This document shows positions 1 to 56,974 of a stretch of DNA of 56,974 nt, piece after piece. The notes beneath the pieces are model-generated. The model was given only the letters and a program-made list of their open reading frames with translations. It did not search any database and was not told the origin of the DNA. The stretch lies in the NCBI GenBank assembly GCA_015660645.1, contig DQKS01000042.1:1-56974 (forward strand). Reading direction: 5' to 3'. Both the position numbers and the translations under genes were made by a program. Within the stretch, counting starts at the first letter, position 1; each line of letters begins with the position of its first letter. This DNA comes from Gammaproteobacteria bacterium (lineage in GTDB: Bacteria > Pseudomonadota > Gammaproteobacteria > Magnimaribacterales > Magnimaribacteraceae).

Positions 1-723
1 ACTAACCTTACTTCAGTAGATCTTATAGCTTGGGGTGGATCAGCCATACCCTCTGAACTACTCCAAACATTGATGGAAAAAACTGAATGTACTCGATGTA
101 CCATGGGTTATGGAATGACCGAGACCACTGGAGGAGTCACCTACAGTGGTTTGCATGATTCTGTACAAGTATTAGCCAGTACCATCGGAACTCCAGACCC
201 GCGTCAACCATTACGTATCTGGCACCCAGATGGAAGATTGGCAGAAGATGATGAGCCAGGAGAAATTCAGGTAAAAGGCGACTTCACAATGGTAGGATAT
301 TGGAAACATCCCGATGCAACCGCGGCGGCTTTCACAGAGGATGGCTGGTTTTGCACAGGAGATCTAGCCATACAACTAGAAGACGGTAACATTCAGATTG
401 TGGGACGAATAAGTGAGATGTTTAAAAGTGGAGGTTACAACGTTTACCCACGCGAGGTTGAGTTGGCGTTGGAGGAACACAAGAATGTTAAGATGGCCGC
501 TGTGATCAGTGTACCTGATCTGACCTTTCAAGAGGTTGGTATTGCTTATGTGATGTGTACTGAAAAGGACACACCCAAGCCTGATGAACTCCGCGCTTTT
601 GTTGCACAGCGGTTGGCCAATTACAAGATTCCAAAACAAATTCTACTGCTTGAAGAACTTCCCTTATTGGATATAGGCAAAGTAGACAAAAAAGCTTTAC
701 GTACTTTTCACGATTCTATCTAG
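1..723 (+). CDS. AMP-dependent acyl-CoA synthetase/ligase, C-terminal part (5' truncated by window start)
   Basis: Frame is open from base 1 (TNLTSVDLIAWGGSAIPSELLQTLMEK...), with ANL-superfamily motifs YGMTETTGG, GWFCTGDLA, GRISEMFKSGGYNVYPREVE and GKVDKKAL. Confidence 0.93.
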   Translation, partial: TNLTSVDLIAWGGSAIPSELLQTLMEKTECTRCTMGYGMTETTGGVTYSGLHDSVQVLASTIGTPDPRQPLRIWHPDGRLAEDDEPGEIQVKGDFTMVGYWKHPDATAAAFTEDGWFCTGDLAIQLEDGNIQIVGRISEMFKSGGYNVYPREVELALEEHKNVKMAAVISVPDLTFQEVGIAYVMCTEKDTPKPDELRAFVAQRLANYKIPKQILLLEELPLLDIGKVDKKALRTFHDSI

Positions 724-841
724 AAACTTGGTGAGAGATAAACTTGAAGCAATAGGAACCAATTTTTATTTATCTTTCCTTGCCTAGCTTCATCACCTAG
801 TCAAACTTGGAATAATCCTTAAATCTGTTATAAATAGAAAG

Positions 842-1048
842 GTGAAAAGATTATTGATAGTTCTTAGTCTCCTTATAACTAACGATGGATTTGCAAACGC
901 AGAGAATGAAGAAAATCTTCTCAGTCGCACAGGTCCAGAATATCAAAAAGCAGATCAATTAATCGGATGGATTGATTCAAGAAGTAAGCAAAGTCTTAAC
1001 GGCACTTTAAATTATATGCAAAGAGAATATATTGCTTTGGTAACTTAG
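842..1048 (+). CDS. Small hypothetical protein with a signal-peptide-like N-terminus (GTG start)
   Basis: 68 aa ORF with hydrophobic N-terminus MKRLLIVLSLLITNDGFANA; no family recognised. Confidence 0.5.
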   Translation: MKRLLIVLSLLITNDGFANAENEENLLSRTGPEYQKADQLIGWIDSRSKQSLNGTLNYMQREYIALVT

Positions 1049-1058
1049 AGGATTAAAT

Positions 1059-1232
1059 ATGAGTAAATGCAGTGTGTGTAAAATTAAAATTTTAGAAGGG
1101 GATGAGACTGTAGGGACTGGAGAGCGTGTTACACATAAAGCATGTAGTGAAGGAGTCATAACAAAAGAGCCTGTCGAATTTAAATATACAAGTTACCCCT
1201 CAGGCTTGCCAAGAACTTATAAGGAAGAATAA
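1059..1232 (+). CDS. 57-aa small protein with CxxC motif, possible zinc-binding knuckle
   Basis: ATG at 1059 reads MSKCSVCKIKILEGDETVGTGERVTHKACSEGVITKEPVEFKYTSYPSGLPRTYKEE*. CSVC plus HKAC could form a C-C-H-C site. Below the ORF track size cutoff. Confidence 0.55.
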   Translation: MSKCSVCKIKILEGDETVGTGERVTHKACSEGVITKEPVEFKYTSYPSGLPRTYKEE

Positions 1233-1319
1233 AAAAATTAACCCTAAACTCCTTCAACTTTTTATGTTTAATAAAATCAATACTTCCTTATCTACTTATT
1301 ATGAGTGTAGTCTATAAAA

Positions 1320-2066
1320 ATGACTCTAAAGGATTACCAAATTTTAAATAGAGAAGCATGGCAGAAAATAGCAGAGGAATATAAAGAACCTGCTGAAAAA
1401 GCTTGGGAATCAGGTGACCCTCATTGGGGAATTTGGCAACTACCAGAATCAAAACTGGAAATATTTCCGAATGATCTGAAAGGAAAGAAGTGCATTGAAA
1501 TAGGTTGTGGAGCCAGATATGTTTCCTCATGGATGGCCAGAAGGGGTGCTGAAGTCATTGGCATTGATCCAACTCCAAACCAGCTTGAAACAGCAAGACA
1601 TTTAGAAAAACAATATCAACTAGGAATTAAATTCGTAGAAGGTTTTGGTGAGAAATTACCATTTCCTGATTCTTGTTTTGATTTTGCTATATCTGAATAT
1701 GGGGCATCTTTATGGGCAAATCCTTATGATTGGATCCCGGAGGCAGCAAGAGTATTAAAACCAGGATCTCAATTAGTATTCATGACAAACCATGCTTTTA
1801 CTATTTGTTGTGTGCCAGATGAAGAAGACGATAGTGTGCCTATTTCAGAACAATTACAACGACCTTACCTAGGGCTATTTAAAACACAATGGAAGTCTCC
1901 TCCACACGAAATTGAGTTTCACCTGCCTCATGGGGAATGGATAAAACTTCTCCGTGATAATGGATTTGTCGTTGAGCGTCTTTTAGAACTCGGTGCTTCA
2001 CCGGAATCTAAAACTAGATATCCTTGGGCAGATGCTGAATGGGCTAGTAAATGGCCGACTGAATAA
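1320..2066 (+). CDS. Class I SAM-dependent methyltransferase (Methyltransf_11-like)
   Basis: Motif I CIEIGCGARYVSSWMARRGAEVIGIDPT; FDFAISEYGASLW; EAARVLKPGSQLVFMTN. Confidence 0.9.
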   Translation: MTLKDYQILNREAWQKIAEEYKEPAEKAWESGDPHWGIWQLPESKLEIFPNDLKGKKCIEIGCGARYVSSWMARRGAEVIGIDPTPNQLETARHLEKQYQLGIKFVEGFGEKLPFPDSCFDFAISEYGASLWANPYDWIPEAARVLKPGSQLVFMTNHAFTICCVPDEEDDSVPISEQLQRPYLGLFKTQWKSPPHEIEFHLPHGEWIKLLRDNGFVVERLLELGASPESKTRYPWADAEWASKWPTE

Positions 2067-2089
2067 GTTTGGTGTGTTCGCCTTTCAAA

Positions 2090-3085
2090 ATGAAAAAAAT
2101 CTTAAAGAGCATAAGTCTATTTTTATTGCTTACCATTGGTGTTTTGACCTATACAGGAATTTACTTCGATATTCCAAGAGAAAAGTTAGAGACTAAATAC
2201 GCAACCGGTGCCTCTCAGTTTCTTGATTTACCTGATGGAGCTAGAATTCATTTCCGTGATGAAGGAGAAGTTAATAAACCTGTAATTGTTTTATTACATG
2301 GTTTTAATGGCTCTTTATTAAATTTTGAAAGACTAGTGCCTTTGTTGGCTAATGATTTTAGGCTTGTTAGCTTAGATTTACCCGGTTTTGGGCTTACAGG
2401 TGCTATACCTTCTGGCAATTACACTACAAATAGCTATATGGATACTGTTACTTCTATAACAAATTACTTAGGTATAAATAAATTTTCTATAGCAGGAAAC
2501 TCTATGGGAGGTGGAGTGGCCTGGAGGTATGCTATTGAATACCCAAATAAGGTTGAGGGTTTAATATTACTGGCTTCAAGTGGAGTCATGACAAGAGAAG
2601 ACAGAGATAGATTTGATCAAAGAAAAGATAATTCACTAATTGTATGGAGATTGATGGGTTCTAGTCTAATAAAAAAAACTCTTATCTATTACACTCCTAA
2701 ATTCTTTGCTACCCAGGGGCTTAAAACATCAGTTTTTAATCAAGAGCTAGCTACTGAAGAATACGCTAGACAATTTCATGATTTAACCTTACTTGAGGGT
2801 TCAAGAAAAGCGATCCTTTCTATGGGCTTTGGCAGCAGAGACTGGATGTATGGACCTGAGATATTTAAGAAAATTGTTGCACCAACTTTGGTAATACATG
2901 GTAAAGAAGATAATATTATCGGAGTTGAAAGCTCTGAGAGTTTTGAAAAGAACATAAAACATGTAGAAGTTAAGGTTTATTTAGAAACAGGTCATTTACC
3001 AATGTATGAAGACCCTAAAAGAACTGCTAACGACATTATTAAGTTTTTAAATATCAAATTGAATAATTCTAGGCCGAGTGAATAG
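2090..3085 (+). CDS. Alpha/beta hydrolase, membrane-anchored or exported
   Basis: HGFNGS oxyanion region, GNSMGGG nucleophile elbow and a late His (ETGHLPMYEDP). The ATG at 2090 (MKKILKSISLFLLLTIGV) is a better start than the track start at 2069. Confidence 0.9.
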   Translation: MKKILKSISLFLLLTIGVLTYTGIYFDIPREKLETKYATGASQFLDLPDGARIHFRDEGEVNKPVIVLLHGFNGSLLNFERLVPLLANDFRLVSLDLPGFGLTGAIPSGNYTTNSYMDTVTSITNYLGINKFSIAGNSMGGGVAWRYAIEYPNKVEGLILLASSGVMTREDRDRFDQRKDNSLIVWRLMGSSLIKKTLIYYTPKFFATQGLKTSVFNQELATEEYARQFHDLTLLEGSRKAILSMGFGSRDWMYGPEIFKKIVAPTLVIHGKEDNIIGVESSESFEKNIKHVEVKVYLETGHLPMYEDPKRTANDIIKFLNIKLNNSRPSE

Positions 3086-3584
3086 ATCTATAACATTAAT
3101 AGGGATGGCAGGAGCTGGAAAAACCACTGTAGGAAAGAGGTTAGCAAAGCTATTAAACTATAATTTTATTGACGGAGATATAAAGATCGAAGAGAAAATT
3201 AATCAAACTATACAAAATTACCTTGATCAATATGGCCGTAAAGCATTTACAGAAATAGAAGAAGAAGTCTTGTTATCAGTTAATTTTAATCAAACTATCT
3301 TAGCTACTGGAGGTAGTGCAGTTTTATCTGATACTGCCATGAATTTTTTAAGAGAGAATTCTGAGGTAATATACTTAGAGGTATCTTATGAGACCATATC
3401 AGAGCGTATTTTTAACCTATCTGAAAGGGGAGTGGTTAGAGGACCAGGTCAAAGTCTTTTAGAAACTTACAATGAGAGACTGGAGCTGTATAAACGATAT
3501 GCTGACCATGTTGTTATAAACAACGGAGATACAGATTCGTGCTTAAAAGAAATTCTAAACCTAGAATTTTATCCTCTTGATTAG
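3078..3584 (+). CDS. Shikimate-kinase-like P-loop kinase (GTG start); substrate uncertain
   Basis: Walker A GMAGAGKTTVGKRLAKLL, FIDGD, ATGGSAV. Canonical shikimate-binding residues are altered (see findings). Confidence 0.8.
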   Translation: MNRSITLIGMAGAGKTTVGKRLAKLLNYNFIDGDIKIEEKINQTIQNYLDQYGRKAFTEIEEEVLLSVNFNQTILATGGSAVLSDTAMNFLRENSEVIYLEVSYETISERIFNLSERGVVRGPGQSLLETYNERLELYKRYADHVVINNGDTDSCLKEILNLEFYPLD

Positions 3585-5831
3585 CGTAGCTTGATCTCCT
3601 CTGTGTACGGGTGAAAATATACCCGAACGTGCTTTATATAAATCATCTAGGTGGTTCGGAAGTTTAGTGCTTATATCTATAAGGTAACCATTTATTTCTT
3701 TTTGATCCGTATCAACATTAAGAGTTAATTCAACTTCCTTATCATAAATGCCATTCAAAAAGATAGCGTAATGCCCTTTATAAAGGCCCCATCCACTTAA
3801 AGAGGGCTTAATTTCTAAAGAGCCTAAGTTAAATGATTGTAAGTTAGATTCTTTTGGTAGTAGCAAAACCATTCTACTTGCAGACCTATTACTTTTTAGA
3901 TTAAGTTTTATAGATTTACTGCTATTTAACGTTCCCTTTTTTTCTATTGAAGGACCTTTCCATCCGCTGGAGTTTGTTTCCGCCCAGTATCTAAATGTGT
4001 AATCTTTTGTAAACGGAATTAAGGCTTTCGTATTTTGAGTATCAACGTACGAAGATAAAGGTTCTATTAAAGGTTCTGGATCATTTGCTGCAACGTTCTT
4101 GTAATTGCCAGATAGATGAATATAAGAATTACCCGTATCAAGGTCTTCATAAAAATGGATATTTACATGTTGAGGTCTTTTCTCCGTATAGAGATTTGTA
4201 AAACTTCCCGTCATTAAAGCTACAAAGGTAACTACACCAACATATAAGATGGCTGATTTAATTTTTAGAGAATACAAGAAAGGGGCAATTATAAGTGCGT
4301 ATAGCCCCGCAAAAGGTAATAGCGCCCAAACCAACTTATAACCTTGGCTTTGTTCTAAAGAAAATATAAGTCCCAAAGTGAACGGAAGCGTAACAACAAG
4401 GGTCAGAAGTAAGAATATAAGCCTGTTTTCTTCTTTTATAAGGGTTGCAAGAAGGATTAAAATGCTTGCAAAGGCAAGCGGAAGAATAAATGTATTGGCT
4501 GCATCCGGTAAGAAAATAGTGATAGCAAAAGTTAATATTAACCAAAATAACCAAGATCCAAATACCATTTCGTGTTGATTTACAAACCTTCTACTAATTG
4601 CAGTACCTATAAGTGCACCTATGGTTGTCGATCCAATTAATAAAAGACGATAAGGCCAATCTATACCAGGCCAACTTATTACATTCCCTGAAATGAAAGA
4701 CAATAGATAAAATCCTGCAACACCAGATAATATTGTTGTTGTTATTATTAACGGAGAAAATATAACTCCTAGAGTTGTTTTCTTTATATTAGTCTTAGAC
4801 TTAATAAGAGCTGTAATTAATAAGAGAGCTGAGAAGATACAAATAAATACACTATTACTTGATTTCCATTGAGTCCAAAAACCGTATATTTCTCCGCCGT
4901 ATACATATTCATCACCCATATCATTCCAATCAACGGAGGCTAGTTTCCTAGATAAAGGTAAGATATTTTCTCCGTGGTGCTGGATAGTTCTTAGGTCAAT
5001 GTTATCGACCGTGTCATTTGGAGTGTGGTAATGATTTCTTTCACCAGCAAACGCGAAATCTATCCCAGGAATATTAGCCCTGTTAACAACGCTAAAATCG
5101 GTATCATTTGGCATCCTCTTAAAGATCTCTTTTCCAAAAGAGAACCCGTATGGACTCGTGTTTTCACTTGAATAGCTTTTTATTAATAATTCATTTTTGT
5201 TGGAAGTTCTAAGCACCATGCTGCTTCCCGAAGAACCACTTCCTTCAATGTTTAAAACAATACCAACCTCTTTAGCAAGAGGATGTTGATTAAAGAAAGC
5301 TTCAGCACCAATTAGTCCACTCTCTTCAGCGTCCGTAAGGATTAACATAATAGGATGCTTGTAAGGTGCTTCTAGTTTTAGAGCTCTAGCAACTTCAAGG
5401 ATTGCTACCACCCCAGCTCCATCATCTCCAGCACCTGGTGCCATGGGTACTGAATCGTAATGGGCCATAATGGCTAAGTAGGGAGACTTTGTTTTTCCTG
5501 GGATTATGGCTATTAGGTTTTCCACCTCTGCACAACTTGGAAATCTCGAAGCACAAGCCCAGGTTTTTTGTTCATGATGTTGTATTTCTAATTTATCCAA
5601 CTCGCCCTTCAGTCTCTCTTTAATAATTCTATTAAGATCAGAACCAACGGGGTGTGGTTTATTTTCTCTGAGAAGAGATTTTAAAATGTTGTGAGCTCTG
5701 ACAGCTGAGAATTGATTCTCAGGAGTTTCTAATCCCATTGGGGTTGGGGGTTGGGTGGCAAAGTGCTGTAGAAAGAATAGCAAAGAAGTTAGAAAGATAG
5801 CTAAAACTGGTAAGAGATTTTTTTTTGTCAT
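3561..5831 (-). CDS. M28-family zinc peptidase with C-terminal multi-TM region
   Basis: AHYDSVPMAPGAGDDGAGVVAILEVAR, LTDAEESGLIGAEAF and RNHYHTPNDTVDNID match M28 metal-site motifs; N-terminal TM and several later TM segments. Confidence 0.92.
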   Translation of the reverse strand: MTKKNLLPVLAIFLTSLLFFLQHFATQPPTPMGLETPENQFSAVRAHNILKSLLRENKPHPVGSDLNRIIKERLKGELDKLEIQHHEQKTWACASRFPSCAEVENLIAIIPGKTKSPYLAIMAHYDSVPMAPGAGDDGAGVVAILEVARALKLEAPYKHPIMLILTDAEESGLIGAEAFFNQHPLAKEVGIVLNIEGSGSSGSSMVLRTSNKNELLIKSYSSENTSPYGFSFGKEIFKRMPNDTDFSVVNRANIPGIDFAFAGERNHYHTPNDTVDNIDLRTIQHHGENILPLSRKLASVDWNDMGDEYVYGGEIYGFWTQWKSSNSVFICIFSALLLITALIKSKTNIKKTTLGVIFSPLIITTTILSGVAGFYLLSFISGNVISWPGIDWPYRLLLIGSTTIGALIGTAISRRFVNQHEMVFGSWLFWLILTFAITIFLPDAANTFILPLAFASILILLATLIKEENRLIFLLLTLVVTLPFTLGLIFSLEQSQGYKLVWALLPFAGLYALIIAPFLYSLKIKSAILYVGVVTFVALMTGSFTNLYTEKRPQHVNIHFYEDLDTGNSYIHLSGNYKNVAANDPEPLIEPLSSYVDTQNTKALIPFTKDYTFRYWAETNSSGWKGPSIEKKGTLNSSKSIKLNLKSNRSASRMVLLLPKESNLQSFNLGSLEIKPSLSGWGLYKGHYAIFLNGIYDKEVELTLNVDTDQKEINGYLIDISTKLPNHLDDLYKARSGIFSPVHRGDQATLIKRIKF

Positions 5832-5927
5832 TTTTTTTAATTTTTAACCAGAAGCTTCACCAAATACGGACAGCTTATTTACTTAGTTTCTACTCTTAAA
5901 TAGTATTCAAGAGAGTATAATTTAGTT

Positions 5928-6701
5928 ATGAATGAAACAAAACATACAAAAGACATCCAACCAGATAAAGCTTACAACAATCTAGATTTCTTAAACAGTA
6001 AAGATGCTAGGACTTTAAGGATCCTGTCCGAATACCTTTATACCAAAAAACAATTTGAAGAACAAAACGTACAAAACACTATCGTCATTTTTGGGTCGGC
6101 AAGAGCGCCATCACCAGAGGAGGCAAGCGACAAGACAGAATTTGATAAAGGAAGAAGTAAAAGTCTCAAATTAGCAGAATACTACGATGCTACTAGAATA
6201 CTTTCGAAACGACTGTCGGAATGGTCTAAGAATTTAAATCAGGTAGATCAAAAGTATGTCATTTGTTCAGGAGGAGGTCCTGGAATCATGAGGGCAGCAA
6301 ATCGAGGTGCTAGTGAGGCAGGAGCAAAATCTGTTGCCCTAGGAATTTCCTTACCTTTTGAAAATAGCCCTAATCCATATGTTGATCCAGAGTTAAATTT
6401 TGAATTTCATTATTTCTTTACAAGAAAATTTTGGTTCTCTTATCTAGCTGAAGCTTTAGTGATTATGCCTGGAGGTTTTGGAACTTTGGATGAATTTTTT
6501 GAGATTCTTACCCTCATCCAAACTGGAAAAATTAAGAAAGATCAGCCGATAGTCCTTTTTGGGGAAGAGTACTGGTCTAAATTAATTAATTTTGAAACTT
6601 TAGTTGATTATGGAGTAATAGACAGGAAGGACTTAGATCTTTTTTTTCTTACCAGCAGTGTAGATGAGGCATATAAGCATATTACTTCCCGCTTAGGTTA
6701 A
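5928..6701 (+). CDS. LOG family protein (TIGR00730-like Rossmann fold, 'lysine decarboxylase' family)
   Basis: CSGGGPGIMRAANRGA and MPGGFGTLDEFFE motifs. Confidence 0.9.
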   Translation: MNETKHTKDIQPDKAYNNLDFLNSKDARTLRILSEYLYTKKQFEEQNVQNTIVIFGSARAPSPEEASDKTEFDKGRSKSLKLAEYYDATRILSKRLSEWSKNLNQVDQKYVICSGGGPGIMRAANRGASEAGAKSVALGISLPFENSPNPYVDPELNFEFHYFFTRKFWFSYLAEALVIMPGGFGTLDEFFEILTLIQTGKIKKDQPIVLFGEEYWSKLINFETLVDYGVIDRKDLDLFFLTSSVDEAYKHITSRLG

Positions 6702-6772
6702 GTAGAAATTTACTACTAAGGTTGTTTCTGTATTGGTTTTGATATTTATTAAGTATCTATGCCTTTTAATTG

Positions 6773-7234
6773 TTATTTAAGGTTAGTAGGAGAGACCCTT
6801 GTTTTTCCTTTGGTTGTTATAATCTCAACAAGATCACCAACATCAAAAGAATAATTACTAACTTCTTGAACTACCGATATTGTTTTATCATCATCCGTAT
6901 TAATTGTTATCTGAAGCCCTTCAGTTGTCTTTATGTTCTTGGAAATATTACCGCCTATTGTCGCTCCTATAGCTCCAACTAGGATAGCTCCGATCTCTGA
7001 TTCAGGTTCGGAATTAGATATACCGCTTCCGGCGGCACCCCCTACTAAAGCTCCCAATATAGTTCCTGACTTTATATCTCCTTCTATGCTCACATTCTTT
7101 ATTCCGACTATTTCTCCATATAAAACATTTGATATTTGTTGAGCAGAGTCCCTTGAGTAGGCATCAGGCTGTAGCGAGACATTTGCACAACTGTATAAAG
7201 CACATAGTAGAAACAGAGATAGTATTTTGTTCAT
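6773..7234 (-). CDS. Glycine-zipper 2TM-domain lipoprotein (SlyB/Pcp-like)
   Basis: Lipobox-like LLCALYSCANV; GTILGALVGGAAGSGISNSEPESEIGAILVGAIGATIGGNI glycine zipper. Confidence 0.85.
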   Translation of the reverse strand: MNKILSLFLLCALYSCANVSLQPDAYSRDSAQQISNVLYGEIVGIKNVSIEGDIKSGTILGALVGGAAGSGISNSEPESEIGAILVGAIGATIGGNISKNIKTTEGLQITINTDDDKTISVVQEVSNYSFDVGDLVEIITTKGKTRVSPTNLK

Positions 7235-7371
7235 ATCTTAAATTTTATAAATTAGTTTATTTCTATCTTAGATTGCTAAATCTCAGAAAGTTCAATTTTT
7301 TTAATAAAACTTAGCAAATCTTCTTAATCTTTGGTCCTTGCTCCAATTTATAAAAGAAGATTTACTACCTT

Positions 7372-8469
7372 TTAATTTATATAATCGGACAAACGCGACT
7401 CAACTAACTTTGATAAAGCTAATGAAGAAGTTAATCCAGGAGAGGAGTAACCTAGTATATTAACCACAACGCCTTCATTAAATGAATTTATATCAACAAT
7501 AAAGTCGTCTATCCCTTCTAGAGTAGGTCTAATGCCAGTATATCCAGGTGACAAGTCTTGCTCTTTTATACTAGGCCAATAAGATTTTACCGATTGATAA
7601 AACTTGTATTTCTCTTTTTCAGAATGATTGTAATCAATAGTTGTGGTTTCATAAGCAGAAGGTCCAAACCTTATGCCTTTTCCTAAGTCTATGGTTGCAT
7701 GTAAACCAATACTGTATTTAGTTGGTGTAGGATAGATTAAATGCTCTAATTTTTCTTTTCCTAGGTAATTAAAGTATTCGCCTTTAATGAATTTATTTTT
7801 AAACTTTTTTTCTTCATAAATGGTATTTGCAATGTCTACTGCAGCTAGGCCTGCAGCATTAATTAAAAATTTGACCTCTAAAATAAATTTTTCTTTTGTA
7901 TTTTGATCGTGGATAAGAATTTCAAAGCCTTTTGGAGTAATTTCAATTTTTAAGCATTCATTTCCCAGAAGAGTTTTGCCTTCGTTATGCTCAAATTCCC
8001 TTCTCAAAGAAGACATAAAGGAGTGACTATCAAAGATACCAGTTGATGGAGAGAACAAGGATTCCTTGCTATAAATAAAAGGATAGTTTTTTATTTGGGA
8101 ATTATTAAATTCTAAATCATAGATTTCACAATCTATGGAATTATTCATTATTTTTTCTAGTTCCTCAGTTTCTTCATCTGTCGTAGAGATAATAAATTTT
8201 CCACATCTCTTGTGATCAATTTTTTGCCTTTCTAAATACTCGTACAGCAATTCCTTTCCTTCAAGACATAACTTAGCTTTCAACGAATTTTTTTTGTAGT
8301 AAATTCCTGCATGGATTACTTCTGAGTTTCTGCTAGATGTTTCTTGACCTAGGTATTGATTCTTTTCAATTAAGAAAATATCTTGAAAATGGCTAGATAG
8401 ATTTCTTGCAACGGCAAGACCTGAAATTCCTCCTCCAATTACTAGACAGTCAATCTTGTATTTATCCAT
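7372..8469 (-). CDS. FAD-dependent oxidoreductase (DAO superfamily, L-2-hydroxyglutarate oxidase-like)
   Basis: N-terminal GGGISGLAVARNL dinucleotide fold, QETSSRNSEVIHAGIYY, GYTGIRPTLEG. Confidence 0.87.
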   Translation of the reverse strand: MDKYKIDCLVIGGGISGLAVARNLSSHFQDIFLIEKNQYLGQETSSRNSEVIHAGIYYKKNSLKAKLCLEGKELLYEYLERQKIDHKRCGKFIISTTDEETEELEKIMNNSIDCEIYDLEFNNSQIKNYPFIYSKESLFSPSTGIFDSHSFMSSLRREFEHNEGKTLLGNECLKIEITPKGFEILIHDQNTKEKFILEVKFLINAAGLAAVDIANTIYEEKKFKNKFIKGEYFNYLGKEKLEHLIYPTPTKYSIGLHATIDLGKGIRFGPSAYETTTIDYNHSEKEKYKFYQSVKSYWPSIKEQDLSPGYTGIRPTLEGIDDFIVDINSFNEGVVVNILGYSSPGLTSSLALSKLVESRLSDYIN

Positions 8470-8553
8470 TTATTTAAATTCCAGTTTAGCATTACGAGTT
8501 AAAGAAGCTTGCATGACTATCTTTTATCTCTGTAAAGTAATTTTAGATTTTTT

Positions 8554-9180
8554 TTATATTGAAAATGTTCTTTTTATTCCCTCTATAACAAATTCAATTG
8601 CAAGAGCTCCAAGGAGTATCCCAAAAGTTCTTTGTAAAATCCCTATTGCTGACAAAGGAAGAACTTTTGCTAGCTTGGAAGATAGCCACAAAGATAATGC
8701 AGTTAAAATTATAACGATTAGTATTGGACTAAACCCCACAACCTGTTCTTGTAGATTAGCGCCTCCTTTTTCAGAAAGTAGCAATACGATTGTAATGGCT
8801 CCGGGTCCTGCGATAAAAGGAATAGCAATAGGGAAGGTGGCCAGTGATGATAGAGCTTCATCGCTGAGTGCTTTATCAACTGTTTCTTGTCTTTTTTCTT
8901 GCCTCTGCTCAAAAACCATTTGGTAGGCTATTACTAGAAGAAATAGTCCTCCAATTATCCTGAAAGAATAAATGCTTATCCCCATGATATCCAAGATGGC
9001 AGAGCCGAATACCCAGAAAGATAGCAATATGATAAACGCAGTAGTGCTACTCCTTATGGCTAGCTTAGATATGTCGTTTTTTGTTAAACCTTGGGTAAAA
9101 GCAGCAAAGATAGGTAGCAACCCTATGGGGTCTATAGCAACAAAGATTATAATAAAATTTTCTATGAAGAGATTTACCAT
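8554..9180 (-). CDS. MarC family integral membrane protein
   Basis: IFVAIDPIGLLPIFAAFTQGL, PIAIPFIAGPGAITIVLLL and multiple TMs. Confidence 0.9.
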   Translation of the reverse strand: MVNLFIENFIIIFVAIDPIGLLPIFAAFTQGLTKNDISKLAIRSSTTAFIILLSFWVFGSAILDIMGISIYSFRIIGGLFLLVIAYQMVFEQRQEKRQETVDKALSDEALSSLATFPIAIPFIAGPGAITIVLLLSEKGGANLQEQVVGFSPILIVIILTALSLWLSSKLAKVLPLSAIGILQRTFGILLGALAIEFVIEGIKRTFSI

Positions 9181-9224
9181 CGTGCTATTTTACTACTTCT
9201 TGTTTAAGCTTGTTAATTAAGAAT

Positions 9225-9230
9225 TATAAT
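9225..9230 (+). promoter_or_regulatory. Putative -10 element (TATAAT) for the 9248 amidohydrolase gene
   Basis: Perfect TATAAT 17 bp upstream of the ATG; a weak -35-like TTGTTT lies at 9200-9205 with a long 19-bp spacer. Confidence 0.35.
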
Positions 9231-9247
9231 TTTATTAAGGATTTAAT

Positions 9248-10420
9248 ATGTCATACGCACACAGACCTGATATTTATGATGCAGATACACATATGATGGA
9301 AAGGCCTGACTGGATTTCTGATTTCGCCGATAAAGAAATAAAAGATCAATTAGAGCCAATAGTAGAAGGCGATATTGAGACTCTTGATAGAGTTGATAAA
9401 GCTATAGAAAATTTTAATGAACGTCGTTCTTCAGAAGCAGTTTTAGTTAAAGCTCAAAAAGAATTTATGGGTTGGAATCATAAAGGATGGGAAGGGCTAG
9501 GTGCTTTTGACTCTAATGAAAGAAAGTTAGCTAACGATCTCTTAGGATTCAAAGGTAGCATTGTTTTTCCTACTGTTGCTTTTGATCAAGTTTTGGCAGC
9601 AAAAGATCAATCAATAGTTTTGGGAGGAGTAAAGGCTCTCAATCGCGGTATGGCTAGTTTCTGTCAGGATGACTCTAGAATGTACGGAGTTGCTTATATA
9701 CCATTTCATTTCGGTGCAGAAGTAGCTCTTGATTTCTTAAAGGATGCCATTAAGCAGGGCTTTTCAGTAATTGCAATTGATACTATAGCTCCACTTGGCT
9801 GTAATTCATCTACACACCCAGATTTTGATTGCGTATGGCAAGAAATACAAGAGGCAGATATTGCTATAACTTTGCATGTAGGTATCGATAATAGCTGGGA
9901 TCCTGTTCCATTATCTTTTTATAATAATGCGGGTGCTGTACCGGTACACAAACAAGGAGATGCCCCAAGAGATGCTCTTGCGTATGTAGGAATAGGATAT
10001 TGTGCAGAACTTTTTCTTGCCTCTATGATATTTGATGGAATATTTAATCGTTTTCCTAAGCTTAGAGTGGGGGTTGTTGAGCTTAGCGCATCTTGGATAA
10101 TCTCATGGATGAAGCATCTTGATCAATCCTATAAAGCCTTTAGAAGATTGCAAGATTTATCTCACCTCCAGATGCTCCCTTCAGAATACGTACAAAAACA
10201 CATAAAAATCACTGCTTTTCCTGGAGAAGACATAGGTTGGTTGTTGAAAAATGGAGCTGAAGATCTTTTGATGTTTGCTACAGATTATCCTCATCATGAA
10301 GGAACCGACGATCCTATAGGTAGATACGAAAGAACCATGGACGGGATTACTGAAGAAGTTAAAAGTAAGTTCTATACTCAAAATTTTAAACAACTACTTG
10401 GTAGCCGTCTTTCGAACTAG
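9248..10420 (+). CDS. Amidohydrolase-2 (ACMSD/LigW-like TIM-barrel) family protein
   Basis: YDADTHMMERPDW and FATDYPHHEGTDDPI; clear paralog of the 10498-11709 protein. Confidence 0.9.
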   Translation: MSYAHRPDIYDADTHMMERPDWISDFADKEIKDQLEPIVEGDIETLDRVDKAIENFNERRSSEAVLVKAQKEFMGWNHKGWEGLGAFDSNERKLANDLLGFKGSIVFPTVAFDQVLAAKDQSIVLGGVKALNRGMASFCQDDSRMYGVAYIPFHFGAEVALDFLKDAIKQGFSVIAIDTIAPLGCNSSTHPDFDCVWQEIQEADIAITLHVGIDNSWDPVPLSFYNNAGAVPVHKQGDAPRDALAYVGIGYCAELFLASMIFDGIFNRFPKLRVGVVELSASWIISWMKHLDQSYKAFRRLQDLSHLQMLPSEYVQKHIKITAFPGEDIGWLLKNGAEDLLMFATDYPHHEGTDDPIGRYERTMDGITEEVKSKFYTQNFKQLLGSRLSN

Positions 10421-10421
10421 G

Positions 10422-10449
10422 AAAAGGGCTTTTTAAGCCCCCTTTTTTT
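10422..10449 (+). terminator. Intrinsic terminator between convergent amidohydrolase genes
   Basis: GGGCTT-TTT-AAGCCC followed by CC and a T-tract. Confidence 0.75.
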
Positions 10450-10497
10450 AAGACTAGGAATTATTTGTTAAGTAATTAACGGTATTCTTAATTGTTT

Positions 10498-11709
10498 TTA
10501 TACTCTGGCTTGAGGAAAGATTCTTAGAAAGTTTTCGGAATAAAACAGATCTTTTTCTCCTTCGTTACGGTTTATAAGTGTTTTTTCAAATTTCCCAATG
10601 GGGTCGCGTGTACCTTCTACGTGTGGGTAATCACTAGAGAAAAGGTAAAGTTCTGGACTTGAAGCATCCATCAATAGCCCTACATCCTCATGGGCATAGG
10701 GAGTAAAAGCCATTTGCTCTTTTAGTTGCTCCGATGGTTTTCTTTTAATGTCATCTAAGTTTTTGTCAACTCTGTTCCAAGTTTTAACGACATAATCCAG
10801 TCTTTGTAACATTTCAGGAACCCAACCAGCTCCTAATTCTACACTAGCTCCTCGAAGTTTAGGGTGTCTTTCGAAAACGCCATCTAGAACCATCATTGAG
10901 ATAAAAGTTTCGGGCCCTTGGTGCATAACCGCCATGTCTTTTGCCCTAACATTTTCACCACCACCCATCCAATCCTTGCTAGGAGGTTTACCATTATCAT
11001 TCCAGCTTTTATCCAATTGAAGAGGTGCTCCGCCTACGTGCATTAAAAAAGGAATACCTTCTCCTGAAAGTTTTTTCCAAAAAGGGTCTAAGGCTAAATG
11101 ACCAGGAGACCTATCTCCACAGGCATAATGCGGAATCCATATTGCTTCCAGCCCAGACTTGATGGCAAAGTCTAACTCAATCATTGCTAATTCTGGTTCG
11201 TGTAAAGGAATGACTCCGACACCCATAAGTCTTGAATCTTCAGAGCAGAAATCCGACATGGCTCTATTGTGCGCTCGCGTCGCTCCGTAACGTAATTCAG
11301 GTGTAATTTTTAGATCTTGTCTATCAACATATTTAGCTTTTCCTCGGAGGTCTCTAAACGGAGTAACAACGCTATGCGTAGCAAAAACTAGTTGCTTTTT
11401 AAAACCCAGTAAATCCATGGCTATGCTTCTATCGTTGCGATCAAATGCTCCTAAGGCTTGAATCTCTTTAGATTCTGAAATCAATTTATCACCTAAAGCA
11501 ATTTGTGCCTCTACGTGCTCTTTGGAGTGCTTTCCGCCGTTATTAATTATTTCTTCAACTTCTTCGTCCGTTACAAGACTAGCTTTGTAATTAACAGGTG
11601 GTATTAAGTCTTTAAATTCTTTATCAGCATAGTCAATGATAAAATTAGGCAATTCCATAACGTGACTATCAGCATCATAAAAATTTCTTTCTTTTGGGGC
11701 ATAGGCCAT
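10498..11709 (-). CDS. Amidohydrolase-2 (ACMSD/LigW-like) family protein
   Basis: FYDADSHVMELPNF, IWIPHYACGD, LMHVGG, LFSSDYPHVEGTRDPIGKFEKT. Confidence 0.9.
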   Translation of the reverse strand: MAYAPKERNFYDADSHVMELPNFIIDYADKEFKDLIPPVNYKASLVTDEEVEEIINNGGKHSKEHVEAQIALGDKLISESKEIQALGAFDRNDRSIAMDLLGFKKQLVFATHSVVTPFRDLRGKAKYVDRQDLKITPELRYGATRAHNRAMSDFCSEDSRLMGVGVIPLHEPELAMIELDFAIKSGLEAIWIPHYACGDRSPGHLALDPFWKKLSGEGIPFLMHVGGAPLQLDKSWNDNGKPPSKDWMGGGENVRAKDMAVMHQGPETFISMMVLDGVFERHPKLRGASVELGAGWVPEMLQRLDYVVKTWNRVDKNLDDIKRKPSEQLKEQMAFTPYAHEDVGLLMDASSPELYLFSSDYPHVEGTRDPIGKFEKTLINRNEGEKDLFYSENFLRIFPQARV

Positions 11710-11742
11710 AAATCTTCTCCAGTCTTTAGTTTATCTTATCAT

Positions 11743-12186
11743 TTATTCTACCAATTCAAGGATAGTTCCATCAGGATCCTTAAAGCAGACAAAGCGTGTT
11801 TCTGGTTGACCATCTAGTTGTACAGTAGCGGGTTCTGAAAGGAACTCAACGCCTTGCGATTTAAGAAAAGTTACATCTGAGTCAAGGTCGTCTGTGCGTA
11901 ACGCAATTCTAGCTATACCTAAATGATACAGGTGAGGGTAAGGCGGGCTGATGTCTGAAGGTTCTTGCCATTCAAGTAGATCAAGCAAAAAAGGAGTTTC
12001 TGAGTTTAGTAGCAATAAGGCGCCTTTGACCGTGTAGGGCGGCATGCCGACAGCAGCAGCCACTTCGATTGAATTTTTAGGAGGAACATCAAAAACTTTT
12101 TGAAAACCTAACAGTTCATAGAATTTTGCAGATCGATCAAAATCACTGCAGTTGATATTTACGTGCACTAGTCCTTTTATATTCAT
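11743..12186 (-). CDS. VOC/glyoxalase superfamily protein
   Basis: HVNINCSDFDRSAKFYELLGF, FVCFKDPDGTILELVE. Confidence 0.92.
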   Translation of the reverse strand: MNIKGLVHVNINCSDFDRSAKFYELLGFQKVFDVPPKNSIEVAAAVGMPPYTVKGALLLLNSETPFLLDLLEWQEPSDISPPYPHLYHLGIARIALRTDDLDSDVTFLKSQGVEFLSEPATVQLDGQPETRFVCFKDPDGTILELVE

Positions 12187-12959
12187 TGTGAAGCGTCTCC
12201 TGCAGTAGCACCATTATCAATCACCAGCTCTGCTCCATTGATGTGTTTAGATTCCTCGGAAGCAAGAAATAAGACCAAATTAGCAACATCTAGAGGTTCT
12301 CCAATGCCCATTGCTTTGCGCGTCGCTTCAGGATCTTCTTGTTCCATTAGTTTTATACCTACAAGGTTTTTAAGAGCGTCGTCAACCATTGGGGTAAAGA
12401 TACTGCCAGGATGAATCGAGTTACATCGGATATTGTTTTTTTGTTCTTGGCAATGGATGGCTATTGATTTAGTCATTGATCGAATTCCGCCTTTTGAAGC
12501 TGAGTAAGCAAGATAGGGAGACAAGCCAATTAAAGCCGTTGTTGACGACATGTTAATAATAGAGCCCCCGCCAGATTTTGACATTTCTGGAATAGCAGCC
12601 CGACAGCCAAAAAAAACACTATCAAGATTAACTCTTAAAATATCGCGCCATTGATCGGTGGTGGTAGATTCTATATTTCCTATTTGAGCTATTCCGGCAT
12701 TGTTAATAAGAACATCCAATTTTCCAAACTCTGATATTGTTGTTTTTATTAAGTCCGACCAAGAATTTTCTTGGCTAACGTCTTGTTCCAAAAATAAAGC
12801 TTCATTTTTACATTCTTTAACGACTTGCTTGCCGTCTTGAACGTTAATGTCTGTCAAAACTAATTTAGCCCCTTCATCCGATAATCGCATGGCATCAGCT
12901 TTTCCTAAACCTGAAGCAGCTCCAGTAATTATGATAACTTTGTTAGATACGCGTCCCAT
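12183..12959 (-). CDS. Short-chain dehydrogenase/reductase (SDR)
   Basis: TGAASGLG, NNAGIAQIG, YLAYSASKGG (YxxxK); ATGA overlap with the VOC gene. Confidence 0.95.
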   Translation of the reverse strand: MGRVSNKVIIITGAASGLGKADAMRLSDEGAKLVLTDINVQDGKQVVKECKNEALFLEQDVSQENSWSDLIKTTISEFGKLDVLINNAGIAQIGNIESTTTDQWRDILRVNLDSVFFGCRAAIPEMSKSGGGSIINMSSTTALIGLSPYLAYSASKGGIRSMTKSIAIHCQEQKNNIRCNSIHPGSIFTPMVDDALKNLVGIKLMEQEDPEATRKAMGIGEPLDVANLVLFLASEESKHINGAELVIDNGATAGDASQ

Positions 12960-12984
12960 AAAATTAAAATGCTGTTTGTTAAAA

Positions 12985-13407
12985 CTAGTTAGATTCTAAC
13001 TCTAACCTAGCTCCGTTAATAGCGTTAGAATACATGTTGTAAGCCAATGTTTGAGCTTCTGACTCTTCAATGCCTTTGGGTTCAAATTTTCCAGTCCATT
13101 CCACAGTAGTAGTGTTGTCATCATTTTCAAGAAGTTGTACTGTTGCAGAATAATTTAAAAAAGGTAAAGGGCAGTCTTCGTTAATTATAGAGTAAGAGTA
13201 ATTTTTTGCTTCAGGATCATAATGATCTAACTTCTCTTCTACAGTTCCAATAGATAAATGAATGGAACGTATCATGCCCACTCCTTCGCCTTTGTAATCT
13301 ACAGATTCGATACCCGATCCCGGTTTTAGGCCAGCAAAGTTACCAAGATTTGACCAAACAAGATCCAACGAAGCATTTATTTTTTCTATAACTTTTGTTT
13401 CAGCCAT
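12985..13407 (-). CDS. SRPBCC (START/Bet v1-like) family protein
   Basis: Pattern KVIEKINASLDLVWSNLGNFAGLKPG...VEWTGKFEP. Confidence 0.8.
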   Translation of the reverse strand: MAETKVIEKINASLDLVWSNLGNFAGLKPGSGIESVDYKGEGVGMIRSIHLSIGTVEEKLDHYDPEAKNYSYSIINEDCPLPFLNYSATVQLLENDDNTTTVEWTGKFEPKGIEESEAQTLAYNMYSNAINGARLELESN

Positions 13408-13609
13408 ACCTTCCTTTAATTTTTTTATTCAATACCGACCTTTTCTTGAACGTTGCTTTTAGGAAATTGAATAAAAAATCTTTGTGTAAAATAGTTTTAG
13501 ATAATAAGTTATTCCATAACTAAGTAAACCCATAATAGAAACACTTGTATTTATTTGGAAAACAAGAACCTTGTCTGTTTGTTATTGTATACTTGAGTTC
13601 GTAAACCTT

Positions 13610-14326
13610 ATGGAAGATCAAGAAGTAAAAAATTTTAATCCTTTATGGGCTTTAGCTTTTTCACTTCTTATTTTTAATTTCTTTACAGTTCCATTTGATA
13701 TTTTACTTTCTTTTGTCGGAGATTGGGTCTACCAAAATCCCATTGAAGTAGAAATGTCTTTCGTAGGCAAGGTTATACTTTATCCCGTTAAGACTAATTT
13801 AGTAATGATACTTTCAGCGCCTCTTATTATCTATTTCATGGTTTGGAGAATGCGAAAAAGAGGTATCAATTTAAAAAATGAATTGGGTCTATTTCTTTTT
13901 CACAAGTCAGTACTTCTTAGATCTATTTTTGCCTTGGCTTTGCTTTTAATTTTAGAAGAAGTCTATATGAGGGTGTTACAGGTAGAAGTGCCTGAGTCTT
14001 TCCTTAGGTTTATGCTATCTGAACCTATAATTTTAGGAATAATTACTACCCTTATTGTTGCTCCTGTTTTGGAAGAGTTTATTTTTAGAGGGTTTTTATT
14101 TTCACAACTTAAAATTAGGTTGGGTAACTGGGCTGCGATTGGCCTGTCTAGTTTGGCTTGGTCGCTTATGCATTTTCAGTATGAAGTTAAGATTTTAGCC
14201 GTTTTGTTCGTTTTAGGTCTTTTCTTAGGTTTTTTTAGATGGAAATATAACTCTCTATTTTTGGTCATTATTCTTCATGCAGCGAACAATTTAGTGGGCT
14301 ACGTATACTCTTACTACACCATTTAA
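13610..14326 (+). CDS. CPBP-family intramembrane metalloprotease (Abi/CAAX-like)
   Basis: EEFIFRGFLFSQL, AWSLMHFQYE and ILHAANNLVG motifs with multiple TMs; ATG at 13610 preferred over track start 13571. Confidence 0.9.
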   Translation: MEDQEVKNFNPLWALAFSLLIFNFFTVPFDILLSFVGDWVYQNPIEVEMSFVGKVILYPVKTNLVMILSAPLIIYFMVWRMRKRGINLKNELGLFLFHKSVLLRSIFALALLLILEEVYMRVLQVEVPESFLRFMLSEPIILGIITTLIVAPVLEEFIFRGFLFSQLKIRLGNWAAIGLSSLAWSLMHFQYEVKILAVLFVLGLFLGFFRWKYNSLFLVIILHAANNLVGYVYSYYTI

Positions 14327-14461
14327 GTTATTTAATTGATGTTTTCCTTGATAGTTCTAAGAATAACGTTTAATTTAGCACTTTATATTGAGTAGTTATC
14401 ACTTATGTAATGGCTATAAATTCAATTTATAATAATTTAATAAATACCTTGGGGAGGGTTT

Positions 14462-17353
14462 ATGAAAAAATTCACATACTTTTTAATAGTAGGATTGTTT
14501 TCGTTTCCTGTTTTTTCAGCTGATGAAGATGAATCAACTGGTGGGATAGAAGAAGTAATCGTAACTGCTGAAAGAAGAGCAGCTTCGATTCAAGATACTG
14601 CTATATCAATCACAGCTTTTGATAGCTCATTAATAGAAGGGCTCAATTTACGAAACCAAGAAGACCTTCAAAACTACATACCTGCTACAACCATTCAGCC
14701 GTATGATATTTCAATACGTGGAATCGGTAGGGTATTTAGAGCATTGGGAGGAGATCCAGGAGTTGGAACCTACAATGATGGAGCTTATTCAGAAGATTTT
14801 GGTATTGCGTCAACAGACAATGGTCTTTATGACTTAGAAAGAATTGAGATCTTAAGAGGACCCCAAGGAACGCTATACGGAAGAAACAGTATAGGCGGCG
14901 CGGTTAATTTTATAACAAAAAAACCGCACGGTGAATTTGGGGGCGAAGTAAGAACCCTAGTGGGATCTCACGGCACCTCCGAGATGTATGGAGTTATAAA
15001 CACCCCTATTACTGACAAACTAAGTGCTAGATTTATAGCTACTAGTCGACAAAGAGATGGAACAGTTAAGGACCTAGGTTTGGGTGACAATCTTGATAGT
15101 TACTCAGATGAAAATTACACCATGGCTCTTCGTTGGCAAAACGATGATGTTACTGTTGATGTAAGAGGGAATAACAGAAGTTATGGAAGAGTACTTGGTT
15201 CAGCTCAAGGCGCAGGGTTAATTGTAACGAGTGAGTACGGTGGTGGAACGCGTCACAATGATCTTATGGTACATGGTTACAGAGCGGTTGACCCAAGTGT
15301 CAATTGTGCGAGTCTAACAGACAGATCAACACCAAATTGTGTTGTTGGTGGTTACGATGTGCATAAGTTCAATCACAACGGTATTGTCAGATATGCGCAA
15401 TTCCTTGTGCCTGGTGTAGATCCTACGGGTAGTGGTTTTGCTAGACCTAACTATGCCTACGGATATAACCAATCTATTTTAGATGCAACAATTTTTGGTG
15501 ACGGCGCTAGCGTGCCCTCTTTGGGAGGCGAAGACCTTCTAGCATCAACTAATGGTTTTAATGATGAGTATTTTGGTCATTCTGCAGGAACTATTAATGT
15601 TGCTTGGGATGTAAGAGATGATTTAACTATCAAATACATCGGAGCTTACACAGATTATCTTTACACTAGGGTCACTGATGATGATAGAACAGGCAACCCA
15701 GTTTTAGATGAACAATTCCATGCCGCGCAAGAAAATGAGAATTGGCAAAATGAGCTTCAAGTATTTTGGGACATAACCGATGATTGGGACATAGTTGTAG
15801 GTGCATTTGAATACCACAATGAAATCGATCAAGATTTAGATTTTTGGACAGGCGAGGGTAGTGATAGTCGTCGTTATGGCCAAGCAGCTGATTATGGAAT
15901 CATGGGTGCATTGGGCATAGAAACTACAGGTAGTCCCTTTACAGATTGGTATACTGCACAAGCATTATTTGGACCTATTGTGGGTAGTGCACCAGTTGTA
16001 GGTGCTTCACAAACCATGGTTGGTCCTTATTCGGCTAGGGATGTTGGTTGTGGAATTGTTAATTTATTTGGTCTTGTACCAACTCCGGATTTTAGTGATC
16101 CAACTTTATCGCACACTTGTTTCTTAGAAGGTCCTTGGACTGGAGAGAACGCGACTATTAGACATGGGCCAGACCCTTCTGTCGGTTCAACCTTTTTATG
16201 GCAAACTGAAAACAAAACAGATGCTTATGCAGTTTATTTTCAGACCGAGTATCAGATCAATGAAACTTGGGCAGTAACAGTTGGAGCTTCGTGGCACGAA
16301 GACCAAAAAGTGGCTCAAGAAAACCTTTTTCTTTATACCGAGAGTCAGCTAACCCCAGAAGGGCTGTTTGCTTATAACCAAGCAACAGGAGCCTTGAACG
16401 CAGACGGAACTCCGACGGGAAATGGCGTTATTAGATTTAGAGGAATACCTATGAGTAGATCTATTCATAGGCGTATGTCAAATGAGTATGAAGACGTAAC
16501 TTATCGAGTGAACATTGATTATTCACCAACGGATAATGCTCTTTGGTATCTTTCTAATACCACAGGCTATAGAGCAGGTGGATTTAACTTAGGTTATTTC
16601 TCTGCTTTTCCTGCGTATGATAAAGAAACAGTTGAGTCTACTGAATTAGGATATAAAGGTTCTCATCTTGATAATACGTTGCAAATAAATGCTTCAATTT
16701 ATCAATACCTCTATGAAAATATTCATACACAGTACAGTTCTGAAAGCTTTTTAGGTGGTACTAGTACCTCTGTAAGAGGTATGCCTGAAGCTGATACAAG
16801 CGGTTTTGAGATTGATTTTGTCTACATGCCACAACCTAATGTTTTGGTTGGTGGAAACTTCAGTTATACCGATGCTGCCTTTTCAGAAGAAACTTATGAT
16901 GCATTTGGAACCTCGGGTGTTATTGATGACAATAACCCGTACGCTCCTAGCTCTATTTACTCCATTCGTGAAAGGAATGTACCTGTGAAGGGCATGCAAA
17001 TGCAAAGGATTCCTGAGTTAAAAGCAGCTGCTTATGTAAACGTCACTCAAGAATTATCTGATGGAAGAATGGACTATTTAGTAGGGTATTCTTGGACGGA
17101 TAGTATTCTTTGGGATGATAGTGGATTAGCTCTTGATACTTCCCCCTCTTTTGATCGTTTAGACCTTAAAGCAACGTGGACAAATTCTGAAGAGAATTTA
17201 GAAATTATGGCTTTTGTAAATAATGTCATGAATAAGCTTGGAGTTAGAAATATGACTTCAGATGGTGAGCAATTGGGGTATCAAAGATCCATAACTCCAA
17301 CTTTACCAAGAATGGGTGGACTATCTTTCACTTATAGATTTGGAGCTGAATAA
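14462..17353 (+). CDS. TonB-dependent receptor (paralog 1)
   Basis: Signal peptide; plug motifs GGIEEVIVTAERR, LERIEILRGPQGTLYGRNSIGGAVNFITKKP; C-terminal GGLSFTYRFGAE. Confidence 0.97.
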   Translation: MKKFTYFLIVGLFSFPVFSADEDESTGGIEEVIVTAERRAASIQDTAISITAFDSSLIEGLNLRNQEDLQNYIPATTIQPYDISIRGIGRVFRALGGDPGVGTYNDGAYSEDFGIASTDNGLYDLERIEILRGPQGTLYGRNSIGGAVNFITKKPHGEFGGEVRTLVGSHGTSEMYGVINTPITDKLSARFIATSRQRDGTVKDLGLGDNLDSYSDENYTMALRWQNDDVTVDVRGNNRSYGRVLGSAQGAGLIVTSEYGGGTRHNDLMVHGYRAVDPSVNCASLTDRSTPNCVVGGYDVHKFNHNGIVRYAQFLVPGVDPTGSGFARPNYAYGYNQSILDATIFGDGASVPSLGGEDLLASTNGFNDEYFGHSAGTINVAWDVRDDLTIKYIGAYTDYLYTRVTDDDRTGNPVLDEQFHAAQENENWQNELQVFWDITDDWDIVVGAFEYHNEIDQDLDFWTGEGSDSRRYGQAADYGIMGALGIETTGSPFTDWYTAQALFGPIVGSAPVVGASQTMVGPYSARDVGCGIVNLFGLVPTPDFSDPTLSHTCFLEGPWTGENATIRHGPDPSVGSTFLWQTENKTDAYAVYFQTEYQINETWAVTVGASWHEDQKVAQENLFLYTESQLTPEGLFAYNQATGALNADGTPTGNGVIRFRGIPMSRSIHRRMSNEYEDVTYRVNIDYSPTDNALWYLSNTTGYRAGGFNLGYFSAFPAYDKETVESTELGYKGSHLDNTLQINASIYQYLYENIHTQYSSESFLGGTSTSVRGMPEADTSGFEIDFVYMPQPNVLVGGNFSYTDAAFSEETYDAFGTSGVIDDNNPYAPSSIYSIRERNVPVKGMQMQRIPELKAAAYVNVTQELSDGRMDYLVGYSWTDSILWDDSGLALDTSPSFDRLDLKATWTNSEENLEIMAFVNNVMNKLGVRNMTSDGEQLGYQRSITPTLPRMGGLSFTYRFGAE

Positions 17354-17366
17354 AAGCTTGAGGAAT

Positions 17367-17397
17367 AAAAAAAACCCGCTTAGGCGGGTTTTTTTTT
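17367..17397. terminator. Bidirectional intrinsic terminator shared by the TonB receptor and the ABC permease
   Basis: A8-ACCCGC-TTAG-GCGGGT-T9, symmetrical with A and T tracts on each side. Confidence 0.92.
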
Positions 17398-19852
17398 AAG
17401 ATTCAAATAGAATTTCTTTTGGGCTTTTCTTGGTTATAGAATTAATCAAAATTAAGCTTGAAAAGCCTATAAAGACAAAACCTGCAAAAGGCCCTATCAA
17501 CCATAAATCAAGATGTAAGCTAGCGGCAACTTCAAAGACTCTTGTCTCAATAAAATAGATTCCGCCTTGGGCTAGAAAGGCTGCCAATACTCCAGATAAA
17601 ACTCCTAGGAAAGTAAACTCTAATAGGATGGATTTTCGTAATAGTGCACTGCTCGCCCCTAAAGTTCTGAGAATAGCAGCTTGATGGAGTCGAAGGTTAA
17701 ATCCATCTTGAAGCGTAGAGATTGCTAAAAAAGAAGCCGATAGGATTGTTAAAATTAATATAACTTCTAACGCTTTGGACACTTGATCAATTATTTCTGA
17801 TACCTGTTTAATGATTTCTTCTATTGATAAAATTGAAACCGTTCTAAATTCTGAAATAAATCGATTTATAGTTTTGGATTTATCTTTCGGAACGTAGAAA
17901 GAAGTTATGTAGGTAGAAGGACTATTTAAAAATAAGTCAGGATGACCAATAACAAAAAAGTTAGGCGAAAAGCTCTCCCAATCTACAGTCCTAATACTTT
18001 GAATAAAAGTCTCTTTTTCATCTCCTTGAAGAATGACTTTAACTTTATCACCCACAAAAAGGTTGTATCTTAGTGATATTTCGTCTGAGATAGAAAGACC
18101 CTTTTGGTTGGACTCTTCAAACCAAGTACCTTCTATAATTTTATTATTTTTAGGAAGCTTGGTTGCCCAAGTCATGTTAAAAGAGCGATCAATTAATGAA
18201 TCTTTTTCTGATATTTGATCGGAAGAAAGGCGCTCCAGTCTAGCGTTGGTAATAGGAAAAAAAAGGTTAACTTCTAACCCATTGGAAGTCATAAATTTTT
18301 TGATTGGTTCAAGTTCTTCTTTCGTTATATTTATGGCAAAATTATTGGGTGAATTTTCAGGAATTGATGATTCCCAGGTAGAGAGCAAATCTGTTCTAGC
18401 AGTGTAGGCAATAAGGCTTAATCCAATGGCAATCATAAAAGCTAGAACTTGAACAGAATTGCTAACTTTTCTTCTGTTAAGCTCCGACCATGCTAGTCTT
18501 ATAGGGCTACTTGCTCCCAAACCTTCTTGTTTTTTATTCTGAAAGATAAGAAGAATAATTCCTAGGCCTAATATAGAAGCACTTATGATTCCAAGGAATA
18601 AAACAGAAGATAGTACCAGTTGTCCTGTGTATACAATAAGTAGTGCAAACATGGAAGAAAGTGACATTAGGGGATAGAGAAATTGTGCTTTCAAAGAAGA
18701 ATTTTTTTCTCGTCTTAAGATGCTTAGGGGCGAAGTCTGTATAAGCTTAGTTATATGAGGGTAGACAAAACCAATTAGGCACAACAAAACCGTGAGTCCT
18801 GTTACAAATAAAGGTTCCAAGCCTGGCAATGGGAGGTCAGTAGGAAAGTAGGAACTTAGAATGTTGGTAAAAGCCTTTTGTATTATCCACCCAGCAGAAA
18901 GGCCCAGAAATAGAGAAAATAAAGACAACCACAAAAATACATAGGAATAGAGTATTTTTAAATTAAAAGAACTCATCCCTAAACTCCTTAGGATAGCTAC
19001 GTAGTTTACATGACGTCTTGAAAATTTTTGCGTACTAATCCCAATGGTAAAGGCCGACATCAGCACAGCCAATAAACTACCCAATAGAAAAAAGTTACCC
19101 GATCTTTCAATAGTTTTACCTAATGAACCTTCATTGTCATTGGCCAAAGTAATTCTATCCCCGGGTTCTTTTATACTTTCAAATATTTTATTTAAAGTTT
19201 CTAAGTTATCGGCGGGACCTGAATAAAGGTAAGCATATCTAACTCTACTACCGGGCTGAATAATATTTGTTTGAGGAAGATCGCTAATGCCAATAATTGC
19301 TTTTGGAGCGAATGCATAATTATTGGAACCTCGATCAGGTTCAGACACCAAAACATTAGTAACTGTGAAATCTGCATCGCCTATAGATATTTTGTCTCCT
19401 AAGTTTGCATGGAGCAAATCAAGTAAGCGCTTATCAAGCCAAACACTATTTTTATGCGGGGTTTGTTTAAGGCGACTATTTTCATTGTAGGGAGGTTCTA
19501 ATTGAAGCTGGCCAGCTAGAGGATAGCTGCTATCTACAACTTTAATGGATGAAAATTGCATTTCTGATTGAGAGGCTATAACTGAAGCAAATAAAACCAT
19601 TTTAGTTTGATTTAGATCTAGTCTTTTTATTACTGCTAGGTTGTTAGAAGAGATCTCCTGACTGGATTCAAATTTTAATTCTCCTCCTAAAAACTCTGCG
19701 GTTTGTAATTGCAGGGCCTTTTCAAGTCGATCGGTAAAAAGACCTATACCCGAGACGCAAGTGATGGCTAATATCAAAGCAAGCATCATCATGTTGAGCT
19801 GGCCGGATTTTAGTTCTCGCCAAAATAATTTAAATGAAAGCGATTGAACCAT
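17396..19852 (-). CDS. ABC transporter permease, FtsX-like (YbbP-type)
   Basis: 818 aa with two FtsX-like 4-TM modules; gene neighbours YbbA and TesA as in enterobacteria. Confidence 0.9.
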   Translation of the reverse strand: MVQSLSFKLFWRELKSGQLNMMMLALILAITCVSGIGLFTDRLEKALQLQTAEFLGGELKFESSQEISSNNLAVIKRLDLNQTKMVLFASVIASQSEMQFSSIKVVDSSYPLAGQLQLEPPYNENSRLKQTPHKNSVWLDKRLLDLLHANLGDKISIGDADFTVTNVLVSEPDRGSNNYAFAPKAIIGISDLPQTNIIQPGSRVRYAYLYSGPADNLETLNKIFESIKEPGDRITLANDNEGSLGKTIERSGNFFLLGSLLAVLMSAFTIGISTQKFSRRHVNYVAILRSLGMSSFNLKILYSYVFLWLSLFSLFLGLSAGWIIQKAFTNILSSYFPTDLPLPGLEPLFVTGLTVLLCLIGFVYPHITKLIQTSPLSILRREKNSSLKAQFLYPLMSLSSMFALLIVYTGQLVLSSVLFLGIISASILGLGIILLIFQNKKQEGLGASSPIRLAWSELNRRKVSNSVQVLAFMIAIGLSLIAYTARTDLLSTWESSIPENSPNNFAINITKEELEPIKKFMTSNGLEVNLFFPITNARLERLSSDQISEKDSLIDRSFNMTWATKLPKNNKIIEGTWFEESNQKGLSISDEISLRYNLFVGDKVKVILQGDEKETFIQSIRTVDWESFSPNFFVIGHPDLFLNSPSTYITSFYVPKDKSKTINRFISEFRTVSILSIEEIIKQVSEIIDQVSKALEVILILTILSASFLAISTLQDGFNLRLHQAAILRTLGASSALLRKSILLEFTFLGVLSGVLAAFLAQGGIYFIETRVFEVAASLHLDLWLIGPFAGFVFIGFSSLILINSITKKSPKEILFES

Positions 19853-20514
19853 TATGAGATTGTTTTACCTTCTTTCAGATCAATCTGATCGTCACATTTA
19901 CTTGCTAATTGAGGATCGTGAGTAACTACTACAAGGGCATTTGAGGTTTCAGCATTTACTTCAAATAATAGATTCGAAACTTTCCCGCCTGTTTTTGGAT
20001 CTAGATTGCCCGTAGGTTCGTCAGCAAATAATAATTTTGCTTCACAAGCAAATGCCCTGGCTATTGCAACTCTTTGTTGCTCTCCTCCTGAGAGCTGCCT
20101 TGGATAATGTTCTAATCTATCTTTTAAGCCAACTCTTTCTAAATATTCCTCAGCAATTTTTTTAGCATTTGATGATAGTTTTAGTTCCGAAGGTAACATT
20201 ACGTTCTCAAGAGCAGTTAATCCAGGGAGAAGTTCAAAGGACTGAAAGACAAAAGCCACGTTGTCTTTCCTAACTTTTGCTCTTTTTTCTTCATCAAGAT
20301 CATGCAATGAATTGCCATTTAAAAATATTTCTCCCGATGTAGCTGTATCCAAGCCAGCTAGCAAACCTAGTAAGGTAGATTTACCTGAACCTGAAGGCCC
20401 AACTATAGCTAGAGATTTTCCTTCTTGCAGTTCTAGATTAATATCGTCGAGAATAACTAGGGTTTGATTACCTGATAGAACTTCTTTTTTAAGATTTCTA
20501 GTTTTTAGTATCAT
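19852..20514 (-). CDS. ybbA: ABC transporter ATP-binding protein (YbbA-type)
   Basis: Walker A GPSGSGKST, signature LSGGEQQRVAIARA, Walker B LLFADEPTGNLD; TAATG overlap with the permease. Confidence 0.93.
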   Translation of the reverse strand: MILKTRNLKKEVLSGNQTLVILDDINLELQEGKSLAIVGPSGSGKSTLLGLLAGLDTATSGEIFLNGNSLHDLDEEKRAKVRKDNVAFVFQSFELLPGLTALENVMLPSELKLSSNAKKIAEEYLERVGLKDRLEHYPRQLSGGEQQRVAIARAFACEAKLLFADEPTGNLDPKTGGKVSNLLFEVNAETSNALVVVTHDPQLASKCDDQIDLKEGKTIS

Positions 20515-20536
20515 CAGAATTCTGCCTCTATTAATT

Positions 20537-20562
20537 AGGTGTGTTACTATAGTATAACACCT
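20537..20562. promoter_or_regulatory. Near-palindromic divergent promoter/operator between ybbA and tesA
   Basis: AGGTGTGTTACTATAGTATAACACCT: outer AGGTGT/ACACCT arms. The centre contains TATAGT on + and TATACT on -, both -10-like. Confidence 0.5.
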
Positions 20563-20582
20563 TATCCATGATGGTTTAAGAT

Positions 20583-21209
20583 ATGATCAAAATTTTTAAC
20601 ATTCAGAAAACGGTATTTCTAATTCTATTAATAAGTTTTTCTGCTCATAATTTCTCTTCAAACGCAGAGCATAGGCTTCTAATATTGGGAGACAGTATCA
20701 GTGCTGGCTACGGAGTAGATGTAAATAAACGTTGGACTAATATTCTTCAAGAGAAGATAAGACCTGCAAATTGGATTATTATAAATGCCAGCGTCTCCGG
20801 CGACACTACAGGGGGAGGCTTGTCTAGAGTTGAATACCTTATAAAGAAGCATCAACCCAATCTTCTACTCCTAGAGCTTGGTGGAAATGACGCGCTTAGG
20901 GGTTACCCGGTTCAAAAAATTAAATCAAATCTAAAAGCAATAGCATCTAAAGCACTAGATCAACATTTAGAAGTTCTTTTAATGCAAATTAAACTCCCAC
21001 CCAATTATGGGAAACGGTATGTGAATGCATTTGAGTCAATTTATGTAGATCTTTCAAAGGAGACGGGTATATCTTATATACCCTTTATGTTAGAAAATAT
21101 TGCTTTAAACAAAGACCTGATGCTTCCGGATGGAATTCATCCTAATTCGAAGGCTCAACCCTATATTGCAGAAGCGTTGTATGAGGATATAAAAGATTTT
21201 TTAAATTAA
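20583..21209 (+). CDS. tesA: GDSL/SGNH arylesterase / thioesterase I
   Basis: LLILGDSISAGYGV, NASVSGDTTGGGLSR, LELGGNDALRG, LPDGIHPN. Confidence 0.93.
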   Translation: MIKIFNIQKTVFLILLISFSAHNFSSNAEHRLLILGDSISAGYGVDVNKRWTNILQEKIRPANWIIINASVSGDTTGGGLSRVEYLIKKHQPNLLLLELGGNDALRGYPVQKIKSNLKAIASKALDQHLEVLLMQIKLPPNYGKRYVNAFESIYVDLSKETGISYIPFMLENIALNKDLMLPDGIHPNSKAQPYIAEALYEDIKDFLN

Positions 21210-21601
21210 TAATTCTCTGTTTTTTCTTTGGTCGAAAGAATTATAAGGCCAGCCATTATTGCTAAGTTCTTTATAAAGTTTTGAAGCTCGTGTCCTTGTG
21301 CAGGGTCGTCTATTAGATTCCAAAAATCGTGAATATAGATATTAATTAATACTGTTAAGGTCGCTAGGATTAAAGAGCTTAGTCTTAAATATTTATTAAG
21401 CATAAGGCTTGAACTAAAAATTACTTGAATAAGGATAGTTAGGGGAAGAGCAATCTCAGCAAGTGGAACATCTTTGGATTCCATTAAGGTAAGGGTATCA
21501 GAATAGTTAAAAATCTTAGTAAGGCCTGGAATAAGAAAATACAAGCCTAATAGAGATCTTCCCAGTATTAAAGAAAATTGATCAAGTTTTATAATATTCA
21601 T
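21206..21601 (-). CDS. DoxX family membrane protein
   Basis: LGRSLLGLYFLIPGLTKIFNY, 4 predicted TMs, C-terminal NFIKNLAIMAGLIIL. Confidence 0.88.
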   Translation of the reverse strand: MNIIKLDQFSLILGRSLLGLYFLIPGLTKIFNYSDTLTLMESKDVPLAEIALPLTILIQVIFSSSLMLNKYLRLSSLILATLTVLINIYIHDFWNLIDDPAQGHELQNFIKNLAIMAGLIILSTKEKTENY

Positions 21602-21694
21602 TATTTTTACTTTTATTTTGGTTTATACAATTGACAAAATTACCACTTTTATCTAGTCCAGAGTAGGATAAAATACAAGAAATGGATCTAACGG

Positions 21695-22468
21695 ATGGAT
21701 AATAAATTAGAAATTGCAAAAGATTGGTTGCCAAGATACACGGGCATGCCATTAGAAGAGTTTGGTCAGAATATACTTTTAACTAATTTCTCTGATTATG
21801 TCGAAAATTTTTCTAACAGGTTTAAGGTTGATATTTATGGTGAAAAAAAACCTATGCAGGCAGCCACAAATAATGATGGCCTGACCATTATTAACTTTGG
21901 TATTGGATCTCCAAATGCTGCAACCATTATGGATTTACTTATAGCTTGTAATCCACATGGAGTTTTATTTCTAGGCAAGTGTGGTGGCTTGAAGAGTACA
22001 AGTGAAATAGGGCATTTTATTCTACCTATAGCAGCCATCAGAGGAGAGGGCACTAGTGATGATTATTATCCGTCGGAGGTTCCTGCACTTCCTTCGTTTA
22101 AACTTCATAAATTTGTATCAGAGAAAGTTATTGAAAAAGGTTATGAATACAGAACAGGGGTTGTTCATACTACTAATAGAAGGGTTTGGGAACACGACAA
22201 ACCTTTTCTTCAGCACCTTAAGGAGACTACTTGTATCGGTATAGATATGGAAACAGCTACAATCTTCATAGTTGGGCACTATAACGAGATATCCAGAGGG
22301 GCTCTTTTGTTGGTCTCAGATGTTCCCGTGGCGCCGGATGGGGTAAAAACTGAAGAGTCCGATAAAGAGGTTACAGAGCAATGGTCGAAGGAGCATTTAG
22401 AGTTAGGAATAAATTCTATGACTGAGATGAGTAAGTCTGGTGAACAAATTCAACATTTTAGGTATTAA
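21695..22468 (+). CDS. amn: AMP nucleosidase, short form
   Basis: Nucleoside phosphorylase fold: FLGKCGGLKSTSEIGHFILPIAAIRGEGTSDDYYP, CIGIDMETATIF, LLLVSDVPVAPDGVKTE. Confidence 0.85.
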   Translation: MDNKLEIAKDWLPRYTGMPLEEFGQNILLTNFSDYVENFSNRFKVDIYGEKKPMQAATNNDGLTIINFGIGSPNAATIMDLLIACNPHGVLFLGKCGGLKSTSEIGHFILPIAAIRGEGTSDDYYPSEVPALPSFKLHKFVSEKVIEKGYEYRTGVVHTTNRRVWEHDKPFLQHLKETTCIGIDMETATIFIVGHYNEISRGALLLVSDVPVAPDGVKTEESDKEVTEQWSKEHLELGINSMTEMSKSGEQIQHFRY

Positions 22469-22555
22469 TTTTATAAAAAATTATATACCTTATTTTTTTG
22501 AATATTAAACTAGTACTTAAATTATCTATCATTAAGGCATAACGGAGTTTGTAAA

Positions 22556-23125
22556 TTGAATTTCTTGTTAAAAGTTTTTAATAATCCATTATTAATTTTT
22601 GTTGTTATAGCAATTGTCTGGTATTCAACACGTGATTTTTTAGCGTTAACTGCTGCGCTTATGGTTTTGGTTACTTTGCAAGTTTTATTAGAAAAGATAG
22701 TTAAAGGCGAAGTAGGTAAAGTTTTGTTTATCTCTTGGTGTTTGTTGATACCTTTAGGATCTTTAACTTTATTATTAAGAGACCCGGTATTTTTACAATG
22801 GAAATTTTCAATTATCCATTGGCTACTCGCATTAATTCTAATAGGGTCTTTATTTCTAAAAGGACCTTTTCTTTTAAAAAGGATGTTTATTTCAATAGGT
22901 CCTGAATTAAAAGGAGTGCCTGAAAAAGCATGGGTTAATGTTACTTATTTTATCGGAGTAAGCTTACTTGTAATTGGGACAATTAATTTATATTTTATTT
23001 ATTTTTCAGATATACCAACCTGGGTTAATTTTAAGCTTTATGGAGTGACTTTATTAAATATTGCAGCAACTTCAAGCGCTTTATTTTATTTATTTTCTAA
23101 AGTTCCTGCCTCAATTGAAAATTAA
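22556..23125 (+). CDS. Septation/YciB-like multi-TM inner membrane protein (TTG start)
   Basis: 189 aa with about 5 TMs; features compatible with the YciB/IspZ family (ALILIGSLFLKGPFLLKRMF, AWVNVTYFIGVSLLVIGTINLYFIY). Confidence 0.6.
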   Translation: MNFLLKVFNNPLLIFVVIAIVWYSTRDFLALTAALMVLVTLQVLLEKIVKGEVGKVLFISWCLLIPLGSLTLLLRDPVFLQWKFSIIHWLLALILIGSLFLKGPFLLKRMFISIGPELKGVPEKAWVNVTYFIGVSLLVIGTINLYFIYFSDIPTWVNFKLYGVTLLNIAATSSALFYLFSKVPASIEN

Positions 23126-23232
23126 TTATTAACACTACAATTGTCTTTATAACAATAATTTGACCATCAAGACTATTTTCGGCATAGTTACTCTACAAAG
23201 ATGGGTCCTGTAAGGATCTTGTTGTTAATCAC

Positions 23233-23259
23233 ACTTCTTAGTATTAATATTTAAGAAGT
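23233..23259 (+). promoter_or_regulatory. Leader hairpin upstream of the second TonB receptor
   Basis: ACTTCTTA-N11-TAAGAAGT followed by TTTT, immediately 5' of the SD and ATG (23275). Confidence 0.45.
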
Positions 23260-23274
23260 TTTTGGGGAGTCGAA

Positions 23275-26262
23275 ATGAATAAGAATTCTATAAACTTTAT
23301 TGTTATTTCTAGTCTAATGGCCTTTTCTTCTTTTAGCTTTGCAGCTGATGAAGAAGAAGAAAAAAGAGGTGGTATTGAAGAAGTAGTGGTTACCGCAGAA
23401 AAGCGTCAGTCAACTGTATCAGATACTTCTATGTCTATCACAGCATTTGATTCTTCTTTGCTTGAAGATCTAGGTATGCAGGGTCCTGATGACTTAATGG
23501 ATCAATTACCAGCAACAACGCGAGATGCTTACGATGTAAGGATTCGTGGCGTGGGAAGGAATTTTAGAGCACTAGGAGGAGACCCCGGTGTCGCAACATA
23601 CTATAACGGCGTTTATTCTCCTGACTTTGGTATTGCTGCATCAGAGAACTATTATTACGACGTTGAAAGGATTGAGGTCCTTCGTGGTCCTCAAGGAACT
23701 CTTTATGGACGTAACTCGATAGGTGGAGCTATTAACTACATTACTAAAGCCCCTAAATTTGATTCAGAAGGTGAGATTAGAACAGTAGTGGGTGATGATG
23801 GAATGCAACAATATTATGCAATGACTTCCGGTCCTCTGACTGATTCATTGGCCTATAGATTTACCGTTGCAGAAATTGAAAGGGATGGAGATCAATACAA
23901 TATAGGAACGGGACCTGATCTTAATTCACTAAACGATTCGAATTATGTTATGACGCTTCTTTGGAATATCAATGAAGATATGTCCTTTCAAATAAGAGCA
24001 AACGACCGAGTTTCTGACAGATTTATTCCTACTGGTTCTCTGATTACTGAAGGTTATGGACCTAATCGAGGAACTAGAAATAGAACCGATGCTGTTTATG
24101 GCATAAGACCAGCAACTGCAACTACCCCAGGTGCTGTAAAATTTGTTCATCCCATCACGGGAGAAGTGGGTTATGGTGCGCCGAGAATACCCGGTGTTCA
24201 CATAACCGGTTTTCCTTATAGATTAAACCCAGGTTATGGCTTAACTGGACCAAGTGTTTTGGGCACAACCATGGTTAATCCGAACAACGATCAAAATTGT
24301 AATTGGCCTCATAACAATTGTGCCAACGCACATACCCGTTTCGATCAAAATGGTCAACAAGTTAAATTTAATTGGGATGTAAATGACACAACAAACATAA
24401 CTTACTTGTATGGATATGTAGATTACGGTTACACGTTTAATAGAGATTTAGACCAATCTCCTAGTGTAATCTCTCAATACAGAGATACTGTTCTAGAAGA
24501 TGTTCACATGACTACTCATGAAATAAACATTAACTGGATGCTTGGAGATAACATAGAAGTTACTTCTGGTCTTTTCATGATGGATGAGAATAGACAACAA
24601 AACTATTCATTGAACAATAACGTGCCAGGAGTTTTAAATGCAGCCAATTATGGAATCATGGATGTCGGATTTGAAAATTTATATCCATATGGGATAGTTA
24701 TGGGAGCTCCCGGAACTACTGTTATGGGAGTGTTGGGTTGGCCTAGTGATGCGTTGACTCCTCACGTTAGGTTAGGACAGGCCCCTCTGGGTACAACTAT
24801 ATCCGGAAGATGGCAAGGAGATTCAACCGGAGCTGTTTATCGTCACACCAATGAAAACCAAACTGATGCTGTGGCTTATTTTACTCAAGCAACTTGGATG
24901 ATAAATGATGAGTTTTCTCTTGTCTTGGGAGCTAGATATGCCGAAGACGAAAAAGAAGCTTTAGAAATACGAGGAGGGTACACGGAGTTATTTGCAGGCC
25001 CTGTGGGCGGTTACCTACCAGCCTTAAACTTATTGATGGGACAACCTTACATACCAATTGGCGGTGCTGTAACTACTACAGCAGCAACGAACGTGGCTAT
25101 GGGTAATGCTGTCTATAATTATGATCCTGCAATGATTGCCTATTTAACTGGATTAGCTGGAGCAGGAATTATTCCAGCCGGTGCCATATATCCTGGTTCA
25201 ATTGATCCAGCTGCCCCTATAACGCCAACTTGCGAATTAGGAGCTTTGGATTGTGCTACGCCTTTGAGAACGGGGCAGGGTATACCTTACAGTTATACCA
25301 GTACTATAGGTGGTGAGGATAGTTGGGATGATACTAACGTTAGGGTAAACGTGGACTACACACCCAATGACAATCAATTATGGTATTTATCTTTTACAAC
25401 AGGCTTTAGATCAGGTGGTTATGCTCTCGGTATTTCTGGTCAAAGAGACGATGCTAGAGATGAATTTGGCATACCAAATGGTACCGGATCAGTTTTAGTT
25501 TCGTACGACCAAGAAAAAGTAGAAGCGGTTGAGCTTGGCTATAAAGGCTTGCATTTAGATGATACTTTGCAGATCTTTGCATCGATTTACCATTATGACT
25601 ACAATGGCTATCAAGATGAAGTGCAACAGTTTGATCCAATTAGAGGAGCTGGGGCAAATTTTGTTGGAAATGCCGATGGTATTACCAACGAAGGTTTTGA
25701 AATAGAAATGAACTACGCTGCTTCAGATAAGTTAACGCTTTCTGGTAACTACAGTCATACACAGACTGAGTATGGTGAAGATACTTTTGTATTGACTATA
25801 GATGATCCAGAGATACCTGTACCTGTTTTTGGAACGTGTACTCAAGGTTATGTTGGATGTGCTACGGATGATATCTCTTTTGTGCAAGACTATATGGTAA
25901 ATATAAAAGGAGGACCTCTAAAGGGTATTCCTGAAACTAAATTTACTTTAAGAGCCACTTACGAGTTAGACACTAAGATAGGTCCAGTATGGTTATGGTT
26001 GAATCATTCTTATACTGGAGAATTCTCTGCTTCTGGAGTTCAGAGGAAACTTGATGAAGTTCCGGCAAGAGAAACTTCAAATTTAAGTGCTTCTTGGTGG
26101 AATAACGAAGGAGATTTATCAGTTAGATTATATATAAATAATTTAATGAATAATAAAAGTATTTATTCATTAAGCACATCTAGTGATGAGCAGAACTATA
26201 GAAAAACTGGTTCCCCATTATCACCAAGACACTACGGAGTTGATATTAGATATAAATTCTAA
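23275..26262 (+). CDS. TonB-dependent receptor (paralog 2)
   Basis: GGIEEVVVTAEKRQ, VERIEVLRGPQGTLYGRNSIGGAINYITKAP; C-terminal RHYGVDIRYKF. Confidence 0.97.
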   Translation: MNKNSINFIVISSLMAFSSFSFAADEEEEKRGGIEEVVVTAEKRQSTVSDTSMSITAFDSSLLEDLGMQGPDDLMDQLPATTRDAYDVRIRGVGRNFRALGGDPGVATYYNGVYSPDFGIAASENYYYDVERIEVLRGPQGTLYGRNSIGGAINYITKAPKFDSEGEIRTVVGDDGMQQYYAMTSGPLTDSLAYRFTVAEIERDGDQYNIGTGPDLNSLNDSNYVMTLLWNINEDMSFQIRANDRVSDRFIPTGSLITEGYGPNRGTRNRTDAVYGIRPATATTPGAVKFVHPITGEVGYGAPRIPGVHITGFPYRLNPGYGLTGPSVLGTTMVNPNNDQNCNWPHNNCANAHTRFDQNGQQVKFNWDVNDTTNITYLYGYVDYGYTFNRDLDQSPSVISQYRDTVLEDVHMTTHEININWMLGDNIEVTSGLFMMDENRQQNYSLNNNVPGVLNAANYGIMDVGFENLYPYGIVMGAPGTTVMGVLGWPSDALTPHVRLGQAPLGTTISGRWQGDSTGAVYRHTNENQTDAVAYFTQATWMINDEFSLVLGARYAEDEKEALEIRGGYTELFAGPVGGYLPALNLLMGQPYIPIGGAVTTTAATNVAMGNAVYNYDPAMIAYLTGLAGAGIIPAGAIYPGSIDPAAPITPTCELGALDCATPLRTGQGIPYSYTSTIGGEDSWDDTNVRVNVDYTPNDNQLWYLSFTTGFRSGGYALGISGQRDDARDEFGIPNGTGSVLVSYDQEKVEAVELGYKGLHLDDTLQIFASIYHYDYNGYQDEVQQFDPIRGAGANFVGNADGITNEGFEIEMNYAASDKLTLSGNYSHTQTEYGEDTFVLTIDDPEIPVPVFGTCTQGYVGCATDDISFVQDYMVNIKGGPLKGIPETKFTLRATYELDTKIGPVWLWLNHSYTGEFSASGVQRKLDEVPARETSNLSASWWNNEGDLSVRLYINNLMNNKSIYSLSTSSDEQNYRKTGSPLSPRHYGVDIRYKF

Positions 26263-26278
26263 GTAGTTAAAAAAGAAG

Positions 26279-26308
26279 AACAGGCCCTCAGTGGCCTGTT
26301 TTTTTTGC
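26279..26308 (+). terminator. Intrinsic terminator after TonB receptor 2
   Basis: AACAGGCC-CTCAGT-GGCCTGTT followed by T-run. Confidence 0.92.
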
Positions 26309-26410
26309 AAGAGTTGTTTCAAGAGAATTAATTTTAAATTACAAAATAAGAACCTTAAGGAGTAATTTAAAGTAGAATTCTAAAAATTTAAAAGACAGCC
26401 CTCAAAGAAT

Positions 26411-27820
26411 ATGGAATTTAAGCGCACAAAAATTATTTGTACCATCGGTCCTTCCACCGAAAGCTTTGCTGTTCTTAAACAAATGCAAAAGGCAGGAATG
26501 AATGTTATTAGGCTGAATATGTCTCATTCTGATCATAAAACTGCTAAAAAAATAATAGACAGAATAAAAAAATTAAATACACAAATCATTAACCCTGTTG
26601 GAATCCTAATGGACACTCAAGGTCCTGAAATTCGAACGGGAGAGACTAATAACATAATTGATTTAAAGCCAGGTGAGATCATAACTTTTACTGTAAGGGA
26701 TGAATCAGATGTGGAATCGACTTCAATACGTGTGCATTACGATGAGCTAATAGATAGTGTAAAAGTAGGAACACTAATATCTTTAGATAATGGTTTGATG
26801 AATTTTAAGGTATTAAATAAAACTGAGAATCAACTTCAATGCAAAGTTATGGATGGCGGTAAATTAGGAAGTAAACGGCATGTAAACTTACCCGGTATTA
26901 GAATTAATCTTCCTTCTATAACTGAAAAAGATAAAACTGACATAGCCTTTGGTTTAAAAGAAGATGTTGACTTTATAGCCTTATCCTTTGTTAGGAATGC
27001 TTCTGATGTAGAGGATCTTAAATCTATTTTAAAAAGTAAATCTAAAAAGATAAAGATTATTTCCAAGATAGAAGACCAAGAAGGTTTATCAAATCTTCAT
27101 GAGATTACACAATGTTCTGACGGGGTTATGGTAGCTAGAGGAGATTTAGGAATTGAAACTGATCTTTCAAATCTACCAAATATACAACGCAAGATTATGT
27201 TTACATGTGCTCGTTACGGGAAACGATCAATCGTCGCAACGCACTTACTAGAATCAATGATCGAAAATCCCACACCCACTAGAGCAGAAGTAACTGATGT
27301 TGCTAATGCTATTTATGAAGGAGCTGATGCAGTCATGCTTTCCGGAGAAACTACTATTGGGAAATACCCATTAGAGTGCGTAAGGTTCATTAAAAGAATA
27401 GCCCATCAAACTGAGAAACATAGAACCCTTGGGTATGAAGATAAGCTTATAGCGTCAACCGATTGGCAACATCTAGGTATAGCTGCTAAAAGCATTGCAC
27501 AATCTATAAAAGCAGACGGGATTATTGCTATTACAAGAAGCGGCAGTACGGCTGAGATTGTCTCTAATGCTAAGCCTTTCAGGACGCCTATATTTGCTTT
27601 TAGTAATAATAGAAAGACTTTAAAACACCTTGCTCTCGCAGGTTCTGTTAATGGTTACTACTCTGCAATGAGCAAAAACCATGAAAAAAATATTTCTTCT
27701 ATTCTAAACTTTCTTAGGAGAGAACTTGAGCCAACAGAACCCATGAAATTTGTAGTTATTTCCGGTTTATTATCTGAAATTTCAGCCGATGCAATTGAAA
27801 TTCGTCATCTAAAGCCATAA
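26411..27820 (+). CDS. pyk: Pyruvate kinase
   Basis: RTKIICTIGPSTES, MDTQGPEIRTG, ISKIEDQEGL, MVARGDLGIE, TRAEVTDVANAIYEGADAVMLSGETTIGKYP. Confidence 0.98.
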   Translation: MEFKRTKIICTIGPSTESFAVLKQMQKAGMNVIRLNMSHSDHKTAKKIIDRIKKLNTQIINPVGILMDTQGPEIRTGETNNIIDLKPGEIITFTVRDESDVESTSIRVHYDELIDSVKVGTLISLDNGLMNFKVLNKTENQLQCKVMDGGKLGSKRHVNLPGIRINLPSITEKDKTDIAFGLKEDVDFIALSFVRNASDVEDLKSILKSKSKKIKIISKIEDQEGLSNLHEITQCSDGVMVARGDLGIETDLSNLPNIQRKIMFTCARYGKRSIVATHLLESMIENPTPTRAEVTDVANAIYEGADAVMLSGETTIGKYPLECVRFIKRIAHQTEKHRTLGYEDKLIASTDWQHLGIAAKSIAQSIKADGIIAITRSGSTAEIVSNAKPFRTPIFAFSNNRKTLKHLALAGSVNGYYSAMSKNHEKNISSILNFLRRELEPTEPMKFVVISGLLSEISADAIEIRHLKP

Positions 27821-27861
27821 TAAGTTAAAGTATTCTTCAATTTTCTTTGTTGGGGATTTTT

Positions 27862-29559
27862 ATGTTTAGATTCTTTTATTATTTTATGAAAGCTTTTCTT
27901 GCAGGCAGTGTTTTTTTTATTTCTTTTTCTATATTTTCTTATAATCCGTTAGAGCCTCTTTTGTGGCCTGATCCGGAATTTAAATCTAAACTTACTTTCT
28001 CTAAATTTACCCATTTCAAAAAACCCATTAGTGCAAAACAATTTCAAGGATCTATTTATGGTTATTTAGAATCTAAACAAACCCCTGCTGAATCTAAATA
28101 TAAGATCCTTAAGGATACTTTAGGGATAAATAAAAATTTTAAGGTATTGTCACAATTACCTAGAATAAAGCTTAAATTTTCCATAGAGAATTCGAAATTC
28201 GTACCGGATTCTCGCTCTTTGCGATCTACGGCAAACTTGTTTTGGGATGTCCAATACGGTGTTGGAGATGTTTGGCATGATGAATTCGGTAATATTAGGT
28301 CTTCTTTCCCTTTCTCTCTTATTCAGAAGAATCAAAATTGCGTCCACAACGGAGTCGTATTATTTGATATGACAGAAGGCGGAGGCATTTCAAATCTTGT
28401 TTATCAGGTAGCGAGTGAAACTTGCTCTTATTTTAAGTTTGATTTAATTGGCTCTTTTGAAGCTTTTATATCAGAAACTGAAAGTTCTAAGCCAATTGAC
28501 GGTATAAGTTATCAGGAATGGAGCCAATCAAATATACCACTAAAATCCATTTCTAAGCTTGGTGAGTCTTCTAAATATTTGGGGTCTGCTAAGGAAGTTA
28601 CTCCAGAGAATATGACGATTTATGGTTTCTACGACGGAGAGTTTCACTATAGAGGTGGGTGTTTGACCAGGAAAGGTAGATACCCTTATTGTAGCGAATT
28701 ATTGGTTCCTTCATTTTCTATTGCTAAATCTATCTTTGCATCAAATGCCATGAGCTTATTAGAAATTGACTTCCCAGGTGTTAAGGATTCATTTATAAGT
28801 GACTACGTCCCAGAATGCTCTGCAAAGAAGTGGAGGGGAGTTACTTTTGAAAATATGTTAGATATGGCTACGGGACAATATCAATACGAGAAGTTTTACA
28901 GTGAAGATTGGTATTTAAGTAAAGAAGGATTTTCAAAACTCTATAAACATAAAGATAAAATCAATTTTTCTTGTAAGGTTTTCAAGAAAAAAACTATACC
29001 TGGAAAAAAGTTCTCGTATCACTCTTCTGATACTTATATTTTAGGAACTGCTTTAAATAACTTTTACAAGACGAAGGCAGATCCAACAGGAGATATTTAC
29101 TATAATTTATTAGTTCCCCTTTGGAAGTCTTTAGGTCTAAGCGATTCGCTTCATGAAGTTACAAGAAGCATAGACGAGATGAGACAACCTTACGCTGAGA
29201 TGGGTATGTTTTTACTTTCAGATGATGTGGTTAAGCTAGGCAAGTATTTTTTAGGTAAGAAAAAAGAAGTACAGCAAGGTATCCTTTTTAATGCTCTACA
29301 AAAAAACAGTGATAATCATGGGCTTGTCGCCATTAAAAATGTGCTCTATTACAACAAGGGGTTTTGGGCCAAGAAATTTTCAGGCAAACAATTTGGATGC
29401 CCTTCGGATTTATGGATACCTTTTATGTCAGGTTTTGGTGGAATCACTATAGTTTTACTGCCTAATGACACTGTTTATTATTACTTTAGTGATGGCGATG
29501 AATTTGAATGGGATAAAGCAGTTAAATTTGCAAATGACCTGAAGCCTTTTTGTTCTTAA
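27862..29559 (+). CDS. Serine hydrolase, beta-lactamase class C / penicillin-binding-like
   Basis: SxxK motif in LLVPSFSIAKSIFAS; YHSSDTYILG in the YxN-like position; N-terminal TM. ATG at 27862 preferred. Confidence 0.75.
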   Translation: MFRFFYYFMKAFLAGSVFFISFSIFSYNPLEPLLWPDPEFKSKLTFSKFTHFKKPISAKQFQGSIYGYLESKQTPAESKYKILKDTLGINKNFKVLSQLPRIKLKFSIENSKFVPDSRSLRSTANLFWDVQYGVGDVWHDEFGNIRSSFPFSLIQKNQNCVHNGVVLFDMTEGGGISNLVYQVASETCSYFKFDLIGSFEAFISETESSKPIDGISYQEWSQSNIPLKSISKLGESSKYLGSAKEVTPENMTIYGFYDGEFHYRGGCLTRKGRYPYCSELLVPSFSIAKSIFASNAMSLLEIDFPGVKDSFISDYVPECSAKKWRGVTFENMLDMATGQYQYEKFYSEDWYLSKEGFSKLYKHKDKINFSCKVFKKKTIPGKKFSYHSSDTYILGTALNNFYKTKADPTGDIYYNLLVPLWKSLGLSDSLHEVTRSIDEMRQPYAEMGMFLLSDDVVKLGKYFLGKKKEVQQGILFNALQKNSDNHGLVAIKNVLYYNKGFWAKKFSGKQFGCPSDLWIPFMSGFGGITIVLLPNDTVYYYFSDGDEFEWDKAVKFANDLKPFCS

Positions 29560-29579
29560 CTTTATGATACAGTCTTAAT

Positions 29580-30428
29580 ATGAAGCCTTTCTCAATAGCA
29601 GCAGTTCAACTAAGCCTTGAATATACTAACAATTTTAATTTATTGGAAAGAAAAACAAGAGAGGTAGTAGCAAGGTTTCCTTGGGTTCAAATGGTTGTCT
29701 TAAGTGAATTGGCAGCAGGAGGAACAAGTCAGAATGTAGAACATTCTCTTGAAGAATACCTTCCAAAATTAAAGGAAATTTCTAACGAACTTAAAATTTG
29801 GTATGTCCCAGGTTCCTTTTATGACCACAAGGATGGTCGGATAACAAATGCAGCTCCAGTTATTTCTCCTGAAGGAAAATTAATTACTACTTGCACTAAA
29901 ATTTACCCTTTTTTGCCTTATGAGAAAGGCGTGTCGCCAGGCAATGAAGCATGTATTTTTGATGTACCTGGCGCCGGACGTTTTGGCATGCATATTTGTT
30001 ACGATTTATGGTTTCCTGAATCCAGTAGGGCTTTAGCCATGAATGGTGCTGAAGTAATTCTTCATCCAAGTCTAACCGACACCTGTGATCGCGATGTAGA
30101 AAAAGCGATGGCAAGAGCTACAGCTGCCCAACAACAATGTTATTACATAGACGTTAATGCTGGAGGTAATCAGGGATGTGGCCTCTCCATATGCGTAGGG
30201 CCCGATGGAGAAATTTTGCATGAGGCAAATATAGGCGATGAAATAATTCTTGTGGAAGTAGATTTTGAGAAGGTAAAAAGGTGCAGACAAAGAGGGCTAA
30301 AAGGACTTGGTCAGCCTCTTAAAAGTTTTAGAGATAACCCAAGTCCTTTTCTTTCTAATACTCAAAACCAGGACTATTTAGATTCACTGGGTAATTTAGA
30401 TATTCCTTCTAAGAATAAATCTATATAG
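29580..30428 (+). CDS. Carbon-nitrogen hydrolase (nitrilase superfamily)
   Basis: VLSELAAGG (Glu), TKIYPFLPYEKGVSPG (Lys), GMHICYDLWFPESSRALAMNGAEVILHPS (Cys). Confidence 0.93.
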   Translation: MKPFSIAAVQLSLEYTNNFNLLERKTREVVARFPWVQMVVLSELAAGGTSQNVEHSLEEYLPKLKEISNELKIWYVPGSFYDHKDGRITNAAPVISPEGKLITTCTKIYPFLPYEKGVSPGNEACIFDVPGAGRFGMHICYDLWFPESSRALAMNGAEVILHPSLTDTCDRDVEKAMARATAAQQQCYYIDVNAGGNQGCGLSICVGPDGEILHEANIGDEIILVEVDFEKVKRCRQRGLKGLGQPLKSFRDNPSPFLSNTQNQDYLDSLGNLDIPSKNKSI

Positions 30429-30535
30429 GAGTCCCGTCTTTGATCTCTAATAGGGATATTTTTGTATGCACTTATTTTCAGTTTTGTAGTGTGATTTCTT
30501 CTACCTTCAGTTAATATTTAGAAGCAGGAGAGCTT

Positions 30536-31357
30536 ATGTTTTTATTTATTTTCAGAACATTTTTATTTATTTTTCTTACAAGTATTTACAATATATCTGC
30601 TTCCGATATTCCTAAAGGACCTAATAATAAGCCTGATCTAAATGGCGTTTGGCAAGTGATGAACACTGCCAATTATAATCTAGAAGCTCATTCAGCAAGC
30701 GCCGCGCTTGATTTAGTTGAAGGACCAGTTGTTCCCATTCCTCATCCTAGTATTGTAGCTTTAGGAGCCGTAGGCGCTGTACCAGCAGGTCTTAGTGTAG
30801 TTGAAGGTGGAACCATACCTTATACAAAAAAAGCTCTGAAAAAGAGAAATAAGAATAAAGAAAATTGGCTAGAGCTTGATCCTGAAATTAAATGTTACTT
30901 ACCAGGTGTACCAAGAGCCACTTACATGCCTTATCCATTTCAAATTTTTCACAGCGAGAAGGCTATTTTCTTTGCTTACGAATATGCTGGAGCAGTAAGA
31001 AATATTTATCTAGATGACCCTGGAGAAGCACCTATTGATTCCTGGATGGGCCAATCTTGGGGGTTCTGGGAAGAAGATACTTTTATTGTAAAGGCTTCAG
31101 GATTTAATGATCAAACATGGTTTGATCGTTCAGGAAATTTTCATAGCGATAAATTGAAAGTAACTGAGCGGTTTACTCTATTAAATAATCATACAATGCA
31201 ATACGAAGCCATCATTGAAGATGAAGAGGTATTTACAAAACCTTGGAAAATTAAAATGAATTTATATAAAAGAATAGGAGAAGATTCTCAATTACAACAA
31301 TTCAAATGTGTTGAATTTGTAGAAGAGCTTTTATATGGAAAATGGCGTGCTAAATAA
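30536..31357 (+). CDS. Secreted protein, divergent member of a three-gene paralog set; function unknown
   Basis: Signal peptide; KPDLNGVWQ, DSWMGQSWGFWEEDTFIVKASGF, KVTERF, matching the two following genes. Confidence 0.75.
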   Translation: MFLFIFRTFLFIFLTSIYNISASDIPKGPNNKPDLNGVWQVMNTANYNLEAHSASAALDLVEGPVVPIPHPSIVALGAVGAVPAGLSVVEGGTIPYTKKALKKRNKNKENWLELDPEIKCYLPGVPRATYMPYPFQIFHSEKAIFFAYEYAGAVRNIYLDDPGEAPIDSWMGQSWGFWEEDTFIVKASGFNDQTWFDRSGNFHSDKLKVTERFTLLNNHTMQYEAIIEDEEVFTKPWKIKMNLYKRIGEDSQLQQFKCVEFVEELLYGKWRAK

Positions 31358-32333
31358 GACTCTAAAAGTTCTTTTAGGGGCATATTTAATCTCTTTATCT
31401 GCATTTACTCACTCAGAGTCTTATCAAACTACAAAGACTTGGTTTGGCGATCCTGATCTGCAAGGAATTTGGACGAATTCTACTTTAACAACATTGGAAC
31501 GTCCGGATAATTTTATAGCGCTTCAAGTTAATAAAAATGAAGCTAGAAAGGCTTCTGTAATTGCTTCGAAAGGAAGCGATGAATACGATAATTTTCTAAA
31601 GGAAGGAGAGACGCCAAAAGCAGGATTAGATGTAGGTGGGTACAATACTGCATGGATGGATCCAGGTACTGAGCTGATAAAAATTAATGGCGTCTACAGG
31701 TCATCTATAATTATTTCTCCAAAGAATGGTAAGTTGCCTTGGGATCAAAAAAAAAGAAGAGAATATTTTGCTAAAGATTATAGGAGAGGCTTTAAAAGAA
31801 CAGATCATCCGGAGTTAAGGGGGGTAGGAGAAAGGTGTATAGTTGGTTTTGGTTCATCGGCTGGGCCGCCAATGATGAATGTTCTTTATAACAATAATTA
31901 TCAAATAGTTCAGTCTCCAGGTTACGTAATGATAATGGCTGAAATGATACACGATTCAAGAATTATTAGACTAGAAGGTAGTCATTTACCAGAATTAATT
32001 GACCCTTGGATGGGTGATTCAATTGGCAGATGGGAAGGAGATACTTTAGTCGTAGAAACTAGAAATTTTAATTACCAACACATTCATAGGGCGGCATTAA
32101 GGCATTACTTTGCAATATCTAAGGATGCCAAGGTAACGGAATTTTTTAAACGAATATCTGATACTGAAATAATGTATCGTTTTAGTGTTGATGATCCTGA
32201 CTTATACAAGAGTTCTTGGCAGGGAGAAATGCCATTGAGATTACAAAAAGATCGTATTTATGAATACGCTTGTCATGAAGGGAATTATGCAATGGCAAAT
32301 ATCCTCGCAGGTGCCAGAGAAAAAGAGAAGTGA
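31335..32333 (+). CDS. Secreted protein, paralog 2; function unknown
   Basis: Signal peptide; TKTWFGDPDLQGIWTNSTLTTLERP, GERCIVGFGSSAGPPMMNVLYNN, EYACHEGNYAMANILAGAR. Confidence 0.85.
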   Translation: MENGVLNKTLKVLLGAYLISLSAFTHSESYQTTKTWFGDPDLQGIWTNSTLTTLERPDNFIALQVNKNEARKASVIASKGSDEYDNFLKEGETPKAGLDVGGYNTAWMDPGTELIKINGVYRSSIIISPKNGKLPWDQKKRREYFAKDYRRGFKRTDHPELRGVGERCIVGFGSSAGPPMMNVLYNNNYQIVQSPGYVMIMAEMIHDSRIIRLEGSHLPELIDPWMGDSIGRWEGDTLVVETRNFNYQHIHRAALRHYFAISKDAKVTEFFKRISDTEIMYRFSVDDPDLYKSSWQGEMPLRLQKDRIYEYACHEGNYAMANILAGAREKEK

Positions 32334-33313
32334 AAAAATATATTCAATTAATTTTAATTTCTTCTCTCGTGGGAATTGGAAACTTATATTCAGAAGAAAG
32401 CTGGAAGAATTCAAAAACTTGGTTTGGTGATCCAGATCTACAAGGAACTTGGACAAACGCAAGCTTAACAAATTTAGAAAGACCAGATTTTTATGACACA
32501 CTCGTTGTTAGTGAAAAACAAGCTGGTATAGCAAGAGAAATGTCTGATCAGTTTGTGCAAGCCGTAGATAACCCTTATGAAGAAGGAGAATCCCCGCAAG
32601 CAGGAGAAAATGTAGGCGGATACAATGTAGCTTGGATGGATCCTGGTACGGAGCTATTTAAAATAGACGGTCAATACAGAAGTTCAATTATAACTTACCC
32701 AGAAGATGGGCAGCTACCAAGGAGGTATACGCGTTGGGGCCTAGAAGCTTACGGCATCTATAAAATGTTTACTCAGGCTAACCACCCAGAAGAGAGAAGT
32801 TTAGGAGAAAGGTGTTTAGTTGGTTTTGGTTCTAGCGGCGGTCCGCCCATGTTAAATGTCCTCTACAATAATCACTACCAAATTGTACAATCTCCAGGGT
32901 ATGTGATGATCTTAGTGGAGATGAATCATGATGCTCGAATCATCAGGTTGGCATCCGATCATAATCCTAATAATATGAAACCCTGGTTAGGAGACTCCGT
33001 AGGTACTTGGGAAGGTAATACTTTGGTTGTTAAAACTATAAATCATCATCCTCAGCAGAAATTTAGAGCCGGTATAAGACATCAAATTTTAGTCATGGAA
33101 GATGCAGAAATTATAGAGCGCTTTACTAGGGTAGGCGATAATGAAATTCTATATGAGTTCGAAGTTGATGATAAAAGAGCTTATAAAGATACTTGGAAAG
33201 GGGAGATGCCTTTAAGAGCAGCGCAGGGCGAAATATATGAATACGCTTGCCACGAGGGCAATTATGCAATGGCAAATATTCTTGCAGGAGCAAGAGCAGA
33301 AGAAAGGAAATAA
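32330..33313 (+). CDS. Secreted protein, paralog 3; function unknown (GTG start)
   Basis: SKTWFGDPDLQGTWTNASLTNLERP, GERCLVGFGSSGGPPMLNVLYNN, EYACHEGNYAMANILAGAR; GTGA overlap with the previous gene. Confidence 0.85.
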   Translation: MKKYIQLILISSLVGIGNLYSEESWKNSKTWFGDPDLQGTWTNASLTNLERPDFYDTLVVSEKQAGIAREMSDQFVQAVDNPYEEGESPQAGENVGGYNVAWMDPGTELFKIDGQYRSSIITYPEDGQLPRRYTRWGLEAYGIYKMFTQANHPEERSLGERCLVGFGSSGGPPMLNVLYNNHYQIVQSPGYVMILVEMNHDARIIRLASDHNPNNMKPWLGDSVGTWEGNTLVVKTINHHPQQKFRAGIRHQILVMEDAEIIERFTRVGDNEILYEFEVDDKRAYKDTWKGEMPLRAAQGEIYEYACHEGNYAMANILAGARAEERK

Positions 33314-33315
33314 TT

Positions 33316-33756
33316 ATGGAAAAAATATTCAAAATCGTTGCGATATACTTTATTCTTATATTTGGTATGAGCACTTATTTAAGTTCTCATCATGCTTTTA
33401 CTGCAGAGTTTGATCCTAATGCTCCAATCAATATAACTGGCAAAGTTATAAAGGTTGAGTGGATTAATCCTCATGCCTGGGTCCATGTTGAAGTTAAAGA
33501 AGGTGGAAAAACTACAGTCTGGATGGTTGAAGGAGGTACTCCGAATACTTTAATAAGAAACGGCATAAACAAAAAAACAATTACGCCAGGAACTGTCATT
33601 GTAGTGAGAGGCTATCAGAGCAAAGGAAAGTTATGCCTACCAAGATGCATTGCTAATGGCAGGGATGTTACTTTTCCAGATGGTAGAAAAGTATTTATGG
33701 GCTCTTCTGGTACAGGAGCACCCAAAGACGGATCAGACCCTAGAGAAAGAAGATAA
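33316..33756 (+). CDS. DUF6152-like exported protein
   Basis: Signal peptide then SSHHAFTAEFDPNAPINITGKVIKVEWINPHAWVHVEV; ATG at 33316 rather than track start 33247. Confidence 0.8.
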   Translation: MEKIFKIVAIYFILIFGMSTYLSSHHAFTAEFDPNAPINITGKVIKVEWINPHAWVHVEVKEGGKTTVWMVEGGTPNTLIRNGINKKTITPGTVIVVRGYQSKGKLCLPRCIANGRDVTFPDGRKVFMGSSGTGAPKDGSDPRERR

Positions 33757-34205
33757 TGACTCTTTTCTCTCGAGGAATTAGTAAACTCAGCTTATTATTC
33801 CTTCTGCTGTTTATACCCTTTCTCTCTTTTTCTACTGAAGAAGATCATTCTGAGATACACGATTTGATGGCCCATTTACTTGATCCAGCAGCTGAAGCTA
33901 TATGGGATTCGGCAGGGTTTGTTATTACGGAAGAAGGAGAATTTAGTTTAGAACCCAAGAATCAAGAGGAATGGGATAAAGTGCTTTACGGCGCTAAGGT
34001 AATTTCTGAAAGCGCTTTTCTTCTTTCTAGACCTGAAATATCGAAGAATCGTAAGGCTTGGATTACTGTTTCTGGTTTATTGAAGGTAGTTGGTGATAAA
34101 GCCTTTGAAGCAGCTGAAAGGCAAGATGTTGAAGAGCTATTTAAAGTAGGCGCTGATTTGTATCAAGTGTGTGTGGCTTGTCATCAAACCTACATGAAAG
34201 ATTAA
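33756..34205 (+). CDS. Cytochrome c (c'-like, single C-terminal CxxCH)
   Basis: Signal peptide; LYQVCVACHQTYMKD at the C-terminus; HDLMAHLLDPAAEAIWDSAG. Confidence 0.85.
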   Translation: MTLFSRGISKLSLLFLLLFIPFLSFSTEEDHSEIHDLMAHLLDPAAEAIWDSAGFVITEEGEFSLEPKNQEEWDKVLYGAKVISESAFLLSRPEISKNRKAWITVSGLLKVVGDKAFEAAERQDVEELFKVGADLYQVCVACHQTYMKD

Positions 34206-34225
34206 AATAATCTGCCTATAATAAG

Positions 34226-34804
34226 ATGCTAAATTTTGTAGAGTGGCTAGCAACTACAAAGTGGAGTATTGCACTTCATGAATCCCTTTATTTATATCCT
34301 TGGATAGAATCATCGCATGTTCTATTTATCTGTTTTTTCTTTGGAACTTTAATATTCGTTGACCTCAGGTTGACTGGAAAAGTGTTTGGAGATCTCTCCA
34401 TAGCTGAAATGAACAAAAAAATATTACCTTTAACCATAATAGGCTTTTGTTTAATGAGCCTTACAGGATTACTTTTATTTTATGCCATACCTATTAGAAA
34501 TTATCAAAATATCTTTTTTAGAATAAAAATCTTCTTAATCTTAGTCGCTGGTTTAAATGCTCTTTTTTTTCACAAAAGAATGTCTAAAGAGGCAAAAAAT
34601 TGGGATAAAGACTCTCTCATACCAACTACTATGAAAGTAAGTGCAGTTGCCTCTTTGTTCATCTGGTCCTTGGTAATAATTTCGGGTCGGTTAATAGCTT
34701 ATAATTGGTTTGACTGTGACAGGCAACCGCAAACCGAATGGATCAATTTCTTAACAAGTTGTGTTGTTGAATATCAATTATATGAAGAAATAGATGGAAT
34801 CTAA
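34226..34804 (+). CDS. DUF6644-like 4-TM membrane protein (copy 1)
   Basis: YPWIESSHVLFICFFFGTLIFVDLRLTG...ALFFHKR...IISGRLIAYNW. Confidence 0.75.
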   Translation: MLNFVEWLATTKWSIALHESLYLYPWIESSHVLFICFFFGTLIFVDLRLTGKVFGDLSIAEMNKKILPLTIIGFCLMSLTGLLLFYAIPIRNYQNIFFRIKIFLILVAGLNALFFHKRMSKEAKNWDKDSLIPTTMKVSAVASLFIWSLVIISGRLIAYNWFDCDRQPQTEWINFLTSCVVEYQLYEEIDGI

Positions 34805-35270
34805 TCAAATAATAGAATTATTCTACTTTTTCGAAGATTCCTTCATAGGTCAATACATTAGGGATTCAACCTGGCTCTTTCCTATTATTGAATCTTTTCA
34901 TTTACTTGGTTTAGCCGTTTTAGGAGGATCAGTAGTTCTAGGTGATTTTAGATTGATGGGTTTTATCTTAAAGACGGAAAAAATTAGTTATGTGGTAAGG
35001 CAGACTAGAACGTGGTTTAAATTCGGGTTTTATTTATTAGTATTAACAGGTGTGCCTTTGTTCTTAAGTGAAGCTGTTAAGTGTTACTACAGCCGAGCTT
35101 TCTGGATCAAGATGGTTTGCCTTGTAATCGGAATAGCATTTACATTTTTAGTAAGAAATCCTTTAGTATTAAAAAATCAGGAAGGAAAGCTCATTCCTTT
35201 ATTAGGATTTTCTTCATTTTTTCTATGGACAGTAGTTGCTGCCTCTGGGAGGTGGATCGGATTTTCGTAG
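34794..35270 (+). CDS. DUF6644-like 4-TM membrane protein (copy 2)
   Basis: FPIIESFHLLGLAVLGGSVVLGDFRLMG...AASGRWIGFS; overlaps copy 1 by 11 bp. Confidence 0.75.
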   Translation: MESNQIIELFYFFEDSFIGQYIRDSTWLFPIIESFHLLGLAVLGGSVVLGDFRLMGFILKTEKISYVVRQTRTWFKFGFYLLVLTGVPLFLSEAVKCYYSRAFWIKMVCLVIGIAFTFLVRNPLVLKNQEGKLIPLLGFSSFFLWTVVAASGRWIGFS

Positions 35271-35382
35271 ATTTCAAAAAAAATGAGTGCTTATTCTTAT
35301 GACAAAAAGAAATTACTTTGTTGCTCATTACCAAAGATTAATTAAACTTTATAAACTGTTATTATTAAATTCATGAGAGTGA

Positions 35383-36822
<1,440 letters not shown>

Positions 36823-36926
36823 AAACAAATGATTAAAAAGGAAGAGGGTAAGTTTTCAAAGATTTTAACCATTATTTATTCTATTTGGTGGTAATACCTA
36901 TCGCTTAGATAAAATTTAACGTAAAT

Positions 36927-36954
36927 TAAGCCTTTTTTAACTACACAAGGCTTA
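36927..36954 (+). promoter_or_regulatory. Leader inverted repeat just upstream of the GPH transporter gene
   Basis: TAAGCCTT-N12-AAGGCTTA ends 9 bp before the ATG at 36964 and encloses the only AAGG in the SD region. Confidence 0.4.
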
Positions 36955-36963
36955 TAGATTCTC

Positions 36964-38328
36964 ATGTCTGAATCTTTTTCTAAAAAACTTAGTCTTAAAG
37001 TACGCTTGGGCTATGGTATAGGCGATACCGCTATCTGCTTTTACTGGAGTGGTGTTGGTTTTCTTCTGTTGTATTTCTATACTGATGTAGTTGGTATTTC
37101 ACCCATCCTAGCAGGATCAATTTTTATGATAGGAATGTTATGGGATGCTTTTACCGATCCTTTTATGGGGTATATGGCAGAAAGAACACGTACTAAGTGG
37201 GGCGTATACAGGCCTTATTTACTTTTTGGTAACATTCCCCTTGCTTTATCGTTTGTTCTTTTATTTTGGGTTCCTCCTTTCGATGGCCCGTTATTAATAG
37301 TTTCATTAATATTGATTAATATCTTACACAGAACGTGTTTTACAATTGTAAGTGTTCCATTTTCTTCTTTAACACCAAGGATTACCTCTGACAGTGAAGA
37401 AAGGACGAACTTAACTGGCTTTAGAATGTTGGGAGCTCAAACAGGCACTATCTTAATTACGTCTTTGGCCTTTCCGATAATATTTTTTGTTGGAGGTTCT
37501 GAAGGAGAAGCCAAAGGTTTTTTAGTAATGGCTGCTATAGCCGGTTTTGCCGCTTTAATAATCCAATCTATAACATTCATAACTGTAAAAGAACCTGCTA
37601 ATAGTAAAGGAATAGAAAGAGTCAGTGGAAGTCTCTATGACGCGTTAATTGCCGTCTCAAAGAATAAACCTTTCTGGCTAGTTTTTAGTGCCACTTTAAT
37701 TGTAGGAGTAACCACGCTTTTCTTTGGTAAAAGTTTAATTTACTACGTTAAATATGGATTAGACCTTCATGAACATCAAGGCACTGTCGCCTTTACCGGA
37801 TCAATAATAGGTTTTTTAAGTATTCCAGTTTGGTGGTTCATTTCAAATAAAATAGGTAAGCGCAAAACTTGGTTAATCTCTATGTCATTAACTTTTATTG
37901 CCTTTATTGCCTTTTATCTGTATCCAATTTCTACTTTGAATGAATTACTTGTCTTGGTTGCTTTATTGGGTATAGGCGCAGGAGCTAATGGAATACTTTT
38001 TTGGTCAATGCTACCTGATACTATCGAATATGGAGAAGTTAAAACTGGTATCAGGAGTGAGTCATCTTTATATGGCTTTATGACCTTTGCGCAAAAAGGA
38101 TCAATTGCCATTGCTGCTTCTATATACACTATAGCTTTGACCATAATAGGTTTTGTACCTGATGAAATTCAGACTGTTGAAACTATTACCTCTATGAAAT
38201 CAATCATGAGTCTAATACCTGCATTGGGAGTAGGACTAAGCATTGTATTTATTTATTTTTACCCTTTAGATTCTGAAACACATAAAAAGTTATTGTCAGA
38301 ATTGGAAGAACTGAATGCAGAGAGCTAG
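36964..38328 (+). CDS. MFS transporter, GPH (glycoside-pentoside-hexuronide:cation) family
   Basis: RLGYGIGDTAICFYW, WDAFTDPFMGYMAERTRTKWGVYRPYLLFG. Confidence 0.92.
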   Translation: MSESFSKKLSLKVRLGYGIGDTAICFYWSGVGFLLLYFYTDVVGISPILAGSIFMIGMLWDAFTDPFMGYMAERTRTKWGVYRPYLLFGNIPLALSFVLLFWVPPFDGPLLIVSLILINILHRTCFTIVSVPFSSLTPRITSDSEERTNLTGFRMLGAQTGTILITSLAFPIIFFVGGSEGEAKGFLVMAAIAGFAALIIQSITFITVKEPANSKGIERVSGSLYDALIAVSKNKPFWLVFSATLIVGVTTLFFGKSLIYYVKYGLDLHEHQGTVAFTGSIIGFLSIPVWWFISNKIGKRKTWLISMSLTFIAFIAFYLYPISTLNELLVLVALLGIGAGANGILFWSMLPDTIEYGEVKTGIRSESSLYGFMTFAQKGSIAIAASIYTIALTIIGFVPDEIQTVETITSMKSIMSLIPALGVGLSIVFIYFYPLDSETHKKLLSELEELNAES

Positions 38329-38332
38329 TTAG

Positions 38333-40336
38333 ATGATAAATTGGGGTATTTTGGGTACTGGTTCTATAGCTAATGCTTTTGCTAAAGCTTCGAGCCAAGC
38401 TGATGGTTCGTGTTTAAAAGCTGTTGCAAGTCGGTCGCAAGAAAGGGCAGATAATTTTGCTAAAGAATACTCATTAAGAAGTTTCGGTAGTTATAACTCT
38501 CTTATAGAAGATCCAGAAATAGATGCAATTTATATTGCTACTCCGCATCCAGATCATTTCGAATGGGCTCTTAAGTCATTGAATAACAAGAAATCAGTCC
38601 TTTGTGAAAAACCAATGACAATAAATGCCACAGAGACAATGGTTTTAATTGAATCAGCTAGAAAAAATAATGTACTTTTGATGGAAGCTTTCATGTACAA
38701 AACACATCCTCAAACGCAAAAAATCTTAGAACTTGTAAAAAAAGAATTAAAAAGTCCTGTAACTATTAATGCGGAGTTTTGTTTTTCAGTTGAAGTCCCG
38801 GATACACACAGGTTGGTTAATAAAGATTTGGGTGGGGGTTCTATAATGGATATAGGTTGCTATCCACTTTCAATGTCTAGATTGTTGGTAGGCTGTTTGC
38901 AAGGAAAGGCATTCTCTAATCCTGTTTCTATAAAAATAGAAGCAGAGCTTAATTCAGACGGCGTGGATCTTAACTCGTCTGCTGAACTTCAATTCGATGA
39001 TAGATCTATTGCCAATATAGCTTCAGCAGTCAACAAAAAGACTGAAAGTTCAGTTACTATCTCAGATGGCATAAAGACTGTATTTATAGATCAGCCTTGG
39101 CACTGTGGAGAGTTTACTAAAAGGCGCTCAACTATAGTTGTCTCAGATCAAGAAGATAATAGGGTTAATTATGAAGTAATCTCTACTAAAGATATTTATG
39201 CGCTAGAGATTGAGCATTTTACGAAACTCTTAAATGAATCAAAAGTAGAATCAGATATTATTTCGCATTCTGACAGTCATGGAAACATGATTGCTTTAGA
39301 TACTTGGAGAAAAGGTGCCGGGGTAGTTTATCCGGATGATAAACCTGAAAATAGGTTTGGTTCTATTCTTGGAGTCGATCTGACGGAAGAAAGGAAAAAA
39401 GTTAAGTATAAGAGCCTGGCTGGTCTAGATAAAAGATTATTTCCATTGGTTTTTGGCTGCGATAATCAATCTGACAGTAATCATGCTTTTGGTATGTTTG
39501 ATCATTATTACCTGGAAGGTGGTAATGTCTTTGATACAGCATATATTTATAATGATGGACGAAGCGATAAGTACTTAGGTCGTTGGATAACTTCAAGAAA
39601 TAACAGAGAGGAGATAGTTATTTTAGGAAAAGGAGCTCACACTCCGCATTGTTTCCCATCCGCAATTAGACCTCAATTAGATGAAACTCTAGACAGGCTA
39701 AATACTGACTATTTAGATATTTATTGTTTGCATCGAGACAACCTTGAGGTTCCAGTAGGTGAGTTTATTGATTTACTTAACGAACTAAAGAAGGAAGGTA
39801 AAATAACAGTATTTGGAGCATCTAATTGGTCTTTAGAACGATTTAAAGAAGCTTCAGATTATGCGAAATCAACCAATCAGGAATCTTTTAGCGTTTTAAG
39901 TAATAATTTTAGTTTAGCTAGAATGATTGAACCTGTTTGGCCGGGCTGTATTAGTTGCTCCGATGATGATTTTAAATCCTTTCTTACACAGGAGCAGGTT
40001 GCAATATTTCCTTGGTCAAGTCAGGCAAGAGGGTTTTTTCTAGATAATCAAGAATTCCAAGGTGCTACCCATGGAGCGAATCCAAACCAAGAGGAGCAAG
40101 ACCGAGTTTGGGGAGATAAAGACAATCAAGAAAGGAGAAGCAGGTGTTTTACTTTGGCCAAAGAGCTGGGTGTTGAACCCATTCAAGTTGCATTAGCTTT
40201 TGTACTCAATCAGCCTTTTCCTTCCTTTCCTCTAATAGGACCAAGAAACTTCTTTGAGACAATGAGTTCATTGTCAGCTATAGAAATTACTTTGACGAAT
40301 GACCAAGTCATGTGGCTAGATTTAAATTCTAATTAG
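38333..40336 (+). CDS. Fused Gfo/Idh/MocA oxidoreductase + aldo/keto reductase
   Basis: N-half WGILGTGSIANAF and CEKPMTINATE; C-half VFDTAYIYNDGRSDKYLG, IVILGKGAH, LDIYCLHRDN, VFGASNWS. Continuous 667-aa frame. Confidence 0.93.
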   Translation: MINWGILGTGSIANAFAKASSQADGSCLKAVASRSQERADNFAKEYSLRSFGSYNSLIEDPEIDAIYIATPHPDHFEWALKSLNNKKSVLCEKPMTINATETMVLIESARKNNVLLMEAFMYKTHPQTQKILELVKKELKSPVTINAEFCFSVEVPDTHRLVNKDLGGGSIMDIGCYPLSMSRLLVGCLQGKAFSNPVSIKIEAELNSDGVDLNSSAELQFDDRSIANIASAVNKKTESSVTISDGIKTVFIDQPWHCGEFTKRRSTIVVSDQEDNRVNYEVISTKDIYALEIEHFTKLLNESKVESDIISHSDSHGNMIALDTWRKGAGVVYPDDKPENRFGSILGVDLTEERKKVKYKSLAGLDKRLFPLVFGCDNQSDSNHAFGMFDHYYLEGGNVFDTAYIYNDGRSDKYLGRWITSRNNREEIVILGKGAHTPHCFPSAIRPQLDETLDRLNTDYLDIYCLHRDNLEVPVGEFIDLLNELKKEGKITVFGASNWSLERFKEASDYAKSTNQESFSVLSNNFSLARMIEPVWPGCISCSDDDFKSFLTQEQVAIFPWSSQARGFFLDNQEFQGATHGANPNQEEQDRVWGDKDNQERRSRCFTLAKELGVEPIQVALAFVLNQPFPSFPLIGPRNFFETMSSLSAIEITLTNDQVMWLDLNSN

Positions 40337-40383
40337 AAATATAAAGATATTACTTGGGAACAAGTTTTTTTATTGTTAATCTA

Positions 40384-40613
40384 ACAGCGGGTGTCCCGCA
40401 TTCAATTTATTACAAGGGGAATTGAGTGTTCGGTTGTTTGTTTCCCTTCAAAGGAGGTGATCAATATTAGTATTTATTTAATAGCAGGAACGACAGGAGG
40501 TGCCTTCTGACACGGGGTATCCCCGGTTCCGGCTGCTGGTCTTAGTTATTGGCAGTTGAAAAGAGGTTGAGATACCCTTTTCTAGAATCCCCGCCAAGTG
40601 CGGGGATTTTTTT
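40384..40613 (+). ncRNA. Candidate structured ncRNA with extended SD-like element
   Basis: Multiple hairpins: GCGGG-TGT-CCCGC, AAGGGGAA/TTTCCCTT, CGGGG-TAT-CCCCG nested within AGCaGGAAC/GTTCCgGCT. Ends in a strong terminator; no convincing ORF; next gene is convergent. Confidence 0.6.
40586..40613 (+). terminator. Strong intrinsic terminator ending the candidate ncRNA
   Basis: AATCCCCGC-CAAGT-GCGGGGATT followed by T-run. Confidence 0.95.
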
Positions 40614-40616
40614 ATA

Positions 40617-41015
40617 CTATTTTCTAGCTCCTTCGCTATCAAATATTCTTAGGTAAGTTAATTGTTCATGATCATCGACGTTTCTAACTTTTACATAATC
40701 ACCTTCTTCTGCCAAAATTACGTCACCTGTTTTTACTTTCAAAGTAGCCTTGTGTTCAATTCCAAAACTTGGATTGGTGCCGTGCCCAGCTTCGTGGTTA
40801 GAGTATTCAACTATCTCCATCTCTCCCGATCCAGACAAGAAAGTATAAACAACTTCAGACTGTATAAGCCTATGGCCTCCAGTAGATCCTTTAGGTTTGA
40901 TGACAGTTTTGCTAGCAACTAACTTTCTTAATAGCTCATTTGTCCAAGTTGTATACGAGTCATTATTTTTAGAAATAGAGTCACCTACTGAAAAGTTTTT
41001 ATATTTTTTTGCCAT
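40617..41015 (-). CDS. Cupin-domain protein
   Basis: STGGHRLIQSEVVYTFLSGSGEMEIVEY and LKVKTGDVILAEEGDYVKVRNV; MAKKYKN start at 41015 rather than 41105. Confidence 0.65.
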   Translation of the reverse strand: MAKKYKNFSVGDSISKNNDSYTTWTNELLRKLVASKTVIKPKGSTGGHRLIQSEVVYTFLSGSGEMEIVEYSNHEAGHGTNPSFGIEHKATLKVKTGDVILAEEGDYVKVRNVDDHEQLTYLRIFDSEGARK

Positions 41016-41144
41016 AATTTTCTTAGTACAGTTATAGAAAAATATTCTAACACTTTCTTTAAGTTTACTCCGTGGATACTTGCGAGATATGATGCTTATG
41101 TACAATAAATCATTCAGATTGGTTTTTAAATAAAAGAGGTGACT

Positions 41145-42779
41145 ATGAAATTAAGAAAATTTTGGGGATGGGGCTACATGGACGAAGTGCTTACTGCTCA
41201 AGAAGAATCTTCTATTGAAAGTAGGATTTTACAAAATTTTAATGTTGATAAAGTTGATACTTTAGCAATACCTCAAGCTAAGGATATTGAGCTTCCAACA
41301 TCAAGAATCACTATTCCTGCTTCTTTAAAAACTTTTCTTAGCGACGATACTCATGAGAGGTTAAATCATGCTTATGGAAAATCATTTCCTGATATTGCCA
41401 GAGCCTTACTACGAGAATTTCCTTCACCTCCTGATTTAGTTGCCTTCCCTGATACTGAGAATGATTTAAAAAATATCGTTGATTGGGCGGATGAAAATTG
41501 TATTGCTGTTATTCCATACGGAGGAGGTTCAAGTGTTTGTGGAGGAGTTGAAACTTCTGTAGGCGAAGACTATAAGGGTGTAATTTCATTAGATTTAAGG
41601 AATCTAAATAAAGTTTTAGAGATAGATAAAGACAGTAGATCGGCAAGAATCCAAGCAGGTATCCTGGGACCTGATCTAGAAAATACACTAAGGGAACATA
41701 ATCTAACCATGCGACATTACCCTCAAAGTTTTGAGCTTTCTACGCTAGGAGGTTGGATAGCAACAAGATCAGGCGGACATTTTGCTACTTTGTATACACA
41801 CATAGATGATTTCGTCCAATCTACACGCATGGTGACACCCTCTGGTATTATTGAATCAAGAAGATTACCTGGTTCTGGAGCTGGCCCAAGCCCTGACAGA
41901 TTTGTTATTGGGTCCGAGGGGATTCTAGGGGTTATAACTGAAGCGTGGATGAGACTTCAAGATAGACCAACTTTTCGGGCATCTACTTCAGTTGAATTTA
42001 CTGACTATAAGAAGGCATTAAATGCAACAAGGTTGATTAGTCAGTCTGGTTTGTTTCCTGCAAATTGTAGATTGCTGGATTCTAACGAAGCTATGGTAAA
42101 TGGTGCTGGAGACGGTTCAGTGCATGTTTTAATGCTTTCATTTGAATCTGCTGATCACGATGTACAGCCTTGGTTAGAAAGGGCTCTTGAGATTGCAGAA
42201 TCGGAAGGTGGAGAGTTTAATGTCCCTAAATCAACCGATAAAGAGTCTCACCGAAAAGGGTCTTCAGGTACCTGGAGAAATAGCTTTATTAAAGCTCCTT
42301 ACTTTAGGGAAGGTTTTGTTAGACGCGGCATTGTTCAAGATACTTTTGAAACAGCAATAACTTGGGATAAAGCTTATGATTTTATTGAAGAAGCTAAAAA
42401 AAGAAGTGCCCAAGCCATTAAAGAAATTTCGGGTAAAGAGGCTTTAGTAACTTGTAGGATTACTCATACTTATCCGGACGGTTTAGCGCCTTATTTTACT
42501 TACGGTGCGTACGCCACTCCAAGCACCATGTTGGATGTTTGGAAAGACATAAAATTAGCTACCAATGAGATTTGTGTTTCGTTAGGAGGAACCATAACTC
42601 ACCATCATGCTGTTGGTAGAGATCACAGGCCCAATGGTTACGATCAACAAAGAACCGAAGGATTTAAAAATATTCTTAATTCTGTAAAGCTAACAACAGA
42701 CCCAAATGGGATTATGAATCCAGGTGTTTTGATTGATCCTCATGGAAAAAAAATTAAGAACTGGATGACCGCTAAATAA
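41145..42779 (+). CDS. FAD-binding oxidase (VAO/PCMH-type, alkyldihydroxyacetonephosphate synthase-like)
   Basis: VIPYGGGSSVCGGVE, RIQAGILGPDLENTLREHNLTMRHYPQSFELSTLGGWIATRSGG, GGTITHHHAVGRDH. Confidence 0.92.
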   Translation: MKLRKFWGWGYMDEVLTAQEESSIESRILQNFNVDKVDTLAIPQAKDIELPTSRITIPASLKTFLSDDTHERLNHAYGKSFPDIARALLREFPSPPDLVAFPDTENDLKNIVDWADENCIAVIPYGGGSSVCGGVETSVGEDYKGVISLDLRNLNKVLEIDKDSRSARIQAGILGPDLENTLREHNLTMRHYPQSFELSTLGGWIATRSGGHFATLYTHIDDFVQSTRMVTPSGIIESRRLPGSGAGPSPDRFVIGSEGILGVITEAWMRLQDRPTFRASTSVEFTDYKKALNATRLISQSGLFPANCRLLDSNEAMVNGAGDGSVHVLMLSFESADHDVQPWLERALEIAESEGGEFNVPKSTDKESHRKGSSGTWRNSFIKAPYFREGFVRRGIVQDTFETAITWDKAYDFIEEAKKRSAQAIKEISGKEALVTCRITHTYPDGLAPYFTYGAYATPSTMLDVWKDIKLATNEICVSLGGTITHHHAVGRDHRPNGYDQQRTEGFKNILNSVKLTTDPNGIMNPGVLIDPHGKKIKNWMTAK

Positions 42780-42843
42780 AAGTAGAAATGCAAATTATTA
42801 ACAAAAATGGCATAATTGCACTACTTAAGAAAGGGGAGATATT

Positions 42844-43419
42844 ATGTTAAAACAAGCAACATTTACTGAGATGCTAAATGGTACTGAAGAAGATTATGCA
42901 ATCATAGGAGAACACTTTGCAGATTTTGCTAAAGGGTTGCCAGATAGAGTCCTTAAGCATTTATCAATTCTAGAAGGCGATACGGGTGGCTTTGCTGTTG
43001 ATCGTCTTACTCACTGTGTTCAAACTGCAACTAGAGCTTATAGGGATGGTAGAGACGAAGAATACGTAGTTTGCGCTTTATTGCACGATATTGGAGATAC
43101 AATCGCAACCGCGAATCACGCAGATCTTGCAGCAACCATGTTGCAACCGTTTGTTTCTGAAAAGAATTATTGGATAGTTAAACATCACGGGATATTTCAA
43201 GGTTACTATTTCTGGGAATATCTAGGTTTAGATAAAAATACTAGAGATCAGTTTAAAGAAAGTGAGCACTGGAAAGATTGTGCTGAATTTTGTGCAAAGT
43301 ACGATCAAAATTCTTTTGACCCTGAATACGATAATATGTCTCTAGATGAGTTTGAACCTATGGTTAGAAACGTATTCTCAAAACCTAAAAATTCTCCGTA
43401 TATTAGAACTGAATCCTAA
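42844..43419 (+). CDS. HD-domain protein, possible PhnZ/HDO-like diiron oxygenase or phosphohydrolase
   Basis: THCVQTATRAY, ALLHDIGDTIATANHADLAATML, IVKHHGIFQGYYFWEYLG, FCAKYDQNSFDP. Confidence 0.8.
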   Translation: MLKQATFTEMLNGTEEDYAIIGEHFADFAKGLPDRVLKHLSILEGDTGGFAVDRLTHCVQTATRAYRDGRDEEYVVCALLHDIGDTIATANHADLAATMLQPFVSEKNYWIVKHHGIFQGYYFWEYLGLDKNTRDQFKESEHWKDCAEFCAKYDQNSFDPEYDNMSLDEFEPMVRNVFSKPKNSPYIRTES

Positions 43420-43434
43420 GAGCAGAATAATTCT

Positions 43435-45885
43435 ATGGATAGAATTGAAGCTCTAATTAAAGAACTAACACTCGAAGAAAAAGTTTCCATACTTTCAGGT
43501 TCTGATGCTTGGCACTCTACGAGCGTAGAAAGACTTTCTTTACCAAGAATAAAAATGACGGATGGCCCTATTGGAGCTAGAGGCGACTCTGTTTCTGGGG
43601 CATCTGCAGCATGTTTTCCAAGCGCTATTTCCTTATCTTCAATGTGGGACCAGGAATCCATAGAAGAGATAGGAAAAGCTATTGGAAGGGAATCAAAGAG
43701 TAAAGATGCGGATGTTTTGTTGGGTCCTACTATCAATCTACACAGGCACCCACTGGGAGGCCGTCATTTTGAATGCTACTCTGAAGATCCTATATTAACG
43801 GGAAAGCTAGCTACTTCATATGTAAAAGGAGTTCAATCTGAAGGTGTTTCGGCTTGCCTTAAACATTTTGTGGGCAATGATACAGAATTTCAAAGGCACT
43901 TTATTAGTTCGAATATTTCTGACAGGGTCTTGAGAGAAATGTACCTTCTGCCTTTTGAAATGGGTGTAAAACAAGGTGGAGCTTTATCTGTAATGTCAGC
44001 TTACAATAAATTGAATAATACCTTTTGCAGTTCAGATGAAGGTTTGTTGATAGATATTCTAAAAGAAGAATGGAGTTTTCCAGGATTTGTTGTAAGCGAT
44101 TGGGGTGCGGCGTTAGATACAGTAGGCAATGCAAATGGAGGCTTGGATTTAGAGATGCCAGGACCTGCTAAATCTTGGGGAAAAAACCTTATTAAAGCAG
44201 TAGAAGATTCTAAAGTTAATGAGGAAATAATTGATGATAAAGTTAGAAGGATTTTAAGAGTTGCAGAATTTACAGGTCGTTTAGATAACCCTGAAGAACG
44301 AGAAGAGAAAAGTTCAGATTTACCTGAAGATAGAAAATGTATTAGAAGAAGTGCTTCGGAGGGAATGGTTCTACTTAAAAATACTAATTTATTACCGCTT
44401 AATAAAGATAATATTAAGAAACTCGCTGTCATTGGTCCCAATGCGAAGAAAGGACAATATTTAGGGGGAGGAAGTGCAGCTCTAAAAGCACATTATGTTG
44501 TTCATCCGTTAGAAGGAATCCGAAATGCTGTAGAGGATCGTGTTGAAGTTTCATATGCGCAAGGCTGTCATACTCATAAATTTCTTCCCGCAATAGATAG
44601 TGAATTACTTACAACTGATAAAAATACGGAGAAAGGTTTTAAAGTAGAGTTTTATGAAGATCAAGATTTTAATGAAAATCCAGTTGCAATTGAATACATG
44701 GCAGGCAATAAATTCTGGGCCTTAGGAGGGTTTGGTCTTAATGTAATTTCTAAAATGGAAAAACCTTCTCTCTCTGTCAGGTTCTCGGGCAAGTTGGAAG
44801 CAAATATTTCCGGTACCCATGAATTTGAAATATACAGTATTGGTCCTTCTAGAATGAAACTTAACGGAGAAGTAATTATAGATAATTGGACTTCGCAGGA
44901 GCCTGGCGAAACATTCTTTTCAATGGGAAACGCTCCAAAACAAGCCTCCCATGAATTAGAAGAAGGTCAGATCTATGATTTAGAGATTGAATATCAATGG
45001 TCGGGAAGATTCCCGGCTGTAGGCATAGGCATGCTACCTCCTGACCCTTACGATTTAATGGAAGAAGCTACGGTTTTAGCTAAAGATTCTGATGCTGTTA
45101 TCTTAATTGTTGGCACTAACTCTGATTGGGAAACAGAGGGAAATGACAGAGAAAATCTAGAATTACCAAATAGGCAAAACGAACTTATTAGAGAAGTGTG
45201 TAAGGCTAACCCGAACACAGTGGTTGTTATGAATACGGGGTCACCTTGTACAATGCCATGGAATGAAGAGGCTAAGGCCATTCTTCAATGTTGGTTTCCT
45301 GGTCAAGAATTTGGTAACTCTTTATCCGATATTATTTTTGGTGATGTAAATCCATCAGGAAAATTACCTACAACTTTTCCTAAGCAATTAGAAGATACTC
45401 CTGCCTTTGCACATTACCCAGGAAAAGACTTGCAAATGGATTATTTGGAAGGTCTCTACATAGGTTATCGATGGTATGAAAAAGAAAATATTGAACCCTT
45501 ATATCCTTTTGGCCACGGCCTTTCTTATACCGCATATGCTTATGCAAACTTACGAATCGTACCTCCTAAAGGTGCTGGAGCTGTTGTGGCTTTCGAGTTG
45601 GAAGTTTCTAATATTGGCGATAGAGCAGGAAAAGAGGTTGTTCAATGTTACGTAGGTCTTAAAAATTCAAATATCGATAGACCTTTAAAAGAACTAAAAG
45701 CTTTTAAAAAGGTAGAACTCAAACCATCAGAAACTAAAGTTTGTTCTTTTGAGCTAACCGAGAAAGATTTATCTTACTGGGATGAAGAAGAGAAATGTTG
45801 GAAGGTGGAATCAAATGAATACTCAATATTGGTTGGGAGCTCTTCAGCCAATATAGAGCTCCAAACTTCTGTTTGGTTGGGATAA
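43435..45885 (+). CDS. Glycoside hydrolase family 3 beta-glycosidase with PA14-like insertion
   Basis: GFVVSDWGAALDTVGNANGGLDLEMPGP (nucleophile Asp), VLLKNTNLLPL, PA14-like GFKVEFYEDQDF...ISGTHEFEIYSIGPSRMKLNGEVIIDNW, C-terminal FnIII-like domain. Confidence 0.95.
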   Translation: MDRIEALIKELTLEEKVSILSGSDAWHSTSVERLSLPRIKMTDGPIGARGDSVSGASAACFPSAISLSSMWDQESIEEIGKAIGRESKSKDADVLLGPTINLHRHPLGGRHFECYSEDPILTGKLATSYVKGVQSEGVSACLKHFVGNDTEFQRHFISSNISDRVLREMYLLPFEMGVKQGGALSVMSAYNKLNNTFCSSDEGLLIDILKEEWSFPGFVVSDWGAALDTVGNANGGLDLEMPGPAKSWGKNLIKAVEDSKVNEEIIDDKVRRILRVAEFTGRLDNPEEREEKSSDLPEDRKCIRRSASEGMVLLKNTNLLPLNKDNIKKLAVIGPNAKKGQYLGGGSAALKAHYVVHPLEGIRNAVEDRVEVSYAQGCHTHKFLPAIDSELLTTDKNTEKGFKVEFYEDQDFNENPVAIEYMAGNKFWALGGFGLNVISKMEKPSLSVRFSGKLEANISGTHEFEIYSIGPSRMKLNGEVIIDNWTSQEPGETFFSMGNAPKQASHELEEGQIYDLEIEYQWSGRFPAVGIGMLPPDPYDLMEEATVLAKDSDAVILIVGTNSDWETEGNDRENLELPNRQNELIREVCKANPNTVVVMNTGSPCTMPWNEEAKAILQCWFPGQEFGNSLSDIIFGDVNPSGKLPTTFPKQLEDTPAFAHYPGKDLQMDYLEGLYIGYRWYEKENIEPLYPFGHGLSYTAYAYANLRIVPPKGAGAVVAFELEVSNIGDRAGKEVVQCYVGLKNSNIDRPLKELKAFKKVELKPSETKVCSFELTEKDLSYWDEEEKCWKVESNEYSILVGSSSANIELQTSVWLG

Positions 45886-45889
45886 AAAA

Positions 45890-46798
45890 TTAGACTTTTT
45901 TAGGTGCTCCTTTTTCGGCAACTTCTTCATCGTGATATTTTTTACTTTCTACCAGTTCAGGAATGAGTTGATCGAGTTGCTCTAGCGTCCATAAATCATC
46001 AGTTGTATAAGATTTTATAATTGCAGGTTGCTGCATAATTCCAAGAATTCCTCCTTGAGAGTGAATAATTTGAGAGGTGATTTCATTTGCAGCTTCAGTG
46101 CATAACCATACTACAACTGGAGCTATTTGCTCTGGTCCTTGAGTCCAATCATTTTCGTCATACTTTCTTCCAGCTGCTTCGATCAAATCAATAGTTAATC
46201 TTGTTGCAGCTCCTGGTGATATGGTATTTACCGTGCATTTATATTTAGCTACTTCTAACGCTAGTGATCTTGTAAAGCCTGCAATTCCAGCTTTAGCAGC
46301 ACCATAATTAACTTGCCCAAAATTTCCAAAAAGGCCAGAAACAGATGACATGTTTATTATTCTGCAATTCATTCTATTAGTGTCTCTAATATGCCTAACA
46401 AGGGGTCTTGTGCAGTTGTAGTGACCTTTTAAGTGCACTTCCATAATTGCATCCCAATCACTTTCTTCCATGTTATAGAGAGTTCTATCTCTTAAAATGC
46501 CGGCATTATTGATGAGAATATCTACTCCTTCAAAGGCATCAATTGCTGATTGAAAAATATTATTTCCTCCTTCCACAGTACTTACCGAGTCATAGTTTGC
46601 AACTGCTTCAGATCCTAGTTCTTTAATTTCTTGCACAACTTCATCTGCTACTCTACCGCCCCCAGATCCGTCTCTAGCTCCTCCTAGATCATTTACAACA
46701 ATGCTTGCTCCTTCTTTCGCTAGGTATAAGCAAATTTCCTTTCCAATGCCTCTTCCTGCACCAGTTACAATTGCTACTTTCCCATTTAATGTTGACAT
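45890..46798 (-). CDS. SDR family oxidoreductase (MFE-2/FabG-like)
   Basis: TGAGRGIGKEI, NDLGGARDGSGGGRVADEVVQEI, NNAGILRDRTLYNM, YGAAKAGIAG. Confidence 0.93.
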   Translation of the reverse strand: MSTLNGKVAIVTGAGRGIGKEICLYLAKEGASIVVNDLGGARDGSGGGRVADEVVQEIKELGSEAVANYDSVSTVEGGNNIFQSAIDAFEGVDILINNAGILRDRTLYNMEESDWDAIMEVHLKGHYNCTRPLVRHIRDTNRMNCRIINMSSVSGLFGNFGQVNYGAAKAGIAGFTRSLALEVAKYKCTVNTISPGAATRLTIDLIEAAGRKYDENDWTQGPEQIAPVVVWLCTEAANEITSQIIHSQGGILGIMQQPAIIKSYTTDDLWTLEQLDQLIPELVESKKYHDEEVAEKGAPKKV

Positions 46799-46948
46799 AA
46801 ATTTACCTTTCTTATTTTATTTAATTCGTAGTAGTAATATAACAAAGAGAAATGGTATTGTGTAAGACTGTAGTTAAATCATATTTATAATTTCTTAGTA
46901 TTTATGGTTTTGACTTCACTATAAAATATTTATTAAGGAGACAATTGA

Positions 46949-48388
46949 GTGACAGAAGGAGATATTAGAGCTCACAAAGCAAGTCCGTTTACTCAATTTT
47001 ATTATGGATTTGGATCTATATCCGTAGGTATAAAAAATAATCTCCTAGGGACTTTCCTTCTTATTTACTACAACCAAGTCTTAGGGCTCCCTGCAAGCTT
47101 GGCAGTCATAGCTATATCCATTGCATTAGTATTTGATGCTATAACAGATCCTTTAATTGGTATGTGGTCTGACAGGACAAACACTAGATGGGGAAGAAGA
47201 CATCCTTTTATGTATCTGTCTATCATCCCATTTTCTGTATCTTATTATTTTATACTCACCAATCCAGGCGATATAACAGAAGGGGCTTTATTCTTAAGGT
47301 TAGTTTTTTGGTTAATTGTCTTAAGAATGTCAATGACGCTTTTTGAGGTTCCAAGAGGGGCTTTAGCCCCAGAGTTATCCAAAGACTATGATCAACGCAA
47401 TAGATTGGCTGCTTTGGGCATGATGTTTGGTTGGATCGGGGGAGGAGGCATTGATTATTTAGCAAAAAAATACATGCTTACATCCTTCGTAGATCTTGAA
47501 GGCTATCAGATCTTGGCCTTTTGGGGTGGCATAGGGATTTTTATAGGTGCTGCTGTATCTTGTATAGGAACTCATAGAAATATTCCTGACTTGTACAAGC
47601 CTCCACCGAGATCTTTAAATATAGGAGACTTTTTTCGGGAAGCAATAGAGACTCTTTCTAATAAATCCTGGATAGTTTTATTTTTCTCTGGAGTTTTTTA
47701 TGCTCTTTTGGTTGGCTTAGAATCAGGAGTCGGGACCTATTACAACGAATTTTTCTGGCAATGGGACCCTGCAGTTATTGCTCCTATGTCTTTGATAACA
47801 GTTATCTCAGTTATCAGTCTCGTATTCTTTGCTCCGTTTATAGCTTATGGTAGAAGTAAAAAAAATATAGCTGTAAGTATCTTTATTTTTACAATAATAG
47901 TTGGACCATTGCCTCCTGCTTTAAGACTCCTAGATCTCTATTATGGTACAAATCTTCTTCCAGGTAACGGAACGGATGCTCTTTGGTATTTTCTGGCTGC
48001 TCACGGAGCTTTAATGGCATCTCTGGGAGCTCTAGGTTTTGTTTTTATTGGTTCCATGTCGATGGATGTTGTCGAGGAGGTTGAGAAGAAAACAGATAGA
48101 AGAGAAGAAGGCTTGCTAGGTACAGTGAGCTCTTTTGTTCATAAGCTTGTTGGAGCAGGTGGAGTTTTGTTATCAGGTATCATCTTAACAGTTTCTGGGT
48201 TTGATGATCCAACCGTCAGTCTTGCAGATAAATACGGTGGTGACGTTATAAATAAATTTGTTTTCATACATCTAATAATAGGGGCATCTCTTCCTTTCAT
48301 TTCAACGTTGCTTGTTCTTATGTATGACATAGACAGGACTAAGCATAATGTGCATGTCTCAGATCTAGGTTATGTCGACGAGGAGTAA
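46949..48388 (+). CDS. GPH-family MFS sugar:cation symporter (GTG start)
   Basis: FYYGFGSISVGIKNNLLG, DAITDPLIGMWSDRTNTRWGRRHPFMYLS. Confidence 0.92.
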   Translation: MTEGDIRAHKASPFTQFYYGFGSISVGIKNNLLGTFLLIYYNQVLGLPASLAVIAISIALVFDAITDPLIGMWSDRTNTRWGRRHPFMYLSIIPFSVSYYFILTNPGDITEGALFLRLVFWLIVLRMSMTLFEVPRGALAPELSKDYDQRNRLAALGMMFGWIGGGGIDYLAKKYMLTSFVDLEGYQILAFWGGIGIFIGAAVSCIGTHRNIPDLYKPPPRSLNIGDFFREAIETLSNKSWIVLFFSGVFYALLVGLESGVGTYYNEFFWQWDPAVIAPMSLITVISVISLVFFAPFIAYGRSKKNIAVSIFIFTIIVGPLPPALRLLDLYYGTNLLPGNGTDALWYFLAAHGALMASLGALGFVFIGSMSMDVVEEVEKKTDRREEGLLGTVSSFVHKLVGAGGVLLSGIILTVSGFDDPTVSLADKYGGDVINKFVFIHLIIGASLPFISTLLVLMYDIDRTKHNVHVSDLGYVDEE

Positions 48389-49179
48389 TGTTTTTCTTTC
48401 CTTTTTCTGACGATAATCCAGCAACTAATCGCCCCATTGTTTGTTATTTATTAATAGGTATATCCTGTTTTATTTTCCTGTGGCAAGCCACCTTGCCCAC
48501 TGACTTAAATAACAATGCTATTTATAATTTTGGCGTTGTTCCTGCTGCTTTATTAGGAGAGAAGGAAGCTTATATTCCGTCTTTTTTAACAATTTTCTCT
48601 TCAATGTTTATGCACGGGGGATGGATGCATCTCATTGGTAACATGCTTTTCCTTTGGATTTTTGGTGATAATGTTGAAGATAGTATGGGTAAAGTTAAAT
48701 TTATCTGTTTTTATTTATTGTCTGGTATTGCCGCTGCTCTTTTACAAGCAATAATAGATCCTACCTCCGAAATACCAATGATAGGTGCTAGTGGAGCGAT
48801 TGCAGGAGTACTGGGTGCTTATTTAATTCTCTATCCTAGAGCTAATGTAAATGTCTTATTTTGGTTAATAATTTTTATAACTGTTATAAGGGTTCCAGCT
48901 TTTATCGTTCTAGGCGTATGGATCATTAGTCAGTTTTTTAGTGCTTCATTTACCGGTGACGGTGTTGGTGTTGCTTACTTTGCACACATAGGAGGTTTTA
49001 TTGCAGGAGCTTTATTGATAGCATTCTTTAAAGATCCCCATGTTAAGTTATTTAGTCAACCCCAAACTAAAGCATTTAAGACTATTAATTTGGATATGAA
49101 AGACCTCGTTAGTTTAAATAAGAAAACTTCGTTTATGGATGACTTTATAGAAGACGCTGAAAACAAGAAAAGACATTGA
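48388..49179 (+). CDS. Rhomboid-family intramembrane serine protease
   Basis: HGGWMHLIGNMLFLWIFGDNVED, GASGAIAGVLGAYL (Ser), YFAHIGGFIAGALL (His); TAATG overlap with upstream gene. Confidence 0.95.
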   Translation: MFFFPFSDDNPATNRPIVCYLLIGISCFIFLWQATLPTDLNNNAIYNFGVVPAALLGEKEAYIPSFLTIFSSMFMHGGWMHLIGNMLFLWIFGDNVEDSMGKVKFICFYLLSGIAAALLQAIIDPTSEIPMIGASGAIAGVLGAYLILYPRANVNVLFWLIIFITVIRVPAFIVLGVWIISQFFSASFTGDGVGVAYFAHIGGFIAGALLIAFFKDPHVKLFSQPQTKAFKTINLDMKDLVSLNKKTSFMDDFIEDAENKKRH

Positions 49180-49241
49180 AATAACCTTAGGTCTTTACTT
49201 TTTTTTAAGTTATCTTGATGCTGCATTAAAAAGGGAGATAG

Positions 49242-50726
49242 TTGGCCATGGAAGAAGTAGCTCAAAAATCTAAATTAAATTTTAGAACTAAATTTTTTTA
49301 TGGATTTGGTTCAATTTCCTTTGGTATTAAGAATAACGGCTTTAGTTATTTTGTTCTTTTTGTTTATAGTCAAGTTTTAGGTCTTTCACCACTATTAGCA
49401 GGAGTTGCATTAAATATTGTGTTGATAGTAGATGCCATAACAGATCCGCTGGTTGGGTATTATTCTGATAGAACGAGGTCAAGATGGGGAAGAAGGCATC
49501 CTTTTATGTATGCTGCTGCAATACCTGTAGCAGTTACTTATTACTTTTTGTGGACTCCTCCGAGCGACCTCAGTCAAATGCAATTATTTTCTTATCTTTT
49601 AATATGTGCAATTATTATTAGGGTTTTTATTACTTTCTATGAAGTGCCGTCTGTTTCTCTCGGCCCTGAACTAACTGATAATTACGTTGATAGAACGTCT
49701 TTAATGTCATTTAGGTACTTCTTTGGGTGGTTTGGTGGTCTAACAACTTATAACTTGGTTTGGTTTTGGTTCGGACCGCAAAATGTAACTGCACAGTATG
49801 CAGATGGAAGGTTTAATCCAGAAGCTTGGTCAGATTATGGTTTTGTTGCTGCTGTTCTTATATTCATTGGCATTGTGGTTACCAGTTTAGGAACGCATAG
49901 ACATATACCTGAATTAATCGAACCTCCCGAGATAAAAAAAGCAGGCATAAAAGTAGTTTTCATGGAATTAAAAGAAACGCTACTCTCAAACAGATCTTAC
50001 ATGTTTTTATTTTTCTCAGGTTTACTTGCTGCTGTGGCAGGCGGCATAGAAGCGGCTTTTGCTGTTTACTTTGATAGTTATTTCTGGGGACTGAGCTCAG
50101 ATCAAATGCTCACAAGAGGATTGTGTCTTTATTTATCGCCAATAATAGCTATTTTTGCTGCACCACTTTTATCAGATAAATTTGGAAAAAAGAAAACTGT
50201 TATGTCTGTTTGGGCATTCCAAATAATTTTTGCAGCACTGCCCTTCGCCCTTCGTTATTTAGATTTAACCACGGGTTCTTCATTTTTCCCTTCAAATGAT
50301 AGTAGTTGGTTACTAACAGTTCTTTGTATACATGTAGTTATTAATGTTACGTGTGGAATTATAGTATTTGCAACTTTATCATCTATGTTGATGGATTTAG
50401 TTGAAGAGATTCAACTACAAACAGGGAGAAGAGAAGAGGGTGTATTATTTTCTGCGAGAAGTTTTGCAGACAAAGCGGTAAGTGGTTTTGGTCTAACTTT
50501 TGCAGGTATAATTCTTGAGATTATTTCTTTTCCAAGAGGAGTAGCAACCGGTGAAGTACCAACTGAAATTCTTGCCTCATTGGCCTTGTGGTACATACCA
50601 ATCTGCATCATTGCATTTGGTGGCGCCATGTCTTTAGTAACAGGGTATACGCTAACTAGAAACGAACATGAAGAAAATGCAGCAAATCCTGATACAAAGG
50701 TATGGAAAGCTGGAGAAGATGTTTAG
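49242..50726 (+). CDS. GPH-family MFS sugar:cation symporter
   Basis: FFYGFGSISFGIKNNGFSYF, DAITDPLVGYYSDRTRSRWGRRHPFMYAA; close paralog of 46949-48388. Confidence 0.92.
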   Translation: MAMEEVAQKSKLNFRTKFFYGFGSISFGIKNNGFSYFVLFVYSQVLGLSPLLAGVALNIVLIVDAITDPLVGYYSDRTRSRWGRRHPFMYAAAIPVAVTYYFLWTPPSDLSQMQLFSYLLICAIIIRVFITFYEVPSVSLGPELTDNYVDRTSLMSFRYFFGWFGGLTTYNLVWFWFGPQNVTAQYADGRFNPEAWSDYGFVAAVLIFIGIVVTSLGTHRHIPELIEPPEIKKAGIKVVFMELKETLLSNRSYMFLFFSGLLAAVAGGIEAAFAVYFDSYFWGLSSDQMLTRGLCLYLSPIIAIFAAPLLSDKFGKKKTVMSVWAFQIIFAALPFALRYLDLTTGSSFFPSNDSSWLLTVLCIHVVINVTCGIIVFATLSSMLMDLVEEIQLQTGRREEGVLFSARSFADKAVSGFGLTFAGIILEIISFPRGVATGEVPTEILASLALWYIPICIIAFGGAMSLVTGYTLTRNEHEENAANPDTKVWKAGEDV

Positions 50727-51202
50727 GAGATATTAGCATTTCAAAATTGTTTAGTAGAAATTATGAATCTCCCATAGGAAGTCTAGGTCTTCTTGCAGAC
50801 GAAGATTTTTTACTAGAAATAAGCTTACAAGGAATAGAATATTTGAGCTTAAAAGGAGAAAGATCTAACGGTAGATTCGCGAAAGAATTAATTGAATTGG
50901 ATGAATATTTTAAAGGTGAAAGAAAAAAATTTACCTTAAAGTACAAGGTTAACGCTTCTAATTTTGCAAACAAGGTATATAAAGAAATGGTAAGAATTCC
51001 ATATGGAAAAACCATTCCTTATTCAAAGCTAGCTTCTAATATAGGTAAAGAAAATGCTTATAGGGCAGTAGGAACCGCATGTGGAAAGAATAAACTACCT
51101 ATTATTATTCCTTGTCATAGAGTAGTAGCTAAGGATGGTTTGGGAGGTTTTGGAGGAGGTTTAGATTGTAAAAGATTTCTCCTTGAGCTAGAAACAAACT
51201 AA
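50702..51202 (+). CDS. ogt: Methylated-DNA--protein-cysteine methyltransferase
   Basis: IPYGKTIPYSKLASNIG, AVGTACGKNKLPIIIPCHRVVAKDGLGGFGGGL. The start codon is uncertain. Confidence 0.93.
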   Translation: MESWRRCLGDISISKLFSRNYESPIGSLGLLADEDFLLEISLQGIEYLSLKGERSNGRFAKELIELDEYFKGERKKFTLKYKVNASNFANKVYKEMVRIPYGKTIPYSKLASNIGKENAYRAVGTACGKNKLPIIIPCHRVVAKDGLGGFGGGLDCKRFLLELETN

Positions 51203-51228
51203 AATTACTTAATTAATTAGGAATTCTT

Positions 51229-51552
51229 ATGTCGGCATGTTCTTCAATAGAAACTAAACTCACACAAGAGCTTGAACCCAGCCATCTTGAAGTAATTAAT
51301 GAGAGTTACTTGCACAATGTCGAGCCCGGTAAAGAGTCTCATGTTCGTATTGTTATTGTTTCTCAGAAATTTAAAAATCTTAATCTAGTAAAAAGGCACC
51401 AATTAATTTATAAGCAAATAGACAATGAGCTTGAAGGTCCAATACATGCTATCTCACTTCATACATTTACAGATTCTGAGTGGAAAGAAAGAAATGAAAC
51501 TGCTCAAGAATCACCCGATTGTCTTGGGGGAATGAAAACAGAAGAAACTTAG
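51229..51552 (+). CDS. bolA: BolA family protein
   Basis: ELEPSHLEVINESYLHNV...ESHVRIVIVSQKFKNLNLVKRHQLIYKQIDNELEGPIHAISLHTFT. Confidence 0.93.
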   Translation: MSACSSIETKLTQELEPSHLEVINESYLHNVEPGKESHVRIVIVSQKFKNLNLVKRHQLIYKQIDNELEGPIHAISLHTFTDSEWKERNETAQESPDCLGGMKTEET

Positions 51553-51560
51553 GAAATCTA

Positions 51561-52478
51561 ATGGATTCTTTTCATGTTGTTACCTTTTATGAGATTACCT
51601 ATATTGATAATTTCAAAAGGCTTGGCAGGGAAATAGAAAGGATAGGTACTAAAGAGAAGCTTTCAGGAACATTTTTTTCTACGCCTCAAGGGGTCAATGC
51701 CACTCTTTCTGGTTCTTTATTAGGTTTAGAAAAAGTAATTCATCTATTAAATTCTTATGATCTAAATATAGAACCAACATGGTCTGTAGCAAAAAAAACT
51801 CCATTCAAAAGATTGAAGGTAAAATTAAAAGAAAAATTATTACCGCTTGATGGAGATTTTGATCCAGTTAAAAGAAGAGGTGAGCACGTTAAACCTTCTC
51901 ACTGGAATAAATTAATTGTCGATCCAGATACTTTAATCATTGATGTTAGAAATAATTACGAGACTGATATTGGTACTTTTAAGAATTCAATTGTTCCAGA
52001 AATGGATAATTTTATTGATTTCCCTGATTATGTTGAAAAAAATCTAGAAGTTTCAAAAAATAAAAAGATAGCGATGTTCTGCACCGGAGGAATACGTTGT
52101 GAAATTGCCTCTTCTTATCTAATGAGTAAAGGCTTTCCAGAGGTTTACCAGTTAGAAGGAGGGGTCTTAAACTATTTAGATTCAATTGATTTAAAAGATC
52201 AGCTTTGGGAAGGTGAGTGTTTCGTTTTTGATGAAAGGGTTTCTGTTAATAAAGCCTTAGAAGTAGGTAATTTTATTCAGTGTTTTGGCTGCAGAAGACC
52301 TTTAACTCCTGATGAAATAGAATCTGAGTTTTATAAAAAAGGAGTATCTTGTAGGTTTTGCTATGAGGAATCTAGTGATTCAGATAAGGAAAGGTTTGCT
52401 CAACGGCAGAAACAGATAGAATTAGCCGAACAAAGAGGTCACCAACACATGGGAGTATCTGCTAAACAAACTAAATGA
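51561..52478 (+). CDS. trhO: Rhodanese-type tRNA uridine hydroxylase (TrhO/YceA family)
   Basis: KLSGTFFSTPQGVNATLSG, KRRGEHVKPSHWNKLI, AMFCTGGIRCEIASSYLMSKGF; ATG at 51561 preferred over 51519. Confidence 0.93.
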   Translation: MDSFHVVTFYEITYIDNFKRLGREIERIGTKEKLSGTFFSTPQGVNATLSGSLLGLEKVIHLLNSYDLNIEPTWSVAKKTPFKRLKVKLKEKLLPLDGDFDPVKRRGEHVKPSHWNKLIVDPDTLIIDVRNNYETDIGTFKNSIVPEMDNFIDFPDYVEKNLEVSKNKKIAMFCTGGIRCEIASSYLMSKGFPEVYQLEGGVLNYLDSIDLKDQLWEGECFVFDERVSVNKALEVGNFIQCFGCRRPLTPDEIESEFYKKGVSCRFCYEESSDSDKERFAQRQKQIELAEQRGHQHMGVSAKQTK

Positions 52479-54952
52479 ACAAATCAAATTTCTTTTCTAA
52501 AAAATATGCAAGACTTGTTTCTTCTTATCCTGTTCAGGTGCTTCTAGTTATTTTTGCCCTTTTAGTTTTTTCAATGTTTAGTCTATCTAATTTTAAATTA
52601 GATGCTTCATCAGACTCTCTAGTTCTAGAAGGGGATGATGACCTTAAATACTATAGACAAATTAATTCAGATTATGCTTCTTCAGATTTTTTAGTGGTTC
52701 TATTTAAACCGAACGAAGAATTATTCTCAAAGCAAGTAATTTCTGTTGTGAGATCATTATCGGATAGCCTTGAAGACATCAATGGCGTTTCTTCAGTTTT
52801 GAGCTATTTGGATGCCCCTCTTCTTTTTAGTCCCAAGATGTCTTTAACAGAATTAGCTGATAACCTTAGAACAATAGAAGATGATTCAATTGATTTAGCT
52901 TTAGCAAAAGAAGAATTCAAATCAAGCGCTTTATACTCTGAGTTACTTTCTAGTAAAGACGCGAAGATTACTGCCTTACAAGTAAGTTTGGATGCCACTC
53001 CTTTGTACGATGAAGCGGTAAAAGAACGTTATGAAATTATTAAGCTAATAGAAGAATCATCAGCTTCTGATTCAATACTTAATCAATCTCTTAAAGTCGT
53101 AAATAAAAAGATACAAGATTTAAGTGATCAGGAAACTATTAAAAGGGATAAATTAATAAGATCAGTTCGGTCTTTACTTGAAGACTATAAAAGCCAGGGT
53201 TCAATTTATCTTGGCGGTACTGCAATGATTGCTTCAGATATGATCAGTTTTATAGAAAGCGATCTCTTGTATTTTGGGTTAGGTGTCTTGACTATGTTTG
53301 TATTAACCTTGGGAATAGTTTTTAGAAAATTTAGATGGATTGCTTTACCTCTAGGTTGTAGTTTTCTTGTTGCTCTATTTACAGTAGGGTTTTTTGGATG
53401 GATGGACTGGCGAGTTACTGTTGTCTCTTCAAATTTTATATCTCTGCTATTAATAATCACTATTTCACTGACTATCCATTTAATTGTGCGATACCAAGAA
53501 CTAGCGTCTAAAGATAGTTTAATTACGCAAAGGGAATTAATTAAGAACACTGTCCAGCAAATGTTTAAACCATGCCTTTATACTGCTTTAACTACTATGA
53601 TTGCTTTTGCTTCTCTTGCAGTAAGTGATATTAAACCTGTTATAGATTTTGGAAAAATGATGGTTGCTGGCATCTTCTTTGCTTTTATATTTTCCTTCAC
53701 AATACTACCTTCAGTTATGGGAATGTTGGAAAGGACGCTCTCAGATGAGAAAGACTTTAGTAGAGGCATGACTCTATATTTTTCTAGTTTTACAGAAAAT
53801 AATGGCAAAAGTATTTTTATAATAACTGCTCTTTTAGTGGCTATAGCATTTACAGGAATATCAAAATTAACAGTGGAAAATCGATTCATAGATTATTTTA
53901 AAACCTCAACTGAAATATACAAAGGAATGGAAATATTGGACACACAATTAGGTGGAACATCGCCTCTCGATATAATTTTAGAAGCGCCAATTAGTTTCTC
54001 TAATGAAGAGCAAGAAGAGGAATTTGATGATTTTAGTTTTGAAGATTCTTCTTCTAACGGTTATTGGTGGAATACCATATCAATTAATAGGTTAGAGGGA
54101 GTGCATGATTACTTAAATGAACTTCCTGAGATAGGCAAAGTTTTATCGGTGGCGAGTGGCATCAAAGTAGCAGAAGAGCTTAATGATGGAGAGCCTCTGT
54201 CTGAATTAGATTTAGCTTTGGTTAAGAATATGCTCCCAGAAGACATTAAAAAAACTCTTTTAAGTTCGTACATTAGTGAAGATGAGAATCAAGTTAGAAT
54301 CTCAGCAAGGGTTTTAGAGTCAACCGAAGGACTAAATAGAAATGAGCTGCTAGAAAATATTAGTACTGCTTTGGAAGATAAGTTCAATTTTAAAGAAGAT
54401 GAATATCGTTTAACTGGGTTAGCCGTTTTGTATAACAATATGCTTCAGAGTCTTTTTAGTTCACTAATAGGCACTTTGGGAATAGTTTTTGGCGTTATAT
54501 CTTTAATGTTTTTAATGCTGTTTAGATCTTTTTCTTTAACAGCTATAGGAATGGTGCCAAACGTATTGGCTGCAGGAGTGGTTCTTGGCTCAATGGGGTG
54601 GTTATCTATTCCTCTTGATATTATGACCATAACAGTTGCTGCTATAAGTGTTGGTATGGCCGTTGACAATACAATTCATTATATCTTTAGATTTAAATCA
54701 GAATTTGAGGCGACCGGTAACTATGGTCAGTCTATGTTAAATAGTCACAGGACAATTGGAAGGGCTATGTTCTATACTTCTATGACTATTATTTTAGGTT
54801 TTATGGTTTTTATGACCTCTAATTTTATTCCAAGTGTTTATTTTGGATTCTTTGTATCTATCGCTATGATTATGGCATTGCTGGGGGCACTTACACTTCT
54901 ACCTCAATTACTGTTAACCTTTAAGCCTTTTGGAAAAGAGGAAAATTATTAG
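52475..54952 (+). CDS. RND-superfamily (MMPL-type) exporter
   Basis: About 12 TMs in two repeats; ISLTIHLIVRYQE, AAISVGMAVDNTIHYIFRF, GRAMFYTSMTIILGFMVFMTSNFIP. Confidence 0.93.
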   Translation: MNKSNFFSKKYARLVSSYPVQVLLVIFALLVFSMFSLSNFKLDASSDSLVLEGDDDLKYYRQINSDYASSDFLVVLFKPNEELFSKQVISVVRSLSDSLEDINGVSSVLSYLDAPLLFSPKMSLTELADNLRTIEDDSIDLALAKEEFKSSALYSELLSSKDAKITALQVSLDATPLYDEAVKERYEIIKLIEESSASDSILNQSLKVVNKKIQDLSDQETIKRDKLIRSVRSLLEDYKSQGSIYLGGTAMIASDMISFIESDLLYFGLGVLTMFVLTLGIVFRKFRWIALPLGCSFLVALFTVGFFGWMDWRVTVVSSNFISLLLIITISLTIHLIVRYQELASKDSLITQRELIKNTVQQMFKPCLYTALTTMIAFASLAVSDIKPVIDFGKMMVAGIFFAFIFSFTILPSVMGMLERTLSDEKDFSRGMTLYFSSFTENNGKSIFIITALLVAIAFTGISKLTVENRFIDYFKTSTEIYKGMEILDTQLGGTSPLDIILEAPISFSNEEQEEEFDDFSFEDSSSNGYWWNTISINRLEGVHDYLNELPEIGKVLSVASGIKVAEELNDGEPLSELDLALVKNMLPEDIKKTLLSSYISEDENQVRISARVLESTEGLNRNELLENISTALEDKFNFKEDEYRLTGLAVLYNNMLQSLFSSLIGTLGIVFGVISLMFLMLFRSFSLTAIGMVPNVLAAGVVLGSMGWLSIPLDIMTITVAAISVGMAVDNTIHYIFRFKSEFEATGNYGQSMLNSHRTIGRAMFYTSMTIILGFMVFMTSNFIPSVYFGFFVSIAMIMALLGALTLLPQLLLTFKPFGKEENY

Positions 54953-54961
54953 GAGATTCAT

Positions 54962-56092
54962 ATGGGACCTTTAAAGGGATTAAAAATAATAGAAATGGCT
55001 GGAATAGGGCCAGGACCATTTTGTGGAATGGTTTTAGCAGATTTAGGCGCAGAGGTTATCCGCGTTGATAGAGTATCTGCCGCTGGTACAGGGTCAAGAC
55101 AAGAACCAGCTAATAGAGGAAAAAGATCAATAGCGGTTGATTTAAAGTCCCAAGAAGGGGTGGAAATTGTTTTGAAGCTTGTTGAAGACGCTGATGCTAT
55201 TTTTGAAGGTTTTAGACCGGGTGTTATGGAGAGATTGGGACTTGGACCAGATATCTGCTTAGAAAGAAATAAAAAAATAGTTTTCGGCCGTATGACGGGT
55301 TGGGGACAAGATGGACCTTTAGCCGATGCAGCGGGACATGATATTAATTACATATCTTTATCTGGTGCCTTGGCTGCGATAGGACGACCAGATTCTCCAC
55401 CTGTTCCACCTCTTAATTTAATAGGAGACTTTGGCGGAGGAGGCATGCTTCTTGCTTTAGGATTGGTTTCAGCTCTGTTTGAAGCTAGAGGCTCTGGAGA
55501 AGGTCAAGTTGTTGATGCCGCCATGACTGATGGTTCAGCTTTACTGATGACCATGATTTATTCCATGAAAGGTTCTGGCTTTTGGCAAGATTCTACGGGA
55601 TCTAATCTTTTAGATGGAGGCGCTCACTTTTATGACACTTATGAATGTAAAGATGGAAAATTTATTTCTATAGGTTCTATTGAACCTCAGTTTTATAAGT
55701 TATTGAGAGAATTGGCTAGTTTAGAAGATTCAATTTATGACAATCAAATGTCTAGAGAAAATTGGCCTGATCTTAAAAAAGAGATTGCTAAAGTTTTCTT
55801 AAATAAAACTCGTGATGAATGGTGTGATCTGATGGAAGGAACGGATGTATGTTTTGCTCCTGTGTTATCAATGTGGGAGGCCCCTCAGCACCCACACAAT
55901 GTAGCAAGAAAAACATTTATTGAATTAGAAGGTTTGGATCAACCAGCTCCGGCTCCTCGGTTTTCTAAAACTGTTTCCGAGGTTAGATCTCCTCCTGCTT
56001 TAGCCGGAGAACATACTGATGAAATCTTAAACGAGATAGGTATTGATTCGGATCAAATTAAAATATTAAGAACTCAGGGTGGGGTTGCTTGA
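54962..56092 (+). CDS. CaiB/BaiF CoA-transferase family III (alpha-methylacyl-CoA racemase-like)
   Basis: GIGPGPFCGMVLADLGAEVIRVDR, RGKRSIAVDLKS, FEGFRPGVMERLGLGPD, GRMTGWGQDGPLADAAGHDINYISLSGAL. Confidence 0.95.
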   Translation: MGPLKGLKIIEMAGIGPGPFCGMVLADLGAEVIRVDRVSAAGTGSRQEPANRGKRSIAVDLKSQEGVEIVLKLVEDADAIFEGFRPGVMERLGLGPDICLERNKKIVFGRMTGWGQDGPLADAAGHDINYISLSGALAAIGRPDSPPVPPLNLIGDFGGGGMLLALGLVSALFEARGSGEGQVVDAAMTDGSALLMTMIYSMKGSGFWQDSTGSNLLDGGAHFYDTYECKDGKFISIGSIEPQFYKLLRELASLEDSIYDNQMSRENWPDLKKEIAKVFLNKTRDEWCDLMEGTDVCFAPVLSMWEAPQHPHNVARKTFIELEGLDQPAPAPRFSKTVSEVRSPPALAGEHTDEILNEIGIDSDQIKILRTQGGVA

Positions 56093-56316
56093 GTCTTCTT
56101 GTTTTAGTTAAAAGTAATGACTGCCCACTTTGTGATGAAGCAAAAACTATGCTGAATTCTTTATCAAACAGTTTAGTTGAGTTTGAAGAACAAGATATTT
56201 ATTCAGTTAGAGAGTTACACACAAAATACTGGGATAAAATACCTGTACTATTAAAGAATAATCAAGAACTCTTATGGCCATTTAATGAAGAAGATATACA
56301 AAAATTTAATTCTTGA
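56089..56316 (+). CDS. Glutaredoxin-like protein (DUF836 family; TTG start)
   Basis: LLVLVKSNDCPLCDEAKTMLN (CPLC) and IPVLLKNNQELLWPFNEEDIQKF. Confidence 0.88.
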   Translation: MSLLVLVKSNDCPLCDEAKTMLNSLSNSLVEFEEQDIYSVRELHTKYWDKIPVLLKNNQELLWPFNEEDIQKFNS

Positions 56317-56974
56317 GATTAAAAAAACCTATACTATTCATATAGATAGAAGATATTAATAATTCAAATTCTTCACTTCTACACTCGGCAATTTTCTTAG
56401 CTATATGAGGTAAAAATTTAGGTTCATTCTTAGATGAGTTTTTGATTCCCATGTCTCTTGGTAATAAGTAAGGTGCATCGCTTTCAATCATTAATCTGTT
56501 TAATGGAATAAGATTTACTAGCTTTTCTAAATGCTTTCCTCTTCGTTCATCACAGATCCATCCAGTGATGCCTATGTAAAAATCTAAATCTATGTACTCC
56601 AAAAGCTCTTCTTTTGATCCTGTAAAACAATGGACTATAGTTTTAGGTAATTTTTTTGATAGAGGTTTTAATATCTCCAGAAACCTTTTGTGGGCTTCTC
56701 TCTCATGTAAAAATAATGGCATTTGAATATCAATAGCTATTTCTAAATGTGCTTCAAAACTTTTTTCTTGTTCCAAAGGAGTAGAAAAATTTCTGTAAAA
56801 ATCCAAACCCGTTTCGCCAATTGATCTTACTTGCTCTTGTGCAAGCAGTTCTTTTATTTCTGAAAAGTAACTAGAGGTATAGTTTTTAGCCTGGTGAGGA
56901 TGTATTCCCGCTGTAGAAATAATTGAATCTGAATATTGGTTAGCTATAACAAGGGCTTTTTCACTTTCCAGTAG
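56306..56974 (-). CDS. tatD: TatD-family deoxyribonuclease, N-terminally truncated by window end
   Basis: Frame stays open to 56974: IISTAGIHPHQAKNY...SIGETGLDFYRNFSTP; IVHCFTGSKEELLEY; LMIESDAPYLLP. Confidence 0.93.
   Translation of the reverse strand, partial: LLESEKALVIANQYSDSIISTAGIHPHQAKNYTSSYFSEIKELLAQEQVRSIGETGLDFYRNFSTPLEQEKSFEAHLEIAIDIQMPLFLHEREAHKRFLEILKPLSKKLPKTIVHCFTGSKEELLEYIDLDFYIGITGWICDERRGKHLEKLVNLIPLNRLMIESDAPYLLPRDMGIKNSSKNEPKFLPHIAKKIAECRSEEFELLISSIYMNSIGFFNLKN

Follow-up and report, generated by a model that had tools for sequence, protein, structure and literature searches.

An undescribed envelope gene module in SAR86 and other bacteria, built around DUF6152 and DUF6644 proteins and possibly involved in periplasmic metal and redox chemistry

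Gene layout and protein families

The window analyzed here is the whole 56,974-nucleotide stretch of contig DQKS01000042.1 (assembly GCA_015660645.1, Gammaproteobacteria). A preliminary description had placed seven consecutive plus-strand genes in it, and all seven open reading frames were found (Table 1). The overlaps that it had claimed are borne out by the coordinates: 23 bp for S1/S2, 4 bp for S2/S3 (GTGA), 1 bp for DUF6152/cytochrome (TAATG), and 11 bp for DUF6644-A/B. Gaps of 2 bp and 20 bp separate S3 from the DUF6152 gene and the cytochrome gene from DUF6644-A, respectively. None of the seven proteins matched a PADLOC model (0/7), and an anti-phage defense function was rejected on this basis.

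Table 1. Features of the seven-gene block and its flanks, in window coordinates
Feature	Position	Strand	Description
S1	30536..31357	+	Exported protein, 273 aa, opens the unit; motifs PDLNGVW ... SWMGQSWG ... QFKCVEF
S2	31335..32333	+	Exported S3 paralog, 332 aa
S3	32330..33313	+	Exported protein, 327 aa; GTG start overlaps the S2 stop
DUF6152 protein	33316..33756	+	PF19649, exported; predicted OB fold
His25-His26 codons, DUF6152	33388..33393	+	Predicted mature N-terminus, LSS|HHAF
Invariant internal His53 codon, DUF6152	33472..33474	+	Mature His29; N-P-H motif
c-type cytochrome	33756..34205	+	Class II-like (c'/c556-like), 149 aa, C-terminal CVACH
DUF6644-A	34226..34804	+	PF20349, 4-TM membrane protein; invariant TM1 His31
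DUF6644-B	34794..35270	+	PF20349, 4-TM membrane protein; invariant TM1 His36
TonB-dependent receptor	23275..26262	+	Flank, kept upstream in one of two SAR86 contexts; non-core
Nitrilase-superfamily protein	29580..30428	+	Flank, kept 5' of S1 at 10 loci (one of the SAR86 contexts); non-core
MFS transporter + Gfo/Idh-aldo/keto reductase fusion	36964..40336	+	Downstream flank, same SAR86 context as nitrilase and TonB receptor; non-core

The first three products had been described as paralogous secreted proteins, and pairwise comparison agrees: S2, which arose as a lineage-specific duplicate of S3, shares 55% identity with it, and S1 is a distant relative (28-30% identity across about 130 aa, E 1e-11). 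Pfam returned no match for S1-S3 and NCBIfam nothing meaningful, and none of 45 S1 homologs falls in any family of either database (0/45), while a scan of genomes recovered 442 relatives of S1. No S protein gave a significant match in the PDB. A calycin/FABP-like fold for S1 was set aside, the model being poor (pLDDT 72) and the best PDB matches, at E about 0.05, showing only weak resemblance.

The DUF6152-like exported protein of the preliminary description is a member of PF19649 (98.2 bits against a gathering score of 27). Its structural model (pLDDT 83) retrieved the OB folds of LysRS, PriB, and Rim1 in Foldseek, and its body is thus predicted to be an OB fold, for which reason a CopC-type β-sandwich was rejected; its sequence matched no solved structure. 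In each of the 140 DUF6152 proteins inspected, a His-His pair directly follows the predicted cleavage site, giving a His at mature position 1 in 140/140, a count that rests on a sequence rule in which cleavage is predicted by the AxA motif only (the window protein has LSS, not AxA). The pair is also present in 77/77 S1-linked homologs, and the internal His29 (mature numbering) is invariant in the same 140. Only 2.6% of signal-peptide proteins carry His at mature position 1, and families that do so have proved to be Ni or Cu binders (PMC12537917). The predicted His-His N-terminus is a feature characteristic of N-terminal-histidine metalloproteins; the pair is likely to be a metal grip, with the internal His as a candidate second ligand. 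DUF6152 falls outside the described families of this kind, and neither DUF6152 nor DUF6644 is named in the literature searched.

The c-type cytochrome was recognized from its C-terminal CxxCH, which is CVACH in the window protein and invariant among its homologs. Met38 is likewise invariant and is a candidate sixth heme ligand. The window protein scores 13.3 bits against PF01322, below the gathering score of 26.5; weak matches to this family occur in 23 of 26 homologs (best E 2e-4), and the best PDB profile match, covering the C-terminal part only, is cytochrome c' (E 0.004). We consequently describe the protein as class II-like (c'/c556-like), an assignment that stays at the level of resemblance.

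The last two genes, noted earlier as encoding tandem 4-TM proteins, both match PF20349 (34.6 bits for DUF6644-A and 104.4 for DUF6644-B; gathering score 27). In hhalign comparisons DUF6644 aligned with HemJ at 85% probability (E 6e-6), and the 87 aligned columns take in the invariant TM1 His and Lys. The probability for CopD or HupE was 2%, and a CopD-like membrane partner was rejected accordingly. PF05425 (CopD) has no match in the genome itself. The apparent relationship to HemJ is a weak one, DUF6644-A scoring below the gathering threshold of PF03653 (19.1 versus 34.2 bits). HemJ itself reportedly binds b-type heme, going by the title of a study.

Conservation and genomic associations

All seven genes are under purifying selection, with dN values of 0.05-0.15 and synonymous sites near saturation relative to the nearest relative. 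The order S1-(S2)-S3-DUF6152-cytochrome-DUF6644-DUF6644 is kept in 16/16 SAR86 relatives whose locus was read, which, together with occurrences in other lineages, rules out the possibility, raised beforehand, that the order is unconserved outside this strain. S2 is missing from many of these relatives, and the conserved SAR86 unit is therefore six genes. The unit sits in two unrelated neighborhoods in SAR86; because the flanks differ between them, the nitrilase, MFS, Gfo/AKR, and pyruvate kinase genes are not core, and a single-purpose reading drawn from flanking genes was rejected. Rearranged versions occur in Gammaproteobacteria, Alphaproteobacteria, and Acidobacteria, with the cytochrome, S3, and DUF6644 parts variably present outside SAR86 and with changes of strand. 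The spread reaches well beyond the marine groups that had been named. These six or seven envelope genes form a real, undescribed module found in hundreds of bacteria, in agreement with the earlier proposal of an undescribed, all-envelope system.

In a set of 299 Pseudomonadota genomes, DUF6644 occurs in 22, every one of which encodes DUF6152 as well (22/22, p = 2e-26), and the two genes lie no more than 5 kb apart in 20 of the 22. The core of the module is this pair, which stands with no S protein or cytochrome detected alongside in 19 distant genomes. In many Gammaproteobacteria a HupE/UreJ_2 permease stands in for DUF6644, with His at +1 in 21/21 of these partners. Cytochrome b561-YceI is the partner at locus L187, and PepSY, a TonB receptor, and FecR adjoin the pair at L167. 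PQQ and GMC dehydrogenases are also among the neighbors, as are TonB receptors (SAR86, L187/L192), receptor-type genes at acidobacterial loci, and FbpABC-like solute-binding ABC operons at some Gamma loci. Copper-specific genes are not regular neighbors. One acidobacterial genome holds 82 S-family and 31 DUF6152 genes, an expansion more in keeping with diverse substrates than with metal homeostasis.

Comparison with known systems and proposed function

CopC and YcnI are β-sandwich proteins. The module resembles CopC-CopD and YcnI-YcnJ in pairing an exported protein, with a His (here predicted) at the mature N-terminus and a conserved internal residue, with an adjoining gene for a multi-helix membrane protein; however, DUF6152 has a predicted OB fold, and DUF6644 aligns with HemJ, not CopD. 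With HemJ/UPF0093 protoporphyrinogen oxidase, DUF6644 appears, from profile alignment, to share a multi-helix plan with the invariant TM1 His and a Lys, but it falls below the Pfam cut-off and is linked with exported proteins rather than heme synthesis. The Ang-HupE/UreJ_2 anglerases and DUF4198/DUF6702 proteins (PMC12537917) share with DUF6152 a conserved His+1 and a place in the bacterial envelope, and HupE/UreJ_2 is the membrane partner at the Gamma loci; DUF6152, in contrast, is a different family with a different predicted fold and is not one of the four classes reported there, and HupE at the Gamma loci carries a short N-terminal tail only, with no Ang domain. LPMO systems that draw electrons from GMC, PQQ, or cytochrome donors (PMC5960967) offer an analogy only, in the combination of an N-terminal-His protein with dehydrogenase and cytochrome neighbors, although DUF6152 lacks the LPMO fold.

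We tentatively favor a periplasmic metal-binding redox module, often linked to TonB receptors. This reading draws on the His-His and internal His of all inspected DUF6152 proteins, the OB fold, the co-occurrence of DUF6152 with DUF6644, the DUF6644-HemJ alignment, the cytochrome family, and partner swaps (HupE/UreJ_2, b561-YceI, PepSY/FecR/TonB receptor, PQQ/GMC dehydrogenases) that keep the metal/redox theme. In the mechanism that we infer for metal binding and identity, heme in DUF6644, electron flow, and the S role, DUF6152 would be secreted and signal-peptide cleavage would bare the N-terminal His-His, which, probably with His29, would chelate a transition metal, most likely copper but possibly Ni or Fe, on the OB-fold body. 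DUF6644-A and -B, as HemJ-like four-helix membrane proteins, would probably hold b-type heme via the TM1 His, with the class II-like cytochrome as their soluble periplasmic electron partner, and electrons would be exchanged between the membrane and the metal site of DUF6152. The S proteins may be secreted binding or processing proteins for a ligand or substrate that, in many lineages, would enter through the neighboring TonB receptor. The redox or metal-handling role suggested in the preliminary description is supported in outline by the DUF6152 His-His, His+1 HupE, HemJ-like DUF6644, and the class II-like cytochrome.

The same sites and partners could serve metal acquisition or delivery, a possible if doubtful reading in which DUF6152 is a metallochaperone that catches periplasmic Cu, Ni, or Fe, DUF6644 (or HupE) moves or reduces the metal, and S proteins and TonB receptors import a metal complex. 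Such a scheme would follow the pattern of CopC-CopD, YcnI-YcnJ, and Ang-HupE, the last with a Cu Kd of about 70 nM (PMC12537917), and the two-gene core, the His+1 common to DUF6152 and HupE/UreJ_2, the FbpABC-like operons, and the L167 neighbors suit it; however, the acidobacterial gene numbers are odd for metal homeostasis, copper genes are not regular neighbors, and the CopD alignment fails. That paralog expansion, with the TonB-receptor, receptor-type, and PQQ and GMC dehydrogenase neighbors, would instead suit a catabolic accessory with no metal site, in which S proteins and DUF6152 bind or process a TonB-imported organic compound and the cytochrome serves a nearby dehydrogenase. We consider this fairly unlikely, since it leaves the invariant His1, His2, and His29 and the His+1 HupE partner unexplained and the widespread two-gene core as a rule lacks S, receptor, or dehydrogenase genes. 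It is also unlikely, to a similar or slightly greater degree, that DUF6152 is a new OB-fold class of N-terminal-histidine copper oxygenase or peroxygenase, with electrons from the cytochrome and DUF6644 (or b561 or PQQ/GMC dehydrogenases) and S proteins presenting TonB-imported substrates; if so, the acidobacterial expansion would amount to a collection of oxidative enzymes acting in the periplasm.

Heme handling, in which DUF6644 and DUF6152 (an OB fold like that of the heme chaperone CcmE) carry heme to an acceptor in the periplasm, for example the cytochrome encoded next to them, would account for the HemJ relationship, the fold, and the c-type cytochrome next door. We regard it as improbable: CcmE is absent from the 50 best fold matches of DUF6152, the two-gene core usually lacks a cytochrome, and a ligand set at a free N-terminus typifies metal ions, not heme. 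The variation in order and strand outside SAR86 would be expected of a chance operon of unrelated exported proteins, but the same families re-associate repeatedly in Gammaproteobacteria, Alphaproteobacteria, and Acidobacteria, and the co-occurrence of DUF6152 and DUF6644 contradicts such a coincidence, which we consider very improbable indeed.

Under the favored metal/redox reading, DUF6152 and DUF6644, both widespread families without an assigned function, gain a specific chemical hypothesis, and the locus brings to notice a large secreted family, the S proteins, that lacks a Pfam or NCBIfam model. Cultivated carriers (Povalibacter uvarum DSM 26723, Steroidobacter, Litorirhabdus singularis IMCC14734, and Peristeroidobacter, among others) make the module testable. 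If DUF6152 binds copper at its free N-terminal His, an OB-fold class would be added to the N-terminal-histidine metalloproteins, and the module would give insight into the periplasmic metal and redox chemistry of oligotrophs that are abundant and difficult to culture, SAR86 and Acidobacteria among them.

Gene block and its conservation in SAR86

The window derives from a genome of the SAR86 group (1.42-Mb assembly, 86% complete) that carries one DUF6152 gene and one DUF6644 pair. Re-reading of the ORFs placed seven plus-strand genes exactly where a preliminary description had put them, with four overlaps between genes and remaining gaps of 2 and 20 bp. The block encodes three secreted proteins (S1-S3), a DUF6152 protein (D6152; PF19649), a c-type cytochrome (cyt) and two DUF6644 proteins (MA and MB; PF20349). 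S2 and S3 share 55% identity and S1 is a distant relative of both; Pfam and NCBIfam searches assigned S1-S3 to no Pfam family and gave no meaningful NCBIfam match, and none of the 45 S1 homologues searched hit a Pfam family. Measured against the copies in the closest relative, the seven genes show dN of 0.05-0.15 with synonymous sites near saturation, indicating real genes under purifying selection.

S3 was found in 21 of 121 genomes of the order, all of them belonging to the window genome's own family, for which 34 were sampled. The preliminary description made its case for a system dependent on gene order being kept beyond this strain, and the order S1-(S2)-S3-D6152-cyt-MA-MB is intact in 16/16 SAR86 loci read, many of which lack S2. 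The module sits in two unrelated SAR86 contexts. In the first, that of the window, it is preceded by a TonB receptor and nitrilase, and MFS and/or Gfo-AKR genes usually follow it; in the second, pseudoazurin and a saccharopine-dehydrogenase-like gene lie upstream of it, and a PQQ dehydrogenase usually follows. Because the module alone is common to both, its borders are fixed.

Coordinates of the module and of features observed beside it or at loci (L) in other genomes
Feature	Location	Strand	Observation
Module	window 30536-35270	+	
Fusion ORF, 667 aa	window 38333-40336		Reads as Gfo/Idh-type oxidoreductase fused to aldo/keto reductase; several SAR86 genomes keep it 3' of the module
Exported protein, 570 aa	window 27847-29559		Weak beta-lactamase/esterase-like match; in some relatives conserved and adjoining a nitrilase-like gene
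Pseudoazurin (blue copper protein) gene	L102:8196-8648	-	Near the module, as in other second-context SAR86 loci
TonB receptor-S-D6152-D6152-S	L187:3392-9742		Genome family f42; followed by a cytochrome b561/YceI fusion in place of DUF6644
TonB receptor-S-D6152-D6152-S	L192:13010-18263		Genome family f42
Neighbour protein cluster c4	L164:11477-12061	-	With relatives, 26 loci; ~195-aa, single-TM-looking, unmatched in Pfam and NCBIfam; adjoins HupE/UreJ_2 in Gamma loci
Neighbour protein cluster c10	L132:8842-9495	-	With relatives, 15 loci; ~215-aa exported family, unmatched in Pfam; several Gamma loci carry it 3' of the cytochrome

Distribution and the DUF6152-DUF6644 pair

Scanning GTDB genomes for S1 recovered 442 relatives, the best 80 of which include Steroidobacter, Povalibacter uvarum, Peristeroidobacter, Litorirhabdus, Pseudohongiella, Phenylobacterium, Hyphomonadaceae and Acidobacteria. 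Outside SAR86, D6152 usually comes after S1, followed in Alpha, some Gamma and Acidobacteria by DUF6644 genes and in many Gamma by a convergent cyt-HupE/UreJ_2-anchor protein block instead; Litorirhabdus (L131) has both. DUF6152 was detected in 31 of 299 Pseudomonadota genomes. DUF6644 was present in 22 of the 299, each of which also carries DUF6152 (Fisher p = 2e-26); at their nearest, the two genes lie within 5 kb of each other in 20 of these 22 genomes and within 1 kb in 14. At 19 of the distant loci read, DUF6152 and DUF6644 form a pair with neither S nor cytochrome detected alongside.

Genomes of family f42, from another class of the phylum and perhaps Sphingomonadales, hold up to 8 DUF6152 copies. 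The 4.2-Mb genome of an acidobacterium (G452, Acidobacteriota) contains 31 DUF6152 and 82 S-family genes, intermingled (e.g. L237-L256); as a paralogue expansion among unmodelled secreted proteins this is exceptional. The commonest other neighbours of these genes are outer-membrane receptor-type genes (CarboxypepD_reg/OMP_b-brl_4).

Predicted metal and haem sites

In 140/140 DUF6152 sequences, a sample of the family gathered by profiles and linkage, His-His directly follows a signal-peptide-like stretch and is predicted to begin the mature protein. The preceding residue is A, S or G in nearly all (the window protein has the cleavage motif LSS, not AxA), and an invariant Pro-His or Asn-His lies ~27 residues further on. 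On alignment to the model, His occupies position 1 in 122/140, and the remaining 18 are one-residue register shifts still reading A-HH. A mature N-terminal His is rare among signal-peptide proteins (2.6%), and Ni or Cu binding has been demonstrated for the N-terminal-His families DUF4198, DUF6702 and Ang-HupE (PMC12537917), a set that does not include DUF6152. In the HupE/UreJ_2 partners, too, a cleavage-like motif is immediately followed by His (21/21). The predicted DUF6152 structure is an OB fold (pLDDT 83), which Foldseek matched to the LysRS OB domain, PriB and Rim1.

Profile-profile alignment matched DUF6644 to HemJ (probability 85%, E 6e-6), with the invariant His in TM1 of DUF6644 and one of its Lys residues falling on HemJ's own, and the CopD and HupE controls reached 2%. 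HemJ is reportedly, going by the title of Skotnicova et al. 2018, a b-type haem protein. In the cytochrome family, which is closest to cytochrome c', the CxxCH at the C-terminus never varies, nor does a Met close to the start of the mature protein. This Met is a candidate sixth ligand and, from what is known of that family, would make the protein a low-spin c556-like electron carrier.

Proposed working of the module

None of the papers searched mentions DUF6152 or DUF6644. The module resembles known pairs of N-terminal-His protein and membrane partner in its working, yet belongs to none, since fold or profile tests came out against CopC and CopD membership.

DUF6152 might serve metal-based catalysis or substrate processing, a reading favoured by the dehydrogenase, cytochrome and b561 neighbours and by the huge paralogue expansion; that the module is a new enzyme class is improbable. 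Alternatively, DUF6152 could be a metallochaperone, and metal delivery is favoured by the minimal DUF6152-DUF6644 pair, by the HupE swap and by one locus (L167) where an iron-uptake-like set of PepSY, a TonB receptor and FecR lies beside the pair. Common to catalysis and delivery is the statement, which we advance tentatively as a possibility falling somewhat short of even, that the locus is a periplasmic metal-binding redox module. DUF6152 would hold metal at its N-terminus, DUF6644 would be a haem membrane protein trading electrons via the cytochrome, and the S proteins may bind or process whatever a TonB receptor imports.

Follow-up and report, generated by a model that had tools for sequence, protein, structure and literature searches.

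The window, the whole 56,974-nt stretch of DNA that was analyzed, comes from a SAR86-type ocean bacterium (order, SAR86 cluster). An RNA of ~225 nt lies on its + strand between a fusion gene (38333 to 40336) and a convergent ORF ending at 40617, and it occurs once in the genome (G000; 102 contigs, 1.42 Mb). The product of the upstream gene (667 amino acids) carries Gfo/Idh/MocA and aldo/keto reductase domains found by Pfam, in keeping with a preliminary description of the locus as following a fusion gene, and several relatives likewise have an ORF of this fusion size upstream of the RNA. The convergent ORF (40617 to 41105, − strand), which had been called a cupin, had no Pfam match in the part scanned. 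The 5′ end of the RNA was placed at the position after a TATAAT-like box in relatives, with the start near AGSGGTGTC, and the 3′ end at the terminator U-run. The features are as follows.

40386 to 40613, + strand: whole RNA (fold z = −3.25, homologs in most same-family genomes, and clade comparison of promoter and start).
40396 to 40433, + strand: H1 hairpin (40396-40398 with 40431-40433 and 40399-40407 with 40420-40428); both-side changes in 9 of 12 pairs in the window family.
40414 to 40448, + strand: pseudoknot, H1 loop AAGGG (40414-40418) with CCCTT (40444-40448); 98.9% of cells paired.
40450 to 40462, + strand: extended Shine-Dalgarno (SD) sequence AAAGGAGGTGATC; in relatives, an A/G swap at one position keeps the wobble with the 16S tail.
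40466 to 40510, + strand: mini-ORF encoding ISIYLIAGTTGGAF; AUU start, 14 codons, UGA stop followed by C.
40483 to 40534, + strand: P_A, GGAAC (40487-40491) with GTTCC (40526-40530) and outer AGC (40483-40485) with GCT (40532-40534); 5′ arm inside the ORF.
40495 to 40499 with 40504 to 40508, + strand: P_B, invariant in the window family.
40513 to 40517 with 40521 to 40525, + strand: P_C, one covarying pair in the window family.
40533 to 40555, + strand: P4 hairpin (40533-40537 with 40551-40555); both-side changes in 4 of 5 pairs.
40558 to 40582, + strand: P5 hairpin with loop UGAGAU; both-side changes in 7 of 9 pairs.
40586 to 40613, + strand: intrinsic terminator, from sequence and fold; stem 40586-40594 with 40600-40608 and U-run.

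The region folded at −79.5 kcal/mol, against −64.6 kcal/mol for shuffles (200 of 200 shuffles beaten; z = −3.25, + strand); the same test on the − strand gave −2.53. Among 19 sequences of the window family, 25 of 55 pairs had changed on both sides (0 of 500 shuffles), slid structures scored much lower, and H1, P4, and P5 supplied the bulk of the covariation. H1 covaries in the NORP90 group (described below) as well, and P_A and P3 are supported by covariation across families, P3 (TTTGCC/GGTAAA) standing in place of P_B and P_C in families other than that of the window. The outer part of P_A and P4 are mutually exclusive. A terminator was found in every lineage read. P5 is confined to standalone SAR86 copies and absent from those linked to EamA; its loop, U-G-R-R-A-U (window 40564 to 40576), with G[T/C]..[A/G]C closing it, hardly varies among these standalone copies and is a candidate contact site.

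On re-reading, the sequence, coordinates, and most stems given in the preliminary description for 40384 to 40613 were correct, including the hairpin at 40558 to 40582 and the terminator, both of which are conserved. Conservation does not extend to its hairpin at 40387 to 40399; the 5′ hairpin that is conserved is H1 (40396 to 40407 with 40420 to 40433). The pseudoknot between 40414-40418 and 40444-40448 had been overlooked. In the junction element that it outlined, the GGAAC/GTTCC stem is conserved; AGGAG/CTTCT is invariant in the window family, and covariation is silent on it. The central proposal, a structured and unannotated RNA at about 40386 to 40613 (+ strand), held up: the RNA is conserved in most same-family genomes, across SAR86 and beyond, it covaries (25 of 55 pairs), and it belongs to no Rfam family.

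The 3′ edge of the pseudoknot lies 4 nt before GGAGG. One of its pairs exchanges among A-U, G-C, and G-U in the window family, and its arms covary between lineages as CAGGG/CCCTG, GAGGG/CCCTC, AAGGGA/TCCCTT, and CAGAGA/TCTCTG (by eye; counted by the tool in part). The covarying pseudoknot takes in the CCCU adjoining the SD, a transporter gene lies downstream in two families, and ribosomal-protein operators with start-site pseudoknots are known (PMC10931766), all of which would suit a ligand- or protein-sensing element, in which a metabolite or ribosomal protein bound by the 5′ pseudoknot controls access to the SD and the mini-ORF merely couples the signal. We consider such an element unlikely, as the RNA is standalone in most lineages with no target gene in common, its loop and linkers lack the constancy of length and sequence that a tight aptamer would have, and Rfam yielded no riboswitch match. 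An operator for a ribosomal protein in particular was rejected, since no ribosomal-protein gene adjoins the RNA at any copy read.

The AAAGGAGGTGATC site is the only one in the whole window, even with 1 mismatch allowed (0.06 expected). Its complementarity of 10 to 12 nt spans the whole 16S tail, for which we used the generally known sequence, presumed to hold for SAR86 as well. Of the 118 occurrences of the decamer GGAGGTGRTC in 892 kb of SAR86 loci, 117 fall within the RNA; the loci were chosen for holding the decamer, and their remaining DNA is still informative. An RNA with such a sequence, nearly unique to it in SAR86 DNA and paired along the entire tail through the A/G wobble swap, might act as a decoy that sequesters the anti-SD or unengaged small subunits, its ORF being incidental. 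A decoy, however, needs no open 14-codon frame with a fixed stop, and titration requires one very abundant RNA species, and we judge this very unlikely. Pairing of the SD with the 5′ arm of the terminator, possible by eye in family f4 and some of f2, is not general, and folding gives it no support.

No same-strand gene of annotated size lies downstream of the SD, as had been described; the further claim that no coding sequence follows it failed, since GGAGGTGATC, which holds the SD motif, is followed by a conserved 14-codon ORF running from AUU to UGA (40466 to 40510), with AUG as the start in three other gammaproteobacterial lineages. The first residue is presumably fMet. Every copy read has a single frame after the SD (ATT A[G/A]T AT[T/A/C] ... 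TGA, 14 codons). A wide scan of one genome per species (at least 109 SAR86 copies) used a pattern that fixes ORF codons 1 to 3, except the second position of codon 2, and leaves the remaining codons free; among the matches listed, frame, length, and UGA stop were kept in 109 of 109 SAR86 copies and in 0 of 11 unrelated pattern matches. In-frame stops numbered 0 against 24 expected by column shuffle of 58 distinct sequences, a generous test that ignores relatedness, and 0 against 8.8 among 21 representatives. Because the distance between SD and ATT differs among copies, none of the possible starts further upstream keeps the frame in all of them, which leaves AUU as the sole shared start candidate. 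The best evidence bearing on translation comes from the other lineages, where AUG stands in the place of AUU, which argues that the mini-ORF is translated.

The conserved frame, length, and stop, together with an MSNxCxxxxSGGTC-like peptide consensus in the AUG-type lineages, could indicate a small mRNA whose functional product is the 14-residue peptide and whose structure tunes translation. Yet at least 56 different peptides occur among the 109 SAR86 copies listed, AUU or AUC instead of AUG should lower peptide output, and the ORF contains one arm of a conserved stem. An excess of change at third codon positions was sought in the SAR86 ORFs and not found, and residues vary widely, suggesting that what is kept is the frame and its length, not the peptide; classical codon conservation of the mini-ORF was rejected. 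A small mRNA thus appears quite unlikely.

A DNA search of 60 relatives returned a single copy in most same-family genomes (75 to 93% identity, up to ~240 nt) and a shorter core of the RNA in other families of the host's order. Besides its wide presence in SAR86, the RNA has homologs in at least four further lineages of Gammaproteobacteria, and in three of these the ORF starts with AUG. An initial class-wide model search (R1) matched SAR86 only, and the further lineages came through the NORP90 group: a NORP90-labelled metagenome-assembled genome (3.6 Mb, unlike the streamlined SAR86 genomes) led to RNA copies in dozens of its relatives. That genome (NVUL01000047.1, locus L097) is labelled SAR86 cluster, probably in error; its RNA is of the NORP90-group form. 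Among 29 NORP90-group copies, 26 start with AUC and 3 with AUU, and 25 have 14 codons. A model built from this group alone recovered SAR86 copies at the right place (E down to 8e-8) and, in a class-wide sample, AUG-start copies in families f55, f67, and f113. AUG starts were read in loci L240, L241, L244, L259, and L260, and the AUG-type peptides are MSNECINGASGGTC, MSNDSMCAASGATC, MSNGCINGASEGAC, MSNRCMYRTSGGTC, and the 11-codon MSNGCIEVLTG, each ending at a stop. Weak class-wide matches (L245 to L257) were chance-like where read, and a search of E. coli returned no copy. Four GC-rich gammaproteobacterial loci (L280 to L283, at about position 1500 on the matched strand) have GGAGGTGATCNNATGTCTAGTG and a nearby terminator and lack the CCCTG pseudoknot; they may represent a remote variant of this RNA or an analogous small-ORF RNA.

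The RNA was described as standalone, which is right for the window, SAR86 families f1 and f3, and other lineages, where neighbors differ, and wrong for families f2 and f4, where an EamA/DMT transporter gene (PF00892) follows right past the terminator (at least 61 loci). The EamA start in f2 and f4 is mostly ≤16 nt from the U-run, leaving little space for a promoter of its own. EamA homologs of f1 are located elsewhere and have no RNA; with the standalone copies of f1, f3, and the other lineages, this suggests that standalone is probably the ancestral state. NORP90-group copies lie downstream of one ORF and convergent to another, which we take from their sequences to be PilZ-like and helicase-like, respectively.

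Known classes gave no match. Rfam 15 at gathering threshold found nothing in the RNA (the window, 9 SAR86 loci, and 14 NORP90-group loci), a permissive scan returned weak matches only (E up to 10), and literature searches brought up precedents and no description of this RNA. It is not 6S RNA, as had been stated: RF00013 has no match here, and the 6S RNA of this genome is on another contig (G000:C33). A repeat element was rejected, with one copy per genome, as was a viral or plasmid element, with no true match. Several GGA motifs, csrA in f1 and f3, and the terminator with its U-run might point to a CsrA/RsmA-type sponge or an Hfq-dependent base-pairing sRNA; the GGA motifs, however, sit in the SD and stems rather than in hairpin loops. 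A CsrB/RsmY-type sponge was rejected, since the sampled f2 and f4 genomes carry the RNA and yielded no csrA, and so was an Hfq-dependent sRNA (Hfq in 0 of 41 SAR86 genomes, controls positive). As the searches of SAR86 yielded no Hfq and those of the EamA-linked families no CsrA, these pathways are no explanation, and we hold either to be highly improbable. The detection of csrA in f1 and f3, but not in the f2 and f4 genomes that were sampled, parallels the split between standalone and EamA-linked copies, probably through shared ancestry.

The RNA is probably a new regulatory RNA family, judged from sequence comparison. The most likely reading, to which we give about even chances, is a new ribosome-recruiting family, the RNA fold being set by the binding of 30S and by translation of the mini-ORF. 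The pseudoknot would present the SD, and the long helix of SD and anti-SD would let a 30S subunit be captured even though the start codon is weak. As the ribosome initiates, crosses the ORF, and slowly terminates at UGA-C, it would open or hold apart the stem embedded in the ORF, and translation status would thereby be written into the fold; P_A has one of its arms within the ORF, which is why the fold would depend on mini-ORF translation. Output in most lineages would be in trans or via RNA stability. In the two SAR86 families, the RNA would have become the leader of the EamA exporter, whose transcription would have to pass the terminator. In Staphylococcus, conserved AUU/AUA starts go together with extended SDs (PMC13009471), and a pseudoknot at a ribosome-binding site can keep 30S in an inactive complex (PMC10931766); both are precedents that support the ribosome-capturing reading. 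The widely varying peptide residues and third codon positions that are no freer were counted against it. Equilibrium folding with SD and start blocked, or with a ribosome at the stop, left the terminator unchanged, so a simple attenuator is not supported. More tentatively, and with considerable doubt, we raise the possibility of a new ribosome-sensing class in Gammaproteobacteria, a standalone RNA that captures initiating 30S via the whole 16S tail, reports initiation and termination capacity (in SAR86, through the AUU start and UGA-C stop) by refolding, acts in trans, and was recruited as an EamA leader in one SAR86 branch.

The RNA is apparently undescribed and deeply conserved. Its SAR86 hosts, where the search for Hfq found none, are among the most abundant bacteria of the ocean that are uncultured, and its pseudoknot, near-maximal SD, and AUU-start mini-ORF form a rare combination. 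Comparing its natural AUG, AUC, and AUU versions would be a way to test for sensing of initiation or termination capacity by a dedicated RNA.

Leader-peptide attenuators (TnaC, SpeFL, and amino-acid operon leaders) likewise combine a good SD with a short ORF, base-pairing of that ORF with RNA further downstream, and an intrinsic terminator, and the transporter gene past the terminator in SAR86 f2 and f4 (at least 61 loci) adds to the likeness. Unlike them, this RNA has no following gene in most lineages, its peptide lacks the residue conservation of arrest peptides, and it has an AUU/AUC start and a 5′ pseudoknot, with no terminator switch in equilibrium folding. SgrS, PhrS, and SreA are dual-function sRNAs or riboswitches acting as sRNAs; they resemble it as terminated RNAs with a small ORF or as leader-like elements without their gene, whereas here Hfq was not found in the order (0 of 41 genomes) and Rfam gave no match. 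The operator pseudoknots of ribosomal proteins (alpha operon/uS4 and rpsO/uS15 "entrapment") also place a pseudoknot at a ribosome-binding site, where 30S binding is expected to be allowed (PMC10931766), but this RNA is standalone, has no ribosomal-protein gene, and carries its pseudoknot upstream of the SD rather than around the start codon. Finally, Staphylococcus aureus cvfC1, ccpN, and infC share the conserved AUU/AUA start with an extended SD (PMC13009471); those starts begin real proteins, whereas here the start begins a 14-codon ORF within a structured, terminated RNA.
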